NCBI GenBank assembly: GCA_944320495.1
Contig: CALUHR010000005.1
Location: 124,001 to 188,000, forward strand
Direction of reading: 5' to 3'
DNA length: 64,000 nt
Source of the DNA: Candidatus Methanomethylophilaceae archaeon
GTDB taxonomy: Archaea > Thermoplasmatota > Thermoplasmata > Methanomassiliicoccales > Methanomethylophilaceae
Position 1 is the first letter of the stretch. Every line of letters begins with the position of its first letter. Below, one piece after another: positions 1 to 64,000 of the stretch. Below the pieces are notes generated by a model. The model worked only from the letters and a program-made list of their open reading frames with translations, searched no databases and had not been told where the DNA came from. Position numbers and translations under genes: made by a program.

Positions 1-419
1 AGGATGTCCCCCGCCATAGAGTACACGGAGAAGTTCAGCAGGGTGACCAGAAGGGCTACGCCGAGTCCTCCGGCACCGATGAGGGTGTCCTTCAGGGCCC
101 TGACGTGATCCTCCTGCGTCCCCGCCACGACGGAGCCGTCGCCGAAATCCGCGAGACCGTCGAAGTGCAGGAACCTGCTGCCCACAAAGACCGTCGCGAG
201 GATCGCAGCGGCCACGAACATCGAACTGCCGAAGTACCCCTTGTAACCCAGGTACACGAAGATCGAGGACACTACCATCACGGCGATGCCGAACAGGGCC
301 CCCAAAAAGGGGACGAGGTGGAACTTCCTGTTCATCGCCTCCATGTCGTCCTCGTCGATGTCCATCCTCCAGATGGTGAAGAAGGCGACCATCGCCTTCA
401 GCGCGCTTCCATCAGCCAT
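1..419 (-). CDS. cobS: Adenosylcobinamide-GDP ribazoletransferase (cobalamin synthase), partial
   Basis: Only the N-terminal ~139 residues are inside the window; the gene runs off the left edge. It joins adenosylcobinamide-GDP to alpha-ribazole (phosphate), the last assembly step of cobamide synthesis, in the membrane. The family motif FDGLADFGDG is visible after a hydrophobic segment (GIAVMVVSSIFVYLGY), and more hydrophobic stretches follow, as expected for this integral membrane enzyme. The start ATG overlaps the stop of the upstream cbiZ gene (ATGA), so the two are translationally coupled. The neighbouring cbiB and cobD genes support the assignment. Confidence 0.9.
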   Translation of the reverse strand, partial: MADGSALKAMVAFFTIWRMDIDEDDMEAMNRKFHLVPFLGALFGIAVMVVSSIFVYLGYKGYFGSSMFVAAAILATVFVGSRFLHFDGLADFGDGSVVAGTQEDHVRALKDTLIGAGGLGVALLVTLLNFSVYSMAGDI

Positions 420-1392
420 TGATATCAACCCTTTCCGATAGCATGCGGACGAACCTGTCCAGCAGGCCGCCCTCGTATGACGGGGACGCGCCGATTACGC
501 CGGCGACCGCCTCCGTGAGAATGTCGAGTTCGCGGGGATCGCCGTCCTCCGCGAGCGAATCCGCCCTCTGGGCGGAGGACCAGACGATGTCCGCGGCGGC
601 GGACACCTCCGGCGACGAAACGGTTTCCTCCAGCGAACGGCGGTACCTCTCCGGATCCGCGTCCGAACCGCACATGGCGCGCAGACCGTCGGCATCCAGC
701 CCCATCTTGGCCAGGAGCTTCGATGCGGTCATCGGCATGGGATGCTCGTCGCGCGCATCCAGCGCGTATCCGACAGCGGCGGAGACCGCGCGGGCGGCGG
801 CGATGCCTATGTTCGAGCCGGTCCCGGTCCAATCGACACGGTCCTCGCCGATGGGCGATATGACGGCCATGGAGTCGGACGTGGTCCCGGTCTCCAGGAA
901 CCCGTGCTCGGCCATCGCCACGGACTTGCCCTCCACCAGAGGGATCATGAGGTTCACCTTGCCCGCGGTCGACAGCGGCACTGGGGACACGACGCAGATG
1001 TTGATCGTCCCCGCCAGCGCCCTCGCTCTCATCGCGGACACGGCGCTCTTCTCGTCATAGTCGTCCAGGACCTCCCCGGCGACGACGTGGTTGCTGAGCC
1101 CGGCGGTGGCGATCGCCGTCACCTCCGCGCCTTCGAACCCCACATCGCGGACGTTGAACACGTGGCGCACCTCCGCGGCCGTCATCATGCCCAACGAGTC
1201 CTCTGGCAGGCCCAGCTCCCTGCGGACGGCATCCGCATGGGCGGTGGGGTCCGGATGGTCGTAGTTCTTGGAGACCTGCATGATGAACACCGCGCTGACC
1301 ACGGAGTCCCCTCCGTTGAGCACGGCGCTGCTCAGCGCCTCCATCCTCTCGGTGAGGCGGACCACGCCGACGGGCATGCCGTCCGCCTCCAT
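412..1392 (-). CDS. cbiZ: Adenosylcobinamide amidohydrolase CbiZ with C-terminal extension (possible CbiS)
   Basis: CbiZ hydrolyses the amide bond of adenosylcobinamide so that salvaged corrinoids can be rebuilt by CbiB. Family features are LSSAVLNGG near the N-terminus, TAGLSNHVVAGE and the GTINI segment. The CbiZ-like part covers about the first 220 residues; another ~110 residues follow, rich in helix (from SKLLAKMGLDADGL on). A CbiZ-CobZ fusion with alpha-ribazole-phosphate phosphatase activity (CbiS) is known in some methanogens, and the extension could be that domain, but I see no decisive motif. The start is uncertain: ATG at 1392 is used, but homology-like sequence continues upstream (SYEI) towards the cbiB stop, so a non-ATG start near 1410 is possible. 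Confidence 0.8.
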   Translation of the reverse strand: MEADGMPVGVVRLTERMEALSSAVLNGGDSVVSAVFIMQVSKNYDHPDPTAHADAVRRELGLPEDSLGMMTAAEVRHVFNVRDVGFEGAEVTAIATAGLSNHVVAGEVLDDYDEKSAVSAMRARALAGTINICVVSPVPLSTAGKVNLMIPLVEGKSVAMAEHGFLETGTTSDSMAVISPIGEDRVDWTGTGSNIGIAAARAVSAAVGYALDARDEHPMPMTASKLLAKMGLDADGLRAMCGSDADPERYRRSLEETVSSPEVSAAADIVWSSAQRADSLAEDGDPRELDILTEAVAGVIGASPSYEGGLLDRFVRMLSERVDING

Positions 1393-1415
1393 GATCTCGT
1401 ATGATTGAACGAACG

Positions 1416-2435
1416 TCAGAACACAGACCCCCAGAATCCGAAGACCGCGTCCTCGCACCAGAGCTGCACCCCGATGCCTATGGTCCCGTAGAGGATCAGG
1501 CAGACGGTCAGCAGGAAGATCATGGACGCGAGCTCGATGAGCCTGCAGCAGCGCCTCACGTCATCGGTGGTGGGGAGCGGGTGGCCGGGGTTCATGAAGT
1601 ACACCCCGCGCTTCTCCATGCCTATCCCGAGGACCGCGGCTGCGGCGGTCATGGACCATCCGCTGTTGGGGCTCGGGGTCATCCTGTGGTCCTTCTTGGC
1701 GGCGGGCACCGCCGCCCTCCAGTCCATGCCGAGCATCATCCCCGCGAGGGCGATGAAGTACGGCGACACGCGCGACGTCACGAATCCGAGGACATCGTCG
1801 AACCTTGCCGGGAAGTGGCCGATGTTGGCGTACCTCTCGTTGAGGTACCCCCACATGGCGTCCATCAGGTTCGCGCAGCGGAACATTACCGCCCCGGGGA
1901 GACCGAGGATCCCGAAGTAGAGCAGCGGCGAGTAGACGCTGTCCACCAGGTTCTCCGTCACGGTCTCGCAGCACGACGAGGCCACGTGCTCCGCGTCCAT
2001 GCCACGGGTGTCGCGGCTGACGATCATCTGCACGCGCGCGTCGGCGCTCTCCAGGTCCCCCTTCTCGAGGTCCTCGCAGATCGGGCCGGTGTGCTTCCTG
2101 AACGAGAATATCGCGAAGTTGATCTTGAACAGCAGCGCGGTCAGCACTATCCAGCATATCTCGCCGGCCAGCGGGTCCACAGATGACACGCCGTACCTCA
2201 CCAGCGACGTGAGGCACAGCCCCACTCCGCAGAACACGGCGAACACCAGCAGGTACGATAGGAATCCGGCCGCGGTGGCCTTCCAGGACTGCCTGCTCCT
2301 GACATGGCGGTCGATGGCCGCCAGCATGTTGCCCATCCATCTCAGCGGATGGACCGAGTTGGGGACCTCCCCGATATAGCGGTCGATGAGCAGCGCCAGG
2401 ACCACGATCAGTATCGCGTCCAACCACAGCGGCAT
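1416..2435 (-). CDS. cbiB: Adenosylcobinamide-phosphate synthase
   Basis: A 339-residue polytopic membrane protein that condenses adenosylcobyric acid with aminopropanol phosphate. The N-terminus ALLIDRYIGEVPNSVHPLRW matches the family start (HP followed by a Gly/Met-rich loop). The conserved central block DTRGMD...ENLVDSVYSPLLY and the PNSGWSMTAAA block are both intact, with hydrophobic segments at either end. The stop lies just before cbiZ and the start lies 4 nt after the stop of cobD, so the cluster is one operon read to the left. Length matches the family. Confidence 0.95.
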   Translation of the reverse strand: MPLWLDAILIVVLALLIDRYIGEVPNSVHPLRWMGNMLAAIDRHVRSRQSWKATAAGFLSYLLVFAVFCGVGLCLTSLVRYGVSSVDPLAGEICWIVLTALLFKINFAIFSFRKHTGPICEDLEKGDLESADARVQMIVSRDTRGMDAEHVASSCCETVTENLVDSVYSPLLYFGILGLPGAVMFRCANLMDAMWGYLNERYANIGHFPARFDDVLGFVTSRVSPYFIALAGMMLGMDWRAAVPAAKKDHRMTPSPNSGWSMTAAAAVLGIGMEKRGVYFMNPGHPLPTTDDVRRCCRLIELASMIFLLTVCLILYGTIGIGVQLWCEDAVFGFWGSVF

Positions 2436-2439
2436 GTGC

Positions 2440-3549
2440 TCACCCGTTCAGGACGGAGTCCGCGGCGGCGACGAACCTGCAGTTGCGCTCCCTGTCCTTC
2501 ACGCTGTATCTGACGTAGGACCTGTACTCAGGACCGAAGGACGAGCAGTCCCTCACGGAGATGCCGCGGGCAATCATCCTGGACTTGAACTCGGCTGCGT
2601 CCATCCCGAGGGATTCTATCGAGTTGAAGTAGAAGAACGAGTCCGACACGTCCCCGCAGGGGAACCCGATCTCCCTTAGGGCCGAGTTCATGATCTCGGA
2701 CTCCTCCGCCATGACGCCGGCGGCGTGGTCCACATGGTCGCGGCAGTCCCTCAGCAGGGCTATCGCCACGGCCTGCTCGATCTGACCGACGTTCCAGGTC
2801 ATCCTGACCTTCTCCATGCTCTCGATGATGTCCTGGTTGGCCATCCCGAAGCCGATCCTGATGCCGGGTATGGCGAAGGACTTCGTCAGGGACGAGGCCA
2901 CGATGAGGTTGGAGAAGCGGGACACCATGTTGGACAGAGTGTTGTCCACGAAGCCGGGCACCAGCTCCAGGAGGGTCTCGTCCAGGAACACGAGGACGCC
3001 CATGTCCTCGCATCCGCGGACGATCCTGATGAGCTTGTCCTTGGGCTCGACCCTGCCGGTGGGATTGTTGGGGTTGCAGATGTAGACCGCCCTGGCGCCC
3101 CTGGCCCTCTCCAGCAGCCTGTCGGCGTCTATGCGGAAGTCCTCCTCCGGACGGAGCACGAACGGGTCCACCTCCGCGCCGACGATCCTGCACTGCTGGG
3201 TGTACTCGGCGAAGCTGGGGCATGGGATGACCACGCGGTCCCCCTTGCGGAAGAACGTGTTGGGGACGTTGCGGATGATGTCCGACGACCCGGCCCCGAT
3301 GGTTATGCACTCGGGCTCGACGTCGAAGGCCTTCGAGATCGTGTCCCTGAGCTCGGCGCAGGAGTCGTCCGGATAGTGGCCGACGCCCTCCAGGGCCGCA
3401 TCGACGATCTCCCTCAGATTCTCGGGGGGTCCGAACGGATTGAGATTGTGGCTGTAGTCCTCCACACCGTCGAGCTTCCAGGCCTGGCCCCCGTGAACGG
3501 TCTTCGGAAGTCCCAGGAGCTCCTCCCTGGGCATCATGCGTCCCTTCAT
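2440..3549 (-). CDS. cobD: Threonine-phosphate decarboxylase-like PLP aminotransferase (CobD/HisC family)
   Basis: Fold-type I PLP enzyme of 369 aa, likely making aminopropanol phosphate for cbiB. Visible motifs are HGGQAW near the N-terminus, NLNPFGPP, the PNNPTG loop, FLDET, and the PLP lysine in SLTKSFAIPGIRIGFG. CobD and histidinol-phosphate aminotransferase (HisC) are hard to separate by sequence. The choice of CobD rests on HGG at the N-terminus and on being first in an operon with cbiB, cbiZ and cobS. A second in-frame Met at residue 5 (MMPREEL) is an alternative start. Confidence 0.85.
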   Translation of the reverse strand: MKGRMMPREELLGLPKTVHGGQAWKLDGVEDYSHNLNPFGPPENLREIVDAALEGVGHYPDDSCAELRDTISKAFDVEPECITIGAGSSDIIRNVPNTFFRKGDRVVIPCPSFAEYTQQCRIVGAEVDPFVLRPEEDFRIDADRLLERARGARAVYICNPNNPTGRVEPKDKLIRIVRGCEDMGVLVFLDETLLELVPGFVDNTLSNMVSRFSNLIVASSLTKSFAIPGIRIGFGMANQDIIESMEKVRMTWNVGQIEQAVAIALLRDCRDHVDHAAGVMAEESEIMNSALREIGFPCGDVSDSFFYFNSIESLGMDAAEFKSRMIARGISVRDCSSFGPEYRSYVRYSVKDRERNCRFVAAADSVLNG

Positions 3550-3660
3550 GCTGGCGTCAAGGCACTGGGGATTCTTAACCCTGGCGGGATGTAACAGCCA
3601 GGCTCAGGTCCGGGATGTGCGCGGAGAGATGCTGACCGCCGAGGAACTTGCTGTGAAAGG

Positions 3661-3734
3661 CGGGCCCGCCGGGATTCGAACCCGGGTCTGAGGCTCCGGA
3701 GGCCCCCATGCTATCCAAGCTATACTACGAGCCC
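3661..3734 (-). tRNA. tRNA-Arg (anticodon CCG)
   Basis: On the minus strand a full cloverleaf folds: acceptor GGGCTCG pairs with CGGGCCC (one G-U), the anticodon stem GGGGC/GCCTC closes the loop CTCCGGA (U33 then CCG), and the T arm is CCGGG-TTCGAAT-CCCGG. The discriminator is G and the CCA end is not encoded. It reads CGG arginine codons. It lies between the cobamide operon and the ribosomal-protein cluster. Confidence 0.93.
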
Positions 3735-3867
3735 AGAGAACTGTTTGCTGGCGTTTGGTCGGTGTTTGGGAGCGTGAGAGAACATGTCGCCGGAGAGGGA
3801 ACTCCCCGGCTTGGATCCTGCGCCTCCTTGTGAGAGGGTGGAGGCGGATGAAGATGTTCTCGTACGC

Positions 3868-4047
3868 TCACTGCTTGAACTCGGTGTATCCGCAGTTGCC
3901 GCAGGAGACACGGTCCTTGTGGGTGGCCATGAACACGCCGGGGCCGCACTTGGGGCACACGGGCTTGGTCCTGGTCAGCTTGTCTCCGTCGACCTGGTAG
4001 GCGTCCTTCTTGGAGACGACCTTGGGCTTAGCTGCTGCCTTTGCCAT
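3868..4047 (-). CDS. rps27ae: 30S ribosomal protein S27Ae
   Basis: A 59-residue zinc-ribbon protein of the small ribosomal subunit. The zinc ligands form CPKCGPG...CGNCGYTEF, with the family pattern VFMATHKDRVSCGNCGYTE. The chosen start (MAKAAAK) has GGAG about 8 nt upstream, inside the end of rps24e; an upstream GTG that overlaps the rps24e stop is the alternative. It is last in the cluster rpo7-spt4-DUF359-rps24e-rps27ae, a common archaeal arrangement. Confidence 0.95.
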   Translation of the reverse strand: MAKAAAKPKVVSKKDAYQVDGDKLTRTKPVCPKCGPGVFMATHKDRVSCGNCGYTEFKQ

Positions 4048-4052
4048 TCGAA

Positions 4053-4370
4053 TCACTCCTCTGCGGGGGCCTCAGGCTCAGCCTTGGGGGCCTCGATTCC
4101 GTTCCTCTTGAGAAGGTACTCCCTCTCGAGCTTCAGGGCGTCCTCTTTGGAGTCGTAGACCTTGGCGTATCCCTTGGACATGCCGGTTCCGTAGACGGAC
4201 TCCACGGATGCGACGACGACGCAGTCCCTCTTGCTCTTGGTCAGCTTCGCGACCTCCTCGGCCACGGCGTTCCTTCCGGGGGTTGCCTCACCGGTGTGGT
4301 CGATGGTGAAGCAGACCTCGGCCCTCTTGTAGAGGGGGTTCTTCTTGTTCTCGATGATCTCCATCTTCAT
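4053..4370 (-). CDS. rps24e: 30S ribosomal protein S24e
   Basis: 105 residues beginning MKMEIIENKKNPLYKR, the classic S24e N-terminus, followed by the TIDHTGEATPGRNAV block and VYGTGMSKGYAKVYDS. The acidic Pro/Ala/Glu-rich tail is typical for archaeal members. The start ATG overlaps the stop of the upstream DUF359 gene by 4 nt. Confidence 0.95.
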   Translation of the reverse strand: MKMEIIENKKNPLYKRAEVCFTIDHTGEATPGRNAVAEEVAKLTKSKRDCVVVASVESVYGTGMSKGYAKVYDSKEDALKLEREYLLKRNGIEAPKAEPEAPAEE

Positions 4371-4867
4371 TCCATTTCCTCCATTCTGGACAGGAGCTCC
4401 TCCGCCCTGCCCCTGGATTCGCCGTTGACGGCGATCTCCATCATGCATCTTCCGGGCATCCCGTACACGATGCGCGACCCCTCTGGGGCCATGACGAGGC
4501 ACGGGAGGACCGCCAGGTCCTCCTCCCCGTCCACGCGCACCAGCGCGGTCTCCCCGCCGATGCCCCTGCGCAGAGCCTCGGCCAGTCCGGCCGATATCCT
4601 CCCCGCGGGGTTGACGACGTCGATCCGCGGCTCGTCCTCGACGAGCCTCGCGAAGTCCGTCATCTCGCGGCGTTCGGTCAGGCCGTCGTACACCGACAGC
4701 ACCGGCCTGGCGCCGCATCTCCTGAGCACGAGGGAGACCACGTCCCCCACGGCTATGTAAGTCGTTTCTCCTGTGGTATCGACGAGGGACTCGGGAAGCT
4801 CGGAACCCAGCGGGGACTTGAACGCCTCGCGCTCCGATTCCGGCAGTACCAGATCCCTCTCGAACAT
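4367..4867 (-). CDS. GTP-dependent dephospho-CoA kinase (DUF359)
   Basis: 166-residue member of the DUF359 family, which carries out the last step of coenzyme A synthesis in archaea using GTP. Diagnostic stretches are TTYIAVGDVVSLVLRR, LSVYDGLTERR and the segment with VNPAGRISAGLAEALR followed by VDGEEDLAVLP. The gene sits between spt4 and rps24e, its usual archaeal neighbourhood, and overlaps rps24e by 4 nt. Confidence 0.92.
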   Translation of the reverse strand: MFERDLVLPESEREAFKSPLGSELPESLVDTTGETTYIAVGDVVSLVLRRCGARPVLSVYDGLTERREMTDFARLVEDEPRIDVVNPAGRISAGLAEALRRGIGGETALVRVDGEEDLAVLPCLVMAPEGSRIVYGMPGRCMMEIAVNGESRGRAEELLSRMEEME

Positions 4868-4872
4868 CAGCT

Positions 4873-5064
4873 TCAGCGCACCTTGAGGGCGTACTTCCCG
4901 TTGGACGAGATGCCCATCCTCTTGGCGATCTCGGACTTCTCGAAGTCCGTGACGACGAGGAAACCCTGCCACTCTTTGGAGGTCTGTCCGCCGCAGACGG
5001 GGCACGTGTCGGCCTCGCTCAGGCGGCTGCACTGCTTGCAGGCCCTGTAGTTGGGTCCGGCCAT
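4873..5064 (-). CDS. spt4: Transcription elongation factor Spt4 (RpoE'')
   Basis: 63-residue zinc protein that pairs with Spt5 on RNA polymerase. The zinc ligands are CKQC (residues 9-12) and CPVCGG (21-26), followed by SKEWQGFLVV, which is the family core. Its start codon shares the last base of the rpo7 stop, so it is coupled to rpo7 as in most archaea. Confidence 0.95.
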   Translation of the reverse strand: MAGPNYRACKQCSRLSEADTCPVCGGQTSKEWQGFLVVTDFEKSEIAKRMGISSNGKYALKVR

Positions 5065-5642
5065 CAGGCATCACCCTCGGCCTTGTCCGCGTGCTTCTTG
5101 CTGTCCTCCGCGAGCCACTCCAGCTTGCCGAGCCCGGGCTGGCGCATGGTCAGTCCGATCTTGCTGTCCTGGGGGTTCTTCTCGTTGAGGTCGATGCTGA
5201 CGACCCTGGCCCTGACGATGTCACCGACGGCGAGGAACCTTCCGGTCTCCTTGCCGACGAGCCTCTGGTTTGCCTCGTCGATGTCGACGCGATCGTCCAT
5301 GATCTGGCTCACGTGGAGCAGACCGTCGAGGGGACCGAACCTGACGAATGCGCCGAACTTGAGGATCTCGACGACGACGCCCTCGATGACCTCGTTGTCC
5401 CTCGGCTTGAAGACCACCTGCTCGAACTTCACGGACTGGTACACGGCGCCGTCCCCGTGGACGATGCGTCCGGGACCGACTGCCCTGACGTTCTTGATCA
5501 GGAGTGTGAAGCTCTTGTCGCCCTCCGCGAGGCGTCCCTCGTACGTCTCCCAGGTGAGGTTGTCGACGACCTTGTCGGGATCGTCCCCCAGCTCGGAGGG
5601 AGGGATGCGGATGACCTTCTCGACCTCGTTTAGTATATACAT
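5064..5642 (-). CDS. rpo7: DNA-directed RNA polymerase subunit Rpo7 (RpoE')
   Basis: 192-residue stalk subunit of archaeal RNA polymerase. The N-terminal part contains VIRIPPSELG; the C-terminal half is an S1 RNA-binding domain (EGVVVEILKFGAFVRFGPLDG, then GLLHVSQI). First gene of the leftward cluster; a TATA element lies at a fitting distance upstream, so the transcript probably has a short leader. Confidence 0.96.
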   Translation of the reverse strand: MYILNEVEKVIRIPPSELGDDPDKVVDNLTWETYEGRLAEGDKSFTLLIKNVRAVGPGRIVHGDGAVYQSVKFEQVVFKPRDNEVIEGVVVEILKFGAFVRFGPLDGLLHVSQIMDDRVDIDEANQRLVGKETGRFLAVGDIVRARVVSIDLNEKNPQDSKIGLTMRQPGLGKLEWLAEDSKKHADKAEGDA

Positions 5643-5666
5643 GGCGGGTCCTCTCGAATGACCCGA

Positions 5667-6179
5667 CTAACGCGGACTCATATATAACACTAATCGGCCC
5701 CTAATACGCGCATGAGAACGTCGGAAGGGACCCTCTTGGCACCCGCTCCTGACGGCCGCCTCGGAAAGGGGCTCGTCGACCACCGTGTGACCGCACACGA
5801 CGGATGCGATGCGGGGTGCGCCACCGTCATCGAGGTACCCGGGGCCGAACGTAACGACGGGGTTCAGCACATCGCGCTCGGTGGCCTCGGAGGCGTTCCT
5901 GGCGCCCATGTCGCAGCACAGTGCCAGCACGATATCGTATCCATCGGCGGACGCTGCCATCTCCCTCGCCTTGCGCATGAAACAGCACGCCGAGGAGCGG
6001 ACCACGCCGGCAACCTCGATGCCGTCCGACGACAGGCGGGAGGCGAGATCCTCCGCCCTGTCCCTACCGCCGATCCCGCAGAATCTGGCACATGTGTCGC
6101 AGGTCCACACGAGCACCGACCTGCCGCGGAGATCCCCGACCAGGTCGCCGTAGTCCCTGTCGCGCGCCATCACCTGCAT
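5667..6179 (-). CDS. MetV-like protein (methylenetetrahydrofolate reductase C-terminal-type, Cys-rich)
   Basis: 170 residues, with a cysteine-rich core: WTCDTCARFCGIGG near residue 29, RSSACCFMRKAREMA, LALCCDMGARNAS, and a terminal SVVCGHTVVDEPLSEA. The arrangement Cys-x2-CA...C-x-GG followed by an alpha/beta unit with further cysteines resembles MetV, the small partner of MetF-type methylenetetrahydrofolate reductases that binds zinc or an Fe-S cluster. No metF homologue is next to it, so the role is open; the neighbour is a flavin protein. Start at 6179 is by longest frame; a Met three codons in is an alternative. Confidence 0.55.
   Translation of the reverse strand: MQVMARDRDYGDLVGDLRGRSVLVWTCDTCARFCGIGGRDRAEDLASRLSSDGIEVAGVVRSSACCFMRKAREMAASADGYDIVLALCCDMGARNASEATERDVLNPVVTFGPGYLDDGGAPRIASVVCGHTVVDEPLSEAAVRSGCQEGPFRRSHARIRGRLVLYMSPR
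5677..5690 (-). promoter_or_regulatory. TATA box for the rpo7 operon
   Basis: On the minus strand the sequence reads GTTATATATGA. It lies about 40 nt before the rpo7 ATG, placing transcription start near 5655. It falls inside the last codons of the upstream MetV-like gene, so the two are separate transcription units that overlap. Confidence 0.7.
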
Positions 6180-6203
6180 GCTTCGGACATCGCGGCCCCG
6201 GTT

Positions 6204-6764
6204 TTAACAGTCTCGGAACCTCGTCCCGATCTGGAACGCACGGTCCAGGACATCAGGGTCCATCGGCATGTCCAGCGGCATGAACCATGTGCAGTACGAT
6301 ATCCTCCCGACGGACTGGCAGTAGAAGTGCTGCTCCATGATCTTCTCCAGCTCGACGGACACCCTCTCGGCGCTGGTGTCGTCGGCCCCGGCGGTGACGA
6401 TGACGGCCACCTTCTTGCCCTTCGGCATCGCCGAGCAGGAGTTCATGTCCAGGAAGCTGTACAGACGGTCGAAGACGAGCTTGAACAGCCCGTTGGTGTC
6501 GTTGAAGTTGATCGATGTGCAGAGGATCAGGCCCTCGGCATCGCGTATCTCCTCCAGGATCGGGGTGATGTCGTCCTTCAGGACGCAGTGGCACCCGTTG
6601 TTCTTGCATCCTCCGCAGTTCTGGCACTGGCGATAGGACGTCATGTCATTGAGGCGGTGAATGCTTACGGCCTTCCCCACGGACTCCGCTCCCTCGACGG
6701 CTTTCGCCGCTATCATCGAGCCGAACCCGTTGGCGCGCGGACTGGAAATCAGGCATGTGATCAT
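6204..6764 (-). CDS. Flavodoxin-like NADPH-dependent FMN reductase / iron-sulfur flavoprotein
   Basis: 186 residues with a flavodoxin fold start (MITCLISSPRANGFGSMIAA, the phosphate loop) and a cysteine cluster CQNCGGCKNNGCHC at about residues 47-60, the pattern of archaeal iron-sulfur flavoproteins that bind FMN and a [4Fe-4S] cluster. Further flavodoxin features are ILCTSINFNDTNGLFKLVFDR and VAVIVTAGADD. Likely an electron-transfer protein. Same strand as and close behind the MetV-like gene, possibly co-transcribed. Confidence 0.8.
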   Translation of the reverse strand: MITCLISSPRANGFGSMIAAKAVEGAESVGKAVSIHRLNDMTSYRQCQNCGGCKNNGCHCVLKDDITPILEEIRDAEGLILCTSINFNDTNGLFKLVFDRLYSFLDMNSCSAMPKGKKVAVIVTAGADDTSAERVSVELEKIMEQHFYCQSVGRISYCTWFMPLDMPMDPDVLDRAFQIGTRFRDC

Positions 6765-6924
6765 TTCAGACTACCCCTTTTCGGAATCCCCTGCGGCTAC
6801 GATAAAGCCAGCAGTTACAGCCAGGTAATGAGGTGCCGCGTGGGCCGCGGACCACCACTCGACCGCGCCCGGATGCGCCCGGATGCGCCCGTGGCCCGGA
6901 CGTGTAATCTGTACGCCCGACAGC

Positions 6925-6940
6925 ATCGTATTTATGGAAG
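6925..6940 (+). promoter_or_regulatory. TATA box for the dys operon
   Basis: The sequence CGTATTTATGG stands out in an otherwise GC-rich intergenic region, about 40 nt before the dys start at 6970. The rest of 6765-6924 holds a short direct repeat (GGATGCGCCC, about 6870-6890) and no convincing gene. Confidence 0.6.
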
Positions 6941-6969
6941 GGGCATCTAGCGATGCACAGTGAGTCAAT

Positions 6970-7923
6970 ATGACTGCGAAAGACGAGCTTGAACTGATCG
7001 CCGTTGAGGACATCAAAGTGAAGAAGGGGATGACCGTCGAGGAGATGCTCCAGGCCATGGGACGCGCCGGAGGATTCACCGCCCAGAAGCTGGCGGACGC
7101 CACCGACATCGCCGAGGCCATGGTCAAGGACAAGGACTGCCTCAAGATCCTGTCCTTCCCGGCCTGCATCATGGCCACCGGAACCCGCGGCGTCATCGTC
7201 GACATGGTCAAGAACCACATGGTCGACCTCATCATCACCACCTGCGGAACCCTGGACCACGACCTCTCCAGGACCTTCGCCGCCTACTACAAGGGCGACT
7301 TCCAGATGGACGACGCCATGCTGAGGGAGAAGTACGAGATCAGCAGGCTCGGCAACGTCCTGGTCCCCGACGAGTGCTACGGAATCGTCCTCGAGGACGA
7401 GCTCCTGCCCATGTTCGACGAGATCTTCGAGGGAAAGGACTCCATGTCCACCCACGAGATCATCGACGCCGTCGGCGCCAGGCTGGACAACGAGGACTCC
7501 CTCCTGTACCAGTGCCACAAGAACAACGTCCCCATCGTGGTCCCCGGCATCACCGACGGATCCTTCGGATGCCAGCTCTGGATGTACTACCAGACCCACA
7601 GGAAGTTCAGGATCGACCTCTTCGCCGACGAGCAGATGCTCTCCGAGATGACCAACCACGCCGAGAAGACCGGCGCCATCGCCATCGGCGGAGGCATCTC
7701 CAAGCACCACGTCATCTGGTGGAACCAGTTCCGCGGCGGACTGGACTACTGCATCTACCTGACCACTGCCCAGGAGTACGACGGTTCCCTCTCCGGTGCC
7801 CGCATCAGGGAGGCCGTGTCCTGGGGCAAGGTCAGGTCCGGAGCCAAGAAGATGACCGTCGAGGGCGATGCCACCATCCACCTCCCGATTATCTACGCCG
7901 GCCTCGTCGAGAGGCTGCTCTGA
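6970..7923 (+). CDS. dys: Deoxyhypusine synthase
   Basis: 317 residues. Transfers the aminobutyl group of spermidine to the target lysine of initiation factor aIF5A, using NAD. Motifs: LSFPACIMATGTRG, TTCGTLDHDLSR, GITDGSFGCQLW, and the active-site stretch GGGISKHHVIWWNQFRGG, with the catalytic lysine in SKHH, followed by YDGSLSGARIREAVSWGKV. All are conserved. Codon choice is strongly biased to C-ending codons, suggesting high expression. One base separates its stop from the next ATG. Confidence 0.95.
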   Translation: MTAKDELELIAVEDIKVKKGMTVEEMLQAMGRAGGFTAQKLADATDIAEAMVKDKDCLKILSFPACIMATGTRGVIVDMVKNHMVDLIITTCGTLDHDLSRTFAAYYKGDFQMDDAMLREKYEISRLGNVLVPDECYGIVLEDELLPMFDEIFEGKDSMSTHEIIDAVGARLDNEDSLLYQCHKNNVPIVVPGITDGSFGCQLWMYYQTHRKFRIDLFADEQMLSEMTNHAEKTGAIAIGGGISKHHVIWWNQFRGGLDYCIYLTTAQEYDGSLSGARIREAVSWGKVRSGAKKMTVEGDATIHLPIIYAGLVERLL

Positions 7924-7924
7924 T

Positions 7925-8914
7925 ATGGAGCGCATACTCTTCCTGCCCGGAGACGGGCAGGGACCCGCCTCCGTCGACGCCGCCATGCGGATAGTCTCCG
8001 CGGTGGACGGCGGCGTGGAGGCGGCGACCGGCGACATCGGCTCGGCCGCCTACGAGAGGTACGGGGCGTCCCTCCCCTACGAGACCCTCGACCTCGTCGG
8101 CGGCTGCCCGGTGATCGTCAGCGGCCCCACCCAGGAATCCATCGACGGCCGCGACCCGCTGGCCGACCTGATGGGCCAGATGGACCTCTACGGACGCCGC
8201 AGGAGGTTCGTCACCCTGGCGGACGGCCTCGGCGTCCCCGGCACCGACGTCACCATCTGGGGCACCAGCGCCAGCGGCCGCGCCGGCATATCCGAGACCA
8301 GGGACGTGGACGGCGTCACCATCTCGAAGCACATAGGCACGGCCGTGTACGCCAGGATCATGGCGGCCGCCATGACCGACATGGAGCTCCGCGGGGCCAG
8401 CAGGGCGGAGTGCATCGCGAGGGAGGACCTCTTCCCGGAGGCAAGCGGCTCCATCTACGAGTCCTTCGACCTCCTCTTCCAGAGGGAGGGCATCGAGTCC
8501 CACCGCTGCAACGTGACGGACTGGGTCCCTCGCTTCGTGTCCAACCCCGCCTCCTTCGGGTTCATCGTGGCCTCCGACCTCTACGCGATCATAGCGGAGA
8601 GATTGGCCGCGTCATTCACGGGGGGCATCTCCATGTCGCCGCTGAAGCTCGTCGGAGGGGACAGCACGCTCATCCTCCCCTGCGGCGAGTCCAGGACGGG
8701 CGACTCCGTGTCCGCCGCCATGACGGCGGTCTACGCCCTGGAGGACATCGGCCACCGCGAGGAGGCCGCGAGGGCCGAGGAGGCGATCCGCCGCGCACTG
8801 GCGGAGGAGCCGGAATCCGGCAGGATAGAGCCCGGGGACTTCGCCGACCTCGTCGTGTCGATGCTCCGACGGGCACGACCCTCAATAGTCATTTTCTATC
8901 GGCTCCCCGATTAA
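7925..8914 (+). CDS. Divergent isocitrate/isopropylmalate dehydrogenase-family protein
   Basis: 329 residues. The N-terminus ILFLPGDGQGPASVDAA corresponds to the GDGIGPE start of the family, SKHIGTAVYARIMAAAM and GGDSTLILPCGESRTGD match later blocks, and the layout fits the beta-decarboxylating dehydrogenase fold. The usual arginine-rich substrate loop is altered (VTLADGLGVPGTDVTIWGTS), so the substrate is unclear. Lies between dys and a methyltransferase gene in a likely three-gene unit. Not leuB or icd by sequence alone. Confidence 0.65.
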   Translation: MERILFLPGDGQGPASVDAAMRIVSAVDGGVEAATGDIGSAAYERYGASLPYETLDLVGGCPVIVSGPTQESIDGRDPLADLMGQMDLYGRRRRFVTLADGLGVPGTDVTIWGTSASGRAGISETRDVDGVTISKHIGTAVYARIMAAAMTDMELRGASRAECIAREDLFPEASGSIYESFDLLFQREGIESHRCNVTDWVPRFVSNPASFGFIVASDLYAIIAERLAASFTGGISMSPLKLVGGDSTLILPCGESRTGDSVSAAMTAVYALEDIGHREEAARAEEAIRRALAEEPESGRIEPGDFADLVVSMLRRARPSIVIFYRLPD

Positions 8915-8920
8915 GCGGGC

Positions 8921-9964
8921 ATGAAGGATGCTGGACACAGGACGGCCGTCGAGGCCGCCCTGAACTTCGAGGACTGCGGCAGGACTCCGGTCAACAACTT
9001 CGAGGTCGTCACCGCCGCGCGCTACGCCGGCGTCACCGTGGACCAGGCCCGCAGGGACCCGAAACTCTCCGCCCGCGTCGCGGTCGACTACTGCATGAGG
9101 ACCGAGTCCGACTTCGTGAAGCCGGTCCTGGACTCGCAGATCCCCCTGGCGGACATCGGCATGGAGGTCAGGTTCCCGGAGGACGACTACGGCAGCGTCC
9201 CAGGACACCTGGTGGACACCCCCGAGGACATCGACAGGCTGCACATCTTCGACCCGGACAACGCATCGGAGTGCCCCGGCTTCACCACCGTCAGGCAGGC
9301 GCTGACCGAGACCGAGAGCCTCCTGGAGGAGGACCTGCACATCTGCGGGCTCTCCTGGGGCCCTATCACCACCGCCGGCTATCTCATGGGAGCGGAGAAC
9401 ATGATGTTCGCCATGCTGACCGACGAGGACCTCGTCAAGAGCCTCGTGGACAAGGCGTCGGAGCTCGTCTCCGTGATGGAGAGGGCCATGGTCGCCAGCG
9501 GTGCGTCCCTGATGTGGATGGCCGACCCCACGTCGTCCGAGGACCTGATCTCCCCGGAGATGTTCGACACGTTCTCCAAGGCGGGCATCAAGCGCGTGAT
9601 CGACGACGTGAAGCGCGAGTACGACGTGCCGAACTTCGTCCACATCTGCGGCAACACCGTGGACACGATCGCCCACCTCAAGGGGACGGGCGCGGACTGC
9701 CTGAGCTTCGACCACGCCGTCGACCCCGCCAAGGCCAGGAGGGCTGCCGGGAAGGACCTGGCGCTCATGGGCAACGTGGACCCAGTGAAGTACGTCATGC
9801 TAGGGACCCCCGAGCAGGTCGCACAGAAGTCCTACGAGGTCATCGAGGCCGCCGGACGCGAGGGCGGGCTCATCCTCGCCCCCGGATGCGAGACGCCCAT
9901 ATCCAGCCCCTTCGAGAACGTCCTGGCCATGGGACGCGCCGGAAGGGAGTACTGGACCCGCTGA
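8921..9964 (+). CDS. UroD-family methylcobamide:CoM methyltransferase-like protein (MtbA/MtaA type)
   Basis: 347 residues of the uroporphyrinogen-decarboxylase fold. The zinc ligands expected for MtaA/MtbA are present: His-x-Cys in FVHICGNT (about residue 241) and the second Cys in LAPGCETP (about residue 323). MtbA/MtaA move the methyl group from a corrinoid protein to coenzyme M during methanogenesis from methanol or methylamines. No corrinoid protein or substrate-specific methyltransferase is adjacent, so the partner is unknown. UroD-like proteins with other roles exist, so the activity is inferred. Confidence 0.75.
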   Translation: MKDAGHRTAVEAALNFEDCGRTPVNNFEVVTAARYAGVTVDQARRDPKLSARVAVDYCMRTESDFVKPVLDSQIPLADIGMEVRFPEDDYGSVPGHLVDTPEDIDRLHIFDPDNASECPGFTTVRQALTETESLLEEDLHICGLSWGPITTAGYLMGAENMMFAMLTDEDLVKSLVDKASELVSVMERAMVASGASLMWMADPTSSEDLISPEMFDTFSKAGIKRVIDDVKREYDVPNFVHICGNTVDTIAHLKGTGADCLSFDHAVDPAKARRAAGKDLALMGNVDPVKYVMLGTPEQVAQKSYEVIEAAGREGGLILAPGCETPISSPFENVLAMGRAGREYWTR

Positions 9965-9976
9965 CAATCGAAATCA

Positions 9977-10000
9977 TTTTAAAGGGGGAATATTTCCCCC
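9977..10000 (+). promoter_or_regulatory. TATA-like element and inverted repeat ahead of tRNA-Leu
   Basis: ATTTTAAAG (about 9976-9984) is a TATA-like element ~28 nt before the tRNA. It runs into a perfect inverted repeat: GGGGGAA (9984-9990), TAT, TTCCCCC (9994-10000). The hairpin may terminate the upstream methyltransferase transcript. Its position beside a tRNA bordering a mobile region also makes it worth noting. Confidence 0.5.
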
Positions 10001-10008
10001 GTTTCACT

Positions 10009-10095
10009 GCAAGGGTAGTCAAGCCTGGCCAACGACGCTAGCTTGAGGGGCTAGTCCTTAGTGGTCCGCGAGTTCAAATCTCGTCCCTTGCACCA
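10009..10095 (+). tRNA. tRNA-Leu (anticodon GAG), CCA encoded
   Basis: Acceptor GCAAGGG pairs with CCCTTGC; the anticodon stem CTAGC/GCTAG encloses TTGAGGG (anticodon GAG); the T arm is CGAG-TTCAAAT-CTCG. The discriminator A and a genomic CCA (10093-10095) follow. A long variable arm is present as expected for Leu. Core genes lie to the left, and the accessory gene array starts immediately to the right, so its 3' end is the probable integration site. Confidence 0.94.
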
Positions 10096-10208
10096 CTTCC
10101 CTTTTTCCGACAGTCTTTGGGAACGCTGGTGAATGTTACGAATCATCCGTCACCGTTTCGACGGATGCACCTGGTCCGAGGAGACCCGTCTCCGCGAAGA
10201 CACCTTCG

Positions 10209-10412
10209 GTGTCCACCGAGGAGGAACTCCTTTTCTGGAGTTCCATCCCGGATGATGATGTCGTCCTCATCGACATCCGCACCTGCCCGCTCACCCTGAG
10301 TGGTGTGATGGACTGGATTGGGGAGGCTGTCAGACGCCTCCCCCGCCACGAGGTCTTCATGGACGGCGACCGCTACGCCGTCGTCGCCCGCCCGAGGAGG
10401 GATGCGGCATGA
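10209..10412 (+). CDS. Hypothetical protein, first gene of the element
   Basis: 67 residues from a GTG start inside a small hairpin (GACACC-TTC-GGTGTC, 10199-10213). The region before it (10096-10208) has no gene but a second inverted repeat, CATCCGTC/GACGGATG (about 10144-10167). No known domain. Overlaps the next ATG by 4 nt. Confidence 0.5.
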   Translation: MSTEEELLFWSSIPDDDVVLIDIRTCPLTLSGVMDWIGEAVRRLPRHEVFMDGDRYAVVARPRRDAA

Positions 10413-10816
10413 GCCGTGTGTTCAGCGGTGAGGGTGTCGTCCCCGACTCCGTCCGCATAGGCGGACTGCAGGACGGGCTCGCCGAGTCCATCCTGTCCGT
10501 ATGGAAGGGCTTCGACATGCCCTTTGATCCGGATTTCGACGGGGCCTTTTGGAACTCCGTCCCCGTCGTGCCGTGCGTCGAGGAGGTCTGCAACCTCCCC
10601 GACGGGGACGCTCTCGTCTACCGCGGATGGCAGACCGACGCCTACGGACCGCTAACCGCCGTTTCCGAGCTCTGGTACGTCGCCGACGACGGCACTTGGG
10701 TTCGCGTCCGCGACGTCCGTTCCGAGGCCTTCAGGTCCATCACTCTCATCCTCAGGGAGGCCCAGCGATGGCCCAGAGGTTCGACGTCGGGGACGCCTCC
10801 TATGACGGCCAGATAA
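10409..10816 (+). CDS. Hypothetical protein
   Basis: 135 residues, acidic and rich in Trp and aromatic residues (ILSVWKGFDMPF, VYRGWQTDAYGPL, ELWYVADDGTWVRVRD). Not recognised. The last ~15 residues overlap the next gene by 49 nt, more than its neighbours do. Confidence 0.6.
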   Translation: MSRVFSGEGVVPDSVRIGGLQDGLAESILSVWKGFDMPFDPDFDGAFWNSVPVVPCVEEVCNLPDGDALVYRGWQTDAYGPLTAVSELWYVADDGTWVRVRDVRSEAFRSITLILREAQRWPRGSTSGTPPMTAR

Positions 10817-11238
10817 TATGCCCCGTCTGCGGGGGATACGTCCCGAGGGGACACATCTTCCGCTATCTCAGGGGCCCTGGGTGCCGCTACGTCGAGCTCA
10901 GCACCTGCCCGTGCGGGACCGAGGTTCTCTGCACCAGGCCGTTCGGCATATACGACTCGGAAGGCAATCCTTCCGAGATTGAATGGGTCTCGGATGACGG
11001 TCATTGGGCGATTCTCGGCGTCGGCCCGACCTCCTACGGCATCGCGGTCGAGATGGAGCACCCTGTCGCCATGATGGAGTATCTCTGGCCGGAGGACGAC
11101 TCCGTCTGCTACGTCTTCATGGACGCCGACGGGAACATGGAGTGGGTAGTCGGCCCCGACGAGGTTGAGATGCCCCAGGACTTCATTGATGAGGTCCGCG
11201 CCCGCCTGGACGCTGTCCGCAGGGAGGTGTCCGCATGA
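10768..11238 (+). CDS. Hypothetical zinc-ribbon protein
   Basis: 156 residues. Two cysteine pairs form a probable zinc ribbon near the N-terminus: CPVCGG (about residues 18-23) and CPCG (about 46-49). The rest is acidic with DDSVCYVFMDADGNMEW. Function unknown. Confidence 0.6.
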   Translation: MAQRFDVGDASYDGQIICPVCGGYVPRGHIFRYLRGPGCRYVELSTCPCGTEVLCTRPFGIYDSEGNPSEIEWVSDDGHWAILGVGPTSYGIAVEMEHPVAMMEYLWPEDDSVCYVFMDADGNMEWVVGPDEVEMPQDFIDEVRARLDAVRREVSA

Positions 11239-11654
11239 TGTCCCCGAAGGACCTGCTCTACGCATCGGCCTTCGCGGACATCGTCCGCCTCTGGCCGAAC
11301 GCCCCCGTGGCGTCCGTCGTGAGATTCCTGGACTCCAACAGGGAGAGGGCTTCGAAGGCCCTCTCCTCCATGGAGGACCCCTTCATGATCCTCACCGTCA
11401 TCGAGACGGAGTACGACGAAGAAGGCAACCTGATCTCCGCCCGTCCCCGCACGGGCGGTGCCGACTGGGCCCGCGCCCGCATCGAGGACCCGGAGACCGT
11501 CGCCCGCGAGAGGAACAACCTCCGCCGCGTCGTAGAGTACTTCGACTGCGTGATGGAGCTCAACGAGCTCACGGGCCTGCTCGAACGTCACAAGTACGGC
11601 AAGGCCGAGAAGTTCATCGCCAGGAGGACCCGCCGATGGCCGTCTCCATCCTGA
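11235..11654 (+). CDS. Hypothetical helical protein
   Basis: 139 residues, mostly predicted helix (FADIVRLWPNAPVASVVRFL; ERNNLRRVVEYFDCVMELNE). Overlaps both neighbours (ATGA upstream, 19 nt downstream). No family recognised. Confidence 0.6.
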   Translation: MMSPKDLLYASAFADIVRLWPNAPVASVVRFLDSNRERASKALSSMEDPFMILTVIETEYDEEGNLISARPRTGGADWARARIEDPETVARERNNLRRVVEYFDCVMELNELTGLLERHKYGKAEKFIARRTRRWPSPS

Positions 11655-12184
11655 GATGCCCCGGCGGCTCCCGCACGGCGGCCGCCATCGCCCGCGCCTG
11701 GGACACGAGGGACCGCGACGACGTCTGCCTCGATGCGGACGTCTGGAAGGTCACCTCCCCCGGATCGAGGATCGCCGTCCTCTCCGAGGCCAACCCCCGC
11801 ATCACCCTCCAGCTGGCCCACCGCACGCAGGAGATGGGGCCGGTGACTGAGCGCTACGTCTCCTTCGTCCTTTGGAGGGAGAATCTCGGCTACCGCGCCG
11901 TGACGGACATCCGCACGTCCGGCGGGGACGTCGTCGTCGAGTACGACGAGTCCCCGGACGTCCCCGTCATCGGGGGGAACGACCTCCCGTCCTACTACGA
12001 GACCCGGATCTCGTCCCCCCGCCCCGACGCCGTCTGCACCACGTCCTACATCGTCTGCTTCGGGTGCGTCGTCACCAGGGCGAAGAACGGATGGAGGGTC
12101 ACCATCAACGGGAACACCATCCCCGTCGACCGCTTCACCGTCTGCGGGGACAGGGTCGTCTTCCACAGGGAGGGGTCGGCATGA
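11636..12184 (+). CDS. Hypothetical protein
   Basis: 182 residues, beta-rich, with scattered cysteines late in the chain (VCTTSYIVCFGCVV). The start ATG has AGGAGG about 10 nt upstream inside the previous gene. No family recognised. Confidence 0.55.
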   Translation: MAVSILRCPGGSRTAAAIARAWDTRDRDDVCLDADVWKVTSPGSRIAVLSEANPRITLQLAHRTQEMGPVTERYVSFVLWRENLGYRAVTDIRTSGGDVVVEYDESPDVPVIGGNDLPSYYETRISSPRPDAVCTTSYIVCFGCVVTRAKNGWRVTINGNTIPVDRFTVCGDRVVFHREGSA

Positions 12185-12456
12185 ACGGCACCCGCCGTCC
12201 CATCGCGGACGTCAGGAGGTCCCTCCGCCTTCTCGGGTACGAGGAGGTCACGCTCTACTACTCGAAGTACAGCGACTTCCTCGACTACTACAAGGACGAC
12301 CGTCACGTCGTCCTCAACGCTCACAGCTACCGCTTCAGGGTCTCCGACAGGGAGTCCTCGGCCTTCATCGCCGACGAATGCACCCCGTCCCCGGAGCCGT
12401 GGTACTCTGAGATCGTGGCCGCGCTCTACGCGGAACCGAGGGAGGTATCGGCCTGA
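12181..12456 (+). CDS. Hypothetical protein
   Basis: 91 residues, tyrosine-rich (LYYSKYSDFLDYYKDD). Last gene of the first sub-array; followed by the longest non-coding gap in the element's left half. Confidence 0.55.
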   Translation: MNGTRRPIADVRRSLRLLGYEEVTLYYSKYSDFLDYYKDDRHVVLNAHSYRFRVSDRESSAFIADECTPSPEPWYSEIVAALYAEPREVSA

Positions 12457-12651
12457 ACGGATGCGGCTTCGCAGCATCCGGACCGTCCGATTTCCACGCA
12501 ATTTCTGAACTGGGAGTGACCGAAATGTTTATGAATGAATTCGTAGACAATTTCGTACATAGTTCATCTCAGTTCACGCATCTGGCTGTACCCCATTTCA
12601 GGTCTTTGAGTTCGATTAATGGAACCGACCTGAACCAGGCTGTGTGAGTGC
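12457..12651 (+). promoter_or_regulatory. AT-richer control region before the wHTH gene
   Basis: 195 nt without a convincing gene. AT content rises sharply (ATGTTTATGAATGAATTCG at about 12525-12543). Related motifs recur: GAACTGGGAGTGACC, GTTCATCTCAGTTCACG and GGAACCGACCTGAACC, which look like degenerate copies of a GTTCA/TGAAC half-site. This is a likely promoter/operator for the DNA-binding protein that follows. Confidence 0.45.
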
Positions 12652-13920
12652 ATGTCCCGCCCCCGCTCGGACAGGCTCGGCGACAACCGCATCATGGTCG
12701 CCATCTCGATCCTCGGATTGGACGAGAACGGCAGGCTGAGGACCCAGTCCGAGGTCGCTTCCGACCTCGCGATGGGCAAGTCCACCGTGAATGCGTGCGT
12801 CCGCGACCTTATTTCGGGCGGATACATCGTCGAGGTGGGCAAGTCCCGCCGCGACAAGTACTACGGAAGGGGTCCCCGCTGGGCCCTCCTCGAATCCCAG
12901 ATCTCCGACGAGATCAGGGACAAGATGAGGAATCTCAGGTCGGTTCGGAAAACCAGACCCCCTGCCTCTCAGCGGAACCGTTCCGAGGTCCCCGAGGACG
13001 ACGATTCGGCTTCACAGGGCTTAACCGCCGAGAACGGCGGAAACCCCCCGCAGATCGCGTGGGAGGTCCACCGTCCCGGCGGCGGGTACGTCTTCGGAGT
13101 CGAGAGGGAGGGCATCATCGACAGGGTGCCCCTCAAGGTGACCGACCCCTCCTCGAAGAAGGAGAGGACCGTCATGCAGTCCCTCTTCTCCCAGCCCTCC
13201 TACGAGGTCGACGGGGGCGTCTGCTGGTCCGACAGGTTCATCCTCCCGGGCAACAGCAAGGGCAACAGGTTCGCCATCCGCTATCACAGGACGGCGTCCA
13301 AGAGGCTGTTCTACGTCATCCCCGACTTCGAGGTCCTCGTATCCACCGAGGAGGCCACCTCCAAGGAGGCCCTCGTACGCGCCTTCGTCGCCGCCTGCAC
13401 GCCGATGCTGATGTGGCTCGAGCGCTACGCGGGATGGGTCTTCCTCAAGGACGACAGGGGCGTCTACGTCCTCCTTTCGGACATCAAGGTCACCCAGATC
13501 CACCGCGCCATGCGCGGGGAGCTGAACACCCTGATTACCGACCTCACCGACGGTGCCTTCGTCGGCAACGGCGAGGTCTGGACGGACTGCTCCCCTGGTT
13601 CCCCCGAGTTCGAGACGAACAGCGTCGACTACGTCGAGGCCATCGTCGCCCTCCCGGAGACCCGCGCCAAGGCGGACTTCGCGTGCAGGGAGATCCCCGT
13701 CATCAAGCAGGACCTCGCGTCGCTCCACCGCGACGTCGAGGAGCTCACGGACATCTCCCGCCGTCTCTACGACGTCTCGCTCAACATCGTCCGCACGGAG
13801 TCCAACACCCTCCGCATCATCTCCAACAGCCAGACCACCTTCGATCGCTTCGCTCCCGACGGCGTCACCGTCACCGACGCCGACGGGGCGGAATCGCAAC
13901 CTCCGAGGGGATACCAGTGA
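12652..13920 (+). CDS. Winged-helix DNA-binding protein, possible initiator or regulator of the element
   Basis: 422 residues, the largest uninterrupted protein in this half of the element. Residues ~15-70 form a winged helix-turn-helix (TQSEVASDLAMGKSTVNACVRDLISGGYIVEVG). The middle (~130-330) is an alpha/beta domain I do not recognise. The C-terminal ~90 residues look coiled-coil (DVEELTDISRRLYDVSLNIV). It follows a control region with repeated half-sites, so it may bind there. Size and position would fit a replication initiator, but no HUH, primase or AAA+ motif is seen. Confidence 0.5.
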   Translation: MSRPRSDRLGDNRIMVAISILGLDENGRLRTQSEVASDLAMGKSTVNACVRDLISGGYIVEVGKSRRDKYYGRGPRWALLESQISDEIRDKMRNLRSVRKTRPPASQRNRSEVPEDDDSASQGLTAENGGNPPQIAWEVHRPGGGYVFGVEREGIIDRVPLKVTDPSSKKERTVMQSLFSQPSYEVDGGVCWSDRFILPGNSKGNRFAIRYHRTASKRLFYVIPDFEVLVSTEEATSKEALVRAFVAACTPMLMWLERYAGWVFLKDDRGVYVLLSDIKVTQIHRAMRGELNTLITDLTDGAFVGNGEVWTDCSPGSPEFETNSVDYVEAIVALPETRAKADFACREIPVIKQDLASLHRDVEELTDISRRLYDVSLNIVRTESNTLRIISNSQTTFDRFAPDGVTVTDADGAESQPPRGYQ

Positions 13921-14285
13921 GCCAATCCCTCGGCGGGTTCAGCCCCAAGACTTCTGGGGGTGTTTCTTTGGTTCTCATTCAGGATAAGATAAATGATATT
14001 CTGGAATCCGCGGAGGATCAGCTCCGCGACATGGAGCTCCCGCGCGACCTCAAGCGCGAGAACCCCATGGACAGGCTCAAGACCCTGTCCCGTCTGATAG
14101 ACTACAAGTCATCCTCGATGGCGTTCGAGTTCTCCTCCCTGGAGACCTGCGTCAAGCACAACAGGATCATGCTCGAGGCCCAGCTGGACTCCTACGCCCA
14201 GCTTGTCCGCGACGTCCTCCTGCTGTCCCTCGAGGCCGAGCACAATCTGATGCTCCTTGCCGGCCGCATGGAGGTGGAGGGATGA
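13917..14285 (+). CDS. Hypothetical coiled-coil protein
   Basis: 122 residues from a GTG that overlaps the previous stop (GTGA). Almost entirely helical (DKINDILESAEDQLRDMELP; LDSYAQLVRDVLLLSLEAEH). May interact with the preceding protein's coiled coil. Confidence 0.55.
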   Translation: MSQSLGGFSPKTSGGVSLVLIQDKINDILESAEDQLRDMELPRDLKRENPMDRLKTLSRLIDYKSSSMAFEFSSLETCVKHNRIMLEAQLDSYAQLVRDVLLLSLEAEHNLMLLAGRMEVEG

Positions 14286-14494
14286 CCCTCTTCGTCATGG
14301 GCTTCGACGTCGACCTCAAGGGCGTCCTTGTCGAGGCCGACTCCGCCATCGAGGCCATGGAGAAGGCACCGAACGCCGTCATCTCCCGCATCTTCTCCGT
14401 GATAGATGCGGACGGCGTGGGGGCCGAGGTCAGCAAGATCGATACCTACTGCGAGGAGCTCGTCGGCGACGAGGACATCCTGGAGGTGGACTGA
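14282..14494 (+). CDS. Hypothetical small protein
   Basis: 70 residues, acidic, alpha/beta (FVMGFDVDLKGVLVEADSAI). Good overlap with both neighbours. Not recognised. Confidence 0.5.
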   Translation: MTLFVMGFDVDLKGVLVEADSAIEAMEKAPNAVISRIFSVIDADGVGAEVSKIDTYCEELVGDEDILEVD

Positions 14495-14886
14495 TGGCCG
14501 ACCCAGTCATCATCCCCGTCACCATCCCCATAGGGGTCGCCAGGGAGATCCTCGGACTCTTCCGCGCCGGCCGTTCCAACGTCCGCGTGGAACCCGAACT
14601 CTCGCCCCGCGGTACCCCGCTCAGATGGTACCGCGAGAACGACGGCTACCCCGACCTCTATCTCGATCTCACCGACGACACCTGCCTCCGCTACGGCCCC
14701 TACAACCCGGCCGTCGTCGGCGGCGACTCCCGCTTCGTCGTCGAGCTCGTCGTGGACGACTGGGCCGTCGGCACAGTCGAGGATGCGTCCATCGAGGACG
14801 CGGAGATCGAACGCCAGCTCGTCCTCGTTCTCTCCACCGGACACGAGTACCACATCTGCATCGACCCCGAGGAGGTGTCCGCATGA
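14494..14886 (+). CDS. Hypothetical protein
   Basis: 130 residues, beta-rich and acidic. The phrase PEEVSA at the C-terminus recurs at the ends of the 10768 and 12181 products (REVSA), because the codons before the next ATG double as its ribosome binding site (GAGGTGTCCGCATG). Confidence 0.55.
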   Translation: MADPVIIPVTIPIGVAREILGLFRAGRSNVRVEPELSPRGTPLRWYRENDGYPDLYLDLTDDTCLRYGPYNPAVVGGDSRFVVELVVDDWAVGTVEDASIEDAEIERQLVLVLSTGHEYHICIDPEEVSA

Positions 14887-15080
14887 GCTGCCGTGACGTG
14901 CTCGCCACGCTCCGCACCGAGGGACCCCTCACCTCCCGCCAGATCAGCGAGAGGAGCAGATGCTCCATGTCCTCCACCCAGAAGAGCGTCAGGACGCTCA
15001 GCGACGAGGGCCGCATCCGCGTCCACTCGTCCACCACGGTCCGCGGGAACGTCATCATCACCTGGGAGGTGGTGGCTTGA
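14883..15080 (+). CDS. Small winged-helix protein (1 of 3 in tandem)
   Basis: 65 residues. A minimal winged helix: VLATLRTEGPLTSRQISERS, then a recognition helix MSSTQKSVRTLSDEGRI and a basic wing. Likely DNA-binding, perhaps a repressor. Two more short wHTH genes follow directly. Confidence 0.65.
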   Translation: MSCRDVLATLRTEGPLTSRQISERSRCSMSSTQKSVRTLSDEGRIRVHSSTTVRGNVIITWEVVA

Positions 15081-15388
15081 ACAACATCTTCGCCCGCATC
15101 GTCGACCACACGGTGATGGCCGCCCTCTCCGCGATCCGCGAGGAGCCCGGCATAACCCTCACCGCCCTGAGCGACCGTCGCATCCCGTCCGTCAGGCAGA
15201 ACGTGAGGATGCTCTCCGAGTACGGCTACATCTCCCAGGAGACCAAGGGCCATGCGAACCATCTCACCCTCTCCGACAGGGGGAACTTCCTGCTGGACAT
15301 GATGCAGACCGTCAACGCCTACGTCGAGGTGGACGCGGCCGCTGTATCCCGCAGGATGGCCGAGATAGGGGGTGCCGCCGTTGAGTGA
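15077..15388 (+). CDS. Small winged-helix protein (2 of 3)
   Basis: 103 residues starting at a TTG that overlaps the previous stop (TTGA). HTH: REEPGITLTALSDRRIPSVR followed by MLSEYGYISQET, MarR-like. Probably a transcription regulator of the element. Confidence 0.65.
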   Translation: MNNIFARIVDHTVMAALSAIREEPGITLTALSDRRIPSVRQNVRMLSEYGYISQETKGHANHLTLSDRGNFLLDMMQTVNAYVEVDAAAVSRRMAEIGGAAVE

Positions 15389-15701
15389 CTACAACCCCTA
15401 CAGCAGGATCGTCTCCCGTACCGTCTACCGCGTGCTCAGGCTGATCCACGACGCCCCCGGAACCACGAAGACGCAGCTCAACTGGAGGAACGACGCCCAC
15501 GGACGCCGGACCATCGACACGCTCGTCAGGGACGGCTACATCGACGCGGTTCCCACGGATGACCGGAGGGGCAACCGTCTGACTCTGTCCCCCAAGGGGA
15601 CGGAGCTCCTGTCCCTCATGGAGAGCATCACCGTCCTCACGCTGGACGACTGCCGTCGCTTCGACGGGCTCGACATCGTCGGAGGTGGACAGCTTGACTG
15701 A
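15381..15701 (+). CDS. Small winged-helix protein (3 of 3)
   Basis: 106 residues, TTG start overlapping the previous gene by 8 nt. The same fold as its predecessor: LRLIHDAPGTTKTQLNWR, TLVRDGYIDAVPTDDRRGNR, then LTLSPKGTELLSLM, a PadR/MarR-like pattern. It precedes the recombinase pair and may control it. Confidence 0.65.
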   Translation: MSDYNPYSRIVSRTVYRVLRLIHDAPGTTKTQLNWRNDAHGRRTIDTLVRDGYIDAVPTDDRRGNRLTLSPKGTELLSLMESITVLTLDDCRRFDGLDIVGGGQLD

Positions 15702-16149
15702 TTCCGCATCCGTCGGCAGGACTGCCGTCCTCTACGTCCGTATGTCGCGGTACAGCACCGTCGACGAGGTTGAGCAGATCGGCAAGATGCTCGAGTGGTG
15801 CGCCGAACACGACGTCGCCGTCGCGAGGATCTTCCGCGACGACGAGGCGTCCGGTGCAGAGGGGCGTGTCGGACTCGACGAGCTCATCGGATACGCCATG
15901 AGGCGCAGGCCCGACATTCTGCTTGCATGGTCCGTTGACACGCTCTACGACGGTTGCTCCGAGAACGCGGGACTGAACTCGCTTTGCCGTGACTGCGGGA
16001 TGTCCATCGTCCTCGCATCGTCCGATCTCGAGTTCGACAATCCCGATGGCAGGATAATCGCGATGGTCGTCGCTCTGCTCTCGGATACCGCCTTCAGGCA
16101 TGATCTGCTCGCCAACATGCGTCAGTGCGGGGGTGTCTGCCATGAGTGA
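15694..16149 (+). CDS. Degenerate serine recombinase domain (resolvase-like)
   Basis: 151 residues. The N-terminus TAVLYVRMSRYS aligns with the resolvase catalytic start (Y-x-R-x-S), so the nucleophilic serine is kept. The arginine-bearing segment that reads SESRLSRD in the next gene is SVDTLYDG here, so the catalytic arginines are missing. There is no C-terminal HTH. Probably inactive as a recombinase; it may act as a regulatory or dimer partner. TTG 15694 is preferred because GGAGGTG precedes it and it overlaps the previous stop; GTG 15685 is the alternative. Confidence 0.6.
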   Translation: MTDSASVGRTAVLYVRMSRYSTVDEVEQIGKMLEWCAEHDVAVARIFRDDEASGAEGRVGLDELIGYAMRRRPDILLAWSVDTLYDGCSENAGLNSLCRDCGMSIVLASSDLEFDNPDGRIIAMVVALLSDTAFRHDLLANMRQCGGVCHE

Positions 16150-16942
16150 CTCCCCGTACAACGGCATGACGGCGGTTCTCTACGCCCGCGTATCCACCGA
16201 CGACAAGGGACAGACCACCGAATCTCAGGTAAGGGAGATGAAGAAGTGGTGCGAGGCCAATGGCGTCGAGATCCTCGGAATCTATCAGGAGGAGCAGTCC
16301 GCCAAGGACCTGGACCGCCATGAGCTCGATTCGGTTCTCGGGCGCATCGCAAGGGGAGGTGTCAACATCCTCCTGGCGTGGTCGGAGTCTCGTCTGTCGC
16401 GTGACACCAAAGACATGGAGTACATCGTCGCGCAGACGAATCAGTACCACACCGTCATACGCTACGTTACCAACTCGGCCACCGCGCCGGAGGACGCCAA
16501 CGGCAAGCTGCTGAACAACATCGGCACATGGCAGGCGCAGGTTGAGCGTGAGAAGCTCTCCATCAACACCAAGAACGGGATGCTCACAGCGAAGCTCGAC
16601 GGCAAGCACTGCGGTCGCATGCTCGCGTTCTGCTTCTCCCACAGGGTTGCGGAGAACAGGCCGATGGTGCAGACTTCCCCCGATGCGAAGAAGCGCACCG
16701 TCATCATGTCGCTTGACAGCGTCATGGACCTTGCCCGTCAGGGCTATACGGTGAACTATGCGGCGAAGATGATCATAGGCATCGACCCTAAGACGCTCCG
16801 CAACGCACTGAAGAAGGAAGGTGTCCTCGAAGAGTATGAAAATCTCTCGGAAATGGCCCGTCTGAGACGGGAACAAGGGGTTGCGGGAACAAGGGTATCG
16901 GAACCCCCCGAAACAACGGGAACAAGGGGTGATGCCCTATGA
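16142..16942 (+). CDS. Serine site-specific recombinase
   Basis: 266 residues. The catalytic resolvase domain covers about residues 10-150: YARVSTDDKGQTTESQ (nucleophile Ser18), ILLAWSESRLSRDTKD (arginines), then the long E-helix region. Residues ~195-235 form an HTH (MDLARQGYTVNYAAKMI). It is shorter than large serine integrases. The last ~25 residues (QGVAGTRVSEPPETTGTRG) are encoded by a repeat array that continues past the gene. Candidate for the element's integration or inversion function. Confidence 0.8.
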   Translation: MSDSPYNGMTAVLYARVSTDDKGQTTESQVREMKKWCEANGVEILGIYQEEQSAKDLDRHELDSVLGRIARGGVNILLAWSESRLSRDTKDMEYIVAQTNQYHTVIRYVTNSATAPEDANGKLLNNIGTWQAQVEREKLSINTKNGMLTAKLDGKHCGRMLAFCFSHRVAENRPMVQTSPDAKKRTVIMSLDSVMDLARQGYTVNYAAKMIIGIDPKTLRNALKKEGVLEEYENLSEMARLRREQGVAGTRVSEPPETTGTRGDAL

Positions 16943-16989
16943 CGGGAACAAGGGAACCCTTGTTCACGCTCGATGAACCCTTGTTCACG
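16868..16989 (+). repeat. Six-copy array of a 12-bp element, with one perfect palindrome
   Basis: CGGGAACAAGGG occurs directly at 16868, 16884, 16917 and 16943, and inverted (CCCTTGTTCACG) at 16957 and 16978. Copies four and five form GAACAAGGG-AA-CCCTTGTTC. The array spans the end of the recombinase gene and the start of the RHH gene, in different reading frames, so it is selected at DNA level. Candidates are a recombination/accessory site or an RHH operator. Confidence 0.8.
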
Positions 16990-17406
16990 ACTGAAGGACC
17001 CAAGGAGGACGTTTCCGCGCCCACTTCGGTGCGTGCCTACGTCATGATGCCTCCGAGCGTCGTCGGTCGCTTCAAGGAGATCGTCGTCGCAGAGCGTCGC
17101 ACGACGTCCGTCGTGATGCAGAGATGCGTAGAGGACTTCCTCTCCAAGGCGAACAACGAACCCCGCCCGTACATACCGTACCCTCTCCACGACGAGAAGA
17201 ACGTGAAGATGTACTACACGCTCCCATCGTCGCTCAATGAGTCGTTGAGACGCAGATCGAAAGAGGAAGGACGCGATGTTGCGACTCTCCTTCTCCGCGC
17301 ACTGCTCGACTACTGCGAGGGGAGTCCGGACGATCCCGTCAAGCTGAGATTCGGCGGATCGCAGATTTCGGGCGACTCGAGTTCGAACGGAGGGATGGTC
17401 GGATGA
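16939..17406 (+). CDS. Ribbon-helix-helix-like DNA-binding protein
   Basis: 155 residues. Two copies of an RHH-like unit are visible: SVRAYVMMPPSVVGRFKEIV...VVMQRCVEDFL (about 30-70) and VKMYYTLPSSLNESLRRRSK...TLLLRALLDY (about 90-130), which together could form one intramolecular RHH pair. Its first 30 codons overlie the repeat array. Likely autoregulator. Confidence 0.65.
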   Translation: MTGTREPLFTLDEPLFTTEGPKEDVSAPTSVRAYVMMPPSVVGRFKEIVVAERRTTSVVMQRCVEDFLSKANNEPRPYIPYPLHDEKNVKMYYTLPSSLNESLRRRSKEEGRDVATLLLRALLDYCEGSPDDPVKLRFGGSQISGDSSSNGGMVG

Positions 17407-17768
17407 CTGACCATCCTTGGGATGAACTCGGTCGTCCCGATGACAACGGGTGCGAGGGACAGCAGGAGGTCACACCTTCCGCAGACGAGTACGAAGTACC
17501 CATCGTCATCTCCTCGAAGACGGCGGACCTCCTCGAGACTGCGATCCGCACGTTCGGGCTCGACGCCGACTCGACGATCCGCGCGCTGCTCGAGTCTCTC
17601 GACTGCTGCGGATTCGAGACGCCGTCCCTCCTCCCTCCCCATATAGATTCTATTATAGGGGAGAGGGTCGGGGACGGGAACTTCCACAGCAGGGACGAGG
17701 CCATCCGCCACTACGTCCTGCTCGGGCTCTACCACGAGCAGTCCGCGACAGGGGGGTGCTTCCTCTGA
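17403..17768 (+). CDS. Ribbon-helix-helix-like protein
   Basis: 121 residues. EVPIVISSKTADLLETAIRT...STIRALLESL resembles an RHH unit, and DSIIGERVGDGNFHSRDEAI...YVLLGLY resembles another. Overlaps the previous gene by 4 nt. An AT-rich imperfect palindrome (CCATATAGATTCTATTATAGG, 17639-17659, given here as its outer parts CCATATAG and CTATTATAGG) sits within the coding region and may be an internal promoter for the genes that follow. Confidence 0.55.
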   Translation: MTDHPWDELGRPDDNGCEGQQEVTPSADEYEVPIVISSKTADLLETAIRTFGLDADSTIRALLESLDCCGFETPSLLPPHIDSIIGERVGDGNFHSRDEAIRHYVLLGLYHEQSATGGCFL

Positions 17769-18367
17769 ACACCATCTACCGCAAGACCGCGGACAGCACC
17801 CTCAGGTGCGTGGAGGAGCGCGCCCGCACCGTCAACACCGACGACAGCTTCGTGATGGGCGTAACCGACCTCTTCGTCTACGGCGAGTACACCGGCGGAA
17901 GGGGACCCTACGGGAGCCTCGATGTCGGCGTCCGCCTCTCCTGCAAGTGGGAGGGCGAGACCGCCCGCTACCTCATGGAGCTCAAGCGCGACGAGCACCG
18001 CTACAAGGACGGCAAGGACCGCCAGAACTGGCCGGCCCTCGAGGTCCTCAAGTACCTCAGGAGCCGCCGCACCGTGACGATCCGTCTCTTCGGGGACGAG
18101 CCCACGCCGAGGGACGCCATACCCCTCGCGCTGGTGCCCGTCACGATCCAGAACGAGCAGCCCCCCACCGTGAGGCGCTGCGACTGCGGATGCAGGGCCA
18201 GGCTGAACAAGGTGTCCGAGAACGGGTTCACCACCTACTCCGTCGGATGCTGGGGCTGCAAGAGGTTCACGAAGCCGAGGGCGACCCTCGTTGAGGCCGT
18301 CAGGGATTGGAACGGGGGTGACTGCTATTACCTCCGATCTCGGACCCCGCATACCCACCGAGGATGA
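17765..18367 (+). CDS. Hypothetical protein with C-terminal Lar-like zinc ribbon
   Basis: ~200 residues if started at CTG 17765, which overlaps the previous stop as CTGA; other small genes here overlap as ATGA, GTGA or TTGA, but no ATG lies near. The N-terminal ~130 residues are unknown. The C-terminus has CDCGCRARL...CWGCKRF...LVEAVRDWNGG, the Cys-Cys/Trp-Asn layout of Lar restriction-alleviation ribbons. It overlaps the methyltransferase gene by 50 nt. Confidence 0.5.
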   Translation: MNTIYRKTADSTLRCVEERARTVNTDDSFVMGVTDLFVYGEYTGGRGPYGSLDVGVRLSCKWEGETARYLMELKRDEHRYKDGKDRQNWPALEVLKYLRSRRTVTIRLFGDEPTPRDAIPLALVPVTIQNEQPPTVRRCDCGCRARLNKVSENGFTTYSVGCWGCKRFTKPRATLVEAVRDWNGGDCYYLRSRTPHTHRG

Positions 18368-19940
18368 CCCGCTCCGCGTCGTAGAGCTGTTCTCCGGCAT
18401 AGGCAGTCAGGCCATGGCCCTGAAGAGGCTCGGCGTACCCTACACGGTCGTCGGCACCTCCGAGATAGACGGACCCGCCATGAGGAGCTACGAGGCCATC
18501 CACGGCCCCGTCAACCAGCTCGGCGACATCACCAAGCTGGAATCGCTCCCCGAGTGCGATCTCGTCACCTACTCGTTCCCGTGCCTGACGGGCGACATGC
18601 CCGTCCTGACGTCCAAGGGCTACATGCCCATCCGCTCCATCGAGCCGGGCGACTGCGTGTACTCCCTGGACGGGAAGTACCACCGCGTACTGGCCAGCGG
18701 ATGCACCGGCACGAAGCCCACGTACCGCCTGAAGGTCAAGGGACACAAGGAGGTCAGATGCACCGCCGACCACTCCTTCCGCGTCCGGTACGCGGACGGG
18801 GGCATCGGCTGGGTGTCCGCCACCATGCTGGACCGCCTCGGGGAGGCCAGGGTCGTCGCGTGCGACGGCGAGGCGGAGGACAGGCCGGTCCTCTCCCTCT
18901 GGGAGGTGGAGTCGGTGACACCCACCAACTACGCCGAGAACGTCTACGACATCACCGTCGAAGGCTCCCAGAGCTTCGTCGTCAACGGACTCGTCACCCA
19001 CAACTGCCAGGATCTCTCCGTGGCGGGGATGCAGAGGGGTATGGAGCTCGGCTCCGGCACCCGCTCGTCCCTTCTCTGGGAGGTCGGCAGGCTCATCGGC
19101 AAGGCGGTCGAGGACGGACACCCGCCCCAGTGCCTGCTGATGGAGAACGTGGACGCGATCCTCAACCAGCTGAACATCGACGCCTTCGAGGCGTGGATCC
19201 GCGTCCTCGAGAAGCTCGGGTACACGTCCACCTACCGGGTCCTCAACGCCGTCAACTACGGCGTCCCCCAGAACAGGAGGAGGTGCTTCATGGTGTCCTA
19301 CTACGGGAACCTGAAATATGTCTTCCCCGAGGGGCACCCGACCGACAGGCGTCTCCGTGACGTGCTGGAGGACGACGTCCCCGAGAGCTTCTACCTCTCG
19401 GACGATAAGATCGCCAAGTACGAGGCCCACAAGCGCCGCCACGACGCCAAGGGCCACGGACTCGGCTGGAAGCCCGTCACTCCCGACGGGATCGGCCACC
19501 CGACCACCACCAAGCCCGACCGTCAGTCCCAGAACTTCCTCATCACCCAGGGCTCCCTCGCGGAGTACCGCGCGGAGCACAAGGACGATTCCGAGTCCGC
19601 CGACGGGGCGAGCATCGTGATCGCCGGCAAGATCGACTGCGGCTACGACTACCGCGGACGCGTCTACGGCGACGAGGGGATCTCCCCCGCACTCAACGCC
19701 TGCGGAGGAGGGGACCTCATGCCCAAGATTGAGGTCGAGGGACACGGGGAGGTCGCACCATCCGACGGACCCCACGATGCATCCCTGGCATTCAAGGGCA
19801 ACATCACGTCCACGGGCGTCCAGTCCGGCCGCGTCTACGGGGACGACGGAATCGCTCCGACCATCCCGTCCCAGCCCTTCCAGGGCCCCACGCCCCCCGT
19901 GATGGAGGACGGCCACACCAGAGGTGACGTCGATGAGTGA
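18318..19940 (+). CDS. DNA cytosine-5 methyltransferase, N-terminal part, interrupted by a mini-intein
   Basis: Motif I VVELFSGIGSQAMALKRLG, motif IV SFP-[intein]-CQDLSVAG, motif VI LLMENVDAI and motif VIII QNRRRCFMVSY identify a C5-methyltransferase. Motifs IX and X are absent and are found in the next gene. The catalytic cysteine of the PCQ motif is the +1 residue of a 141-aa intein, so splicing is needed to make an active site. The C-terminal target-recognition part has repeated units (GRVYGDEGISPALN, GRVYGDDGIAPTIP). Start GTG 18318 is chosen for its G-rich upstream; TTG 18291 is possible. Confidence 0.85.
   Translation: MTAITSDLGPRIPTEDDPLRVVELFSGIGSQAMALKRLGVPYTVVGTSEIDGPAMRSYEAIHGPVNQLGDITKLESLPECDLVTYSFPCLTGDMPVLTSKGYMPIRSIEPGDCVYSLDGKYHRVLASGCTGTKPTYRLKVKGHKEVRCTADHSFRVRYADGGIGWVSATMLDRLGEARVVACDGEAEDRPVLSLWEVESVTPTNYAENVYDITVEGSQSFVVNGLVTHNCQDLSVAGMQRGMELGSGTRSSLLWEVGRLIGKAVEDGHPPQCLLMENVDAILNQLNIDAFEAWIRVLEKLGYTSTYRVLNAVNYGVPQNRRRCFMVSYYGNLKYVFPEGHPTDRRLRDVLEDDVPESFYLSDDKIAKYEAHKRRHDAKGHGLGWKPVTPDGIGHPTTTKPDRQSQNFLITQGSLAEYRAEHKDDSESADGASIVIAGKIDCGYDYRGRVYGDEGISPALNACGGGDLMPKIEVEGHGEVAPSDGPHDASLAFKGNITSTGVQSGRVYGDDGIAPTIPSQPFQGPTPPVMEDGHTRGDVDE
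18582..19004 (+). other. Mini-intein (141 aa) at the catalytic cysteine of the methyltransferase
   Basis: Begins with Cys (block A CLTGDMPVLTSKGYMPIRSI), has the splicing block B TADHSFRVR (Thr-x-x-His), block F ENVYDITVEGSQSFVVNG and block G LVTHN, and is followed by Cys+1 of the host motif CQDLS. No homing-endonuclease motifs (LAGLIDADG or HNH) fit in the ~75 residues between blocks B and F, so it is a mini-intein. All residues needed for standard class 1 splicing are present. Confidence 0.9.
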
Positions 19941-20418
19941 CGACACAGTGGTCTACCCCTGCAACACGAGGAAGGGCTACATGGTGGCCAGCGAGGGCGA
20001 CGGACTCGTCACGATGCGTCCCGAGAAGGCCCGTGGCACCGTACAGCCCCAGAAGGCGCCCACCCTCACCACGGGTGCCGCCTGCGGATGCGGTGTCGTC
20101 GTCCGCGACGGACCCGAATCCCCGGAGTGCGAGGGACACGGGGAGGTCGCACCCTCCGAGAACCCCCACGGCAAGCTGAGGATCCGCTACCTCACTCCCC
20201 GCGAATGCTGGAGGCTGATGGGACAGCCCGACTGGGCGTACGACAGGGCCGTCGAGGCGGGGACCGCCAAGACCCAGCTCTACCGTCAGGCGGGCAACTC
20301 GATCGTCGTGGACATCCTGATGGCCATCTTCAAGGGCATGTACGTGGACCGCACCTGGGAGAAGCGCAAGTTCAAGCCAGTCTCCCTGGACGATTTCACG
20401 AAGGGGGGATCGGAGTGA
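19933..20418 (+). CDS. DNA cytosine-5 methyltransferase, C-terminal part (motifs IX-X)
   Basis: 161 residues. The C-terminal half contains motif IX (RYLTPRECWRLMGQ) and motif X (YRQAGNSIVVDILMAIFKGM). The N-terminal half continues the recognition region: CEGHGEVAPSENPHG repeats VEGHGEVAPSDGPH of the first gene. The ATG overlaps the first gene's end by 8 nt. The two proteins together make one complete enzyme, resembling the naturally split M.AquI type; an old frameshift is the alternative. Confidence 0.8.
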   Translation: MSDDTVVYPCNTRKGYMVASEGDGLVTMRPEKARGTVQPQKAPTLTTGAACGCGVVVRDGPESPECEGHGEVAPSENPHGKLRIRYLTPRECWRLMGQPDWAYDRAVEAGTAKTQLYRQAGNSIVVDILMAIFKGMYVDRTWEKRKFKPVSLDDFTKGGSE

Positions 20419-20528
20419 TCGGCCCCTACAGCTGTCCCAAGTGCGGGACCACGTTCTACAGCCAGGACGAGGCCATCGAGCACTTCGCCGTCTGCGGCGG
20501 CTACGTCACCGAGGAGGGGTCGGAATGA
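20415..20528 (+). CDS. C2HC zinc-finger micro-protein
   Basis: 37 residues from GTG overlapping the previous stop. Nearly the whole protein is one finger, CPKCGTTF...EHFAVC, spacing C-x2-C-x12-H-x3-C. The same spacing occurs in three longer proteins of this element (25393, 30182, 30565). Confidence 0.6.
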   Translation: MIGPYSCPKCGTTFYSQDEAIEHFAVCGGYVTEEGSE

Positions 20529-21067
20529 GCGACACCCGTATCCGCATCCCCCTCCCCGAGGGATTCACCGTCCGCGACCTCTGCTGGCTCCTAGAGAGGG
20601 CGGAGGCGCTCAGGGACTGGGACTGGAGGGACGACGGCTACCCGGACGACATCTGGGACGACAAAGCCCTCACCCTCTACGCCGACGACAAGTTCGGACG
20701 CGAGGACGTCAGGAGGTTCAGGGACCAGCTCCGCTACCACAAGTGGGATGTCGAGCCCGACTACGAGCCGACGCTCGCTTGGATCGACGGCACCGCCATC
20801 CCCTTCCCAGAGGGCTTCACGGTCCGCGACCTCGCATGGCTGGAGGAGGAGGTTGCGAGGATACTGCGCGACTGCAACATCATCCCGCACCCCGAGACCA
20901 GCACCGACGCGGACATCGTCTGGTACCCCGACTGCCTCCGCATCTACATCGAGATCGACGAGGGACACGCCAGGGAGCTCAGGCAGGCGCTCCGCGACCG
21001 CGAGTGGGACGTGAAACCCGACTTCGAGCCAGTGTTCGCATGGGCCGACGGGGGTGAGTCCCCATGA
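20525..21067 (+). CDS. Hypothetical protein with internal duplication
   Basis: 180 residues made of two copies of a ~90-residue unit: each starts with (I)P(L/F)PEGFTVRDLxWL and ends with W-D-V-x-P-D-(Y/F)-E-P-x-x-A-W. The unit is acidic with central W-Y-P-D or W-D-D-K. Family unknown. Confidence 0.6.
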   Translation: MSDTRIRIPLPEGFTVRDLCWLLERAEALRDWDWRDDGYPDDIWDDKALTLYADDKFGREDVRRFRDQLRYHKWDVEPDYEPTLAWIDGTAIPFPEGFTVRDLAWLEEEVARILRDCNIIPHPETSTDADIVWYPDCLRIYIEIDEGHARELRQALRDREWDVKPDFEPVFAWADGGESP

Positions 21068-21426
21068 CCGTCAAGATGTACGTCGAGATGAGGGAGAACT
21101 ACCCATGCACCGACGTAGAGGTGGAGATGACCCTCTCCGACGGCGACAGATCCGCCTGGTACGACTTCATGAAGTGCCGCGGACCCGTGTCCCTCTTCTG
21201 GGACGCCAAGGCCCACAGACTCATCATCCAGACGCCCAAGGTCTACGAGACGAAGGAGTTCCTTGAGTGCCGCAACTGCCACGCGTGGCTCCTCGGTTCC
21301 GAGATCTCCGAGGACAGGGATGGGTACGACGGCGACTGCTTCAAGAGGTGCCCGTGGTGCATGGGCCCGTCCGCCTTCGATCTCATGATGCCTGTCAGGT
21401 TCGAACCGGGGGGGGGTCGTCCTTGA
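21064..21426 (+). CDS. Hypothetical zinc-ribbon protein ending in a poly-G run
   Basis: 120 residues. A ribbon CRNCHAW...CPWCMG occupies about residues 69-101. The frame ends just after nine consecutive G (21408-21416); one fewer G would join it directly to a methyltransferase motif in the next frame. Confidence 0.55.
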   Translation: MTVKMYVEMRENYPCTDVEVEMTLSDGDRSAWYDFMKCRGPVSLFWDAKAHRLIIQTPKVYETKEFLECRNCHAWLLGSEISEDRDGYDGDCFKRCPWCMGPSAFDLMMPVRFEPGGGRP

Positions 21427-21643
21427 CCCTTTCCTCGGCTCCGGCACAACAGCCGTCGCCGCCAGGCAGCTCGGCTACGACTGGATCGGCATCGAGATCG
21501 ACCCCGCGTTCTGCGAGGTCGCCCGCCGGCGCATCGCTGGTTCAGCACCGTCCCTCACGGGACTTGAGCGTTTCGCAACCGTTGGTTCAGCGGACGCTCT
21601 CGAAACCCTACGCACAAACCGCTCAACACCCAGAGGAGAATGA
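21389..21643 (+). pseudogene. C-terminal remnant of an N6-adenine/N4-cytosine DNA methyltransferase
   Basis: An open frame without a start codon encodes VVLDPFLGSGTTAVAARQLG, then IGIEIDPAFCEVARRRI, the AdoMet-binding motif I and following helix of beta-class methyltransferases. The catalytic DPPY part is missing from the neighbourhood. It lies in the frame after a G9 run at the end of the preceding gene. Best read as a remnant, unless frameshifting at the G run makes a fused protein. Confidence 0.55.
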
Positions 21644-21647
21644 AACA

Positions 21648-22103
21648 ATGGATGGGAAGAACAACAAGAACCACGACATGACCGAACTCGCGGCCGCCCT
21701 CGTGGACGCCGTCAGGACCGCCCGCGACCAGGGATGGGAGATCAAGGCCGTCAGGGTCAGCAAGATCACCGATCCCGACATCCCCGAGGACGAGGACGAG
21801 ACCCCCTGGGGCCAGGTCGAGGCCATGCTGGACGCCTGCGAGGACTCGAAGGAGGACGGAACGGACGACGGACGCTTCGACGGCGACGACGTCTGCATGA
21901 TCGTGAACGTCGCGGCCATCGCCACCGCGGTGGAGATCATGGGGTCCGCCCTCAAGCTCCTCGAGAACCCCTGCTCGGGGGACGATGAGTTCGACGCCAA
22001 GGTGAAGACGGCGGCGGGGGTCATCGGAAGCACCCTTGACATGGTCTACAATACCTGCGAGGAGGCCAGGGAGTCCATCTTCGACGACGGGGGTGAGGAG
22101 TGA
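21648..22103 (+). CDS. Hypothetical protein
   Basis: 151 residues, very acidic (EDEDETPWGQVEAMLDACED, DDGRFDGDDV) with a C-terminal helical half. AGAGGAG lies 9 nt before the ATG. First gene of a new group leading to the clamp gene. Function unknown; the acidity suggests a DNA mimic or clamp-associated factor only as speculation. Confidence 0.55.
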   Translation: MDGKNNKNHDMTELAAALVDAVRTARDQGWEIKAVRVSKITDPDIPEDEDETPWGQVEAMLDACEDSKEDGTDDGRFDGDDVCMIVNVAAIATAVEIMGSALKLLENPCSGDDEFDAKVKTAAGVIGSTLDMVYNTCEEARESIFDDGGEE

Positions 22104-22360
22104 TGTCCTCCGGGGCAGCCGTCATCAGCACCGCCGTGTTCGGAGGCAACGACCACACCCTGGACGTCATCCAGAGGATGAGGCCCTTAGTCACCGTCAT
22201 GAAGGCGGGCTCCGAGGAGCTCCGCAAGCAGGTCTACGACCTCGATGAGGACGTGGCGCCCCGTCTCGGGACACCGCTGTCCTCCATCATGACCGACCTC
22301 CTCAACTTGGAGCGCGAGATGGACGCCATCGCCGACGGGATCGTCTGGGGGGATGAGTGA
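22100..22360 (+). CDS. Hypothetical helical protein
   Basis: 86 residues; GTG 22100 overlaps the previous stop, with ATG 22103 directly after. Helical throughout (TVMKAGSEELRKQVYDL; LLNLEREMDAIADGI). Immediately precedes, and overlaps by one base, the PCNA-like gene. Confidence 0.55.
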   Translation: MMSSGAAVISTAVFGGNDHTLDVIQRMRPLVTVMKAGSEELRKQVYDLDEDVAPRLGTPLSSIMTDLLNLEREMDAIADGIVWGDE

Positions 22361-23085
22361 TGGCAGCCGTCACCACCATCAGCAAGGCCAACCTCGTGAC
22401 CCTCCTCGGCCAGATCCAGACCGTCGTCCGCGAGGACATGTGCATCGAGTACACCCCCGACGGATGGAGGATCAAGGCCGTGGACACCGCCCACGTGGCC
22501 ATGATCGACATCATGGTCTGGAGCCAGACCGCGATGGAGGCATACCAGCCGGACCCCAACATCCCCGAGGTGTACCTCCCGATCAAGAAGCTGTCCGACG
22601 CCCTCACCATCTTCCCCGACGACAGCCCCGTCACCCTCACCGACGACGGCACCACCACCAGGCTGGACTGCGGGAAGATGCACCGTGTCCTCCGCAACAT
22701 CGCAGTCCCCGGGACGCCCAAGCCGAAGATCCCCGCTCTGGAGCTCACCTGCATCTTCGAGCTGGACACCTCGGAGATCGGCAGGATGATGCAGAAGGGA
22801 CTGTCCGTCTCGGACCACTTCCGCATCACCTGCGGACCCGAGGGCCTGAGCATCGTCATCGTCAACGACGACGGGGAGGAGGTGGCCTACGACGACCCCG
22901 AGAAGAAGTCCGCCGACGGAACCACATACTCCGCCATGTTCCCACTGGACTACTTCGTGTCCGCCCTGAACGGACTGAAGGGTTCCATCCTCGTGAACAT
23001 GGAGACGGACTTCCCCATCGCGCTGAACAGCCAGGCCCCGTTCACGACCAAGTACCTCCTGGCCCCCAGGATCGAGGAGGAGTGA
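22360..23085 (+). CDS. PCNA-like DNA sliding clamp
   Basis: 241 residues, near the usual 245-250. The archaeal PCNA pattern is visible across its length: WRIKAVDTAHVAMIDIMV in domain 1, LPIKKLSDALTIFPDDSPVT, the hydrophobic LELTCIFELDTSEIG of the second domain, and the C-terminal FTTKYLLAPRIEEE, matching the conserved Y-(L/M)-(L/A)-P-(R/K)-I/x-E-E end. Trimeric processivity factor for polymerases. A clamp carried by a mobile element suggests it steers its own replication. Confidence 0.85.
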   Translation: MAAVTTISKANLVTLLGQIQTVVREDMCIEYTPDGWRIKAVDTAHVAMIDIMVWSQTAMEAYQPDPNIPEVYLPIKKLSDALTIFPDDSPVTLTDDGTTTRLDCGKMHRVLRNIAVPGTPKPKIPALELTCIFELDTSEIGRMMQKGLSVSDHFRITCGPEGLSIVIVNDDGEEVAYDDPEKKSADGTTYSAMFPLDYFVSALNGLKGSILVNMETDFPIALNSQAPFTTKYLLAPRIEEE

Positions 23086-23098
23086 GGGGGCGGTTCCG

Positions 23099-23614
23099 TT
23101 GATCGTCACTCTGGACGAGATCTTCGAGCGCGTCAGGCAGGGGCAGACGCCCCGCCAGGTCGCCTCGGATCTCGGCATAACCATGAGCGCCATCCGCAAC
23201 AGGATGCGCGAAGCCGGCCGCTGGGACGAGTTCCTGGCGGTGGCCGCCATGACCACCGCGGACCTCGTGGCCGCGGTGGACGTGGGGGCCCTCATGGCCA
23301 AGGCGTCCGAGGGTGTCAGCCTCAACCGCGCATGCGTGGAGCTGGGCTACACCCGCGCGGTGGCCGAGGAGGCCCTCGAGTCCGTGGGCAGGACGGCGGA
23401 GTACCACGTGCGCCGCCAGGCGGCCAGGATGGGGATCCCCGTCCCCTCCCTGGACGCCATGTCCTACCACAGGGGTCCGAGGACCGCGATCACCACCGTC
23501 ATCCCACTGCTGGACGACGAGCGGAGGGCCTCTGTCCTGGAGGCCCTGACCGCCATCGACGGCATGATCCGCGACGGTGCGACGCTGTCCCGTATCTGCG
23601 GGGGATCCCCATGA
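23099..23614 (+). CDS. Helix-turn-helix protein
   Basis: 171 residues from a TTG. N-terminal HTH of the recombinase/transposase kind: IFERVRQGQTPRQVASDLGI then TMSAIRNRMREAGRWDEFL. A second HTH-like stretch follows at about 70-100 (VSLNRACVELGYTRAVAEEA). Possibly a small-terminase-like or regulatory DNA-binding protein; no clear family. Confidence 0.55.
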   Translation: MIVTLDEIFERVRQGQTPRQVASDLGITMSAIRNRMREAGRWDEFLAVAAMTTADLVAAVDVGALMAKASEGVSLNRACVELGYTRAVAEEALESVGRTAEYHVRRQAARMGIPVPSLDAMSYHRGPRTAITTVIPLLDDERRASVLEALTAIDGMIRDGATLSRICGGSP

Positions 23615-24000
23615 AGCAGACAATCGTCATGAGGATCCTCCCGGACTACGAGATCCGTCTCTCCAAGGACGTCGGCGGTGCGGAGCTCTACAATGTCTAC
23701 GACAAGACGCTGAACCGCATAGTCGGCCACTCCAAGCGCTACGAGACGGCCCTCACCTTCGCCCTCACCCGCCAGGAGCCCATAATCGTCGGGACCCCTC
23801 CCGAGGGGTTCCACCGCGAACAGCTCTGCACCTACGGCCCCTACACCATCATCAGGACCGTCCGCAAGGACGGCGAGGACAGCGGGCTGAGATGGGTGTA
23901 CGAGGCCGTGGACCGCGACGGGACCGTCATGGCCACGTCGTCGAGCTTCATCGACATCAGCCAGAGGGCCGTCCGCATGGCCGCGGAGGTGAGGAGATGA
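23611..24000 (+). CDS. Hypothetical protein
   Basis: 129 residues, alpha/beta (YEIRLSKDVGGAELYNVYDK; YGPYTIIRTVRKDGEDSGLR). Not recognised. ATGA overlap to the next gene. Confidence 0.55.
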   Translation: MKQTIVMRILPDYEIRLSKDVGGAELYNVYDKTLNRIVGHSKRYETALTFALTRQEPIIVGTPPEGFHREQLCTYGPYTIIRTVRKDGEDSGLRWVYEAVDRDGTVMATSSSFIDISQRAVRMAAEVRR

Positions 24001-24392
24001 CCGTCGCCGAGACGTCCGTGCAGGCGTACTACGGCGCGGAGCGTCTCTCCCGCCAGAGGTGCATCCAGGTCCGCGAGTTCATCGAGGCCAACCCCGACGT
24101 CTGCAACGAGGACATCTCCCGCGGGCTCCGCATGCCCATCCAGACCGTCACGCCCCGCGTGAAGGAATTGAAGGAGAACGGGGTCGTCTGGGTCACCGGA
24201 CGCAAGAAGACGTCCACGGGGGCGGGTGCCAAGACCTACAGGGTCGCCTGCTGTCCCAAGTGCCTCTCTGCCCGTCTGGAGGCCACAAGGATCGACAGCC
24301 AGAGGTTCCGCTATTACTGCTGGAGCTGCGGACACACGTTCATCGCCCGCCTCGGGGAGCGCTCCGAGGACGTCGTGGAGGTGCTGGCATGA
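23997..24392 (+). CDS. Winged helix with C-terminal zinc ribbon
   Basis: 131 residues. A wHTH (IEANPDVCNEDISRGLRM...VTPRVKELKENGVVW, about 28-68) is joined to a four-cysteine ribbon (CPKCLSA...CWSCGHTF, about 86-115). This layout is common in archaeal viral regulators. Confidence 0.65.
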   Translation: MTVAETSVQAYYGAERLSRQRCIQVREFIEANPDVCNEDISRGLRMPIQTVTPRVKELKENGVVWVTGRKKTSTGAGAKTYRVACCPKCLSARLEATRIDSQRFRYYCWSCGHTFIARLGERSEDVVEVLA

Positions 24393-24745
24393 CCCGCGTC
24401 CTCGATCAGAGGGAGAGGCTCAGGCCGATCCCCAAGTGCAGGATCTGCGGGGGGAACTTCTGCGTCTGCGGACGCCGCATCTCCAAGGACGGCACCGTCC
24501 TCATGGAACTCGACTGCATCTGCGGGAACCGTCTCACGGTCCTCCGCAGCCTGAGAGGCGTATCCCATGCCCGAGGACGACTGGAGGAGCATCTCCGGCA
24601 GGACCTACCTCATGGGTACCCGCGCCAAGGCCGTGATGGACAACCTGTCCGTCATGCTCCCCGGCATCAGCAAGAGCCAGATCCTCAACGTGGCCCTGTT
24701 CTACACGGCGAACTCGATCCGCGAGCGCCGCGGGGACAACCATGA
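24389..24745 (+). CDS. Small cysteine-rich protein, frame running into the next gene
   Basis: The convincing part is the first ~60 residues: CRICGGNFCVCGRRIS...LDCICGNRL, six cysteines for one or two zinc sites. The frame has no stop before 24745 and overlaps the next gene by 179 nt; that overlapping part reads like a shadow (HGYPRQGRDGQP). Either the tail is really translated or a base has been lost near 24570. Confidence 0.45.
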   Translation: MTRVLDQRERLRPIPKCRICGGNFCVCGRRISKDGTVLMELDCICGNRLTVLRSLRGVSHARGRLEEHLRQDLPHGYPRQGRDGQPVRHAPRHQQEPDPQRGPVLHGELDPRAPRGQP

Positions 24746-25019
24746 CGTCCCCGTGCGCAAGGCGTTCGACGAGATCGTCGACGAGCTCACCGAGGTCGGC
24801 TACAAGGACCTTCTCACCAGCGTCCTGCCCTTCAGCTCGAAGAACCAGACGCGCCTGGACAACTTCCTCGGCTCCAAGATAGACGTGGACCTCGATGCCG
24901 AAGGCTTCGACCCCCTGGAATCCGCCGAGTACGAAACCGATTTCGAAACGACTTCCCGGGATGGGATGGAAATGGATGGGAACGACGAGAACGTCGGTGA
25001 AGAGGGGGGATCGGAATGA
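24567..25019 (+). CDS. Hypothetical protein
   Basis: 150 residues. YLMGTRAKAVMDNLSVMLPG and KSQILNVALFYTANSIRER look helical and may form an RHH-like N-terminus; the C-terminus is very acidic (ESAEYETDFETTSRDGMEMD). Not recognised. Confidence 0.55.
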   Translation: MPEDDWRSISGRTYLMGTRAKAVMDNLSVMLPGISKSQILNVALFYTANSIRERRGDNHDVPVRKAFDEIVDELTEVGYKDLLTSVLPFSSKNQTRLDNFLGSKIDVDLDAEGFDPLESAEYETDFETTSRDGMEMDGNDENVGEEGGSE

Positions 25020-25396
25020 CGATGTCGTTCCGCAGGACCCCCGAGCCCAGGACGCCGAAGGTGACCCGGGCCATGATGGGTGTGGACGACGATGCCGCGG
25101 AGCCGAAGGCCCCCTTCGAGCGCAAGCGGAACATCTCCAAGGAGATCGCGAACCCCCCGAAGAAGCAGTTCGACTACCTGATCATCAAGCAGGACGGGGA
25201 CATGATGTTCGTCGTGGACGGCACCATGCCCGCGGAGAAGGCCGCCAAGGTCTATCTCCGCCACATGCCGAACGCCCAGGTGTTCGACGCCTACGAGCCC
25301 GGATTCGCCCGGTTCAACGTCGTCACCCAGGCGTACGAGGTGTGCCCCGAGGGCAAGGGGACGTTCCGCGTCCACATCTTCCACATGGGGGTGTGA
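25016..25396 (+). CDS. Hypothetical protein
   Basis: 126 residues. A basic N-terminal tail (SFRRTPEPRTPKVTR) leads to a beta-rich half (YLIIKQDGDMMFVVDGTMPA). Unknown. Confidence 0.5.
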   Translation: MTMSFRRTPEPRTPKVTRAMMGVDDDAAEPKAPFERKRNISKEIANPPKKQFDYLIIKQDGDMMFVVDGTMPAEKAAKVYLRHMPNAQVFDAYEPGFARFNVVTQAYEVCPEGKGTFRVHIFHMGV

Positions 25397-25773
25397 GCAC
25401 GGAGACCGTCAGAGAGACGTTCTACAGGTGCGAGGTCTGCGGACAGAGGTTCAGGGTCCTCTCCGAGGCGTCCGCCCACGAGGTCGTCTGCCGCGAGAAC
25501 GAGTTCCGCGCGAGATCCCTCATCGGGAAGTGGGTGTTCTACGGCACCAGGGCCGGATTCGTCTTCGACGCGGCCGACAACGGTTCGTGCGTCAGGCTCT
25601 ACGTCCCCCTCGAGGCCCTCATCCACATCACCCCCGCCGATCAGTGCAGGGTCACCGACGAGGAGACGGCCATCGGGGACATCAGGAAGGCCCTGGAGGA
25701 CAACATCGCCCTCACCTCCCTCTACAAGAGGATGGCCCCCGCCAACGCCGAGATCGAGGGGGCGGTAGAGTGA
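25393..25773 (+). CDS. C2HC finger protein with shared C-terminal domain
   Basis: 126 residues from GTG (GTGA overlap). Finger CEVCGQRF...AHEVVC (C-x2-C-x12-H-x3-C, residues ~14-34) followed by a domain starting SLIGKWVFYGTRAGFVF. The 30182 and 30565 products have the same finger, then LIGRW or LVGCW, so the three are paralogues. Nucleic-acid or protein binding is likely; role unknown. Confidence 0.6.
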   Translation: MSTETVRETFYRCEVCGQRFRVLSEASAHEVVCRENEFRARSLIGKWVFYGTRAGFVFDAADNGSCVRLYVPLEALIHITPADQCRVTDEETAIGDIRKALEDNIALTSLYKRMAPANAEIEGAVE

Positions 25774-26009
25774 GCGGCCGCGAGTACCACTCGTGCAGGA
25801 TTTTCTCCAACGAGTGGACATCCGAGGGGCGTGCCATAAGCAACATCGTCCACGGGTCCGTCGGGGCCGCCCTCGAGGAGGGTCTGGACGACGCGGAGAG
25901 CGAGGTCGCCTTCCGCGAGTCCTACACCGTCGTCGAGTACGTCGGCGGACGCTACGTCCGCGTCCCGGACGAGACCGTGGACGAGCTGAAGAGGGTGATG
26001 CTGGCATGA
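25770..26009 (+). CDS. Hypothetical small protein
   Basis: 79 residues from GTG (GTGA overlap). Acidic middle (ALEEGLDDAESEVAFRESY). Not recognised. Confidence 0.5.
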   Translation: MSGREYHSCRIFSNEWTSEGRAISNIVHGSVGAALEEGLDDAESEVAFRESYTVVEYVGGRYVRVPDETVDELKRVMLA

Positions 26010-26608
26010 GGGCCGAGACCCACTTCGTCTGCGAGCTCTGCGGCGAGAGGTTCGACTCCAGCACCGACTGCCTGGAGCACGAGTCCACCATGCACCGCGC
26101 CCCCGCCCCCGGATTCTACACCTCGGGGGACAGGCTCATCCACGTGACGCCCACGGACCACAGCTTCGTGGACTCCGACCTGCACGTGAGACACGACACG
26201 AACGACAGCTTCCGCTTCACCGAGGTCGTCGAGATCTCCGAGTGGGAGGCGTACAAGATGATGAGCGGATGGAGCTCGGACAGGTTCCGCAACCTCCTGG
26301 CCACGATGGGCATCCGCGAGCAGGGCGTAGGGGGGAGGAGGCGATGGCCTTCGAGTACCGCGAGTGCAGGGACTGCGCCCACCACGTCCTGGCCGAGTCC
26401 ATCGAGATGGGCCCGGAGGGGATCATGGGCAAGACCGTCGTCCCGATCTGCACCCTCAAGGGCATCACCATCGGGGAGGTCGGCCGCGGGGCCGGCTACT
26501 GCTCCTACTTCGAGGAGGGGGAACACCCTCCGAGGGAGACCTGCCATGGATGCTCCCACAGCTTCAAGGTCGAGACGTTCGAGATGGACCCCTCCGGTAT
26601 CCTCCTGA
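26006..26608 (+). CDS. C2H2 zinc-finger protein, frame running into the next gene
   Basis: The reliable part is residues 1-~112. It opens with a classical finger, CELCGERF...LEHESTMH (C-x2-C-x12-H-x4-H), close to the element's C2HC family. After GIREQGVGG (about 26330) the frame continues through the next gene with a Ser/Pro/Ala-rich sequence that looks non-coding. A G6 run at about 26328 sits exactly at this transition, so a lost or gained G may have removed the original stop. Confidence 0.5.
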   Translation: MRAETHFVCELCGERFDSSTDCLEHESTMHRAPAPGFYTSGDRLIHVTPTDHSFVDSDLHVRHDTNDSFRFTEVVEISEWEAYKMMSGWSSDRFRNLLATMGIREQGVGGRRRWPSSTASAGTAPTTSWPSPSRWARRGSWARPSSRSAPSRASPSGRSAAGPATAPTSRRGNTLRGRPAMDAPTASRSRRSRWTPPVSS

Positions 26609-27183
26609 AGGTCGAGAGGGAGTTCTGCGATCTCAAGCGCCTCCCCCTCTCGGACATCAACCGCCCCGCTGGGGACTGCCGCCACTTTGACGACGAGTCC
26701 GAGGAGGAGAAGGACGAGCGCGGGAGCTACTACGTCGTCCTCACCGGGACGCAGACTATGAAGATCTACGACGCCCGGAACATCCGCGACGCCATCAGCC
26801 AGGCACTGGACCAGACCTGGCTCGAGGACCCCGAGGTGGAATCCGTGGAGGCGTTCCGATGCCGGCCGTTTCTCACAACCTTTCAGACGCCCCCGTCAGC
26901 CGGGGGCATCCAAACCACACGATCCGGACAGGAGATGATGACAGGATGGGATACATGTTCGTCAGACGCAGGGACGGCTCCGCCGCCCTCTACAAGGAGG
27001 CCATCGGACGGGGCTGGATCCTCTGCGACCCCGATACGGGGAAGGAATCGGACGTCGCCGTGGGATACGACGTCGCCACGAAGGACTGGAACCTCATGGA
27101 GGTCCTGGACGACTGGCAGGACGCGGTGGACACCTACCGCGTCAACGCCGTCGCCCTGCCCCGCTCGCCCTACACCGGCATGA
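26344..27183 (+). CDS. Tandem cysteine-domain protein, frame running into the next gene
   Basis: Two ~50-residue copies of one cysteine module: CRDCAHHV...PICTLKGITI...GYCSYFEEG and CHGCSHSF...EFCDLKRLPL...GDCRHFDDE. The module C-x2-C...C-x-L-K...C-x2-F probably binds zinc. Convincing sequence ends near 26860 (VESVEAF); beyond, the frame overlaps a hairpin and the next gene as a shadow up to 27183. Confidence 0.5.
   Translation: MAFEYRECRDCAHHVLAESIEMGPEGIMGKTVVPICTLKGITIGEVGRGAGYCSYFEEGEHPPRETCHGCSHSFKVETFEMDPSGILLKVEREFCDLKRLPLSDINRPAGDCRHFDDESEEEKDERGSYYVVLTGTQTMKIYDARNIRDAISQALDQTWLEDPEVESVEAFRCRPFLTTFQTPPSAGGIQTTRSGQEMMTGWDTCSSDAGTAPPPSTRRPSDGAGSSATPIRGRNRTSPWDTTSPRRTGTSWRSWTTGRTRWTPTASTPSPCPARPTPA
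26889..26907 (+). terminator. Perfect hairpin between two genes
   Basis: GCCCCCG (26889-26895), loop TCAGC, CGGGGGC (26901-26907). No T tract follows. It lies in the only real gap in this stretch (about 26860-26945), so it may stabilise or end the upstream message. Confidence 0.45.
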
Positions 27184-27395
27184 GGGGGATCTACGTCGGC
27201 AACGTCGTGGACGGGGGGCTAGGGGAGTCCTATGCAGTCTGCACCACCGGCGACGGCCGCGTGGTCGTCGGCCACGGCGACGGCGAGAGCGCCATCTGCC
27301 CGAACGAGGCGATGGACCTCTCGCTGATGATCGCCAGGGCCGCCACCTACGCCGAGAGGGAGTGGGTCCGCATGACCGAGGGGGGATTGCTTTGA
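26946..27395 (+). CDS. Hypothetical protein
   Basis: 149 residues; ACAGG lies just before the ATG. Beta-rich start (MFVRRRDGSAALYKEAIGRG), later GIYVGNVVDGGLGESYAVCT. Not recognised. Confidence 0.55.
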   Translation: MGYMFVRRRDGSAALYKEAIGRGWILCDPDTGKESDVAVGYDVATKDWNLMEVLDDWQDAVDTYRVNAVALPRSPYTGMRGIYVGNVVDGGLGESYAVCTTGDGRVVVGHGDGESAICPNEAMDLSLMIARAATYAEREWVRMTEGGLL

Positions 27396-27667
27396 ACCCC
27401 GAGACAGTAGGCATCATGACCGTCGAGTTCTCCCCCTCCGCGCCCGTGGAGTACCTCCTGGACCTCATGGACGCCTTCGAGGGGCTCGTCGGCTTGGACA
27501 TGAACATGAGGATGGTCCGCTACCGCGTGGAGGTGGGGAACGTCACCGCCTCCGTGTACGAGGGCATCTCCGACGCCATCGCCGAGCGCATCGGCCCCGA
27601 CGGCTTCACGGGCGTCCAGTGGGTCCCGAACGACGGTACCACGGCAGTCAGGGAGGTGAACGCATGA
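27392..27667 (+). CDS. Hypothetical protein
   Basis: 91 residues from TTG (TTGA overlap), preceded by GAGGGGG. Alpha/beta (VEYLLDLMDAFEGLVGLDM). Not recognised. Directly upstream of and coupled to the dUTPase. Confidence 0.5.
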   Translation: MNPETVGIMTVEFSPSAPVEYLLDLMDAFEGLVGLDMNMRMVRYRVEVGNVTASVYEGISDAIAERIGPDGFTGVQWVPNDGTTAVREVNA

Positions 27668-28299
27668 TCGCCCCCGAGGGACTCATGCCCAGGAGGGCCA
27701 CCCTCTCCTCCGCGGGATATGACTTCTACGCGCCCGAGGACATCCGCCTCGAACCCGGGAAGTGGACCGAGGTTGACACCCAGGTCCGCTTCGACGGCTC
27801 CGAGACCGTCGAGGGATGCCCCAGATGGTTCATGCTGATGGCCCCCCGCTCCGGACTCGGATTCAGGCACGGCGTCCGTCTGGCCAACACCGTCGGCGTC
27901 ATCGACCAGGACTACAGGCAGAACATCAGAGCCAAGCTCACCAGCGACACCCCGTGCGAGATCCCCGCCGGGAAGGCGTTCATGCAGGGGATAGTCATCC
28001 CCTACGCGACCTTCTCCGAGGAGATCGAGCCCGTCGCGGAGCGCGTGGGCGGGTTCGGATCCACCGAATCCCGCTCCGAGGCCACGGCCATCCCCATCGG
28101 ATGCCCCTGGTGCGCCGACGCCCAGCTCACCGCCTCCGGCAACCCGAAGGACGGTCCCGTGACCCTCAGATGCCCGCACTGCGGACGCTCCGCCACCGCG
28201 GACACCGTCTTCGGCGCGATGCTCACCCTCGCGGACATCTACAAGGACGGCACCGACTCCGGACCCCTCGAGGTCTTCGTGAAGGAGGCGGCCCGATGA
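27664..28299 (+). CDS. dut: Trimeric dUTPase fused to a C-terminal zinc ribbon
   Basis: 211 residues. All five dUTPase motifs are seen: SAGYDFYAP (1), APRSGLGFRHG (2), NTVGVIDQDYR (3), GKAFMQGIVIP (4) and VGGFGSTESR (5). It hydrolyses dUTP to dUMP, protecting element DNA from uracil. From ~147 an extra ribbon CPWC...CPHCGRSA follows, resembling the Lar-like ribbons nearby and not part of normal dUTPases. Motif 5 usually closes the neighbouring active site, so a domain added straight after it is unusual. Confidence 0.88.
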   Translation: MIAPEGLMPRRATLSSAGYDFYAPEDIRLEPGKWTEVDTQVRFDGSETVEGCPRWFMLMAPRSGLGFRHGVRLANTVGVIDQDYRQNIRAKLTSDTPCEIPAGKAFMQGIVIPYATFSEEIEPVAERVGGFGSTESRSEATAIPIGCPWCADAQLTASGNPKDGPVTLRCPHCGRSATADTVFGAMLTLADIYKDGTDSGPLEVFVKEAAR

Positions 28300-28601
28300 T
28301 CCACTACGAGAGATGCACCGTCTCCTCCGGCAGAAGGCTCGACATCAACAGGGAGATGTGCCAATCGGTCCTGATCCCCGTCGGACCCCAGATCCTCCGC
28401 TTCTACGTCCCCGAGAGCGACAAGGACGCGGTGAAGCAGCTCCTGAAGGTCCTCGGCGTCGAGAAGATCAGGGAGGCTCGCGGGCAGGTTGTGTCCGTCA
28501 CCGTCACGGGGAACACCGCCGTGCTGAAGAACCCCGTGACCGAGGAGTCCGTCAGCGTCTTCGAGCACACCTACACCTACAGGCCGGGGGTGTACGTATG
28601 A
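28296..28601 (+). CDS. Hypothetical protein
   Basis: 101 residues, beta-rich (SVTVTGNTAVLKNPVTEESV). ATGA overlaps on both sides. Not recognised. Confidence 0.5.
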   Translation: MIHYERCTVSSGRRLDINREMCQSVLIPVGPQILRFYVPESDKDAVKQLLKVLGVEKIREARGQVVSVTVTGNTAVLKNPVTEESVSVFEHTYTYRPGVYV

Positions 28602-28852
28602 CCTCCAGAACCATGTCGTTTGTGTGCGACATCACCTCCGGCCCCAAGCGGGACCCGTGCGCCAGATGCGGCATCGCCCACCCGAGGATCGTCTTCCAGG
28701 AGAAGGACGGCGAGAACAGGTTCTGGTTCGGATGCAGGGGATGCGGCTCGTCCACCGACGAGTACCCCCTCCTCTCCGAGGCCCTGGCCGCCTGGAACGA
28801 GGGAAGGCTCATCGAGCCCCCCGAGGAACCCGCATGGGAGGGATACCGATGA
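28598..28852 (+). CDS. Lar-like zinc-ribbon protein
   Basis: 84 residues. CARCGIAHPRIVF...FGCRGCGSST followed by LSEALAAWNEG gives two cysteine pairs and the A-x-x-A-x-x-x-W-N signature of Lar (Rac-prophage restriction alleviation) proteins. Lar modulates host type I restriction; that role here is inferred. Confidence 0.65.
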   Translation: MTSRTMSFVCDITSGPKRDPCARCGIAHPRIVFQEKDGENRFWFGCRGCGSSTDEYPLLSEALAAWNEGRLIEPPEEPAWEGYR

Positions 28853-29034
28853 TCACTGGCAAGCACGGCATCACCGACGCCCGCAGCGTCAGATGCGTCC
28901 TCTGCGGAGCGATCCTCGACCTCCCGGGGGAGATCCCCCTGTCCCAGCTGGGCTCCGCCGTCCACTCGATGGGCTGGAGGATGTCCGGGGACCGCTTCGT
29001 CTGCCCCAAGCACAAGGACGGTGGTTCCAGATGA
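28849..29034 (+). CDS. Small zinc-binding protein
   Basis: 61 residues with CVLCG (about 16-20) and CPKHK (about 52-56), enough for one zinc site. Not recognised beyond that. Confidence 0.5.
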   Translation: MITGKHGITDARSVRCVLCGAILDLPGEIPLSQLGSAVHSMGWRMSGDRFVCPKHKDGGSR

Positions 29035-29213
29035 GCGGATTCACCCGCATGGACCTCATCCTCGGGATGGAGTCCTCGCGCTGCTGTCTGAGGGACTGGT
29101 TCGCGCCCATGGCCGAGAACATCGGCATGGACGACGTCGCCGGGCGCCTCAGGGAGATCTCCGAGGAAGTCGCCGAGCTCGTCGCCCGCGTATCCGAGGG
29201 GGTGGAGGCATGA
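29031..29213 (+). CDS. Hypothetical helical small protein
   Basis: 60 residues, helical at the C-terminus (GRLREISEEVAELVARVSEG). Not recognised. Confidence 0.45.
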   Translation: MSGFTRMDLILGMESSRCCLRDWFAPMAENIGMDDVAGRLREISEEVAELVARVSEGVEA

Positions 29214-29437
29214 GCGAGGTCATGGCATCGTCCGACCTGCGCCCCTGCCCCTTCTGCGGATGCGCCCGCATCCTGTCGAAGGCCACGTCCCCGATCCCGT
29301 TCGTCACCCATTGGAAGGTCACCTGCCTCTCGTGCGGTGCTTCCACCGACGGCGACGTGGACTTCGGCAAGGCCGGGACCCCCGAGGAGATGAAGGCGCG
29401 CGCCGAGGAGCGCTGGAACAGGAGGGCGAGGGCATGA
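29210..29437 (+). CDS. Lar family restriction-alleviation-like protein
   Basis: 75 residues. DLRPCPFCGCARIL...VTCLSCGASTD...EERWNRRA is a close match to the Lar pattern (PCPFCG, C-x-x-CGA, W-N-R). The best Lar candidate in the window. Its partner restriction system is not known. Confidence 0.75.
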   Translation: MSEVMASSDLRPCPFCGCARILSKATSPIPFVTHWKVTCLSCGASTDGDVDFGKAGTPEEMKARAEERWNRRARA

Positions 29438-29949
29438 CCGTCTTCCACTTCCGCTACGGCGGACGCGAGGAACCCCTCCTGACCGCCACCAACTACCATA
29501 CCGCCCGCATCAAGGCGTTCAACTTGCTCATACTCTCCCCCGAGGACGTGAGGTACGGCCTCCTGCTCCGTTCCAACGGCAAGAGGATGACCGAGGTGGG
29601 CGTGATGTTCCGCGAGTACCGCTACCTCGCCCTCAACGGCGACTCGTTCTCCGACTTTCTGGAGCATCCAGAGCGCTTCGAAGACAGGATCGTGGACGAG
29701 TACCCCCGCTTCCTGAGGAGGGTCATCACCTCCGTGGACGGCGGGATGGAGCTCGCCTTTGACGCCGGCGTCTTCCAGAGGGAGACCTCCGACGAGCTCT
29801 ACCGCAGGAGGTTCGGCGTGGAACCACCCGAACCCCGCGACACCTGGTGCAGGAAGTCCCGCGGATACTACCGCGAGAGCAGGACCCGCACCAACGGATC
29901 CTGCCCCGTCAGATGCTACGCCTTCCCCGCGAAGGAGGTGGCGGAATGA
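29434..29949 (+). CDS. Hypothetical protein
   Basis: 171 residues, aromatic and arginine-rich with a late Cys pair (DTWCRKSRGYY...SCPVRCYAF). The C-terminal FPAKE-V/G pattern is also at the end of the 32904 product (FFPAKEGSE). Not recognised. Confidence 0.5.
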   Translation: MTVFHFRYGGREEPLLTATNYHTARIKAFNLLILSPEDVRYGLLLRSNGKRMTEVGVMFREYRYLALNGDSFSDFLEHPERFEDRIVDEYPRFLRRVITSVDGGMELAFDAGVFQRETSDELYRRRFGVEPPEPRDTWCRKSRGYYRESRTRTNGSCPVRCYAFPAKEVAE

Positions 29950-30185
29950 CCCGGGCGCTGGACATCCGCATGTCCGACGGGAAGGTGTGGAGCCTACCGT
30001 TCGACTATGAGTGCGAGGCACGCATGACGATGAACCGCATCCGCTGTTCCGTATCCAGCTACAGCTTCACGGTAGACCGTAACGGTTGCATCCCGGGGCT
30101 GTATCTGGAGGACTATGGCTTGCCGGACGTGATCCCGTTCGTGTCGCACACAACGTCCCTGGAGCTCAGGGAGGTGGTGTCGTGA
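29946..30185 (+). CDS. Hypothetical small protein
   Basis: 79 residues (ALDIRMSDGKVWSLPFDYEC; SFTVDRNGCIPGLYLEDYG). Not recognised. Codon choice is slightly less GC-biased than its neighbours. Confidence 0.5.
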   Translation: MTRALDIRMSDGKVWSLPFDYECEARMTMNRIRCSVSSYSFTVDRNGCIPGLYLEDYGLPDVIPFVSHTTSLELREVVS

Positions 30186-30568
30186 CCGAGCCCGTGACGA
30201 CCTACTCCTGCCCGAACTGCGGGAAGACCTACGAGACCGAGGATGAATGCAAGGCGCACATCGCCTTCTGCGACAGGACCCGCGCCGAGAGGGAGTCCCT
30301 CATCGGACGCTGGGCGGAGGGCAACCACGGCGGGATCACCGCCATCGGACGCATAGACTCTGTCACCGGCAACGGCGTCTGGATACGGGGACTCGTCGTC
30401 AGCGAGTGCTTCGGACGCTTCAGCCTCGACAAGATGCCCCAGGTGTTCGCCTATGAAGACGTCCGGGTCTTCGATTCCGTCGCAGATGCCAGGGAGAGAT
30501 GGCATCTGGCGGTCAAGGACGTCGCCGACCATCTGCTGGAGACCTCCATCCCGGGGGTGGATGAATGA
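30182..30568 (+). CDS. C2HC finger protein with shared C-terminal domain
   Basis: 128 residues from GTG. Finger CPNCGKTY...AHIAFC, then RESLIGRWAEGNHGGITAIG and GVWIRGLVVSECF. A paralogue of the 30565 and 25393 products; overlaps the 30565 gene by 4 nt. Confidence 0.6.
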   Translation: MTEPVTTYSCPNCGKTYETEDECKAHIAFCDRTRAERESLIGRWAEGNHGGITAIGRIDSVTGNGVWIRGLVVSECFGRFSLDKMPQVFAYEDVRVFDSVADARERWHLAVKDVADHLLETSIPGVDE

Positions 30569-30957
30569 ACAGGACCAACGGGCTGTTCGCCCCGTACCGC
30601 TGTCTCGTCTGCTACCGCGAGTTCGCCGACAGGGACGAGCGCGACGCACACTCCGCGGAGTGCCAGGCCCTCGCCGACAGGGCGAAGGCTCTCGTCGGAT
30701 GCTGGGTCCGTGCTCGCCACGGCGATGTGGACGTCGTGGGGAAGGTCAGGGGTGTCGACGGCCCCGACCCCATCATTGAGGGGCTCGAGATCAGCGGAGG
30801 CTACATGGTCGTCGACACCTGCATCCAGATCGGTGCGGTGGAGGCCGACGAGCTCGTCGCCCTCGAGTCCGAGGACATGGCCGCCGAGGTATGGCACGAC
30901 ATCGTGGCCGATCACGCCGAGAGGATCTGGAACGACGCCAGGGGGGCGATGGAATGA
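30565..30957 (+). CDS. C2HC finger protein with shared C-terminal domain
   Basis: 130 residues. Finger CLVCYREF...AHSAEC, then AKALVGCWVRARHGDVDVVG and IIEGLEISGGYMV. Aligns over its whole length with the preceding product, so the pair arose by tandem duplication. Confidence 0.6.
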   Translation: MNRTNGLFAPYRCLVCYREFADRDERDAHSAECQALADRAKALVGCWVRARHGDVDVVGKVRGVDGPDPIIEGLEISGGYMVVDTCIQIGAVEADELVALESEDMAAEVWHDIVADHAERIWNDARGAME

Positions 30958-31013
30958 CCTCCGCCAACCTCGAAGGGCGCGACCTGCTCACCAAGTGGAG
31001 GGAGTACCCATGA
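30954..31013 (+). CDS. 19-residue coupling peptide
   Basis: A complete tiny frame, MTSANLEGRDLLTKWREYP, whose ATG overlaps the previous stop and whose stop overlaps the next ATG. It carries GGAGG near its end, which serves the next gene. It may simply bridge translation across the 52-nt gap. Confidence 0.4.
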   Translation: MTSANLEGRDLLTKWREYP

Positions 31014-31825
31014 CGGACGGCCAGAAAATCCTGAGGCACATCGTCTGCGAGGACGGGGACTCCATGCTCGTTCTGGGCACCGTCCCGGGACCCGACGCAA
31101 CCATGCTCGTGACGCTGACGCACCGCATCGGCACCCATGAGGACGGCTACAAGCAGGCCGTCATGCTGGACAGGGGCCAGGCTGTCGCCCTCCGCGACGC
31201 CCTGGACGAGATACTGTCCGCACGGCGCGAGGGAGTCTTCGGCTTCCCGAGGATGGAGAAGGTTTGGTTCTACGTCTACAACGTCACGGACACTTACTGC
31301 GGACCCGCCGTCACCGTCCTCGGGAAGCTCCCCGACGGAAAGGGATTCGTCCACGCCATCGTGGACATGCTGGGCATCTCCTACCCCTTCGTCACCCCGA
31401 ACCGCCCCTCGATGGCCGGCCTCAAGCCGTACATCCTGCTGGAGACCCTTGGGGAAACGATGCCCTATCTCGACAGGGCGAGGAGGGAGTACATCGACAC
31501 CCGTCTCGCCGACGTCGGACTGATCCCCAAGATCCGCCCGTACAAGCCAGATGAGGGCTTCGTGGACGCCGTCCGCACCGACGATGGCATCACCGTCCTC
31601 TCCAGCCACATCATCCGCAACGTCGGGACCCAGTACACGCTGACGTCCCTCTCGGGGGAGTCCAGGCGTCTCAGGAAGGTCACCTCCGAGGAGAGAACCG
31701 ACGAGAGGCCCGCCCTCGAGGGCGAGCATCTCTCCGAGGACGAGTGCAGGAACATCCTGACCGTCAGGTACAACGGCATCTGGAACACCATCATCGACGA
31801 GATTAGGGGGTGGTGCGGATGCTGA
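31010..31825 (+). CDS. Hypothetical protein
   Basis: 271 residues, one of the larger unknowns of the element. Segments: VFYVYNVTD-like YVYNVTDTYCGPAVTVLG, then VDMLGISYPFVTPNRPSMAG and ETMPYLDRARREYIDTRL. Alpha/beta throughout, no membrane segment. No motif I can name. Confidence 0.55.
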   Translation: MTDGQKILRHIVCEDGDSMLVLGTVPGPDATMLVTLTHRIGTHEDGYKQAVMLDRGQAVALRDALDEILSARREGVFGFPRMEKVWFYVYNVTDTYCGPAVTVLGKLPDGKGFVHAIVDMLGISYPFVTPNRPSMAGLKPYILLETLGETMPYLDRARREYIDTRLADVGLIPKIRPYKPDEGFVDAVRTDDGITVLSSHIIRNVGTQYTLTSLSGESRRLRKVTSEERTDERPALEGEHLSEDECRNILTVRYNGIWNTIIDEIRGWCGC

Positions 31826-31914
31826 GGTATCTCATCGGCATGGCATCCGCCCTCACCGTGTCCGTCCTGTCGGGCATCCTCATAGGCATCGACATCAGGG
31901 AGGCGGAGAGATGA
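31819..31914 (+). CDS. Single-span membrane micro-protein
   Basis: 31 residues. The body is one hydrophobic span (LIGMASALTVSVLSGILIGI) with a short charged tail. GGGGGTGG lies just before the ATG, and both ends overlap neighbours. The only membrane peptide seen in this half of the element; the size and form fit a holin-like or membrane-targeting peptide but nothing proves it. Confidence 0.5.
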   Translation: MLRYLIGMASALTVSVLSGILIGIDIREAER

Positions 31915-32339
31915 CCTCCGACAGGGGATCCAACGCCTACCTCCCCGACTTCGTCTACCTCGTGAAGGAGCGCGGGCTCCTGGGGAAGCTGGATGAGGGC
32001 ATGACCCTGACCGTCCCCCGCAGCGACACCGTCTACAGGAGGGAGGACGACGGCAGGATCGTCAGGTTCCGCGACGGCAGGTTCACCGACATGCCGGACA
32101 TGCTCAGGGACTTCATGAGGGGACGCTACGTCCACGACCGTCCCGAGTACCCCCTGACCTTCGATCAGGCCATGGGGGCCATGTCCAAGGGGCGCATCGT
32201 CGAATGCGACCTGGGATCCTGCAACCTCTTCGCCCTCAGGGACGGGGTGCTGATGTACGTCTCCCACGGCGAGGACAAGCTGACCAAGGCCACCCTGCAC
32301 GGCAAGCTGCTCACCGCGAAATGGAGGGTCGTCCTATGA
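31911..32339 (+). CDS. Hypothetical protein, paralogue of the next gene
   Basis: 142 residues. Contains VYRREDDGRIVRFRDGRF and LTFDQAMGAMSKGRIVECDL, which match the next product (LYRERNGILETAPDG, LDFRQAMKALADGKTVERRG). The F-x-x-A-(M/L)-x-x-(L/M)-x-x-G-(K/R)-x-V pattern recalls the DUF2829/Tad2 anti-Thoeris family, but similarity is short and this is only a lead. Confidence 0.5.
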   Translation: MTSDRGSNAYLPDFVYLVKERGLLGKLDEGMTLTVPRSDTVYRREDDGRIVRFRDGRFTDMPDMLRDFMRGRYVHDRPEYPLTFDQAMGAMSKGRIVECDLGSCNLFALRDGVLMYVSHGEDKLTKATLHGKLLTAKWRVVL

Positions 32340-32722
32340 ACTTCGAACACTTCCTGGGCGAGTTCAAGCGCGACATGGAGAGGGGCGTCCGCTTCAGGGA
32401 CCTCGATTCCGGTTACGTCTGGTACATGGTCGGCGGAACGCTCTACCGCGAAAGGAACGGCATCCTGGAAACGGCCCCGGACGGCCTGCTCTACTTCCTC
32501 AGGAGCGATGCCGTCGTCCACGACGGCACGAGGTACTCCCTGGACTTCCGCCAGGCCATGAAGGCCCTGGCCGACGGGAAGACCGTGGAGCGCAGGGGAC
32601 GCCCCGGCCAGCCGCTCATCCTGAAGGACGGCAGGATCGTCAACGTGACAAGCAGCAACCCCTCCATGGAGGAGGTGCTGTTCGAGGCGGACTTCCGCGA
32701 CGACTGGAGGGTGGTCAGATGA
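32336..32722 (+). CDS. Hypothetical protein, paralogue of the previous gene
   Basis: 128 residues. LDFRQAMKALADGKTVERRG followed by LILKDGRIVNV gives the clearest DUF2829-like pattern of the pair. An anti-defence role (Tad2) would suit a mobile element but is speculative. Confidence 0.5.
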   Translation: MNFEHFLGEFKRDMERGVRFRDLDSGYVWYMVGGTLYRERNGILETAPDGLLYFLRSDAVVHDGTRYSLDFRQAMKALADGKTVERRGRPGQPLILKDGRIVNVTSSNPSMEEVLFEADFRDDWRVVR

Positions 32723-32922
32723 CCTTCGCCTTCACGGACGCCCGTCTCGACGCCGTCTGCGACGGCTGCGGGAAGGAGACCTCCATACCCATCAAGGGCA
32801 AGCGCTCCGGCGCGAAGCAGGCCCTCCGCTACCGCGGATGGTCCTTCCGCGACGATCACGCCTACTGCCCCGGATGCACCATGAGCCAGAGGAGGGAGGA
32901 CGGATGCCCTTCTGGTCAGTGA
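32719..32922 (+). CDS. Small zinc-ribbon protein
   Basis: 67 residues with CDGCGKET (about 14-21) and YCPGCTMS (about 49-56), a simple four-cysteine ribbon. Overlaps the next gene by 19 nt. Confidence 0.55.
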   Translation: MTFAFTDARLDAVCDGCGKETSIPIKGKRSGAKQALRYRGWSFRDDHAYCPGCTMSQRREDGCPSGQ

Positions 32923-33395
32923 TGCTGGACTGCGGGAGGCTCGTCGAGCTCGGGGCGGAGACGGTCCGCGAGGCCCGCATCGGGGCGTACAACGCCGTCC
33001 TGAGGGAGGACGGCTGCTGCACCGGCACGCTCAGGAGGAACGGGCAGCCCTTTGAGGAGATCGACGTCGAGGGCTACCGCTTCCCCGTGAGGGAGGACGG
33101 CCTGACCGTCTATTACCACCCCATCCTGGACGACGAGCTCATCATGGGCCCGACGGAGACGGGGAACGGGTTCGTCGTGAACGCCGACCTCTTCGAGTTC
33201 GACAACATCCCGATAGCGTGCTACGAGAGGGACGAGACCACCGAACCCTACGACATGGAGCACCCGATCGGGATGTGGGCCGTCCCGGGCATCGACGGCG
33301 AGACGGGCGGACCGTCCTGGGAGTTCGTAAAGGAGAGGGACGAGAGGGCGGTCTTCCCCGTCTGGTTCTTCCCCGCGAAGGAGGGGTCGGAATGA
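32904..33395 (+). CDS. Hypothetical protein
   Basis: 163 residues, acidic and beta-rich (VEGYRFPVREDGLTVYYHPI). Shares its C-terminal FFPAKEG with the 29434 product. Not recognised. Confidence 0.55.
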   Translation: MPFWSVMLDCGRLVELGAETVREARIGAYNAVLREDGCCTGTLRRNGQPFEEIDVEGYRFPVREDGLTVYYHPILDDELIMGPTETGNGFVVNADLFEFDNIPIACYERDETTEPYDMEHPIGMWAVPGIDGETGGPSWEFVKERDERAVFPVWFFPAKEGSE

Positions 33396-34006
33396 TCTCC
33401 GCGTGGATCGTCAACGACTCCGTCGGGAACCACGTGGGCATCATCCGCACGAACGACGCCGACGAGGCCGTCAGATGGGCGTTCCAGGCCCTTCTGAGGA
33501 TGGGAAAGGAGTGGGGCTCCGTCGTCCACGACGGACGCACCTACTGCACCGTGGACGTGCTGGGCGGGACGTTCTCTCCCGCCTTCCCGCCCGGCGCGGG
33601 CGGCGAGAGACGCCCGATCTCCCGCGAACCCGCGATCCTCAGGGGAAGGGACTGCGCCTACGTGGACGCGGGTCTCGTCTCCAGGGAGGACGTCCCCGCC
33701 TTCCTCCGCATGAACGGACTTGGTAATCTCACCCCCGAGAGGGGAGGGAGCATCGCGGGCGGCAACGCCCGCTACTCCCCCTCCGAGGGCTTCACCCTGA
33801 CCAAGGACAAGGATACGGACACCCGCCCCGTCTGGTTCTGCACCTCCATCGACTGGATCCCGGAGGACTGCCGATGGCCACCGAGGGCGAGGTCCGCCAC
33901 ATCATCGGCAGGCTCTGGCCGGTCTTCTGCGAGCGTCTCGACGAGATGGTCCAGGAGACGAGAACGAAGGAATACGACTCGGAGGACGAGAGGGAGGGCG
34001 TGCTGA
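33392..34006 (+). CDS. Hypothetical protein, frame running into the next gene
   Basis: About 160 residues are convincing (IRTNDADEAVRWAFQALLRM; FLRMNGLGNLTPERGGS; PVWFCTSIDWIPEDC). After ~33873 the frame continues as a Ser/Arg-rich shadow of the next gene to 34006. The PVWF stretch resembles the end of the previous product (FPVWFFPAKEG), suggesting related C-termini. Confidence 0.5.
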   Translation: MISAWIVNDSVGNHVGIIRTNDADEAVRWAFQALLRMGKEWGSVVHDGRTYCTVDVLGGTFSPAFPPGAGGERRPISREPAILRGRDCAYVDAGLVSREDVPAFLRMNGLGNLTPERGGSIAGGNARYSPSEGFTLTKDKDTDTRPVWFCTSIDWIPEDCRWPPRARSATSSAGSGRSSASVSTRWSRRRERRNTTRRTRGRAC

Positions 34007-34140
34007 AGGGCCTGGAGATGGCCCGCTCCGCCTTCCCTGGCTACTTCGAGGGGATCATGACCGACATGCCCGAACCAGAGGACGACGGGCGCCAAACCGC
34101 TTCGTGGAACCCCCTGCACAGGTTCAGGAGGACGATCTGA
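33874..34140 (+). CDS. Hypothetical helical protein
   Basis: 88 residues, helical (VRHIIGRLWPVFCERLDEMV; EREGVLKGLEMARSAFPG). Not recognised. Confidence 0.5.
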   Translation: MATEGEVRHIIGRLWPVFCERLDEMVQETRTKEYDSEDEREGVLKGLEMARSAFPGYFEGIMTDMPEPEDDGRQTASWNPLHRFRRTI

Positions 34141-34141
34141 G

Positions 34142-34624
34142 ATGGATGGAAAGAGACAGGATGGGATGACCTTCGACGATCTCGCACGCGACGTCGCGTG
34201 GATCGTCGGGGAGACGACCGCCCTCGCGGACTTCCGCGACAGGGCCGTCATCGGGCTCCGCCAGAGCGTGTCCGCGCTCAGGACGGAGGCCGCTGGGGAT
34301 ATGGATGCGATGCTCGCGCTGGACGACATCGAGAGGAGGCTGGACAGGCTGGACAGGAGGTGCCTCCGATGGCACTCTCCTGGATGGCCGCCCGCATCTT
34401 CGACCACACCTTCCACTCGGGGGACTTCTCCGGGTGGGGACAGTGGAGGAGGATGGACGACGGCTCGTACGTCAACACCCTCATGCTGTCAGCCAACGGC
34501 AGGCGCAACCGCTACACAGCCCTGGCCAGGACGAGGGACCCCGCCTCGGGGGAATTCGTCTACATGCTCTGCGTGGACCAGGTGGATGAGAGGATGCAGC
34601 ACCTCTGCAACAAGTTCGGCATAA
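34142..34624 (+). CDS. Hypothetical helical protein, frame running into the next gene
   Basis: The first ~75 residues are convincing and helical (LARDVAWIVGETTALADFRD; LALDDIERRLDRLDRRCL). From ~34369 the frame is a shadow of the next gene. Confidence 0.45.
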   Translation: MDGKRQDGMTFDDLARDVAWIVGETTALADFRDRAVIGLRQSVSALRTEAAGDMDAMLALDDIERRLDRLDRRCLRWHSPGWPPASSTTPSTRGTSPGGDSGGGWTTARTSTPSCCQPTAGATATQPWPGRGTPPRGNSSTCSAWTRWMRGCSTSATSSA

Positions 34625-34962
34625 TGGCCGTGGAGATGTCCGACGACGAGTCCAGGATCATCTTCAGGATCGACTTTGGCGAGCACATCGTCGTCGACCT
34701 TGTGGACGCCCCCGCATTGAGGGACATCTACGCAGACGAGCCCGAACCTACGAGGGGGATGCCCGAGTGCGGACCCGAGAAGGAGGAGTATGACGGAGAT
34801 GCCCCTCCATCGGAGGAGGATGAGGACGAGGGATCCCGCAGAGGCATCCTCGGGGCCGTGGGATCGCTCACCCAGAGACGCGGTGTGAAGAGGGAGAGGA
34901 AAGACCTCCGGCGCAAGGCCAGGGGCGGCATGCCCCCGAAGTCCAAGCTGGGGCTCCGCTGA
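34369..34962 (+). CDS. Hypothetical protein, last gene of the array
   Basis: 197 residues. Globular N-terminal ~125 residues (FSGWGQWRRMDDGSYVNTLM; FRIDFGEHIVVDLVDAPALR), then an acidic linker (PPSEEDEDEGSRR) and a basic tail (KRERKDLRRKARGG). The tail suggests nucleic-acid contact. Followed at once by a strong hairpin. Confidence 0.55.
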   Translation: MALSWMAARIFDHTFHSGDFSGWGQWRRMDDGSYVNTLMLSANGRRNRYTALARTRDPASGEFVYMLCVDQVDERMQHLCNKFGIMAVEMSDDESRIIFRIDFGEHIVVDLVDAPALRDIYADEPEPTRGMPECGPEKEEYDGDAPPSEEDEDEGSRRGILGAVGSLTQRRGVKRERKDLRRKARGGMPPKSKLGLR

Positions 34963-34970
34963 GAACCATT

Positions 34971-34995
34971 GCCCCCTCCGATGGATGGAGGGGGC
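34971..34995 (+). terminator. Strong hairpin closing the gene array
   Basis: GCCCCCTCC (34971-34979), loop GATGGAT, GGAGGGGGC (34987-34995), a perfect 9-bp stem 8 nt after the last stop. It marks the end of the long + strand transcript and possibly the element's right side. Confidence 0.65.
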
Positions 34996-35009
34996 GGCAA
35001 ACCACAGTG

Positions 35010-35504
35010 ATGACGATGAGAAATCTCCTTTCCGGCACGGCATCTTGGGTGTGGAGGACTCGCACCCGCATATTGGAATGGAACGAACGGTGTAGGATCC
35101 TCGGGGACGACGCGAAGTTCGACGGGGACGGCACACGGCTTTTGTGCGTCCTGTTCTCTTGTGCGATGACGCTGGAACTGGCATTGACCCCGTTCTTTTG
35201 CGAGAAATCGCCCCTCTTGGCGATCCCGGGGATGGCCATAGGCTTCCTGGCCCTGCTGTTATTCGTCGCCGCATACGTCTTGATAACCCGCGAGAGGCCA
35301 CATCCGGCCCCAGATACCTTCAGGTACGGTGCCTGGTTGGTTGGCATCGGGTCCGTCTTAGCACTCGCCGAGCTCTTGGTCCAGACCCTGATGACCTCCG
35401 CCGGAATGGGCGTCTCCGGTGCGTTGCCGTTCCTGTTCGTCCTCTTTTTCAGAGAGGACTTCGGACCCGCCTACCGCTCGTCAGAGACTCCCCGTGGGCC
35501 CTGA
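35010..35504 (+). CDS. Four-span membrane protein
   Basis: 164 residues. Hydrophobic spans near 45-63 (LLCVLFSCAMTLELALTPFF), 70-92 (LLAIPGMAIGFLALLLFVAA), 108-127 (GAWLVGIGSVLALAELLVQT) and 132-148 (GMGVSGALPFLFVLFF). The N-terminus is basic and cytosolic. No family recognised. GTG 35007 and ATG 35016 are alternative starts. Confidence 0.6.
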   Translation: MTMRNLLSGTASWVWRTRTRILEWNERCRILGDDAKFDGDGTRLLCVLFSCAMTLELALTPFFCEKSPLLAIPGMAIGFLALLLFVAAYVLITRERPHPAPDTFRYGAWLVGIGSVLALAELLVQTLMTSAGMGVSGALPFLFVLFFREDFGPAYRSSETPRGP

Positions 35505-35521
35505 TGCAACTAATCACCGCT

Positions 35522-35531
35522 GGGGGGGGGG
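35522..35531 (+). repeat. Poly-G run (10) in the leader of the methyltransferase/HNH operon
   Basis: Ten consecutive G in the 134-nt gap before the EcoRI-type methyltransferase, about 107 nt before its ATG. No other feature was seen in 35505-35638. Runs of this length are prone to slip and could vary promoter spacing. Confidence 0.7.
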
Positions 35532-35638
35532 ATTGTAGACATCATCGGAATTGTTCGTCGCAATGCCACACCCACGTTCACACATCGGCGAATCCAGGGA
35601 TCAGATTCTAATGGACCTATGTGTTTCTGGCCTTGGCC

Positions 35639-36805
35639 ATGTCAAACTCAACCCTTTCCGCGGCGAAGGTTGCCAAGAACGATGAGTTCTACACCCAGTA
35701 TTCCGACATCGAGTCTGAGATGAATGCCTATGTGGAATTCAATCCGGATGTGTTCCGTGACAAGACCATCCTTCTGCCATGCGATGATCCGGAGTGGTCG
35801 AATTTCACCAAATATTTCGCCTCGAACTTCGAGCGTTTCGGACTGAAGAAGCTTATTTCCACATCATTCGCCAAAGGTGCGTTCAACAAACAGACCACCT
35901 TACTGGAGTTCAATTCCCCTCTTTACGATAAGGATAAGCACGATTCACATGGCAAGCTGTTCATCGTGGACAGGGATTCCAACGGTTCTGGGAACGTAGA
36001 CATCGACGACATAGAGTTTTCTGGATACCTTCACGGGGACGGCGATTTCAGATCCGAGGAGGTATGCAGACTCAGAGATGAGGCCGACATAATCATAACC
36101 AATCCCCCGTTTTCGTTGTTCAAGGAATTCCTGGCATGGATAATGGAAGCTGACAAGAATTTCGTAATTCTCGGAAACATGAACGCGATACCTTACAAGG
36201 AGGTCTTCCCCTATCTGAAAAACAACCAGATATGGCTCGGATACAAGTCACTCAATCAGGAGATGTATTTCGAGATTAACGATGAATACCGTAAGTGGCT
36301 GTTGGAGAACAAGAAGGAAGGCTCAGCCTATAAGATAGTTGATGGTAGAGTTATGGGTAGGCTGGCCTCGGCTTGCTGGTTCACCAATCTAGATCATGGA
36401 AAACGCCATGAGAAGTTAATTCTCGACACGATGGAGCACAATCTGAAGTTTAACAAGAGACTTCGCAGCGAGTTGGAAAAACACTACGGCGAGATAAAGT
36501 ACCCGAAGTATGACAACTATGATGCCATCGAAGTTCCATTCGTCGAGTGCATACCATCCGATTATGATGGAGTAATGGGCGTTCCCATTACATTCTTGGA
36601 CAAATATTGCCCGGAACAGTTTGAAATCATCTGGCAAGCAAGCGGAAACGCCTATGCCAATGCTCCCAAAGAAATCATGGAGGAGCTGAAATTTGATCCG
36701 TCTGTGAAGTATGGCGGAGGCCTTGGAACGGGCGTGATTAACGGGAAGGCAAAATACAGTCGCATACTGATTCGGACCAGGAGGGATGAGGGGGCGATTG
36801 AATGA
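35639..36805 (+). CDS. Adenine-specific DNA methyltransferase, EcoRI type
   Basis: 388 residues. The N-terminus KVAKNDEFYTQYSDIESEM is characteristic of the EcoRI methylase family, and the catalytic motif IV is NPPF in DEADIIITNPPFSLFKEF (about residue 155). It would methylate adenine and protect a target site. GC content is clearly lower than in the tRNA-Leu element. Overlaps the next gene by 4 nt. Start ATG 35639 is preferred over GTG 35621. Confidence 0.88.
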   Translation: MSNSTLSAAKVAKNDEFYTQYSDIESEMNAYVEFNPDVFRDKTILLPCDDPEWSNFTKYFASNFERFGLKKLISTSFAKGAFNKQTTLLEFNSPLYDKDKHDSHGKLFIVDRDSNGSGNVDIDDIEFSGYLHGDGDFRSEEVCRLRDEADIIITNPPFSLFKEFLAWIMEADKNFVILGNMNAIPYKEVFPYLKNNQIWLGYKSLNQEMYFEINDEYRKWLLENKKEGSAYKIVDGRVMGRLASACWFTNLDHGKRHEKLILDTMEHNLKFNKRLRSELEKHYGEIKYPKYDNYDAIEVPFVECIPSDYDGVMGVPITFLDKYCPEQFEIIWQASGNAYANAPKEIMEELKFDPSVKYGGGLGTGVINGKAKYSRILIRTRRDEGAIE

Positions 36806-37968
36806 AGACTACACTGCATACCGATTGGACCGTCGGGGACGTCTGTGAGGGATTCATCTTCGACAGGAATGAGAACAAGGGGCTGTTCGGACTGGATGGC
36901 AAGCTCATCATCCAGCCGGAATACCAGAGGAACTACATCTACGGCGACGGCAAGAGGGACGTCGCTGTCGTGGACTCCCTCCTCAAGGGGTACCCCCTGG
37001 GCCTGATATACTTCGTGAAGAACTCGGACGGGATATACGAGGTCCTTGATGGACAGCAGCGCATAACTTCATTCGCCAGGTTCGTCAACAAGTCATGGCC
37101 CTTCGCTGTCATCCGCAACGGGAAGCCGAGGTACTTCGACAGCTTGGACGACGACGAACGCGAACGCATCGTGGATGCCAGGCTGACGATCTATGTATGC
37201 GAGGGAGAGCCGTCCGAGATCCAGGAGTGGTTCGAGACCATAAACATCGCAGGGGTCCCGCTCGTCAAGCAGGAGTTACGCAACGCATCCTACCACGGTC
37301 CGTTCGTATCGCTGGCTCGTGCCGAGTTCTCCAACACATCCAATTCCAATATGACCCGCTGGCAGACCTACGTAAAAGGGGATCCCAAACGCCAGGCGAT
37401 TCTGGAAACGGCCCTCGATTGGGTCAGTGACGGAAACATCGACGATTACATGGCCAAGCACCGTTACGACACCGACATCAGGGAGCTGAAGGGCCATTTC
37501 GAGACCGTAGTCGACTGGGTGGATTCAATCTTCGACTATACTGGCAAGGAAATGTGCGGACGCGAGTGGGGCCGTCTGTACAGACAGTACCACTCGAATT
37601 CCTATTCCAAGTCCGAGGTAACAGCCGAGGTGGACAGACTCATGGATGATTCCCAGGTGCAGGACAAGAAGGGGATTTTCGAGTACATCCTCGGCGGTCA
37701 GAAGGAGACGAGTCTGCTCAACATACGCGTCTTCGACGAGAAGACGAAGAAAGCCGTCTATGCCACCCAGACGAAGGATGCGATGGCATCGGGCAAATCG
37801 AACTGCCCACTTTGTGCCTTGGGTCGTGGCAACAACTCCACGCGCATCTACAAGATGGGGGAGATGGATGCGGACCATGTGACGGCATGGAGCAGGGGCG
37901 GATCCACGGACATATCTAACTGCCAGATGCTCTGCAAAACCCACAACCAGGCAAAGGGAAACAGATGA
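36802..37968 (+). CDS. DUF262 (ParB-like) - HNH endonuclease
   Basis: 388 residues. The DUF262 domain covers about 1-190: QPEYQRNYIYGDGKRD, SLLKGYPLGLIYF and the VLDGQQRITSF signature. The C-terminus is an HNH nuclease with zinc cysteines: CPLCALG...DADHVTAWSRGGSTDISNC...LCKTHNQAKG. The family includes GmrSD-type nucleases that act on modified DNA. Coupled to the methyltransferase, so the pair looks like a restriction-modification or modification-sensing unit. Confidence 0.85.
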   Translation: MKTTLHTDWTVGDVCEGFIFDRNENKGLFGLDGKLIIQPEYQRNYIYGDGKRDVAVVDSLLKGYPLGLIYFVKNSDGIYEVLDGQQRITSFARFVNKSWPFAVIRNGKPRYFDSLDDDERERIVDARLTIYVCEGEPSEIQEWFETINIAGVPLVKQELRNASYHGPFVSLARAEFSNTSNSNMTRWQTYVKGDPKRQAILETALDWVSDGNIDDYMAKHRYDTDIRELKGHFETVVDWVDSIFDYTGKEMCGREWGRLYRQYHSNSYSKSEVTAEVDRLMDDSQVQDKKGIFEYILGGQKETSLLNIRVFDEKTKKAVYATQTKDAMASGKSNCPLCALGRGNNSTRIYKMGEMDADHVTAWSRGGSTDISNCQMLCKTHNQAKGNR

Positions 37969-38055
37969 CTATGCGGACGAAAGGGCTCTGAACCAGAAAT
38001 GATCGGATCCCGGTGGCAATCGCACTTATCACCTCGAACCTCCGATGCACCCCGC

Positions 38056-38559
38056 ATGGAATTCGAAGAGGCGAAGGACAGACTCTACGCCGTGTTCCCG
38101 AGGCTCGTCATCGAGGACGGGCTGTCCGTGTACGAGGGCATGGCCTACGGGCTGGTGAGGGGGATCGGGATGAAGCCCGTCGAGGCGGCCGCGGTGATGT
38201 CGCGGCTCACGGGGAAGGACGTGACCAACCACGCCGTCTCCAAGTACGTCCAGAAGGCGAGGGAGAAGTACAGGGATGCGCCGCGGGCCGATGCCCCGCG
38301 AGATCGTCATGGGGTTCGAGGGCATCGAGGAACTGCAAGCATTGTCCGGATTTTCGGGATAATGCGGTGGGTCCTCCCGATCTACTATTTCAATCTTGGC
38401 CGATTGTACCGACGGATTGTGACAATCGGCTACCACAATCCCCTGCCCATCCCGAAATGTTCTAAAAATGAACATTTCACGAAATGTTTTTTTCTTGAAC
38501 ATTTGGGGAAAGGCATCGGAATCCGCACATCGGGCCATATTTCAACCCGGGTTTGTTGA
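38056..38559 (+). CDS. Small helix-turn-helix protein, 3' end doubtful
   Basis: The first ~78 residues look real: EFEEAKDRLYAVFPRLVIED, EGMAYGLVRGIGMKPVEAAA, then KDVTNHAVSKYVQKAREKYR, a helix-rich HTH like sigma-region-4 proteins of this order. After ~38290 the frame runs over an AT-rich array of inverted repeats up to 38559 and its sequence becomes unlikely, so the original end is probably lost by frameshift. Confidence 0.45.
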   Translation: MEFEEAKDRLYAVFPRLVIEDGLSVYEGMAYGLVRGIGMKPVEAAAVMSRLTGKDVTNHAVSKYVQKAREKYRDAPRADAPRDRHGVRGHRGTASIVRIFGIMRWVLPIYYFNLGRLYRRIVTIGYHNPLPIPKCSKNEHFTKCFFLEHLGKGIGIRTSGHISTRVC

Positions 38560-38588
38560 CATTTTATTCAACAAACATTTTTTGTTGA
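38455..38588. repeat. Two arrays of inverted half-sites in an AT-rich island
   Basis: Array 1: AAATGTTC (38455-38462), GAACATTT (38470-38477), AAATGTTT (38482-38489), GAACATTT (38497-38504), alternating in direction. Array 2: TTTGTTGA (38552-38559), TCAACAAA (38568-38575), TTTGTTGA (38581-38588). A further small palindrome GATTGT-G-ACAATC lies at about 38415. These are strong candidate binding sites, and the second array could also fold as a bidirectional terminator. Confidence 0.75.
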
Positions 38589-38635
38589 GAAATCTGACAA
38601 CGAATCATCAGCGAAATCTCACGATTTCCAGAGAT

Positions 38636-39313
38636 TCATAGCGAATCGACCCACTCAGCCAGCTCCTCCGCGTACATCCTCAGGTCCCCCTCCGGGTCCC
38701 CGTCCCTCATGACGATGCAGCGGAACTCCCCCGCGGGTCCGGGGAACTCCCCGATGTACACCCTTAAGATACCCCTCAGGTCACCATCCAGGACGCCTTC
38801 CCTCTCAAGGGTGTCCAAGCACCCGTCGTACGCCTTCGTCCCTCTCAGGCCGTTCCTAGACGCCCACACGGCCCTTCCCCTGCCGAGCACGGGGATGCGG
38901 ATGTCCGGGAACCCCAATCCCTCCTCAGAATCCTCGGCGATGTCCCTCAGCATCCTTACCATCGAATCCCGGGGGACGTCCGAGAACAGGTCGGGGACGC
39001 CCACGGCGACCCAGTCCCCCATGCGGACACATCTGGGGTTCGGGTTCCACGACAGGACGTAGAACGCCCTCATGTCGATCCCGAGTTCATCCCCGATCCC
39101 GGCGGCGATGCCCGCCAGCTCCGCATCCGATATGCGCCCGTGCATCCTCGGAGGGAGCGGACACGTCCCGCATACGCGGGCTATATCATCCTCGGAGATC
39201 GGGAACGGCATCAGACGGGGAAGATCCTCCCTCTGTGCGCCTGCGGAGATCAGCATCTCCAAGGCATCGATCCTGTCCTTTTTGTTCCCCCAATCATACG
39301 TGCGGTTGTCCAT
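38636..39313 (-). CDS. Hypothetical protein
   Basis: 225 residues if started at MDNRTYDW. The longer upstream frame has shadow-like sequence and is rejected. Recognisable only as a soluble alpha/beta protein: MPFPISEDDIARVCGTCPLP (a Cys pair), DAELAGIAAGIGDELGIDMR, DWVAVGVPDLFSDVPRDSMV. The upstream side holds a TATA-like TTCTATAAACC on this strand at about 39337-39347, fitting a leaderless or short-leader start. Confidence 0.6.
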   Translation of the reverse strand: MDNRTYDWGNKKDRIDALEMLISAGAQREDLPRLMPFPISEDDIARVCGTCPLPPRMHGRISDAELAGIAAGIGDELGIDMRAFYVLSWNPNPRCVRMGDWVAVGVPDLFSDVPRDSMVRMLRDIAEDSEEGLGFPDIRIPVLGRGRAVWASRNGLRGTKAYDGCLDTLEREGVLDGDLRGILRVYIGEFPGPAGEFRCIVMRDGDPEGDLRMYAEELAEWVDSL

Positions 39314-39363
39314 GGGGACGTCCGGATGGGACGGGGGTTTATAGAATCGCCAGAACCAAAATA

Positions 39364-39798
39364 TCAGAAAGCTCGTCTGCGACGGAACAGACCTCTCACG
39401 CTCTTGGAGGCCGTCACCCTGTGGTCGATTCCGTTGAGCAGTTCGATGGCGGTCGATTCTATCATGGGCAGTTCGTTGACCATGAAGTTCCATACAAGTT
39501 CGGGCTTGGTGCGCTCGTACTGATGGATGAAGAAGACTCTCATCTTCTTCACACCCTTCATGACATCCGTGAAATGCTGTCTGTAAATGGCGGGATAATG
39601 CTCCTCGATCCTGTTGACGCACTGTATGATCTGATTGATCTTCGAGTAGCAGCAGTCTTGGAACATCATGGACTCGACGAAATCCTCTCTCGAATGCCCG
39701 AAGTAGTTCATGTATGAATCCACACCCGAGCAGTATTCGACGATCCAGTGGAGGTTGTCCTCCAAGTCGGTCAAGTCAATCTCGTCACGTCCTCTCAT
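39364..39798 (-). CDS. hepT: HEPN ribonuclease toxin, HepT-like
   Basis: 144 residues, all helical. The catalytic RNase motif R-x4-H-x-Y is present as RVFFIHQYE (about residues 86-94). HepT toxins are controlled by an MNT nucleotidyltransferase encoded next to them, and one is, overlapping by 14 nt. Confidence 0.85.
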   Translation of the reverse strand: MRGRDEIDLTDLEDNLHWIVEYCSGVDSYMNYFGHSREDFVESMMFQDCCYSKINQIIQCVNRIEEHYPAIYRQHFTDVMKGVKKMRVFFIHQYERTKPELVWNFMVNELPMIESTAIELLNGIDHRVTASKSVRGLFRRRRAF

Positions 39799-40096
39799 AG
39801 ATCAACCTCAGATCACCGGATATGCGGTTCCTGAACCTATCGCCCATGTAGTCCTCGAACGCCAGGTCGACATCCCTTCCGAGGGCATCCTCGAGATCCT
39901 CCCTGTACGCCTCGACATCCAGGATGGACGCGTCATCCGTGGTCAGGATGCAGAAGTCATAGTCGCTGTCACGACGATTGTCGCCGCGTGAACGGGACCC
40001 GAAGATGGAGACGCGGATGATGGACTGGTGTCTCTCAGTGACCGACGACACCACTTGCCTGACATGTTCCAGGCTGTCCTTGCGTCTCCAGAACAT
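39785..40096 (-). CDS. mntA: MNT nucleotidyltransferase antitoxin, MntA-like
   Basis: 103 residues. The minimal nucleotidyltransferase motif G-S-x10-D-x-D is seen as GSRSRGDNRRDSDYDF (about 36-51), with a third acid in RDVDLAF. MntA antitoxins AMPylate a tyrosine of HepT. The start MFWRRKD is chosen because the upstream frame overlaps a separate gene and is not convincing. Confidence 0.83.
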   Translation of the reverse strand: MFWRRKDSLEHVRQVVSSVTERHQSIIRVSIFGSRSRGDNRRDSDYDFCILTTDDASILDVEAYREDLEDALGRDVDLAFEDYMGDRFRNRISGDLRLIYERT

Positions 40097-40259
40097 GATA
40101 CGACATCGTCCCCTCGATAGATAATCGTTCTGGGACCACGTCGCGTGTCGCTTCCCGAACCCCAACCGATGCCCCCTAGCCCAATCCCTTGCCGACGTCC
40201 CGAACCGATTGCCGTCGGGGTTGCGAAGCGGTTTATCCCACCCCGCTCTCCACCGTCCC

Positions 40260-40355
40260 ATGACCTGTCCGTTCTGCCACTGCGACATCCCCGACTTCTG
40301 TCCGTTCTCCCTCTGTCCCACCTGCGGACAGCCCATCGAATCGCGCCAAGCATGA
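40260..40355 (+). CDS. Zinc micro-protein (31 aa)
   Basis: A complete short gene, MTCPFCHCDIPDFCPFSLCP then TCGQPIESRQA: seven cysteines in CPFCHC, FCP and CPTCG patterns. A TATA-like GGTTTATCC lies ~27-30 nt upstream of the ATG, consistent with a leaderless transcript. Opposite in direction to mntA. Codon choice and cysteine spacing argue against chance. Confidence 0.55.
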   Translation: MTCPFCHCDIPDFCPFSLCPTCGQPIESRQA

Positions 40356-40411
40356 ATGGTTCGATTCATCCTTTTTGTGGATGAGTATGCCCATGAGGCA
40401 TTTGTCATCGG

Positions 40412-41599
40412 ATGTATTCTAATCCTCGAGGATTATACAGGATTGTGAGAATCCTACATAGAAAATCAAAGGATGACAGACTGACAGAATATCATCCGGA
40501 CACTTGGGAAGATATCAAAATCAATGGACTGCCACCTGGCGGCGTTCCGGGATATGTCGGACCATTTACCGCGAACATCGTTTTCAGAGGCAAGAGGTAC
40601 AAGATACCAGTAGGAATCGACGGATGTGTTCTGGCTGAGGATCTTGTGCGTAGATTCTACAAAATGGACGGCAAGAACAGAGACACTTCCAGAGACAAGG
40701 CGAGAGATGCTGAGAGGATTCTCAAAGGATACAATGGACTTAGGCCCGAGGATATTATCGAATGGTGGGCGGATCCCTCCAGTTGCGATATACTCGGAAT
40801 AGACGATAGCAAGCACTGGATAATCGCAAATGAGTATTATGACGATCCAGAACGCGCCGAAGTCAACGAATGGTTCTACATTTCGCCAAATTTCACTGAA
40901 TCTGAGAAGACAACCATTCGTGAAGCCCTCAACTCCTCATTCTCCCTCGATGAACTGAAGATGGTTGTTTCGGACGGAACTGTGAACATAGTTCCGGCCT
41001 TCACGATTGAACACGGTGCGGCTGGTGCGTTCAGCCCTATCAACAATGAAATCACGCTGAGGGTTGCGAAACGTAACGCAAAGAATCCTGAGGATACGCG
41101 CAACATCATCGATAAGAAGACTGTCATACACGAGGTTGTTCACGCCCTCAAATACCATGAGATTCGGCGCAAGCATCCGGTGACGAGAAGTCATTTTGAC
41201 GATTATTACTCACATCTCGACGATAACCTGGCAGAGGCGCATCGTTTCCAAGATTTGGAAGAATCCGAGACGGAACTTGAATCCATAAGCCGTCTGACAC
41301 CGTATAGTACGCCCTCGAATCCCGGGTATTATGCCCATCTTCCAGAATCGAGAGTTTATACAGACGATCCCCAGCAACGGTTCAGGGTTGCCAAGGATCT
41401 TATGATGGATGACAGGGACAAGATCGACAAAAAGAAGACACTGATCGGTCAAACCGGTAAAACTCTTTTGAACAGAATCGAACGCAAATACGAAAACACT
41501 CATATTTCCAGGTTGCAATACTTTGGTGACACCCCTGCCATTGAGACGGCCAGGAGAGTCAAGAAAAATGAAAAGGAGGAATCGAGACGGAAGAAATAA
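40412..41599 (+). CDS. Putative HExxH metalloprotein of low GC
   Basis: 395 residues. The zinc signature HEVVH sits in KKTVIHEVVHALKYHEIRRK (about residues 235-250), typical of zincin peptidases; a second acidic helix with a possible third ligand follows (HLDDNLAEAHRFQ). A basic C-terminus (RVKKNEKEESRRKK) ends the protein. GC and codon use are markedly lower than in the flanks, a sign of recent transfer. Could be a toxin-like protease or the ImmA-type partner of a regulator; the next gene is an HTH protein. Confidence 0.6.
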   Translation: MYSNPRGLYRIVRILHRKSKDDRLTEYHPDTWEDIKINGLPPGGVPGYVGPFTANIVFRGKRYKIPVGIDGCVLAEDLVRRFYKMDGKNRDTSRDKARDAERILKGYNGLRPEDIIEWWADPSSCDILGIDDSKHWIIANEYYDDPERAEVNEWFYISPNFTESEKTTIREALNSSFSLDELKMVVSDGTVNIVPAFTIEHGAAGAFSPINNEITLRVAKRNAKNPEDTRNIIDKKTVIHEVVHALKYHEIRRKHPVTRSHFDDYYSHLDDNLAEAHRFQDLEESETELESISRLTPYSTPSNPGYYAHLPESRVYTDDPQQRFRVAKDLMMDDRDKIDKKKTLIGQTGKTLLNRIERKYENTHISRLQYFGDTPAIETARRVKKNEKEESRRKK

Positions 41600-41631
41600 C
41601 CTACATCGAGGGGTACGAAATCGATGCCCCC

Positions 41632-41889
41632 TTGGAGAACATGGTCCGCTATTACATGGACCTCGGCATGGATGTCCGCGAGGCAATTGCGGCCGCATAC
41701 GGCGTCAGACGCCCCGCTGTACTTGCGAGGATGCTCCGCATCTCCGAGAATGAGGCGTCTGGGGTCATAGACGCCACCTTCCGCAAGTTGGATGCCGTCG
41801 AATCGGATCTCGGCACCCCTAAGGATACGACGGGGTGTCTCGTCTACCCATCCTTCGGGGCACGATGTCCGCAGATCCACCATTCCTAG
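41632..41889 (+). CDS. Small helix-turn-helix protein
   Basis: ~85 residues. YYMDLGMDVREAIAAAYGVR, then RPAVLARMLRISENEASGVI has the shape of a sigma-region-4/HTH protein and is similar in style to the 38056 product. TTG 41632 or ATG 41641 are possible starts; neither has a clear Shine-Dalgarno. The last ~20 residues may be untranslated in the original gene. Confidence 0.45.
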   Translation: MENMVRYYMDLGMDVREAIAAAYGVRRPAVLARMLRISENEASGVIDATFRKLDAVESDLGTPKDTTGCLVYPSFGARCPQIHHS

Positions 41890-41916
41890 ATGGTATCCGA
41901 ATAGGCCGTTTCCCAC

Positions 41917-41930
41917 GAAAGGTATAAATG
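41917..41930 (+). promoter_or_regulatory. TATA box for the 41953 gene
   Basis: AAAGGTATAAATGC lies about 27 nt before the ATG at 41953, the expected distance for a leaderless archaeal gene. Confidence 0.6.
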
Positions 41931-41952
41931 CAACCGAAATCCCTTTTATATC

Positions 41953-42138
41953 ATGGACAGGAACACCGAGTGTCTGGACATATCCGGGGCCAAGGCGTCC
42001 GAGATCGTATCGATTGTGTCCACCGACGCGGGAATCCGCGTCACCCTCCGCGACGGCACCACCGGCATGGTCGGCGGCGGCATCGCCGAGTTCTACACCC
42101 TGAGGGACAGGTGCCCCTGGGCCGTCGCCGCGATGTGA
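41953..42138 (+). CDS. Hypothetical small protein, leaderless
   Basis: 61 residues (LDISGAKASEIVSIVSTDAG; VTLRDGTTGMVGGGIAEFYT), beta-rich, high-GC codons. A stand-alone gene with its own promoter. Not recognised. Confidence 0.55.
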   Translation: MDRNTECLDISGAKASEIVSIVSTDAGIRVTLRDGTTGMVGGGIAEFYTLRDRCPWAVAAM

Positions 42139-42189
42139 TGTGGAATCGGGAAAATGTGCGTGCTAACCGGGTTCCCCCGGCATGACACG

Positions 42190-42549
42190 CTACAATCGGA
42201 CATGATCTGGCCGATATATGGCGGTTTGCAGCCATCGAACCCTGTATGCCACGTATCCCGACTCCATTATCTCGTGGACGAACGAGGCGGGATCGCCCTT
42301 CGCCCTCTCGAACTCCTCGGGCGTCACCACCAGGACGTCCGTGTCCACGCGGAGTCTGCTCAGGGAGATGATGAGGGGTATGCGGCGGGAGATCCTGTCC
42401 CCCTCCGCATCCATGACCACGAGGATGTCGATGTCGCTGCCGTCCTCAGCCGTTCCCGAGGCGGCGGAACCGAAGATTACGACCTTCTGCGGATGGAACT
42501 CCGTGACGATCAGTTCGACGGCGTCGTCCACGAGACTGTAATCGAACAT
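42190..42549 (-). CDS. Solitary MNT nucleotidyltransferase
   Basis: 119 residues. G-S-x10-D-x-D is present as GSAASGTAEDGSDIDILV. An antitoxin-type minimal nucleotidyltransferase, but no HEPN gene is next to it, so it is an orphan or acts on the HepT at 39.4 kb. Start MFDYSLVDD is chosen over the upstream MPVRGRG. Confidence 0.75.
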   Translation of the reverse strand: MFDYSLVDDAVELIVTEFHPQKVVIFGSAASGTAEDGSDIDILVVMDAEGDRISRRIPLIISLSRLRVDTDVLVVTPEEFERAKGDPASFVHEIMESGYVAYRVRWLQTAIYRPDHVRL

Positions 42550-42683
42550 CGGATTCCCCCTTCCCCTGACCGGCACACATTCCGAATCGGCCGGCGATAC
42601 TGGATGCGATCCCGGTGATTTAAGGGAGACATCGAAGACCTCCGTAGGTAACCCATATTACCGCATCCCGCATCCCCCTTCCC

Positions 42684-44009
42684 ATGAGGTTCTACGGCCG
42701 CGTATCGGAGATCGGCGTCATCCGCTCGCGCACCGACGACGGTCGCGGCGGATGCCGCATCACCGTCGTCACGTCCCCGAGACGCCACGGCCTCACAACC
42801 ACCGTCCTGAAGGCTATGGAGGACAGACACCACGTCTTCCTCCCCGTCACCCGCCAGTCGGACCCCGTCCTCGGCATGGACATGATGCGTCTCGCATCGG
42901 GGCAGGGATTCGAACTCCCCCCGTGCCGTTCCCTCCCGGACGTCCTCCGCGGCCTCATGCGGCTATCCCGGAAGGAACACCTCATCGCCGTCATCGACGA
43001 CATCGACGAGTCCTACTCCCAGTCCCCCGCCGTCCTCTCCGCCCTCGGAGAGGTTTGGAGGGATGAGGCGGCATCCTCGAACCTCGATCTCGTCGTCACC
43101 GGCCACACGGAATGGGTCCTCAGGGAGCTTTTCTCCGAGGAGGGGCCGATGGCCCACCCCGACACCGAATTCGTCCCCATCGGCCCGCTTTCCCTCAAAG
43201 AAATCAAAGCAATCCTCCATGACCACAACCCGGACTACCGTCCCGGAGACCTGATCGCCCTCTACGCCGTCGCGGGCGGCTCCCCCGCCCGCATCGGACT
43301 CCTCATGGACGGGGGATGCACCACAGAGGACTCCATCATCGGATCCGTCTCCGACCCTTCGTCCCCTCTGATCGCGGACATCCGCCTCACCATGGCCGAG
43401 ACCCTCGGCTACCGCTCCCGCGCCTACCGCACGATCCTCCGCTGCATCGCGCGGGGCGTCGACCGCAAGACGGAGATCGAGATGCACACGGGGATCCCGT
43501 CCGGGAAGTACCTGAGCCAGCTGGAGCTGGACTACGGGCTGATCCGCCCCGAGAGGTCCGTGTTCAGCCGCTTCGAGTTCGTCCGCTTCTCCATACCCGA
43601 CCCGTCGGTGCTGTTCCACTTCGCCGTCGTCGAACCCGTCGAGTGGAGGATCGCCATGGGCGACAGGGGCGCCCTGGCCGAGTCCGTCAAGGGGAACATC
43701 CAATCCTGCCTGGACAAGTCTCTGGTGTCCCTCCTGAGGATGGACATGGCCGAGCGGAACCCCGGATGCAGGGTCGGCGGGATGTGGAGCAGGGACGAGG
43801 ACACCGCCGCGGACGTCGTCGTGAGGGACGACGGGAACATGACGGGGAGGTTCTACTCCGTCGTCTCCCCTAAGGAGGAGCTGGAGGGGTCCGTGGAACG
43901 CCTCTCGAGGTTCTACGAGGGATACAGCGTGTCCTTCGGGACACTGGGGCCGGAGGATCTGCTCCATCCCGAGGACGACGTTCGTCGATGGTTTGAACTT
44001 GTGAAGTAA
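42684..44009 (+). CDS. Archaeal ATPase-family protein with a degenerate P-loop
   Basis: 441 residues. The start MRFYGRVSEIGVIRSR is the common start of archaeal AAA/DUF234-type ATPases. The Walker A position reads TSPRRHGLTTTVLKAM instead of G-R-R-x-x-G-K-(S/T), so the lysine is missing, while a Walker B-like LIAVIDDIDES is kept. C-terminal half: wHTH-like MHTGIPSGKYLSQLELDYGL and a DUF234-like nuclease-fold remnant (TAADVVVRDDGNMTGRFYSV). Probably inactive as an ATPase. Confidence 0.65.
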   Translation: MRFYGRVSEIGVIRSRTDDGRGGCRITVVTSPRRHGLTTTVLKAMEDRHHVFLPVTRQSDPVLGMDMMRLASGQGFELPPCRSLPDVLRGLMRLSRKEHLIAVIDDIDESYSQSPAVLSALGEVWRDEAASSNLDLVVTGHTEWVLRELFSEEGPMAHPDTEFVPIGPLSLKEIKAILHDHNPDYRPGDLIALYAVAGGSPARIGLLMDGGCTTEDSIIGSVSDPSSPLIADIRLTMAETLGYRSRAYRTILRCIARGVDRKTEIEMHTGIPSGKYLSQLELDYGLIRPERSVFSRFEFVRFSIPDPSVLFHFAVVEPVEWRIAMGDRGALAESVKGNIQSCLDKSLVSLLRMDMAERNPGCRVGGMWSRDEDTAADVVVRDDGNMTGRFYSVVSPKEELEGSVERLSRFYEGYSVSFGTLGPEDLLHPEDDVRRWFELVK

Positions 44010-44030
44010 CGATACGTCCCACCAGTGCGA

Positions 44031-44094
44031 TTGCACGCGGGGGGGGGGGTCCGCTGTCTTCGGCTGTCCTCCCCGTCCTCCGTTCGGAGGGAAA
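44031..44094 (+). promoter_or_regulatory. Adhesin leader 1: poly-G (11) plus SD-sequestering hairpin
   Basis: TGCACGC followed by 11 G (44039-44049), a C/T-rich spacer, then CCTCC (44077-44081)-GTTC-GGAGG (44086-44090) and ATG at 44095. The Shine-Dalgarno GGAGG is the 3' arm of the hairpin. Nearly identical to leader 2. Confidence 0.85.
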
Positions 44095-46737
44095 ATGAAC
44101 AAACAGATGATGACAGCCATCGTTCTGATGGCAATACTGTCTCTGACGGGAATTCTGGCCGTCGCTCCAGCGATTGATGCGGAGGATGTTGCTGACAATC
44201 AGGCCCATGACGTCCAGAAAACTGTTCTGGACAGCGAATACCTCGCATCCATCGGGGATTCGATGAACTATTACCGGTTGACTGGGGATTTCATTCTCCA
44301 GGACGATACTCTTGACCTAGGAGGCAAATCGATCCAGTTCCAAGGGGATTGCTCCCTTGACCTTAATGGGAAGAGGCTTCAGGCCAACGGTAACGTGATT
44401 TCGGTTCAGACCAAGGACTCTGCTGGAACCACGTACATATATGACAGTTCAACCGAGGGTAACGGCACGATTTACTCATCGATTACATCAACAAGTAGCG
44501 GTGCCATCGTGAATACGGGGAACCTTGTCATCCAGAGCGGTATCATCGAATCCACTGGAATCACCGTGTTCAACAACAACTATGGCGGAACGATCTCAAT
44601 ATCTGGGGGGACTCTGAAGGGGAGTACTGCACTTGCGATGTGGAAGGGCGATCTCACCGTCAACGGAGGAAACTTCGAAGGAACAAACTGCGGAATCGAG
44701 GTTAGAGGCTGGGGAAGCAACAACGCCTCGGCAACAATTAATGCTGGTACGATCGAGGCACCGGCCGCCATCGTAGTAGAAGGCGGAAGGGGTTCGACAG
44801 AGCTCCTCGTGAATGGCGGCACTATCACCGGCACCAACTACGGAATCTCCGGCAACGGAACCTATGACAATACGGACATTACAATTGCTGGAGGAACAAT
44901 ATCCAGCAGCAACGCACCCGCGATCTATCATCCCCAGAAGGGCAACCTGACCATCAAAGGGAACGACACTACCATCACCGGACCCACGGGAGTGTTGTTC
45001 TGCGGTAGCGGAAGCATCGACATATCCGGAGGTAAGATCACTGGAACTGGTGCATATAACATGGATGATGCAGAATCCAGCGGAAACCTCCAGACAGGTT
45101 CCGCGATTTCTGTGGTTACCCGCGACGGATACTACGAAGATGGTGATACAACCACGCTCACCATTACAGGAGGAGAATTCGTCAGCCAGCAATCCAGCGC
45201 CGTTTCCGAGATGAGATACAGCTACGACGAGACGGCCGGTGCCATCGTCGGTTCCGACAATTCCATGAGGTCCATCGTCTCCAGCATATCCATCGGGGCG
45301 GGAACCTTCAAGGGTGCCGAAGGCAGCGATGCCATCGATATTGACGATGCGGGCGATGAAACGAGCATCAGCGGGGGATCGTTCTCCAGCGATGTGAGGG
45401 ATTACTGCGAACCCGGATTCGCCCCCGCCCAGGACGTGAACGGCAACTACGTAGTCTCCGAGGATCCAGACTATGTTTATGGCGTCACCGCCGCCGAGTT
45501 CCTAGCCACCGGCTCGTACTCCGACGACGGAAAGACCGTCACCTTCTTCCTCGACAGGGACTACAGGATCACCGACGGCACCATCTACTTCGCCGATCTG
45601 GCCGAGCAGGGATACGAGTCCATCTCCATCGCCGGGAACGGACATACGATTTACGGCGGCCTAAGGTTCGATGCGGACTACGAGGACGGCGAGAGCCAGA
45701 GCTATTCCGTGACCATCTCCGACCTCAACCTGGATGGCAAGGAAATCGCTGACTGGGGATACGGCATCGTGATCCAGAACCAGAGCCCCGTCTCCAACCC
45801 CGCCCGCACCATAGACTTCACCATGACCGGCGGATCGGTCAGGAACTTCGATTCCAAGGGCATCTACCTGATCAACGTCCAGTCCGTGTACATCCAGGGT
45901 GCCGAGATCGAGAACTGCGCCACCGTCCCCCACTACCACGACGAGGCCAACGAGGACTTCAAGTACTACGTCAGAGGGGACTACGCGGTGGACATCGACG
46001 TCACCGGCATCGAAGGCGCGGAGATCAGGATCGACGACGTCGCCTTCTCCGGCAAGACCGGAGCGGTCGCCGCCCTCAAGATCGCCCAGCGCGGAGGCGC
46101 TGGCGACAATCCCGACACCTGGGGCGACGCCTCCATCTACGGCGTCATCCTGAACGGGCTGGACTTCTCCGCCTCCGAGGCACCGCGTGACATCATGCTC
46201 GGCAGCGAGCCCAACATCACCGGAGACGACGAGGAGGAGCTCAGGGACTACAACTCCGCCTTCACCGTCCTGCTCTCCGCCAGCGGCGAGACGGTCCTCT
46301 CCGTCTGGGGGGACGACAGGAACGGCGACAGGAACCTGGACGTGACCCTCTCCGACGGGTCCATGCTTGGCACCTCCTGCGAGACCAGCGGCGGGGAGCA
46401 CGGGAAGATCGGCTTGGAGCTTCTCTCCGGCTCCGCGAAGGTCTCCGGAGTGCTGGGGCCGAACATGTCACTGAAGGCCGACGAGGATGCGGTCACGTTC
46501 GAGGACTTCGCCGACGAGAGCGAGGGCGGACTCGAGATCGTCGAGCCCGAGCCGGAGCTCCCGCCCTTCATACCGTTCCCGCCCGAGCAGGGTGGGGACC
46601 CCGTGGAGGTCTACCCGAGCGGGGACAGCGGATCCTCCGACGACAGCGACGACACCCTGAAGGTCGTGGCCGTGGCCGCCGCAGCGGTCATCGCGGCCAT
46701 ACTGGCCATCGTCCTTGCGTCCACATACCGCAAGTGA
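44095..46737 (+). CDS. Adhesin-like protein, beta-helix type, C-terminal anchor
   Basis: 880 residues. Signal peptide (MTAIVLMAILSLTGILAVAP, cleavage near AIDAED). About 60-450 is a right-handed beta-helix of repeats such as ITGTNYGISG, ITIAGGTISSSNAPAIYH and IDISGGKITGTG; a second helical block follows (TIYFADLAEQGYESISIAGN). The C-terminus is LPPFIPFPPEQGGDPVEVYP, an acidic Ser/Asp linker, and the anchor VVAVAAAAVIAAILAIVLAS-TYRK. Codon use is AT-richer before ~45400 than after, so the gene is a mosaic. A cell-surface adhesin is likely. Confidence 0.85.
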   Translation: MNKQMMTAIVLMAILSLTGILAVAPAIDAEDVADNQAHDVQKTVLDSEYLASIGDSMNYYRLTGDFILQDDTLDLGGKSIQFQGDCSLDLNGKRLQANGNVISVQTKDSAGTTYIYDSSTEGNGTIYSSITSTSSGAIVNTGNLVIQSGIIESTGITVFNNNYGGTISISGGTLKGSTALAMWKGDLTVNGGNFEGTNCGIEVRGWGSNNASATINAGTIEAPAAIVVEGGRGSTELLVNGGTITGTNYGISGNGTYDNTDITIAGGTISSSNAPAIYHPQKGNLTIKGNDTTITGPTGVLFCGSGSIDISGGKITGTGAYNMDDAESSGNLQTGSAISVVTRDGYYEDGDTTTLTITGGEFVSQQSSAVSEMRYSYDETAGAIVGSDNSMRSIVSSISIGAGTFKGAEGSDAIDIDDAGDETSISGGSFSSDVRDYCEPGFAPAQDVNGNYVVSEDPDYVYGVTAAEFLATGSYSDDGKTVTFFLDRDYRITDGTIYFADLAEQGYESISIAGNGHTIYGGLRFDADYEDGESQSYSVTISDLNLDGKEIADWGYGIVIQNQSPVSNPARTIDFTMTGGSVRNFDSKGIYLINVQSVYIQGAEIENCATVPHYHDEANEDFKYYVRGDYAVDIDVTGIEGAEIRIDDVAFSGKTGAVAALKIAQRGGAGDNPDTWGDASIYGVILNGLDFSASEAPRDIMLGSEPNITGDDEEELRDYNSAFTVLLSASGETVLSVWGDDRNGDRNLDVTLSDGSMLGTSCETSGGEHGKIGLELLSGSAKVSGVLGPNMSLKADEDAVTFEDFADESEGGLEIVEPEPELPPFIPFPPEQGGDPVEVYPSGDSGSSDDSDDTLKVVAVAAAAVIAAILAIVLASTYRK

Positions 46738-46746
46738 TGACCAAAC

Positions 46747-46787
46747 GAGGTCCACGAGACCTCACCTTACCGCCCCTCCGGGGGCGG
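46747..46787 (+). terminator. Twin-hairpin 3' end of adhesin cassette 1
   Basis: GAGGTC-CACGA-GACCTC (46747-46763) then CCGCCCC-TCCG-GGGGCGG (46770-46787), joined by ACCTTA. The same two-hairpin design follows the other two adhesin genes. Confidence 0.8.
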
Positions 46788-46872
46788 ACATCCTTCACGG
46801 TCTATGATTCTCTGACCATTCACCACAGATACCTTGTTTAACCCATACCGCGATGCGAACCCTCAGTGCTTC

Positions 46873-46941
46873 AGATTGCACGCGGGGGGGGGGGGTCCGC
46901 TGTCTTCGGCTGTCCTCCCCGTCCTCCGTTCGGAGGGATAA
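46873..46941 (+). promoter_or_regulatory. Adhesin leader 2: poly-G (12) plus SD-sequestering hairpin
   Basis: TTGCACGC then 12 G (46884-46895), the same spacer as leader 1, CCTCC (46923-46927)-GTTC-GGAGG (46932-46936), ATG 46942. A TATA-like TTGTTTAACC at about 46832-46841 would put transcription start near 46865, so the G run lies within the 5' UTR. Confidence 0.85.
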
Positions 46942-49900
46942 ATGAATAGCAAGACAGTGGCCATCGTCGCTACAGCGGTGGCCTTCATTCTGGTGCTGTG
47001 CGTAGTGGTACCCGTTTCCGAGGAATCGGAGGCCGCCGACTACAACATCAATGATTCGCAGTCACTGAAAGATAATATCAGCACGATAACCAATGCGATA
47101 GCCTCGCAGTCCGCAACGAGCGCAACATATAACATCAAAATCACCAGCGACATCGAACTGGATTCTCTGAACCTGGATTTCAGTGGAAACAGGACTGAGG
47201 CGAAAAAATACACGATCAACCTCGACATCGGAACCAAAGAGGATCCGAAGACACTGACCCTTGCAGGAACGGAGACGGGGTCGGGGATCACAATCGCCAA
47301 CAACGGCCTCGACAGCATCACGATAAACATCAGATATGGCAACATCATCGACAACCGCACCCCGACGACGGGTCCGATGTCCACAATAACCGTGCAGGGG
47401 CCCGGTGATGGAACCGGCACCACCAATGCCACACTGCTCAACATGAGCGTCTCCTCCACCGTTCCGTCGACCTCCGAATCCAGTTGCATCCTGTCCGTCT
47501 CGGATGGGGCCTCCGTCACGCTCAACAGTGCCGTCCTCAAGACGAACGGGAATGACGGAACCGTAGGGGTATCGATGGAGCCAAACAACGGTTCCAAGAC
47601 CACGACACTGAAGACATACTTCGACACCCTGGTTGAATCGTCCGCCCAGGGAATCCTGACGGAAGTCGGAAAGACATCAATCTCAATGTCCGGCAACACG
47701 CATATCGTCAGCACCGGCTCCAATGCAATACAGCAGGACGGGGGAAAACTCACCGTCAGCAGTGCCAAAGTCGTGGTGGAAGGGGCTGATTACGCCATCT
47801 CCAAGAACGCAGGGGACCTCGCCGTCTCTGGCGGATTAATCAAGGGAACAATCGGTGCCATAGAGAACACCGGTACCAACAAGATCAGCACTACTCTGAG
47901 TCAAAGCGGAGGGGTGTTCAGCAGCGACATATCCGACGCATGCAACATAACCTCGGAATATTCCGTCGTACGGGTCGGAGACAGATTCTACGGATCCTAT
48001 GAGGGAGAAGAACCCGTCGCATCCATTGGAGATGCGAAATACTCGTCTATAAGCTATGTCAACGCCGCGCTCCACAGTTCAGATGCGGATTCGTTCGAAG
48101 TGACCCTGCTTTCCAATACGAGTAGCTCAACATTCACGCCCTTGAATGATGTTACCATCAATCTGAATGGATACAACCTCGCTCTGACCAGAAGCGATGC
48201 TCTCGTGGTGGACGGATTCTCCGTCGAAATCACAGGAACAGGCACTTTGAGTCTTTCCGCCCTCTCTATTCTCGGATCGGACGACCCGAACGCCGAGAAC
48301 TACAGCACGCTGAAGATCGGAGAAAACGTCACCGTCAAAGTGACCAACGCCATCATAATCGGCGAGGCCGACAGACCCCACGGATATGGGGTCGTCGTCG
48401 ATGTGAACGGAAAGATTGACGCTTCCACCGAACAGGGAAGCGAACCCCCTCAGGGAATCACCGTCAACGGAACCCTCAAGGACACCACCGGCAACACCCC
48501 AGTCATCAACGTCAACGGCGAGATTCTCGCGGTCAATAACAGCTACGCAATCTACGCCGCCGGATACGCCACATGGAACATCTACGGCAAGGTATCTGGC
48601 GGAACGGGAATCGAGATCCGCGCCGGAAACGTCAACGTCTACGATGGATCGACGATAACATCAACGGCTGAGGGGTTCACCGAGAAGAAGAACCCCGACG
48701 GCCCGACCATGATCGGTGCGGGAATCGCCGTCAGCCAGCACACCACCAACCTCCCGATCGCCCTGAACATCGAGGGCGGGGACATCTCCGGACCCTACGC
48801 GCTCTACGAGAAGGACCTCGAGGACGACACCGGAACGGAAGACATAGGCATGGAAGTCACCGGAGGTACATTCACCGGAACCACAGCATCCGTGTCCAGC
48901 GAGAACGTCAAGGACTTCCTCGCGGGAGGAACGTTCCTCAAGCAGAATGGCAACGAGACGCCCGTGGCGGACACCTCTCTGAACGAATCCGACCTCCTGG
49001 CGGGGGACCGCACCATCGACGAGGACGGAGGCGTCACCCTCGCGAACGCCGTCGCGAAGGTCGGCTCCGTGGAATACGGCACCATCGCCGACGCCGTCGC
49101 CGCGGCCAAGAACGGCCAGATTGTCACCCTGCTGAAGGATACTGCCGAATCCATAACCATTTCTGGCAAGGACATCACCCTCGACCTCGGGACCTACACG
49201 CTCACCAACACCGCCAATGAGCACACGATCACCGTCGAGTCCGGCGCGACCCTCACCATCCAGGGGAACGGTACCGTCGACAACATCTCCCATGCCAAGG
49301 CGGCCGTCTCCAACGAGGAGGGCGGCACCGTGACCCTGGAGGGCGGAAGCTACACCCGCAGCAAAGAGGCGGGGATGTCTAGCAACGACAACGGAGGCAA
49401 CTCCTACTACAACATCCTGAACCAGGGCACCATGACCATCAAGGCGGGGGTCACCGTATCCCAGAAGGGGGTCTACTCCAGCCTCATAGACAACGGCTGG
49501 TTCGATACCGACGGAATGACCGGCGACCATGAGGCCAAACTCACGATCGAGGGCGGAACGTTCACGGGCGGCAAGTACACGGTCAAGAACGACGACTACG
49601 GCACCGTCGAGATCTATGGCGGCACGTTCACCAACACGGCGCAGGCGACCGTCCTCAATTGGAACGAGATGACGATCGACGGAGGCACGTTCGACGGAAC
49701 TGGTGCTGGAGCGGTCATCGTGAACGGCCATTACGCTGACAGCAGTGTCGGTAGCCTGACCGTCAAGAAGGGACAGTTCAACGGCACAGTCGGAATCAAG
49801 GACGGCGGCTACGGTACTGGGACGACCATCCTCGTAGAGGGAGGTGATTTCGACGTCAGCGGCGACGTGTTCAGCTTCACCGGCGGCGAGCCCGACGTCT

Positions 49901-50652
49901 CCGTGTCCGGAGGTACCTTCAACAAGACCTTCGACAGCAAGTACATGGCACCCGGAGTCACCATGGCCCAGAACCCCGACGGCACCTACGGCGTGGTCGA
50001 ATCCATAACCATCACGTTCGTCGACATCGACGGAACCACCCTCAAGCAGGTAGACATACCCAAGGGATCCTCGGTCCCCGCCGAGGAGATCCCCGCGTTC
50101 GGCACCGCCCCCGAGAACTACGCGTACCACTGGAACAGCGAGGACGTGGTCGACGTCTATCCGGACATCGATGTGTTCTATACGGACACGACCCTCACCG
50201 CGGCCCTTCACATAGAGCCCTTCGAGATAACCGTCGAGGTCTCCGGAAACACCGCGACTGCGGTGTTCGATGTGCCCGTGGATGGCTGCACCGTCAACGG
50301 ATACCTCTGGTTCTACGTGAACGGGGAATCGTTCGAGGATGTCGGATCCGACGCCTCCGTCACCCTTGACAGGGACGGACTGTACTATGTCCAGGTGGAG
50401 GTGGAGGATTCCGAAGGCATCGTCGGCTACGGTATAGGCTACACAGAGTACACCGCCGGATCGGAGCTTCCGCCCTTCATCCCCTTCCCGCCCGAGCAGG
50501 GAGGGGACCCGGTCGAGGTGTATCCGAGCGGAGACAGTAGTTCGTCGTCCGACGATGGAGACGGCACCCTGAAGGTCGTGGCCGTTGCGGCCGCGGCCGT
50601 CATCGCGGCCATTCTCGCCATCGTCCTCGCGTCCACCTACCGCAAGGACTGA
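46942..50652 (+). CDS. Giant adhesin-like protein, beta-helix type, C-terminal anchor
   Basis: 1236 residues. Signal peptide VAIVATAVAFILVLCVVVPV, then long beta-helix arrays with units such as LTIEGGTFTGGKYTVKNDDY, GTVEIYGGTFTNTAQATVLN and MTIDGGTFDGTGAGAVIVNG. Two copies of a linker (A-K-V-G-S-V-E-Y-G-T-I-A-D-A-V and SIGDAKYSSISYVNAAL) introduce new blocks, as in other archaeal/bacterial surface proteins. A PKD/Ig-like domain (TVEVSGNTATAVFDVPVDGC) precedes the common C-terminal anchor. Secreted and membrane-tethered. Confidence 0.85.
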   Translation: MNSKTVAIVATAVAFILVLCVVVPVSEESEAADYNINDSQSLKDNISTITNAIASQSATSATYNIKITSDIELDSLNLDFSGNRTEAKKYTINLDIGTKEDPKTLTLAGTETGSGITIANNGLDSITINIRYGNIIDNRTPTTGPMSTITVQGPGDGTGTTNATLLNMSVSSTVPSTSESSCILSVSDGASVTLNSAVLKTNGNDGTVGVSMEPNNGSKTTTLKTYFDTLVESSAQGILTEVGKTSISMSGNTHIVSTGSNAIQQDGGKLTVSSAKVVVEGADYAISKNAGDLAVSGGLIKGTIGAIENTGTNKISTTLSQSGGVFSSDISDACNITSEYSVVRVGDRFYGSYEGEEPVASIGDAKYSSISYVNAALHSSDADSFEVTLLSNTSSSTFTPLNDVTINLNGYNLALTRSDALVVDGFSVEITGTGTLSLSALSILGSDDPNAENYSTLKIGENVTVKVTNAIIIGEADRPHGYGVVVDVNGKIDASTEQGSEPPQGITVNGTLKDTTGNTPVINVNGEILAVNNSYAIYAAGYATWNIYGKVSGGTGIEIRAGNVNVYDGSTITSTAEGFTEKKNPDGPTMIGAGIAVSQHTTNLPIALNIEGGDISGPYALYEKDLEDDTGTEDIGMEVTGGTFTGTTASVSSENVKDFLAGGTFLKQNGNETPVADTSLNESDLLAGDRTIDEDGGVTLANAVAKVGSVEYGTIADAVAAAKNGQIVTLLKDTAESITISGKDITLDLGTYTLTNTANEHTITVESGATLTIQGNGTVDNISHAKAAVSNEEGGTVTLEGGSYTRSKEAGMSSNDNGGNSYYNILNQGTMTIKAGVTVSQKGVYSSLIDNGWFDTDGMTGDHEAKLTIEGGTFTGGKYTVKNDDYGTVEIYGGTFTNTAQATVLNWNEMTIDGGTFDGTGAGAVIVNGHYADSSVGSLTVKKGQFNGTVGIKDGGYGTGTTILVEGGDFDVSGDVFSFTGGEPDVSVSGGTFNKTFDSKYMAPGVTMAQNPDGTYGVVESITITFVDIDGTTLKQVDIPKGSSVPAEEIPAFGTAPENYAYHWNSEDVVDVYPDIDVFYTDTTLTAALHIEPFEITVEVSGNTATAVFDVPVDGCTVNGYLWFYVNGESFEDVGSDASVTLDRDGLYYVQVEVEDSEGIVGYGIGYTEYTAGSELPPFIPFPPEQGGDPVEVYPSGDSSSSSDDGDGTLKVVAVAAAAVIAAILAIVLASTYRKD

Positions 50653-50661
50653 TGGATAAAC

Positions 50662-50700
50662 GAGGTTCTCCGAACCTCCCTTACCGCCCCTTCGGGGCGG
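50662..50700 (+). terminator. Twin-hairpin 3' end of adhesin cassette 2
   Basis: GAGGTTC-TCC-GAACCTC (50662-50678) then CCGCCCC-TTC-GGGGCGG (50684-50700), followed by TTTCTC. The arms differ from cassette 1 by compensating changes, so the structure, not the sequence, is conserved. Confidence 0.85.
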
Positions 50701-50712
50701 TTTCTCACCATA

Positions 50713-50824
50713 CCCTCTTAAGACCCCATAGCACGATTCTCCCCCCGCATGAAAATGCACGCGGGGGGGGGGCGACCGATTCTGTCTTCCCTCCTCGTCC
50801 TCCGCATAAAAAGGAGGGAAACGA
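50713..50824 (+). promoter_or_regulatory. Adhesin promoter and leader 3: poly-G (10) plus SD-sequestering hairpin
   Basis: A TATA-like CTCTTAAGACC at about 50715, then CCCCCCGCATGAAAATGCACGC and 10 G (50763-50772) in which C6, GCAT/ATGC and the G run can pair. CCTCC (50799-50803), nine-base loop GCATAAAAA, GGAGG (50813-50817), ATG 50825. Spacer and loop differ from leaders 1-2, but the plan is the same. Confidence 0.8.
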
Positions 50825-52333
50825 ATGAACAGAGCAGCTTTTGCGGCCATTCTCATAGCCGCCATCACCGCCCTGTCCATGATGGTATCCATGCCATCGA
50901 TGGAGGCCGAGGTTACGGACACCTGGGACGGTACCGCCGACATATCATGGTATGACGGCATGAAAACCGAGTATCATATCGACACGGCGGAGAAGCTTGC
51001 CGGACTGGCACAGATCGTGAATGGGGATCCAGCCGAAGAGTTGGAAGGGATCACGGTATACCTCGATGCCGACCTAGACATATCCGGGCATGAATGGGAT
51101 GCCATCGGACAGGGGAACAACGCATCTGGATTCTTCGGAGGGATATTCGACGGACAGGGGCACGAGGTCAGGGGACTGACCCAGCACGAGGCTGAAAGCA
51201 TCGGCCTGTTCTCCGTTATAGGGATGAGCGGTGCCGTCAGGAACCTCGGCGTAACGGAAGCCGACATCGATTACACCGGGAATCGCCTGGATGCCGGCAT
51301 CCTCGCGTCGTGGGTCGACGGAGGGGTGATCGAGGATTGCTACTCGACTGGTTCGATGTACATCGGAATGAACATGCTGATCGGAGGCCTCATCGGCCAG
51401 TGCACCGCGGGTGCGAGAGTCATAGGATGCTACTCCTCTGCCGATGTGACCGTAAACACGCCTGGGGAGGATATGACGGTTGGCGGCGTCATCGGACAAT
51501 GGGAGAATTCCACCGATGCGTCCCTGATCAAGGACTGCTACTTCTCAGGAAGCATACATGAGATAGGAGCCGGAGGCGCCGCGGTGGGCGGGATACTGGG
51601 GGCCAACTTCGATTTCTCCGGTCAGCCCGGCGTAGACATCGAGGGATGCTTCGTGACCGCGACAGACCTCGTAAGTTCTAACATGGACAACATCCTCTGG
51701 ATCGGGGCGTTAGTGGACGGCAACGTCTCGAATTGCTACTGGCCATCGGAGCCGGAAGAGCGTATGACCGTCGTCAAGATGGTGGTGGACTGGGATGCAG
51801 GTACCGCATCGGCCGATCCGGATTTCGATCAGAGCACCTGCGGCAGTGCCGTCACCGACTTCTCGACGGACGAGTTCCTCCAGACCCTCAATGGCGGAGG
51901 GGACACATGGATCGCGGGTCCGGACGGACATCCCATCCATTCCTGGGACGCCGTCAACCACCCCGCGGACTACTCCGAGGTGGAGGAGGCAGTCGCCATC
52001 GCTGGAGGGATGGATAGCTCCGACTACTCGAACTGGGAAACCGTTCAGTCCGCCATCGACGCCGTCGACTATGGCCTCACGTTCGACAGGCAGGCGGAGG
52101 TCGACGCCATGGCCCAGGTAATCCTGGATTCGATTGACGGTCTGGAACACGCTCTGCCTCCATTCATACCGTTCCCGCCCGAGCAGGGAGGGGACCCCGT
52201 AGAGGTGTATCCCAGCCAGGACAGCGATTCATCCGATGAGGATGGATCCATGAAGGTAGTCGCAGTCGCGGCCGCCGCTGTGATTGCGGCGATTCTCGCA
52301 ATCGTGCTGGCGTCCACATATCGTCACGACTAA
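50825..52333 (+). CDS. Adhesin-like protein with GLUG repeats, C-terminal anchor
   Basis: 502 residues. Signal peptide AAFAAILIAAITALSMMVSM. GLUG-type repeats follow: GIFDGQGHEVRGLT, IGLFSVIGMSGAVRNLGVTE, LIGGLIGQCTAGARVIGCYS and VGGVIGQWENSTDASLIKDC. Then a FIVAR-like helical segment (SAIDAVDYGLTFDRQAEVDA) and the shared anchor. Smaller and of different repeat type than cassettes 1-2, yet the same leader plan, anchor and 3' end. Confidence 0.85.
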   Translation: MNRAAFAAILIAAITALSMMVSMPSMEAEVTDTWDGTADISWYDGMKTEYHIDTAEKLAGLAQIVNGDPAEELEGITVYLDADLDISGHEWDAIGQGNNASGFFGGIFDGQGHEVRGLTQHEAESIGLFSVIGMSGAVRNLGVTEADIDYTGNRLDAGILASWVDGGVIEDCYSTGSMYIGMNMLIGGLIGQCTAGARVIGCYSSADVTVNTPGEDMTVGGVIGQWENSTDASLIKDCYFSGSIHEIGAGGAAVGGILGANFDFSGQPGVDIEGCFVTATDLVSSNMDNILWIGALVDGNVSNCYWPSEPEERMTVVKMVVDWDAGTASADPDFDQSTCGSAVTDFSTDEFLQTLNGGGDTWIAGPDGHPIHSWDAVNHPADYSEVEEAVAIAGGMDSSDYSNWETVQSAIDAVDYGLTFDRQAEVDAMAQVILDSIDGLEHALPPFIPFPPEQGGDPVEVYPSQDSDSSDEDGSMKVVAVAAAAVIAAILAIVLASTYRHD

Positions 52334-52342
52334 TCCATAAAC

Positions 52343-52383
52343 GAGACCCGAAGGGTCTCCCTTACCGCCCCCATCGGGGGCGG
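52343..52383 (+). terminator. Twin-hairpin 3' end of adhesin cassette 3
   Basis: GAGACCC-GAA-GGGTCTC (52343-52359) then CCGCCCCC-ATC-GGGGGCGG (52365-52383). Again compensating base changes against cassettes 1 and 2. Confidence 0.85.
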
Positions 52384-52400
52384 GACATCCCGTTCTGAAA

Positions 52401-52503
52401 TTGCTATGTTATAACACATCATTCTCCCTTTCAAATTGAATTTGCTATGTTATAACACATCATTTTCAAAATCAATTTATAATCCGATGTGATACAACAC
52501 ATC
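52401..52503 (+). promoter_or_regulatory. Repeated operator and TATA box of the DUF4143-type ATPase
   Basis: A 23-bp repeat with core GCTATGTTATAACACATCAT occurs at 52401-52423 and 52442-52464; a third, imperfect copy (ATGTGATACAACACATCAT) at 52487-52505 covers the start codon. The core TGTTATAACA is palindromic. TTTATAAT (52476-52483) sits ~25 nt before ATG 52504, so the message is leaderless and the repeats flank the promoter, as for an autorepressed gene. Confidence 0.8.
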
Positions 52504-53709
52504 ATGTCCTCCGAAACCCCCATCCCCCGCGAACACTACATGGAACGCATCCGCCAAGCCCGCGACACCCCTTTCATCAAGGTCCTCACGGGCATCCGCA
52601 GGTGCGGCAAGTCCACCCTCCTGGGCATGTTCATCGACGAGCTCAGGGCGTCCGGCGTCGCCGACGACAGGATCTTCTCCGTCAACCTGGACGACGAGGG
52701 GTGCGGCATCGGAACCTACGCGGAACTCATCTCAGCCGTCGAATCCCATATCCCCGAACTCGAAGGCTCCTACATCTTCCTGGACGAGGTCCAGAACATC
52801 CCCGAGTGGGAGCGCGCCGTCTCCACGTTCTACGTCCGCAAGGCGGACGTGTACATCACCGGCTCCAACTCGAACATGCTGTCCTCGGAGCTGGCCACCA
52901 AGCTCTCGGGCAGGGCGCTGGAGATTCCCGTCCGCCCTCTCGTCTTCTCCGAGTACGTCGGGTTCCGCGGGATCGACGACCGCCGCAGGCTGTTCGAGGA
53001 CTACATCCGCTACGGCGGGTTCCCCGCCGTCGCCCTGATGATGGATCGGATGCCCACGCAGGTGCCGTCCGTCCTCGAGGGGATCTACAACACCGTGTTC
53101 AACAAGGATGTAGCAGGGAGACACGAGATCCGCGGGACCGCCACAATCTCCAACCTCTGCCGCTACATGATGCGGAACATCGGCGACCGCACCTCCGCCC
53201 GCGGTGCGGCCGAGTACCTTACGAGCAAAGGGCTCCGCACCCAGCCCGCGACCATCGAGCAGTACATCGGCTTCCTGGAGGAGGCCATGCTGTTCTCCAG
53301 GGCCAAGCGCCTGGACTCCAAGACGAAGGAGTACCTCCGCACCTCGGACAAGTACTACGTCTCGGACCTGGGCATCAGGAACGTCCTGGTGCCGTTCACG
53401 CCGAACGACCTGGACGGCATCCTCGAGAACGTCGTCTACAACGAGCTCCTGTACAGGTACGGAGGGGCCGTCGTCGTGTCCGTGGGGAACACCGAGGTGG
53501 ACTTCATGACCGAGCCCTCGGAACCCGCGTCGTACTACCAGGCGTCGGTGAGCGTTGCCAACCCGGAGACGCTGGAGAGGGAGCTACGCTCCCTCCGGGC
53601 GCTGGACGACAACTACCCGAAGACGGTGGTGACGCTGGAGAGGTACCCGATCCCCGACGTCGGGGGCATCGCCGTGAGGGAGGTCGTCGATTGGCTGCTG
53701 GAGGGATGA
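52504..53709 (+). CDS. AAA ATPase of the DUF4143 family
   Basis: 401 residues. Walker A TGIRRCGKSTLL, Walker B YIFLDEVQNIPEWE, sensor-like VYITGSNSNMLSSELATKLS, then the DUF4143 domain with FEDYIRYGGFPAVA and YYVSDLGIRNVL...LENVVYNEL. The family is widespread in archaea and bacteria, often in many copies and near mobile DNA; its role is not settled. Start ATG 52504 is preferred over GTG 52489 because of the TATA spacing. Confidence 0.9.
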   Translation: MSSETPIPREHYMERIRQARDTPFIKVLTGIRRCGKSTLLGMFIDELRASGVADDRIFSVNLDDEGCGIGTYAELISAVESHIPELEGSYIFLDEVQNIPEWERAVSTFYVRKADVYITGSNSNMLSSELATKLSGRALEIPVRPLVFSEYVGFRGIDDRRRLFEDYIRYGGFPAVALMMDRMPTQVPSVLEGIYNTVFNKDVAGRHEIRGTATISNLCRYMMRNIGDRTSARGAAEYLTSKGLRTQPATIEQYIGFLEEAMLFSRAKRLDSKTKEYLRTSDKYYVSDLGIRNVLVPFTPNDLDGILENVVYNELLYRYGGAVVVSVGNTEVDFMTEPSEPASYYQASVSVANPETLERELRSLRALDDNYPKTVVTLERYPIPDVGGIAVREVVDWLLEG

Positions 53710-53824
53710 GGTTCCGAGAACCTACCGCGATGACGGCACGCGTCGTGCGTTCCCTGGCATCGGTTAAATACGCATCGGGCGATGGTTCCTCAGAGGTCCA
53801 GAAATATCTTTCCTACGTCCGTCC

Positions 53825-54109
53825 AAGAGGAAGACCGCTCCCAAACCCACCCCGCTCCAGATCGCGATCAGGGACGTCGATGGCAAAAACTACATAACCA
53901 TCGACGACGACAAGGTCCCCATAGTCGATGTCATGTGTACCCTCTGGTATGTGGAGGTGGATGATCTGGGGGAGATCACGGCCACGGAGAGGGGACGCGG
54001 GATCATGGATGGGACCATAAAGACCGATTATACAGTCCCCCGGTTCCTCATAGGCTACATGGCCGAGAGGGAGGGCTGCCGGTGTGGTACGGCTGGATCC
54101 CAATCCTGA
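53825..54109 (+). pseudogene. Small gene without a usable start, probably frameshifted
   Basis: The frame KPTPLQIAIRDVDGKNYITI, then KVPIVDVMCTLWYVEVDDLG and DYTVPRFLIGYMAEREGCRC has coding-like codon use. No ATG, GTG or TTG opens it; the nearest ATG (53782, with a TTAAATA element before it) is in another frame. A one-base change around 53785-53825 would join them. An internal ATG could give a 58-aa protein. The last 28 nt overlap the next gene. Confidence 0.4.
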
Positions 54110-55086
54110 GCGACGGCGACATCCCGCTGGTGAGGGGACATCCGCCGAGACTCGGCAGGAGATACTCCCTGGACGGGACCGATGACGACGGCACGATGCA
54201 CGTGCTCTACAACTCGCCGACGGGGGCCGAAACGATATCGGTCGACCTGGTGGGCGGTTTCATACGTCTGGACGGATTCCGCGAGACGAAGGACAGGGGC
54301 AACTACACCGCGATCAACAGGCTGTACAGGATCCTGAAGGAAAGCTACCATCTGGATGTGACGCACGGTCCCGGCGGCGGGCTGTCGGTTGTCAAGGCGG
54401 ACAGTCTGGAGGATGCCGTATTCAAAACCGCCGATATGATCGTGCGGAACGGCGAGAGTTTCCTGCTCAACGTGGGCGGAGTGACGGATGTGACGACCCT
54501 CCGCTCGATATACACACAGAGCAGGGGCTGCGTCGAATACGGGCTCGCCTTCATCCAACGTTATGGAGACATCCTCGGGGATGCGGGCAGGGGGTATCTC
54601 GAACGTCTGACGTCGCTGTCCCGTTTCATCGACACGATCTACGGAACCAAGCGCGACGAGATACAGGACGAATTGGCGTATCAGAACAAGACCCTCTCGG
54701 AGTCCATGATGAAGCTCTCCAGGAACACCGAACGACTGTCGGTGGCCGTGATAGCGCTCACCGTGGTGTCGGCGATCCTGTCGTATGTGGCGCTGATAGA
54801 GGGCGGGGGAAGGGACATTACATGGGCCGTATCCGTCAGAGTCGTCGTAATAGGGGTCTTCGTGGCAATCGTGATCGGCTATGAATTGTGGAGACGTGGA
54901 AAGGACTCCGAGGAGCCGGAAGATGAGGAGTTCAGACGATCGGATGGGATCGGCGGACCTCGGACCCCCTCGGCGGCTGACGCCGCCGGAGGGACGGTAT
55001 GCGATCCCTTCGGATCGGGGAGGCCGTGCGTCGGGAACGGCGGCGAACACCTTCCGGCCGCCGCCATCCCCTCCGCGACGGGATGA
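54082..55086 (+). CDS. Membrane protein with two C-terminal spans
   Basis: 334 residues from GTG. A soluble N-terminal ~225 residues (TISVDLVGGFIRLDGFRETK; YNSPTGAETI; MIVRNGESFLLNVGGVTDVT) contains a coiled-coil-like stretch (LAYQNKTLSESMMKLSRNTE), then spans SVAVIALTVVSAILSYVALI and VRVVVIGVFVAIVIGYELWR. The final ~60 residues are low-complexity and may not be functional. Not recognised. Confidence 0.55.
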   Translation: MWYGWIPILSDGDIPLVRGHPPRLGRRYSLDGTDDDGTMHVLYNSPTGAETISVDLVGGFIRLDGFRETKDRGNYTAINRLYRILKESYHLDVTHGPGGGLSVVKADSLEDAVFKTADMIVRNGESFLLNVGGVTDVTTLRSIYTQSRGCVEYGLAFIQRYGDILGDAGRGYLERLTSLSRFIDTIYGTKRDEIQDELAYQNKTLSESMMKLSRNTERLSVAVIALTVVSAILSYVALIEGGGRDITWAVSVRVVVIGVFVAIVIGYELWRRGKDSEEPEDEEFRRSDGIGGPRTPSAADAAGGTVCDPFGSGRPCVGNGGEHLPAAAIPSATG

Positions 55087-55407
55087 TCCCTGCAAGGAAG
55101 GCATCCGTTCCGCGTGCCCGATTCGCGGTCGCTGTCTTCAAATCCCGGCGATGCCTGGCAATCTCTGGCCGTGACGCGATCCCCGAGTTCACGATGGGCT
55201 ATCGGGGACAGCAGGGTGGTATTTCCTCAGTAGGTTTCGCAGTCGGCGTCACGGCCGCCTTCCGATCTCTCAATCCGCTGGCACACCCTCTGCCCGTCAT
55301 CCGTTCTTAAACGGTTCCCATCCCATTGTTCCAGCTCCCTTACCCCGCTTATACCGAAACTCTCGAAGATTCAACCGCCCGGCCCACCTTGGGCGGGAGG
55401 ACTTTAA
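55087..55407 (+). promoter_or_regulatory. Intergenic region and promoter of the S-layer-like gene
   Basis: I see no gene in 55087-55330. TTCTTAAACGG (about 55304) and CGCTTATACCG (about 55346-55356) are TATA-like; the second would start transcription near 55380. Just before the ATG, CCGCCC-(11 nt)-GGGCGG forms a hairpin whose 3' side runs into the Shine-Dalgarno GGGAGGAC, so SD masking may occur here as well. Confidence 0.5.
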
Positions 55408-56997
55408 ATGTACAGATTCGAGAAAACTGCCAATCATCAGAAGATGTTGGCCGCAGCCCTCGTGGCGATGCTCGCCATCTGCTCCTTCGCGTGCGTATTC
55501 TCTGAGGAGAGCGACGCCGCCTACGACCAGAGCTTCGACATCAACATGAGGACTGGAGACGCGTTCTCCTACACGCCCGCGGTCAATCTCTCCGATGCCA
55601 CCATCGGTACACCCACTGGTTCCGCCATGTCCGCGGGACTCTCTTGGACCACTGGAACTCTCGGCGGATCCTTCGCGACCGCCACCGGTTCGAGTTCCGC
55701 CAACCAGGCCGTCATCACGGCCAACTGGACCAACGGATCCCTGTCCCAGACCGCCAAACAGACCATCAACTTCTACGTCTACGACCTCATCACCTTCAAC
55801 AACGGAACCTCCGGAAGCGAGTCCTACATCATAGAGGACATCACCGAGGACATGTCCGTGGCCACCATCAACGTCGCCAGCGGCCAGTATCCCGTAACCC
55901 CCACGATGACCCATACCATCGCCAAGGACGGGGGATCCGACAACGGACTGTTCACCTTCGACGACGTCTCGGGCGCCCTCACCGCCGCCAGGAACGCCAC
56001 CGCCGGTGACGAGGGAACCTACACCGTCACCGTCACCGCCACCTACTCCGGCGACGGCGGACACGCCAACGGAGGAACCGTCACAGACACCAAGCAGTTC
56101 GTCTACACCATCAACGTCGGAGCCGACTTCGCCCTCGACAGCGAGCCCGAGCAGGTCAACACCTTCGTCACCAACACCACCACCTCCCAGAACCAGTTCA
56201 CCATCACCACGAACTACCCCGATGAGACCTTCACCTACACCATCAAGGAGGTCACCAACGGAATGACCGCCCTCGTCAAGCAGGGTTCCGCCGGAAGCGA
56301 GAACGTCTTCACCATCGACACCTCCGCCGGTGCCAACCCCTGGGACGACGACAAGACCACCACCGTCAAGGAGTTCGACGTCACCGTCACCGTCGCCGGA
56401 ACCATCGGCGAGTACGGCGACTCCGAGGTCAGCGAGGACATCACCGTCCACGTGAAGATCTTCGCCGAGCTCGTGTTCATGGACGAGCCCAAGATCGCCG
56501 ACGTCCAGGCCCTCTCCGCCACCGGCAACGGCCTCGACGCCCTCGCCACCGCCAGCTTCTCCGGAGCCAAGTCCATCACCTACAACTGGGGAGACGGAAC
56601 CCAGACACACGTCGACGTGAAGAACACCTCCAACCCGACCTACTCCGCCAGGCATGTCTACGACTCCGCCGGCACCTACCTGGTGACCATCACCGCCGAG
56701 AACGATGTCGGAACCCAGAAGGCTTACATGCTCTACGACGCCACCAACGGCGCATGGGCCGCCGCCGACGAGACCACCGAGACCAGCGACGATGACAAGG
56801 GCTTCTTCGAGGAGCACGGATACCTCTTCATCCTCTTCGCGATCTTCGCCCTGCTGATGGTCGTCGTCTTCTTCGGAGTCGGCATCCAGCACCCCTTCGT
56901 CGCCATCGCCGCCATCGCCTTCGTGATCCTGGCGGTGCTCTGCTTCCTGTACGACGACTTCGGACTCCTCGACGGATTCCTGGACGGAGAGAGCTGA
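55408..56997 (+). CDS. S-layer-like abundant surface protein
   Basis: 529 residues. Signal segment MLAAALVAMLAICSFACVFS, then several beta-sandwich domains; the middle/late part has a PKD-like domain (SITYNWGDGTQTHVDVKN...ARHVYDSAGTYLVTITAEN). Two C-terminal spans: LFILFAIFALLMVVVFFGVG and FVAIAAIAFVILAVLCFLYD. Codon use is extreme (GCC, ACC, GTC, ATC, AAC almost exclusively), like dys, pointing to a very highly expressed protein. Function as main cell-envelope protein is inferred. Confidence 0.75.
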   Translation: MYRFEKTANHQKMLAAALVAMLAICSFACVFSEESDAAYDQSFDINMRTGDAFSYTPAVNLSDATIGTPTGSAMSAGLSWTTGTLGGSFATATGSSSANQAVITANWTNGSLSQTAKQTINFYVYDLITFNNGTSGSESYIIEDITEDMSVATINVASGQYPVTPTMTHTIAKDGGSDNGLFTFDDVSGALTAARNATAGDEGTYTVTVTATYSGDGGHANGGTVTDTKQFVYTINVGADFALDSEPEQVNTFVTNTTTSQNQFTITTNYPDETFTYTIKEVTNGMTALVKQGSAGSENVFTIDTSAGANPWDDDKTTTVKEFDVTVTVAGTIGEYGDSEVSEDITVHVKIFAELVFMDEPKIADVQALSATGNGLDALATASFSGAKSITYNWGDGTQTHVDVKNTSNPTYSARHVYDSAGTYLVTITAENDVGTQKAYMLYDATNGAWAAADETTETSDDDKGFFEEHGYLFILFAIFALLMVVVFFGVGIQHPFVAIAAIAFVILAVLCFLYDDFGLLDGFLDGES

Positions 56998-57024
56998 GGA
57001 GTGGGCATGGACGGGACAGCGGAT

Positions 57025-57066
57025 GCGCGGACCGTCCGCGCGGATCTGTACGGGGGATCCTCCCCC
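57025..57066 (+). terminator. Two hairpins after the S-layer-like gene
   Basis: GCGCGGA-CCG-TCCGCGC (57025-57041) and GGGGGA-TCC-TCCCCC (57052-57066), ahead of the next gene's GAGGTGA ribosome binding site. They probably attenuate read-through from the strongly expressed gene into the surface-protein operon. Confidence 0.6.
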
Positions 57067-57095
57067 CATCCCGGCCCCTTTCATGAGGTGACCCC

Positions 57096-58634
57096 ATGAA
57101 CTGGAAGATGGCATTCGCCGTCGTTCTGATCATAGCGGTCGCCGCAGGGGCCGCCGTCATGGGCCTCGACGCCGCCGACGACGGCGGCATCGAGGACACC
57201 TACGTTGACAACGAGGTGTTCCAGGTGCCCTATGCCGCGGACGGTTCCATGGGCTCCGTCGAGATGGAGGGCTATCTGTCCTGGGATGAGGTGACCTTCA
57301 CCGCCGTCCCCAGCCAGGGATACTCCTTCGACCGCTGGGCCTACGCGTCCGACGGCTCCACCTACTCCGAGAGCATCTCCTTCACCGTACCGATCGGGAG
57401 CGTCCCCGATGTGGTGGCGTACTTCGTCCCTCTCGAAGGGAACAAGGTCGTCACCCTCGAGTGGGACATGCCCGCCTTCGACGGCGACGACATCGAGGTT
57501 GTCGCGGTCACCCACGATTCGTTCTCCGTCGCCATAGACTCCGCCGAATGGTGGGAGTCCGTCTACGGCGACGGCGACACCCAGAGGCACGCGACCTCGG
57601 ATGTCCTGGTCCCCTCGGCCCTGGTGGTATGCGACGGCGTCGTCGACGCCATAGCGGACCACCTGGAGCCGATGATGGCGGGGCTCACGGACACCCAGAG
57701 GGCGATCGCTGTCATGTACTTCGTGCAGGACGCGATTGACTACCGCGAGGACATCTCGCTGTACGGCGAGAGCGAGTTCTGGGCCCTGCCGATGGAGACC
57801 GTGTACTCCCTGGAGGGGGACTGCGAGGACACCTCCACACTGTATGTGGCGATCGCATCCGTCCTCGGCCTCCAGGCGGGGTTCGTCTCCTTCGAGGACC
57901 CCTCCGCCGGCCACATGGGCGCGGCCGTCGCCATAGTCGACGGCGCGCCCGTGTCCGGCAACGGGGTCTTCGGGATCGACGGGACGACCTACGCCTTCGT
58001 GGAGACCACCTCCGACGGGTACAACTGCCCCCTCGGCTCCCTGGGCACCTACCAGGGAGGGGTGACCTTCGACATCGACGACGGCAAGTGGACCCCCCTC
58101 TTCTACGAGGAGGGGACATTCACCTCCGGTGCCACCGCGCCGATCGCCGGGTCCTCCGACCCGGCGACCCAGTACGGGGTGGTGTACGGCTCCTTCTCGG
58201 AGCCGCCCTCCATCCCCCTGGGCGTCGGCGACACGTTCCTCTACGTCCCGACAACCTCCCTCCCGAGCGAGATCGCCGCCTCCGGCGACGGCCTCGTCTC
58301 GGAGGGGGGATTCCTTATCTGGGATGCGGAGGCGAACGAGCTCTCCGGGACCGCAGTCGAAGAGGGCACCTACACGGTGACCCTCTCCGCCTCCTGGACC
58401 CACGGGGAGCTGGAGCAGACCGCCACCCAGACGATCGTGTTCACCGTCTCCTCCTCCGCCCCGGACTACTCCGGGGAGGACGTGGAGCTGGTGTACTCCG
58501 CGGCCACGGGCGAGTGGAACATCGTGACCACCGAGCCCGTCAGCCCCGAGAGGGACAACTCGGTCCTCTGGATGGCGGCCGGCGCGCTGGCCGTCATCGT
58601 GGCGGGACTCCTGATCTGGAGGACGGTAGCATGA
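57096..58634 (+). CDS. Surface transglutaminase-like protein, anchored
   Basis: 512 residues. N-terminal signal/anchor MAFAVVLIIAVAAGAAVMGL, a small beta domain (SYDRW-like QGYSFDRWAYASDGSTYSES), then a transglutaminase-like domain: Cys in EGDCEDTSTLYVAIASVLGL (about 250), His in SAGHMGAAVAIVDG (about 280) and a following Asp. A cadherin/Ig-like domain follows, then the anchor VLWMAAGALAVIVAGLLIWR-TVA. Acts outside the cell, perhaps cross-linking or cleaving surface proteins. Overlaps the next gene (ATGA). Confidence 0.8.
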   Translation: MNWKMAFAVVLIIAVAAGAAVMGLDAADDGGIEDTYVDNEVFQVPYAADGSMGSVEMEGYLSWDEVTFTAVPSQGYSFDRWAYASDGSTYSESISFTVPIGSVPDVVAYFVPLEGNKVVTLEWDMPAFDGDDIEVVAVTHDSFSVAIDSAEWWESVYGDGDTQRHATSDVLVPSALVVCDGVVDAIADHLEPMMAGLTDTQRAIAVMYFVQDAIDYREDISLYGESEFWALPMETVYSLEGDCEDTSTLYVAIASVLGLQAGFVSFEDPSAGHMGAAVAIVDGAPVSGNGVFGIDGTTYAFVETTSDGYNCPLGSLGTYQGGVTFDIDDGKWTPLFYEEGTFTSGATAPIAGSSDPATQYGVVYGSFSEPPSIPLGVGDTFLYVPTTSLPSEIAASGDGLVSEGGFLIWDAEANELSGTAVEEGTYTVTLSASWTHGELEQTATQTIVFTVSSSAPDYSGEDVELVYSAATGEWNIVTTEPVSPERDNSVLWMAAGALAVIVAGLLIWRTVA

Positions 58635-59941
58635 GCGCAGCCAGAAGGGCCATCGCCCTGATGGCCGTGATCGTGACCCTGACGGCCGCCTTCGCTGTTG
58701 TGGGAACCGTAGGGTTCGACGACAGCGAGGGGTCTGTCGAGATTGTCGACGGATTCAGAGCGGAATCCGAATCCGAGATGACCCAGATGGTCCTCGACGA
58801 GGACGGTACCGAACTCATCGAGATCACGGCTGTGATCCGCTCGGACGGCTGGGTGAAATTCACATACGGCCCCGTGCTCGAGGACAGCCGCAATTATCTG
58901 GCATACACGATCGGCTTCAAATTCGGCGATAACCCCCTCAGGGAGGGACACTCTGCGATGGAGGGCGTTAATCCCGCACTCATAGAGAACGCCGGACTCC
59001 AGCCGACCGGCGAGGGTTACGGATACGCCGAATTCTACATGGCGGAGGATGGGGTAAGTGCAGACACCCCCATCGGCCCCGTGACCAGGTTCGATTTCAC
59101 CTTCACCGCCCAGACAATCTACAACTACACCACAACGATAACATACGATGCCAACGCGACGGGAGATTACAACCTCCCTCCGACGACCTCCCGCGAGGAC
59201 AGTAGGACATCCGCGTCCACCATGAATGTGAGTCTCACCGCCTCCTCGACCGAGCTCACCCGCGACAGGTACGTCCACGTCGGATGGAACACCAAAGCCT
59301 CCGGCGACGGCGTCCACTGCGACCTCGGAGGGAGCATCGACGTGAGGATCGGCGATGACATAACCCTCTACGCCGAGTGGGAGATTGTCTCCCATACCGT
59401 GTCGCTGTACACGACCGACGACACCACGCCCTGGAAGCAGGTGTCGGTCCAGGACGGACAGGTACTGTCCGTCGGCGACCCGACCCCGCCCGAGGGACAG
59501 TTGTTCGCCGGATGGTACACCGACAACACCCGTTCCACCCCGTTCGACCCCACTACGGCGATCACGGCGGACGACGCCCTCTTCGCCAAGTTCGTGGACG
59601 AGCTGGAGTTCACCACCACGCCCACGGCCAAGGCCAACGTCACCTCCGTGGAATCCAGCGGCACGTTCGTGTTCGACTCCGGTGCATCCGCATCGGCCGC
59701 CAAGGTGCTCTGGGAGTTCCCCGACGGCACCACATCCACCGACAGGGTGACCACGCACTGGTTCGAACCTGGAACCCATACTGTCAAGCTGACCGTGTGG
59801 AACAGCAACGGCGAGATGTCCGAGACGGAGTTCGACGTCACCGTCACCGACGGTAACGACAATCTCCCGATCCTCTGGATCGCCGCGGGCATCCTCGCAG
59901 TCGCAGTCATCGGCATCGTGATCTGGAGGGTTGCGATATGA
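58631..59941 (+). CDS. Surface protein with InlB repeats and PKD domain, anchored
   Basis: 436 residues. Signal segment IALMAVIVTLTAAFAVVGTV; a unique N-terminal domain; two Listeria-Bacteroides/InlB-type repeats (YVHVGWNTKASGDGVH...ITLYAEWEI and LFAGWYTDNTRSTPFDPTTA); a PKD domain (AAKVLWEFPDGTTSTDR...THWFEPGTHTVKLTVWNSNG); anchor NLPILWIAAGILAVAVIGIV-IWRVAI. Coupled to both neighbours by ATGA overlaps. Confidence 0.82.
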   Translation: MSAARRAIALMAVIVTLTAAFAVVGTVGFDDSEGSVEIVDGFRAESESEMTQMVLDEDGTELIEITAVIRSDGWVKFTYGPVLEDSRNYLAYTIGFKFGDNPLREGHSAMEGVNPALIENAGLQPTGEGYGYAEFYMAEDGVSADTPIGPVTRFDFTFTAQTIYNYTTTITYDANATGDYNLPPTTSREDSRTSASTMNVSLTASSTELTRDRYVHVGWNTKASGDGVHCDLGGSIDVRIGDDITLYAEWEIVSHTVSLYTTDDTTPWKQVSVQDGQVLSVGDPTPPEGQLFAGWYTDNTRSTPFDPTTAITADDALFAKFVDELEFTTTPTAKANVTSVESSGTFVFDSGASASAAKVLWEFPDGTTSTDRVTTHWFEPGTHTVKLTVWNSNGEMSETEFDVTVTDGNDNLPILWIAAGILAVAVIGIVIWRVAI

Positions 59942-61323
59942 ACGCATCCAACCGCGCGGTCGCCATCCTGGCAATCGTCGTCACCCTTCTCTCGGCATCG
60001 TTCGTGGGAATCGTATTCTCCGACGATGCCGACGCCAGCAGCACTCCGACGGAGCTCATCCACATGGGCACTGCCTCGGACAACATCACATCCGACAACC
60101 CCGCCGTCATCGAATACGGCGGAGAACCCGCAGTGGAGGTCTACGTCAACAGCAACCTCTCCGACGGCGAATCCGCCGAATCCTGGGACAAGACCGTCTA
60201 CTTCCGCTTCGTTTCCGACGCGCTGAAGGGCTACAACATCTACATCTACGACACGTGGTACTTCACGGACGGTTCCTCGGACGAGTACAACGGGAACAAC
60301 GCTCTCAACAGGAGCAACGAGTACTGGAACACCAACGCGTGGTCCTCGCTCAGGCCCGTCAACCTGACGATGGACAGCGGGGTCAACCGCATCGTCATTC
60401 ACGCCTACATCAACGACCAGGACAGCGGCTACTCGGGGAAACCCGACAGGCTCTCCGGGACCAACGAGGTCACCTTCGACTTCACCCTGGGCAGGACTGA
60501 CGGGTACACCTACGTCACGAAGGTGTCCTACGACATCAACTACTCCGGGGGTTCCAACCCCAACGCGACCTCCACCGATCCCGTGTACCGGCCCTCCGCG
60601 TCCACGGAGAATGTGAAGGTCAAGATCGCGGGCGAGCAGACGAGGTCGGGTTACACCCACGTGGGATGGAACACCTCCTCGTCCGGGAACGGCACCCACT
60701 ACGACGTCGGAGCCACCATCGACGTGAGGATCGGCTCCGAGATCACCCTCTACGCAGAGTGGCAGATCGACAGCCACTCGATAGCACTGTACACGACTGA
60801 CGACTCCAACCCGTGGAAGACGGTATCCGTCCAGCACGGACAGCATCTCTCGATAGAGGATCCGACGGCCCCCGAAGGGAAGCTGTTCGCGGGCTGGTAC
60901 ACGGACAACACCAGGACGCAGCCCTACGACTATCCGAGCGTGACGGCGGACGATTCGCTGTATGCTTTGTTCGTCGACGAGCTGGCGTTCACCACCACGC
61001 CGACGGCGTCCCAGAACGTGACTCCCATCGAGCCCGAGGGGACGTTCATGTTCAGCTCGCTCGAATCCGAATCCGCTGCGAAGGTTCTCTGGGAGTTCCC
61101 CGACGGGACGACTTCTACCGACAGGGTGACGACCCATTGGTTCGAACCCGGTTCCTACAAGGTAAAGCTGACCGTCTGGAACAGTCTCGGAGAAGCATCC
61201 ACCACGGAGATTCAGGTCGAGGTCGGAGAGGAACCCGACGAGGATTCGAACGTCCTGATCTGGGTTACCGCTGGGATCGCGGTCGTGATCGTCGCCGTCG
61301 TCGTGGCGAGGAGGTTCATATGA
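59938..61323 (+). CDS. Surface protein with InlB repeats and PKD domain, anchored (paralogue)
   Basis: 461 residues. The same plan as its predecessor; the C-terminal ~230 residues are near-duplicates (HVGWNTSSSGNGTHYDVGAT, LFAGWYTDNTRTQPYDYPSV, AAKVLWEFPDGTTSTDRVTT), while the N-terminal domain differs (DKTVYFRFVSDALKGYNIYI...TWYFTDGS). Anchor NVLIWVTAGIAVVIVAVVVA-RRFI is in frame. Tandem duplication with exchange of the N-terminal domain. Confidence 0.82.
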   Translation: MNASNRAVAILAIVVTLLSASFVGIVFSDDADASSTPTELIHMGTASDNITSDNPAVIEYGGEPAVEVYVNSNLSDGESAESWDKTVYFRFVSDALKGYNIYIYDTWYFTDGSSDEYNGNNALNRSNEYWNTNAWSSLRPVNLTMDSGVNRIVIHAYINDQDSGYSGKPDRLSGTNEVTFDFTLGRTDGYTYVTKVSYDINYSGGSNPNATSTDPVYRPSASTENVKVKIAGEQTRSGYTHVGWNTSSSGNGTHYDVGATIDVRIGSEITLYAEWQIDSHSIALYTTDDSNPWKTVSVQHGQHLSIEDPTAPEGKLFAGWYTDNTRTQPYDYPSVTADDSLYALFVDELAFTTTPTASQNVTPIEPEGTFMFSSLESESAAKVLWEFPDGTTSTDRVTTHWFEPGSYKVKLTVWNSLGEASTTEIQVEVGEEPDEDSNVLIWVTAGIAVVIVAVVVARRFI

Positions 61324-62645
61324 ACATGACTAAAACCCGCGACATCAGCGGGAGATCGGCCGCCATCGGCATCGTCGTGCTGATGGCGGTCGCCGCCCTG
61401 GCGATCGTGCCGATGTGCTCGGACGATTCCGAGGCCGTGACGGATCTCGGAGTTTACACCGGCGGAACCAATCTGAGCAGTAAGGACGCCGCATATTCTG
61501 GAATCGAGGTTGACATCTCCAGAATCAATGGGATGACACTCTTCGTCTCAATGGGCGCCCAAATCAAAGTGACATATGACAACTACGTCGACAAATATGA
61601 TGATAATTCGAATGGATTGGGAATGGGATGGAGCATCGGATCTGGCACAGTTTCCGAATACGGAAGTTGCAGATGGGAGGATGCAGCAATCAATTCCTTC
61701 AAACTCATCTGCCTCGATCCGAACAACATTACGAATCTGGGACCATACACTGGCGGAGAGAATCTGAGTTTTGAGAAAGCTGCATATTCTGGCGTAAACG
61801 CCAGTGTCACAGATGATGCTTTTCCAAACACTGGTGCGGGTCGTCCAAATGATATCTATGTGTTGCCTGGGGCCCATATACGCATTGTTGCAGAGGACAC
61901 GGGCCCTTCTTTCACATACTACCCGAATTGGTTCATCTCGTCTACCAATGGGAGAGGGTTGGAGGTGATTGATGGGACAGTCCCAGGCTACGGCGAATGG
62001 TTGGTGATGTGGGACGGTATCGTTCACATCGACATAGGGCTAGTGTGTCTGGGCCCCAGCCACACCGTAACCTTCAACTCGAACGGAGGTTCCGATGTCC
62101 CCAACCAGGTGACCGACTCCGACGGATACGTCATCGCCCCCGAGGACCCCGTCCTCGCGGGCCATGTGTTCGCGGGATGGTTCACCGACGACGGAGAGCC
62201 CTTCGACTTCTCCCAGCCCGTGACATCGGACATCACCCTCCACGCCCAATGGGTCGACGAGCTCGTGTTCACCACGACTCCCACATCCAACGGCACGGTC
62301 CAGTCCGTCCCGATGATGGAGGGCATGATCGTCTGCGACGCCACCCAATCTTCCGATTACACGTCCATCCTCTGGGACCTGGGGGACGGGACGTTCTCCA
62401 CCAACACATACGTCACCCACAGCTACGCCTCTCCGGGGCAGTACACGGTGACGCTCACGGTCTTCAACGAACATGGGAGTGATACCACGGAATTCACTGT
62501 GAACGTGCCCGAGGATGCCGGCAGGGGGGGGGGGGCAGTGACCTCTTGCCCTACGTTCTCGTCGCCATCCTGGCACTCGTATCGGGAGGTCTGGTCCTCA
62601 GACGTCTCCTGTGAACTGATGACAAATGAGGGGGTGTTCCAGTGA
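61320..62645 (+). CDS. Surface protein with duplicated LGxYxGG domain, anchor out of frame at poly-G
   Basis: 441 residues as sequenced. Signal segment IGIVVLMAVAALAIVPMCSD, two copies of a ~95-residue unknown domain (TDLGVYTGGTNLSS... and TNLGPYTGGENLSF...), an InlB repeat (FAGWFTDDGEPFDFSQPVTS) and a PKD-like domain (TSILWDLGDGTFSTNTYVTH). After DAGR a 12-G run shifts the frame: as given, the tail is soluble and ends at GTGA with the next gene. With 10 or 13 G the tail becomes SDLLPYVLVAILALVSGG-LVLRRLL, a proper anchor. The central part is AT-richer than the ends. Confidence 0.8.
   Translation: MNMTKTRDISGRSAAIGIVVLMAVAALAIVPMCSDDSEAVTDLGVYTGGTNLSSKDAAYSGIEVDISRINGMTLFVSMGAQIKVTYDNYVDKYDDNSNGLGMGWSIGSGTVSEYGSCRWEDAAINSFKLICLDPNNITNLGPYTGGENLSFEKAAYSGVNASVTDDAFPNTGAGRPNDIYVLPGAHIRIVAEDTGPSFTYYPNWFISSTNGRGLEVIDGTVPGYGEWLVMWDGIVHIDIGLVCLGPSHTVTFNSNGGSDVPNQVTDSDGYVIAPEDPVLAGHVFAGWFTDDGEPFDFSQPVTSDITLHAQWVDELVFTTTPTSNGTVQSVPMMEGMIVCDATQSSDYTSILWDLGDGTFSTNTYVTHSYASPGQYTVTLTVFNEHGSDTTEFTVNVPEDAGRGGGAVTSCPTFSSPSWHSYREVWSSDVSCELMTNEGVFQ
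62524..62535 (+). repeat. Poly-G run (12) at the anchor junction
   Basis: Twelve G encode Gly codons just before the C-terminal membrane span. 12 G: soluble tail to 62645. 11 or 14 G: stop after GGGQ. 10 or 13 G: membrane anchor ending at 62614. Confidence 0.9.
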
Positions 62646-63964
62646 ACACCCTCTCGAACCTCAAAACCATAGCCGTGGCCGCAATCGCGATCGTCTCGGC
62701 GCTGATGTTCGTACCGATGATGTCGGACGATTCGGATGCGGTCACGGATCTCGGAGTTTACGCCCAAGAGGGGGAGAATGTCAGTTCTCCGACGGCGCTC
62801 TACTCCGGCATCAATGTATGGACAACCGTAGCATTCGTTGACAACAACGAGGTTTACTACGTCTCCCCCGGATCGGAGATCACTTTCGTCATGAACGACA
62901 TCGGGGGACTCACCATCGATTCGAAGGACAAACTCGGATTGAAGGAGGATTCGAGTGTTGGAATCTATGGCGGAATCAGCGGGACGATCACCGGCCAGGG
63001 GTATGTGGAGATCACAGCCGAGGGGGAGTTTTTCTCCAAGTTCTCGTTCTACGTCGCCTGCATCGACCCGAACGGCAGTTCCGATCTCGGAACATACGAT
63101 GGCGGACCCAACATGAGTTCGCCAGAGAAGACGTATTCCAAGATTGAAATACGTGGCTATACCGACTTTTGGAATTTGATCGACGGTTCGAATCTCGTCG
63201 TCTACGTCTCTGATGGGTCGGAGGTTTGGGTCCAGGGTGCCATAATGAGCACGAATCTGGAACGCAACGATCTGAATCTCTCCATTGCTGACATGGAGAT
63301 ATTGTATGGGACGGTCGAAGGCTATGGAACCACGATTTTCAGATCCGAGGCATCACTGTTCACGGTTGTGTGTATGGCCCCTACTCACACCGTCGTCTTT
63401 GACTCCGAAGGCGGTTCCAGTGTCCCCAATCAGGTAACCGACACAGACGGCATCGTCACCGCCCCCGAGGACCCCGTTCTCTCAGGATACATCTTCGGCG
63501 GCTGGTACACCGAGGACAACATCCCGTTCGACTTCTCCCAACCCATATCAGAGGACATAACGCTCCACGCCAAATGGATCGAGACACTCGTCTTCACCAC
63601 GGTTCCAACATCCAGCGGTACCGTCAAGGCCGTCCCGATGATGGCGGGAACCATCGTATGCGACGCATCCCAATCCAGCGACTACACGTCGATCCTCTGG
63701 GATCTCGGGGACGGGACCACATCCACCAACACGTATGTGACACACTACTACAGCCAGCCCGGGACCTATGAGGTAACCCTCACCGTCTTCAACGAACACG
63801 GAACGGATGTCACTACATACACTGTCGAGGTTCCCGAGAGCTCGACCGGGGGGGGGGGCATGACAACCTTCTCCTCTACATCGCAGTCGGACTGCTCGCA
63901 ACCATTCTCATCGCAGTCGTCGCATTGCGGTTGCTCTGACCACTCCATGGGGGCGGTCGCGTGA
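62642..63964 (+). CDS. Surface protein with duplicated LGxYxGG domain, anchor out of frame at poly-G (paralogue)
   Basis: 440 residues as sequenced, from GTG (GTGA). The same order as its predecessor: signal segment IAVAAIAIVSALMFVPMMSD, two LGxYxGG-type domains (TDLGVYAQEGENVSSPTALY and SDLGTYDGGPNMSSPEKTYS), InlB repeat (FGGWYTEDNIPFDFSQPISE), PKD-like domain. An 11-G run after ESST puts the tail in a Ser/Cys-rich frame. With 9 or 12 G the tail is HDNLLLYIAVGLLATILIAV-VALRLL, a clear anchor. Confidence 0.8.
   Translation: MNTLSNLKTIAVAAIAIVSALMFVPMMSDDSDAVTDLGVYAQEGENVSSPTALYSGINVWTTVAFVDNNEVYYVSPGSEITFVMNDIGGLTIDSKDKLGLKEDSSVGIYGGISGTITGQGYVEITAEGEFFSKFSFYVACIDPNGSSDLGTYDGGPNMSSPEKTYSKIEIRGYTDFWNLIDGSNLVVYVSDGSEVWVQGAIMSTNLERNDLNLSIADMEILYGTVEGYGTTIFRSEASLFTVVCMAPTHTVVFDSEGGSSVPNQVTDTDGIVTAPEDPVLSGYIFGGWYTEDNIPFDFSQPISEDITLHAKWIETLVFTTVPTSSGTVKAVPMMAGTIVCDASQSSDYTSILWDLGDGTTSTNTYVTHYYSQPGTYEVTLTVFNEHGTDVTTYTVEVPESSTGGGGMTTFSSTSQSDCSQPFSSQSSHCGCSDHSMGAVA
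63848..63858 (+). repeat. Poly-G run (11) at the anchor junction
   Basis: 11 G: soluble tail to 63964, its stop overlapping the next start (GTGA). 10 G: immediate stop (GGGA then TGA). 9 or 12 G: membrane anchor ending at 63939. Confidence 0.9.
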
Positions 63965-64000
63965 CCGCCCCTGTAAACCTCAAGACGGCCTTCGTGACGA
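63961..64000 (+). CDS. Next surface-protein gene of the operon, partial
   Basis: GTG start overlapping the previous stop; only MTAPVNLKTAFVT is inside the window. NLK-T-A matches the start of the preceding signal peptide (NLKTIAVA), so the tandem family probably continues. Confidence 0.5.
   Translation, partial: MTAPVNLKTAFVT

What the first reader, a model, noticed from the sequence alone, without database searches (positions are those of the whole stretch)
62524..63858. Poly-G switches that decide whether two surface proteins keep their membrane anchor
Two adjacent paralogous surface genes each carry a long G run (12 at 62524-62535, 11 at 63848-63858) directly before the C-terminus. In the sequenced frame both proteins end in soluble, unanchored tails. 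In both, one extra G (or two fewer) restores a textbook anchor: LLPYVLVAILALVSGGLVLR plus RLL in the first, LLLYIAVGLLATILIAVVAL plus RLL in the second, matching the in-frame anchors of the two genes upstream. The third frame gives an immediate stop in both. Slippage would therefore toggle anchored, soluble and truncated forms. Such a switch between anchored and released forms would be unusual for an archaeon. Caution: both runs are off by the same +1, which is also what systematic homopolymer under-calling would give.
Basis: partly seen in the sequence, partly recalled or inferred. Interest (0 to 1): 0.93.

Follow-up and report, generated by a model that had tools for sequence, protein, structure and literature searches.

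The report
Archaeal poly-G switch for surface anchoring
A gut-type methanogenic archaeon carries four tandem surface-protein genes whose long runs of G, as they slip in length, decide whether each protein keeps or loses its membrane anchor, which is the kind of reversible surface switching known from bacterial pathogens but apparently not described in archaea.

Summary
Confirmed and extended. The G12 and G11 runs are real and lie directly between a PKD domain and a transmembrane anchor that is out of frame. The array continues beyond the window: two more tandem paralogues carry G11 and G12 at the same place. The four genes together show all three phases: two with an unanchored tail, one anchored at G11, one with an immediate stop. 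The linker is an unbroken G run in all four although fourfold-degenerate sites nearby differ by 48-66% between paralogues, so the run itself is being kept. The genome has about 20 such tracts (peak G11); they are enriched across Methanomassiliicoccales but not in sister orders, and sit in surface genes in three designs: behind signal peptides, in 5' leaders, and (only here, of 120 tracts) before the anchor. MutS and NucS mismatch repair were not found. Best explanation: slipped-strand phase variation that makes the ectodomain anchored or released; the 'soluble' and 'truncated' frames are probably one unanchored state. Variation within a population is not shown. In passing: three leader tracts in the window are predicted to switch ribosome-site exposure at G12-G14.

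The parts
61320..62645 (+). Paralogue 1 as sequenced: signal peptide, N-terminal region, Listeria-Bacteroides (InlB-type) repeat, PKD domain, Gly linker, unanchored tail; its stop TGA (62643-62645) overlaps the start of paralogue 2
62524..62535 (+). G12 tract encoding the Gly linker; phase = unanchored
62536..62614 (+). Out-of-frame anchor of paralogue 1 (SDLLPYVLVAILALVSGGLVLRRLL, stop 62612-62614), read at G10 or G13
62642..63964 (+). Paralogue 2 as sequenced: same architecture, unanchored tail; stop overlaps the start of paralogue 3
63848..63858 (+). G11 tract encoding the Gly linker; phase = unanchored
63859..63939 (+). Out-of-frame anchor of paralogue 2 (HDNLLLYIAVGLLATILIAVVALRLL, stop 63937-63939), read at G9 or G12
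63961..64000 (+). Start of paralogue 3 (continues outside the window as L061:7962-9248; G11 at L061:9159-9169, anchored in frame). Paralogue 4 follows at L061:9276-10187 (G12 at 10170-10181, immediate stop)
57096..58634 (+). Upstream operon gene with an in-frame anchor and no G tract
58631..59941 (+). Upstream related gene (InlB-type repeat + PKD), in-frame anchor, no G tract, ATGA overlap with the next gene
59938..61323 (+). Upstream related gene (InlB-type repeat + PKD), in-frame anchor, no G tract, ATGA overlap with paralogue 1
44039..44049 (+). Leader-class G11 tract, 45 nt upstream of the ATG of a signal-peptide surface gene, with a ribosome-site hairpin
46884..46895 (+). Leader-class G12 tract, 46 nt upstream of the ATG of the 1236-aa surface gene at 46942
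50763..50772 (+). Leader-class G10 tract, 52 nt upstream of the ATG of the surface gene at 50825

Best explanation
The runs are contingency tracts. G11-G12 runs that encode a flexible Gly linker between the PKD domain and the C-terminal transmembrane anchor gain or lose bases by strand slippage during replication, uncorrected because the known mismatch-repair enzymes were not found. One of three lengths reads the anchor, so the exported ectodomain stays on the membrane; the other two read a hydrophilic tail or a stop just after the linker, so the ectodomain is released (or lost). Four tandem genes slip independently and give a combinatorial surface. Shown: tract, anchor, phases in four paralogues, maintenance of the pure tract, order-wide use of such tracts in surface genes, no detectable MutS or NucS. 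Inferred: slippage in living cells, the released form, and its biological use.
For: Four tandem paralogues with G12/G11/G11/G12 at the same place in phases soluble/soluble/anchored/stop. Anchors intact in all four, including the three out of frame (hydropathy 2.32, 2.83, 2.38, 2.95; 1.3% of random 78-nt stretches reach 2.3). The linker is an unbroken G run in all four, though GGG is 22% of Gly codons and fourfold sites in the flanking domains differ by 48-66% between paralogues. 21 runs of 9 or more genome-wide with a peak at 11. Same tracts behind signal peptides of giant surface proteins in a Methanomassiliicoccus genome (G029), some in frame, some not, in leaders of surface genes in three other genomes of the genus, one of them a single contig, and inside two DNA methyltransferases of G015. 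Exact G11 tracts: up to 36 per genome in this order, at most 2 in 127 genomes of other orders of the class. MutS_V 0 of 31 and NucS_C 0 of 31 over the cut-off, with controls positive.
Against: No two strains or reads of the same species could be compared, so variation itself is unseen. Homologues in G015, G016 and G023 have no G tract, so the C-terminal switch is not conserved even in the genus. The draft assembly may misjudge individual run lengths. Release of the unanchored form is inferred.
Confidence: 0.76

Rival explanations
1. Assembly or homopolymer-calling error: all four genes are really anchored in frame.
For: Draft genome of 14 contigs; long G runs are error-prone.
Against: The needed corrections differ (+1, +1, 0, +2), so no single systematic bias explains them. 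Even if lengths were wrong, near-saturated synonymous sites with unbroken GGG codons still show that the tract is kept.
Confidence: 0.08
2. Transcriptional slippage or ribosomal frameshifting at the G run makes anchored and released forms together from one fixed DNA length.
For: Long homopolymers can cause such slippage (general knowledge); the soluble frame stops on the next start codon in 4 of 4 genes, so it could preserve translational coupling.
Against: Paralogues rest in three different phases, and leader tracts outside coding sequence need no frameshift. Fixed lengths would be expected if DNA did not vary.
Confidence: 0.08
3. Neutral homopolymer growth in a lineage without mismatch repair, with three of the four genes now decaying pseudogenes.
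For: MutS and NucS not detected; paralogous tandem arrays often decay.
Against: Reading frames before and after the tract are intact in all four; anchors are preserved out of frame; third positions of the anchor frame differ most. No long C runs occur in the window, and tracts recur at defined places in surface genes.
Confidence: 0.08

Closest known systems
Poly-G contingency loci of Campylobacter, Helicobacter and Neisseria (slipped-strand phase variation; reviewed in PMC11868660)
   Same: Pure G tracts of about 8-13 bases, surface genes and methyltransferases as targets, tract phase sets the reading frame.
   Different: Host is an archaeon; the review expects archaeal cases only from future work. 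Here the tract is at the 3' end and moves the protein between anchored and unanchored, where bacterial tracts mostly switch genes on and off (general knowledge).
Helicobacter pylori tlpB leader G-repeat (PMC8295292)
   Same: Variable G repeat in an mRNA leader whose length sets expression; resembles the leader class found in this window.
   Different: tlpB is read by the small RNA RepG; the leaders here contain their own C-rich partner and ribosome-site hairpin.
Homopolymeric tracts as prokaryotic regulators (Orsi et al. 2010, PMC2831843)
   Same: General idea that coding homopolymers allow reversible inactivation; 18 archaeal genomes were surveyed.
   Different: The survey stresses poly-A/T of up to 7-8 bases near the 5' end; poly-G tracts at a 3' anchor are not described in the passages read.
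Adhesin-like surface proteins of gut methanogens
   Same: Secreted, repeat-rich surface proteins.
   Different: No phase variation reported for them in the papers found.

Membership tests
Simple-sequence contingency locus (slipped-strand phase variation) | Repeat tract far longer than expected by chance | tested here: met
Simple-sequence contingency locus (slipped-strand phase variation) | Change of tract length alters the product or its expression | tested here: met
   Frame analysis of tract lengths; anchor in one of three phases
Simple-sequence contingency locus (slipped-strand phase variation) | Tract length varies between cells or strains | not testable with these tools
   One genome per species; only paralogues differ
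Simple-sequence contingency locus (slipped-strand phase variation) | Tract kept beyond the amino acids it encodes | tested here: met
   Unbroken G at near-saturated synonymous divergence; slippage itself could also purify the run
Simple-sequence contingency locus (slipped-strand phase variation) | Targets are mostly surface or restriction-modification genes | tested here: inconclusive
   Surface genes and two methyltransferases are hit repeatedly, but about half of the tracts in this genome were not assigned to a gene
InlB-type repeat / PKD surface proteins | PF09479 and PF00801/PF18911 above curated cut-offs | tested here: met
   four paralogues and three neighbouring genes

The most novel reading that the evidence does not exclude
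Methanomassiliicoccales run a genome-wide poly-G phase-variation system, the first in archaea, with three designs: frame switches behind signal peptides, self-contained leader RNAs in which tract length decides whether the ribosome site is exposed, and, in this species, a switch between membrane-anchored and released forms of a tandem family of surface proteins.
Probability: 0.6. Interest if true: 0.92.

Novelty: new variant of a known kind. Interest (0 to 1): 0.82.

Why it matters
Phase variation by simple repeats is a textbook bacterial strategy tied to hosts and phages; archaea are essentially missing from that literature as far as the open-access library shows. A methanogen order that lives in animal guts and apparently uses it widely would show that the strategy also exists outside bacteria, in a lineage without detectable MutS or NucS repair, and it makes archaeal surface variation directly testable from existing reads. 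An anchored/released switch would let one gene serve as adhesin or as decoy.

Tried and rejected
Structure prediction of paralogue 3: mean pLDDT 62; it shows beta-rich domains and a helix at 405-427 where the anchor is; PDB matches are generic Ig-like strings with global TM below 0.2 and were not used. Order-wide pattern for G tract plus hydrophobic codons: poorly sensitive (it catches only one of the four known genes); it found mainly signal-peptide-like cases. Scan of 120 distinct tracts from fetched loci for other anchor switches: none beyond the four. Window tract at 21408-21416 as a full phase-variable methyltransferase: only the last 39 positions of the Pfam profile match, so it looks like a remnant or fusion. 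RNAalifold on the leaders: supports the G:C/U-rich pairing but shows no compensatory change.

Full report
What was checked. The two runs are exact: G12 at 62524-62535 and G11 at 63848-63858. The window holds seven G runs of 9-12 and none of 7 or 8; C runs do not exceed 6. A Markov estimate without these runs expects well under one. Over the whole 1.77-Mb genome there are 21 G runs of 9 or more, with a peak at 11 and a maximum of 13. A near-gap at 7-9 followed by a peak at 11 is what hypermutable tracts look like, not the tail of base composition.

The array is larger than the window. Contig C5 continues with paralogues 3 and 4, each with a tract at the same place (L061:9159-9169, G11; L061:10170-10181, G12), and then a fifth gene, L061:10285-12156, whose linker is Gly-rich but has no G run. 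The phases are: gene 1 unanchored (anchor at +1), gene 2 unanchored (anchor at +1), gene 3 anchored as sequenced, gene 4 immediate stop (anchor at +2). With all four genes, no common correction makes them all anchored, so systematic under-calling is not an adequate explanation.

The tract is kept, not just the glycines. In the 153-155 codons before the tract, fourfold-degenerate sites differ by 48-66% between any two paralogues, close to saturation, and GGG is only 22% of glycine codons in neighbouring genes. Yet the linker is an unbroken G run in all four. Slippage itself tends to purify a run, so this shows maintenance by selection, by slippage, or both. The anchor sequences are intact in all four genes, three of them out of frame; in the pairs 1-3 and 2-4 the differences sum to 18, 11 and 23 at anchor-codon positions 1, 2 and 3, a modest sign that the anchor frame is the selected one. 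In the soluble frame the same differences would fall most at position 2, so the soluble tail looks like a by-product.

What the proteins are. All four and three neighbours have a Listeria-Bacteroides (InlB-type) repeat and a PKD domain above Pfam's cut-offs, a signal peptide by inspection, and (in the anchor frame) a terminal hydrophobic helix followed by basic residues. They are exported surface proteins; ligand unknown. The upstream genes at 57096, 58631 and 59938 have in-frame anchors and overlap the next start by ATGA. In genes 1-4 it is the soluble frame whose stop overlaps the next start (NTGA three times, TGATG once), while the anchor frame stops 24-30 bases and the short frame 100-103 bases before it. 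The phase may therefore also affect translational coupling along the operon; this is inference, and the four genes are not independent, being tandem copies.

Surroundings and relatives. Of 41 genomes examined first, 33 have at least one run of ten G. In a class-wide sample of 203 genomes, exact G11 tracts reach 36 per genome in this order (36 and 15 in two genomes of one other genus, 9 in the window genome and in G015), while none of 127 genomes from other orders has more than two. G029, an uncultured Methanomassiliicoccus by contig identity, has G11-G13 tracts directly behind a roughly 30-residue signal peptide of proteins of several hundred to more than 1500 residues, some in frame and some not. 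In G015, G014 and G016 many tracts lie 41-49 bases before the ATG of surface genes, and two G015 tracts interrupt DNA methyltransferases next to catalytic motifs. Homologues of the four genes in G015, G016 and G023 carry no tract, and none of the 120 distinct tracts scanned, other than these four, sits before an anchor. The C-terminal switch therefore looks like a local invention built from a common tool.

Why slippage would not be repaired. MutS_V was found in none of 31 genomes of the order and NucS_C in none above its cut-off, while control genomes including Haloferax were positive in both searches.

The leader class. Three tracts in the window (44039, 46884, 50763) belong to a second design. 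Behind the G run come a C/U-rich stretch and then CCTCC-loop-GGAGG just before the ATG, a hairpin that hides the ribosome site. In folding calculations on 19 such leaders, mean exposure of the ribosome site is 0.18-0.19 at G9-G11, 0.26 at G12, 0.50 at G13, 0.66 at G14 and 0.74 at G15; observed lengths are 10-13. Shuffling the spacer removes the effect (gain from G11 to G14 0.47 natively, 0.05 shuffled), and adding A instead of G does not reproduce it. The consensus fold shows the G:C/U pairing without compensatory changes, so the evidence is thermodynamic and comparative, not covariation. It suggests that extra G displaces the anti-ribosome-site strand and turns translation on.

How it most likely works, and how sure. 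Slippage changes run length; one phase in three keeps the anchor; the others leave the ectodomain without it. Presence, phases, maintenance, and the order-wide context are shown. Slippage in cells, release of the protein and its use (adhesion versus decoy, or escape from viruses or host immunity) are inferred. Confidence 0.76.

Known or new. The mechanism is that of bacterial contingency loci. The 2025 review of phase variation leaves archaea to future work, and searches for archaeal, methanogen or Methanomassiliicoccales phase variation found no such description in the open-access library; subscription papers could not be searched. I therefore file it as a new variant of a known kind: apparently a new domain of life for poly-G phase variation, and an unusual target, the membrane anchor.

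Noticed in passing
window 44039-44049, 46884-46895, 50763-50772; also L059, L060, L115, L116, L118, L122, L123, L222, L223, L246, L248: Leader-class G tracts with a C-rich partner and a hairpin over the ribosome site; predicted to expose it between G12 and G14 (19 leaders; effect lost when the spacer is shuffled).
   Followed up: partly
L104, L105, L108, L110, L113 (G029, Methanomassiliicoccus): G11-G13 directly behind near-identical 30-residue signal peptides of large surface proteins, two of these five in frame and three out of frame.
   Followed up: partly
L117:6709-6720 and L119:8593-8602 (G015): G tracts inside DNA methyltransferase genes, before DPPY and before DPFIGTGTT; both out of frame as assembled. 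Possible archaeal phasevarions.
   Followed up: partly
window 21408-21416: G9 joining a small unrelated reading frame to the C-terminal end of an N6/N4 DNA methylase; looks like a remnant or fusion.
   Followed up: partly
G098 (same family): for example L259, L272: 36 exact G11 tracts; many are followed by an inverted repeat GGGGAAAT..ATTTCCCC and a signal-peptide-like coding sequence, another repeated design.
   Followed up: no
window 61320-63964 and L061:7962-10287: The soluble frame of all four paralogues stops on the next gene's start codon (NTGA x3, TGATG x1), while the anchor frame stops 24-30 bases earlier; possible link to translational coupling.
   Followed up: partly
order-wide: No MutS and no NucS above cut-off in 31 Methanomassiliicoccales genomes; the lineage seems to lack both known mismatch-repair systems.
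   Followed up: partly
L101:7131-7141 and 7763-7773 (G029): A membrane acyltransferase-like gene with two G tracts, one near its start and one in the middle.
   Followed up: no
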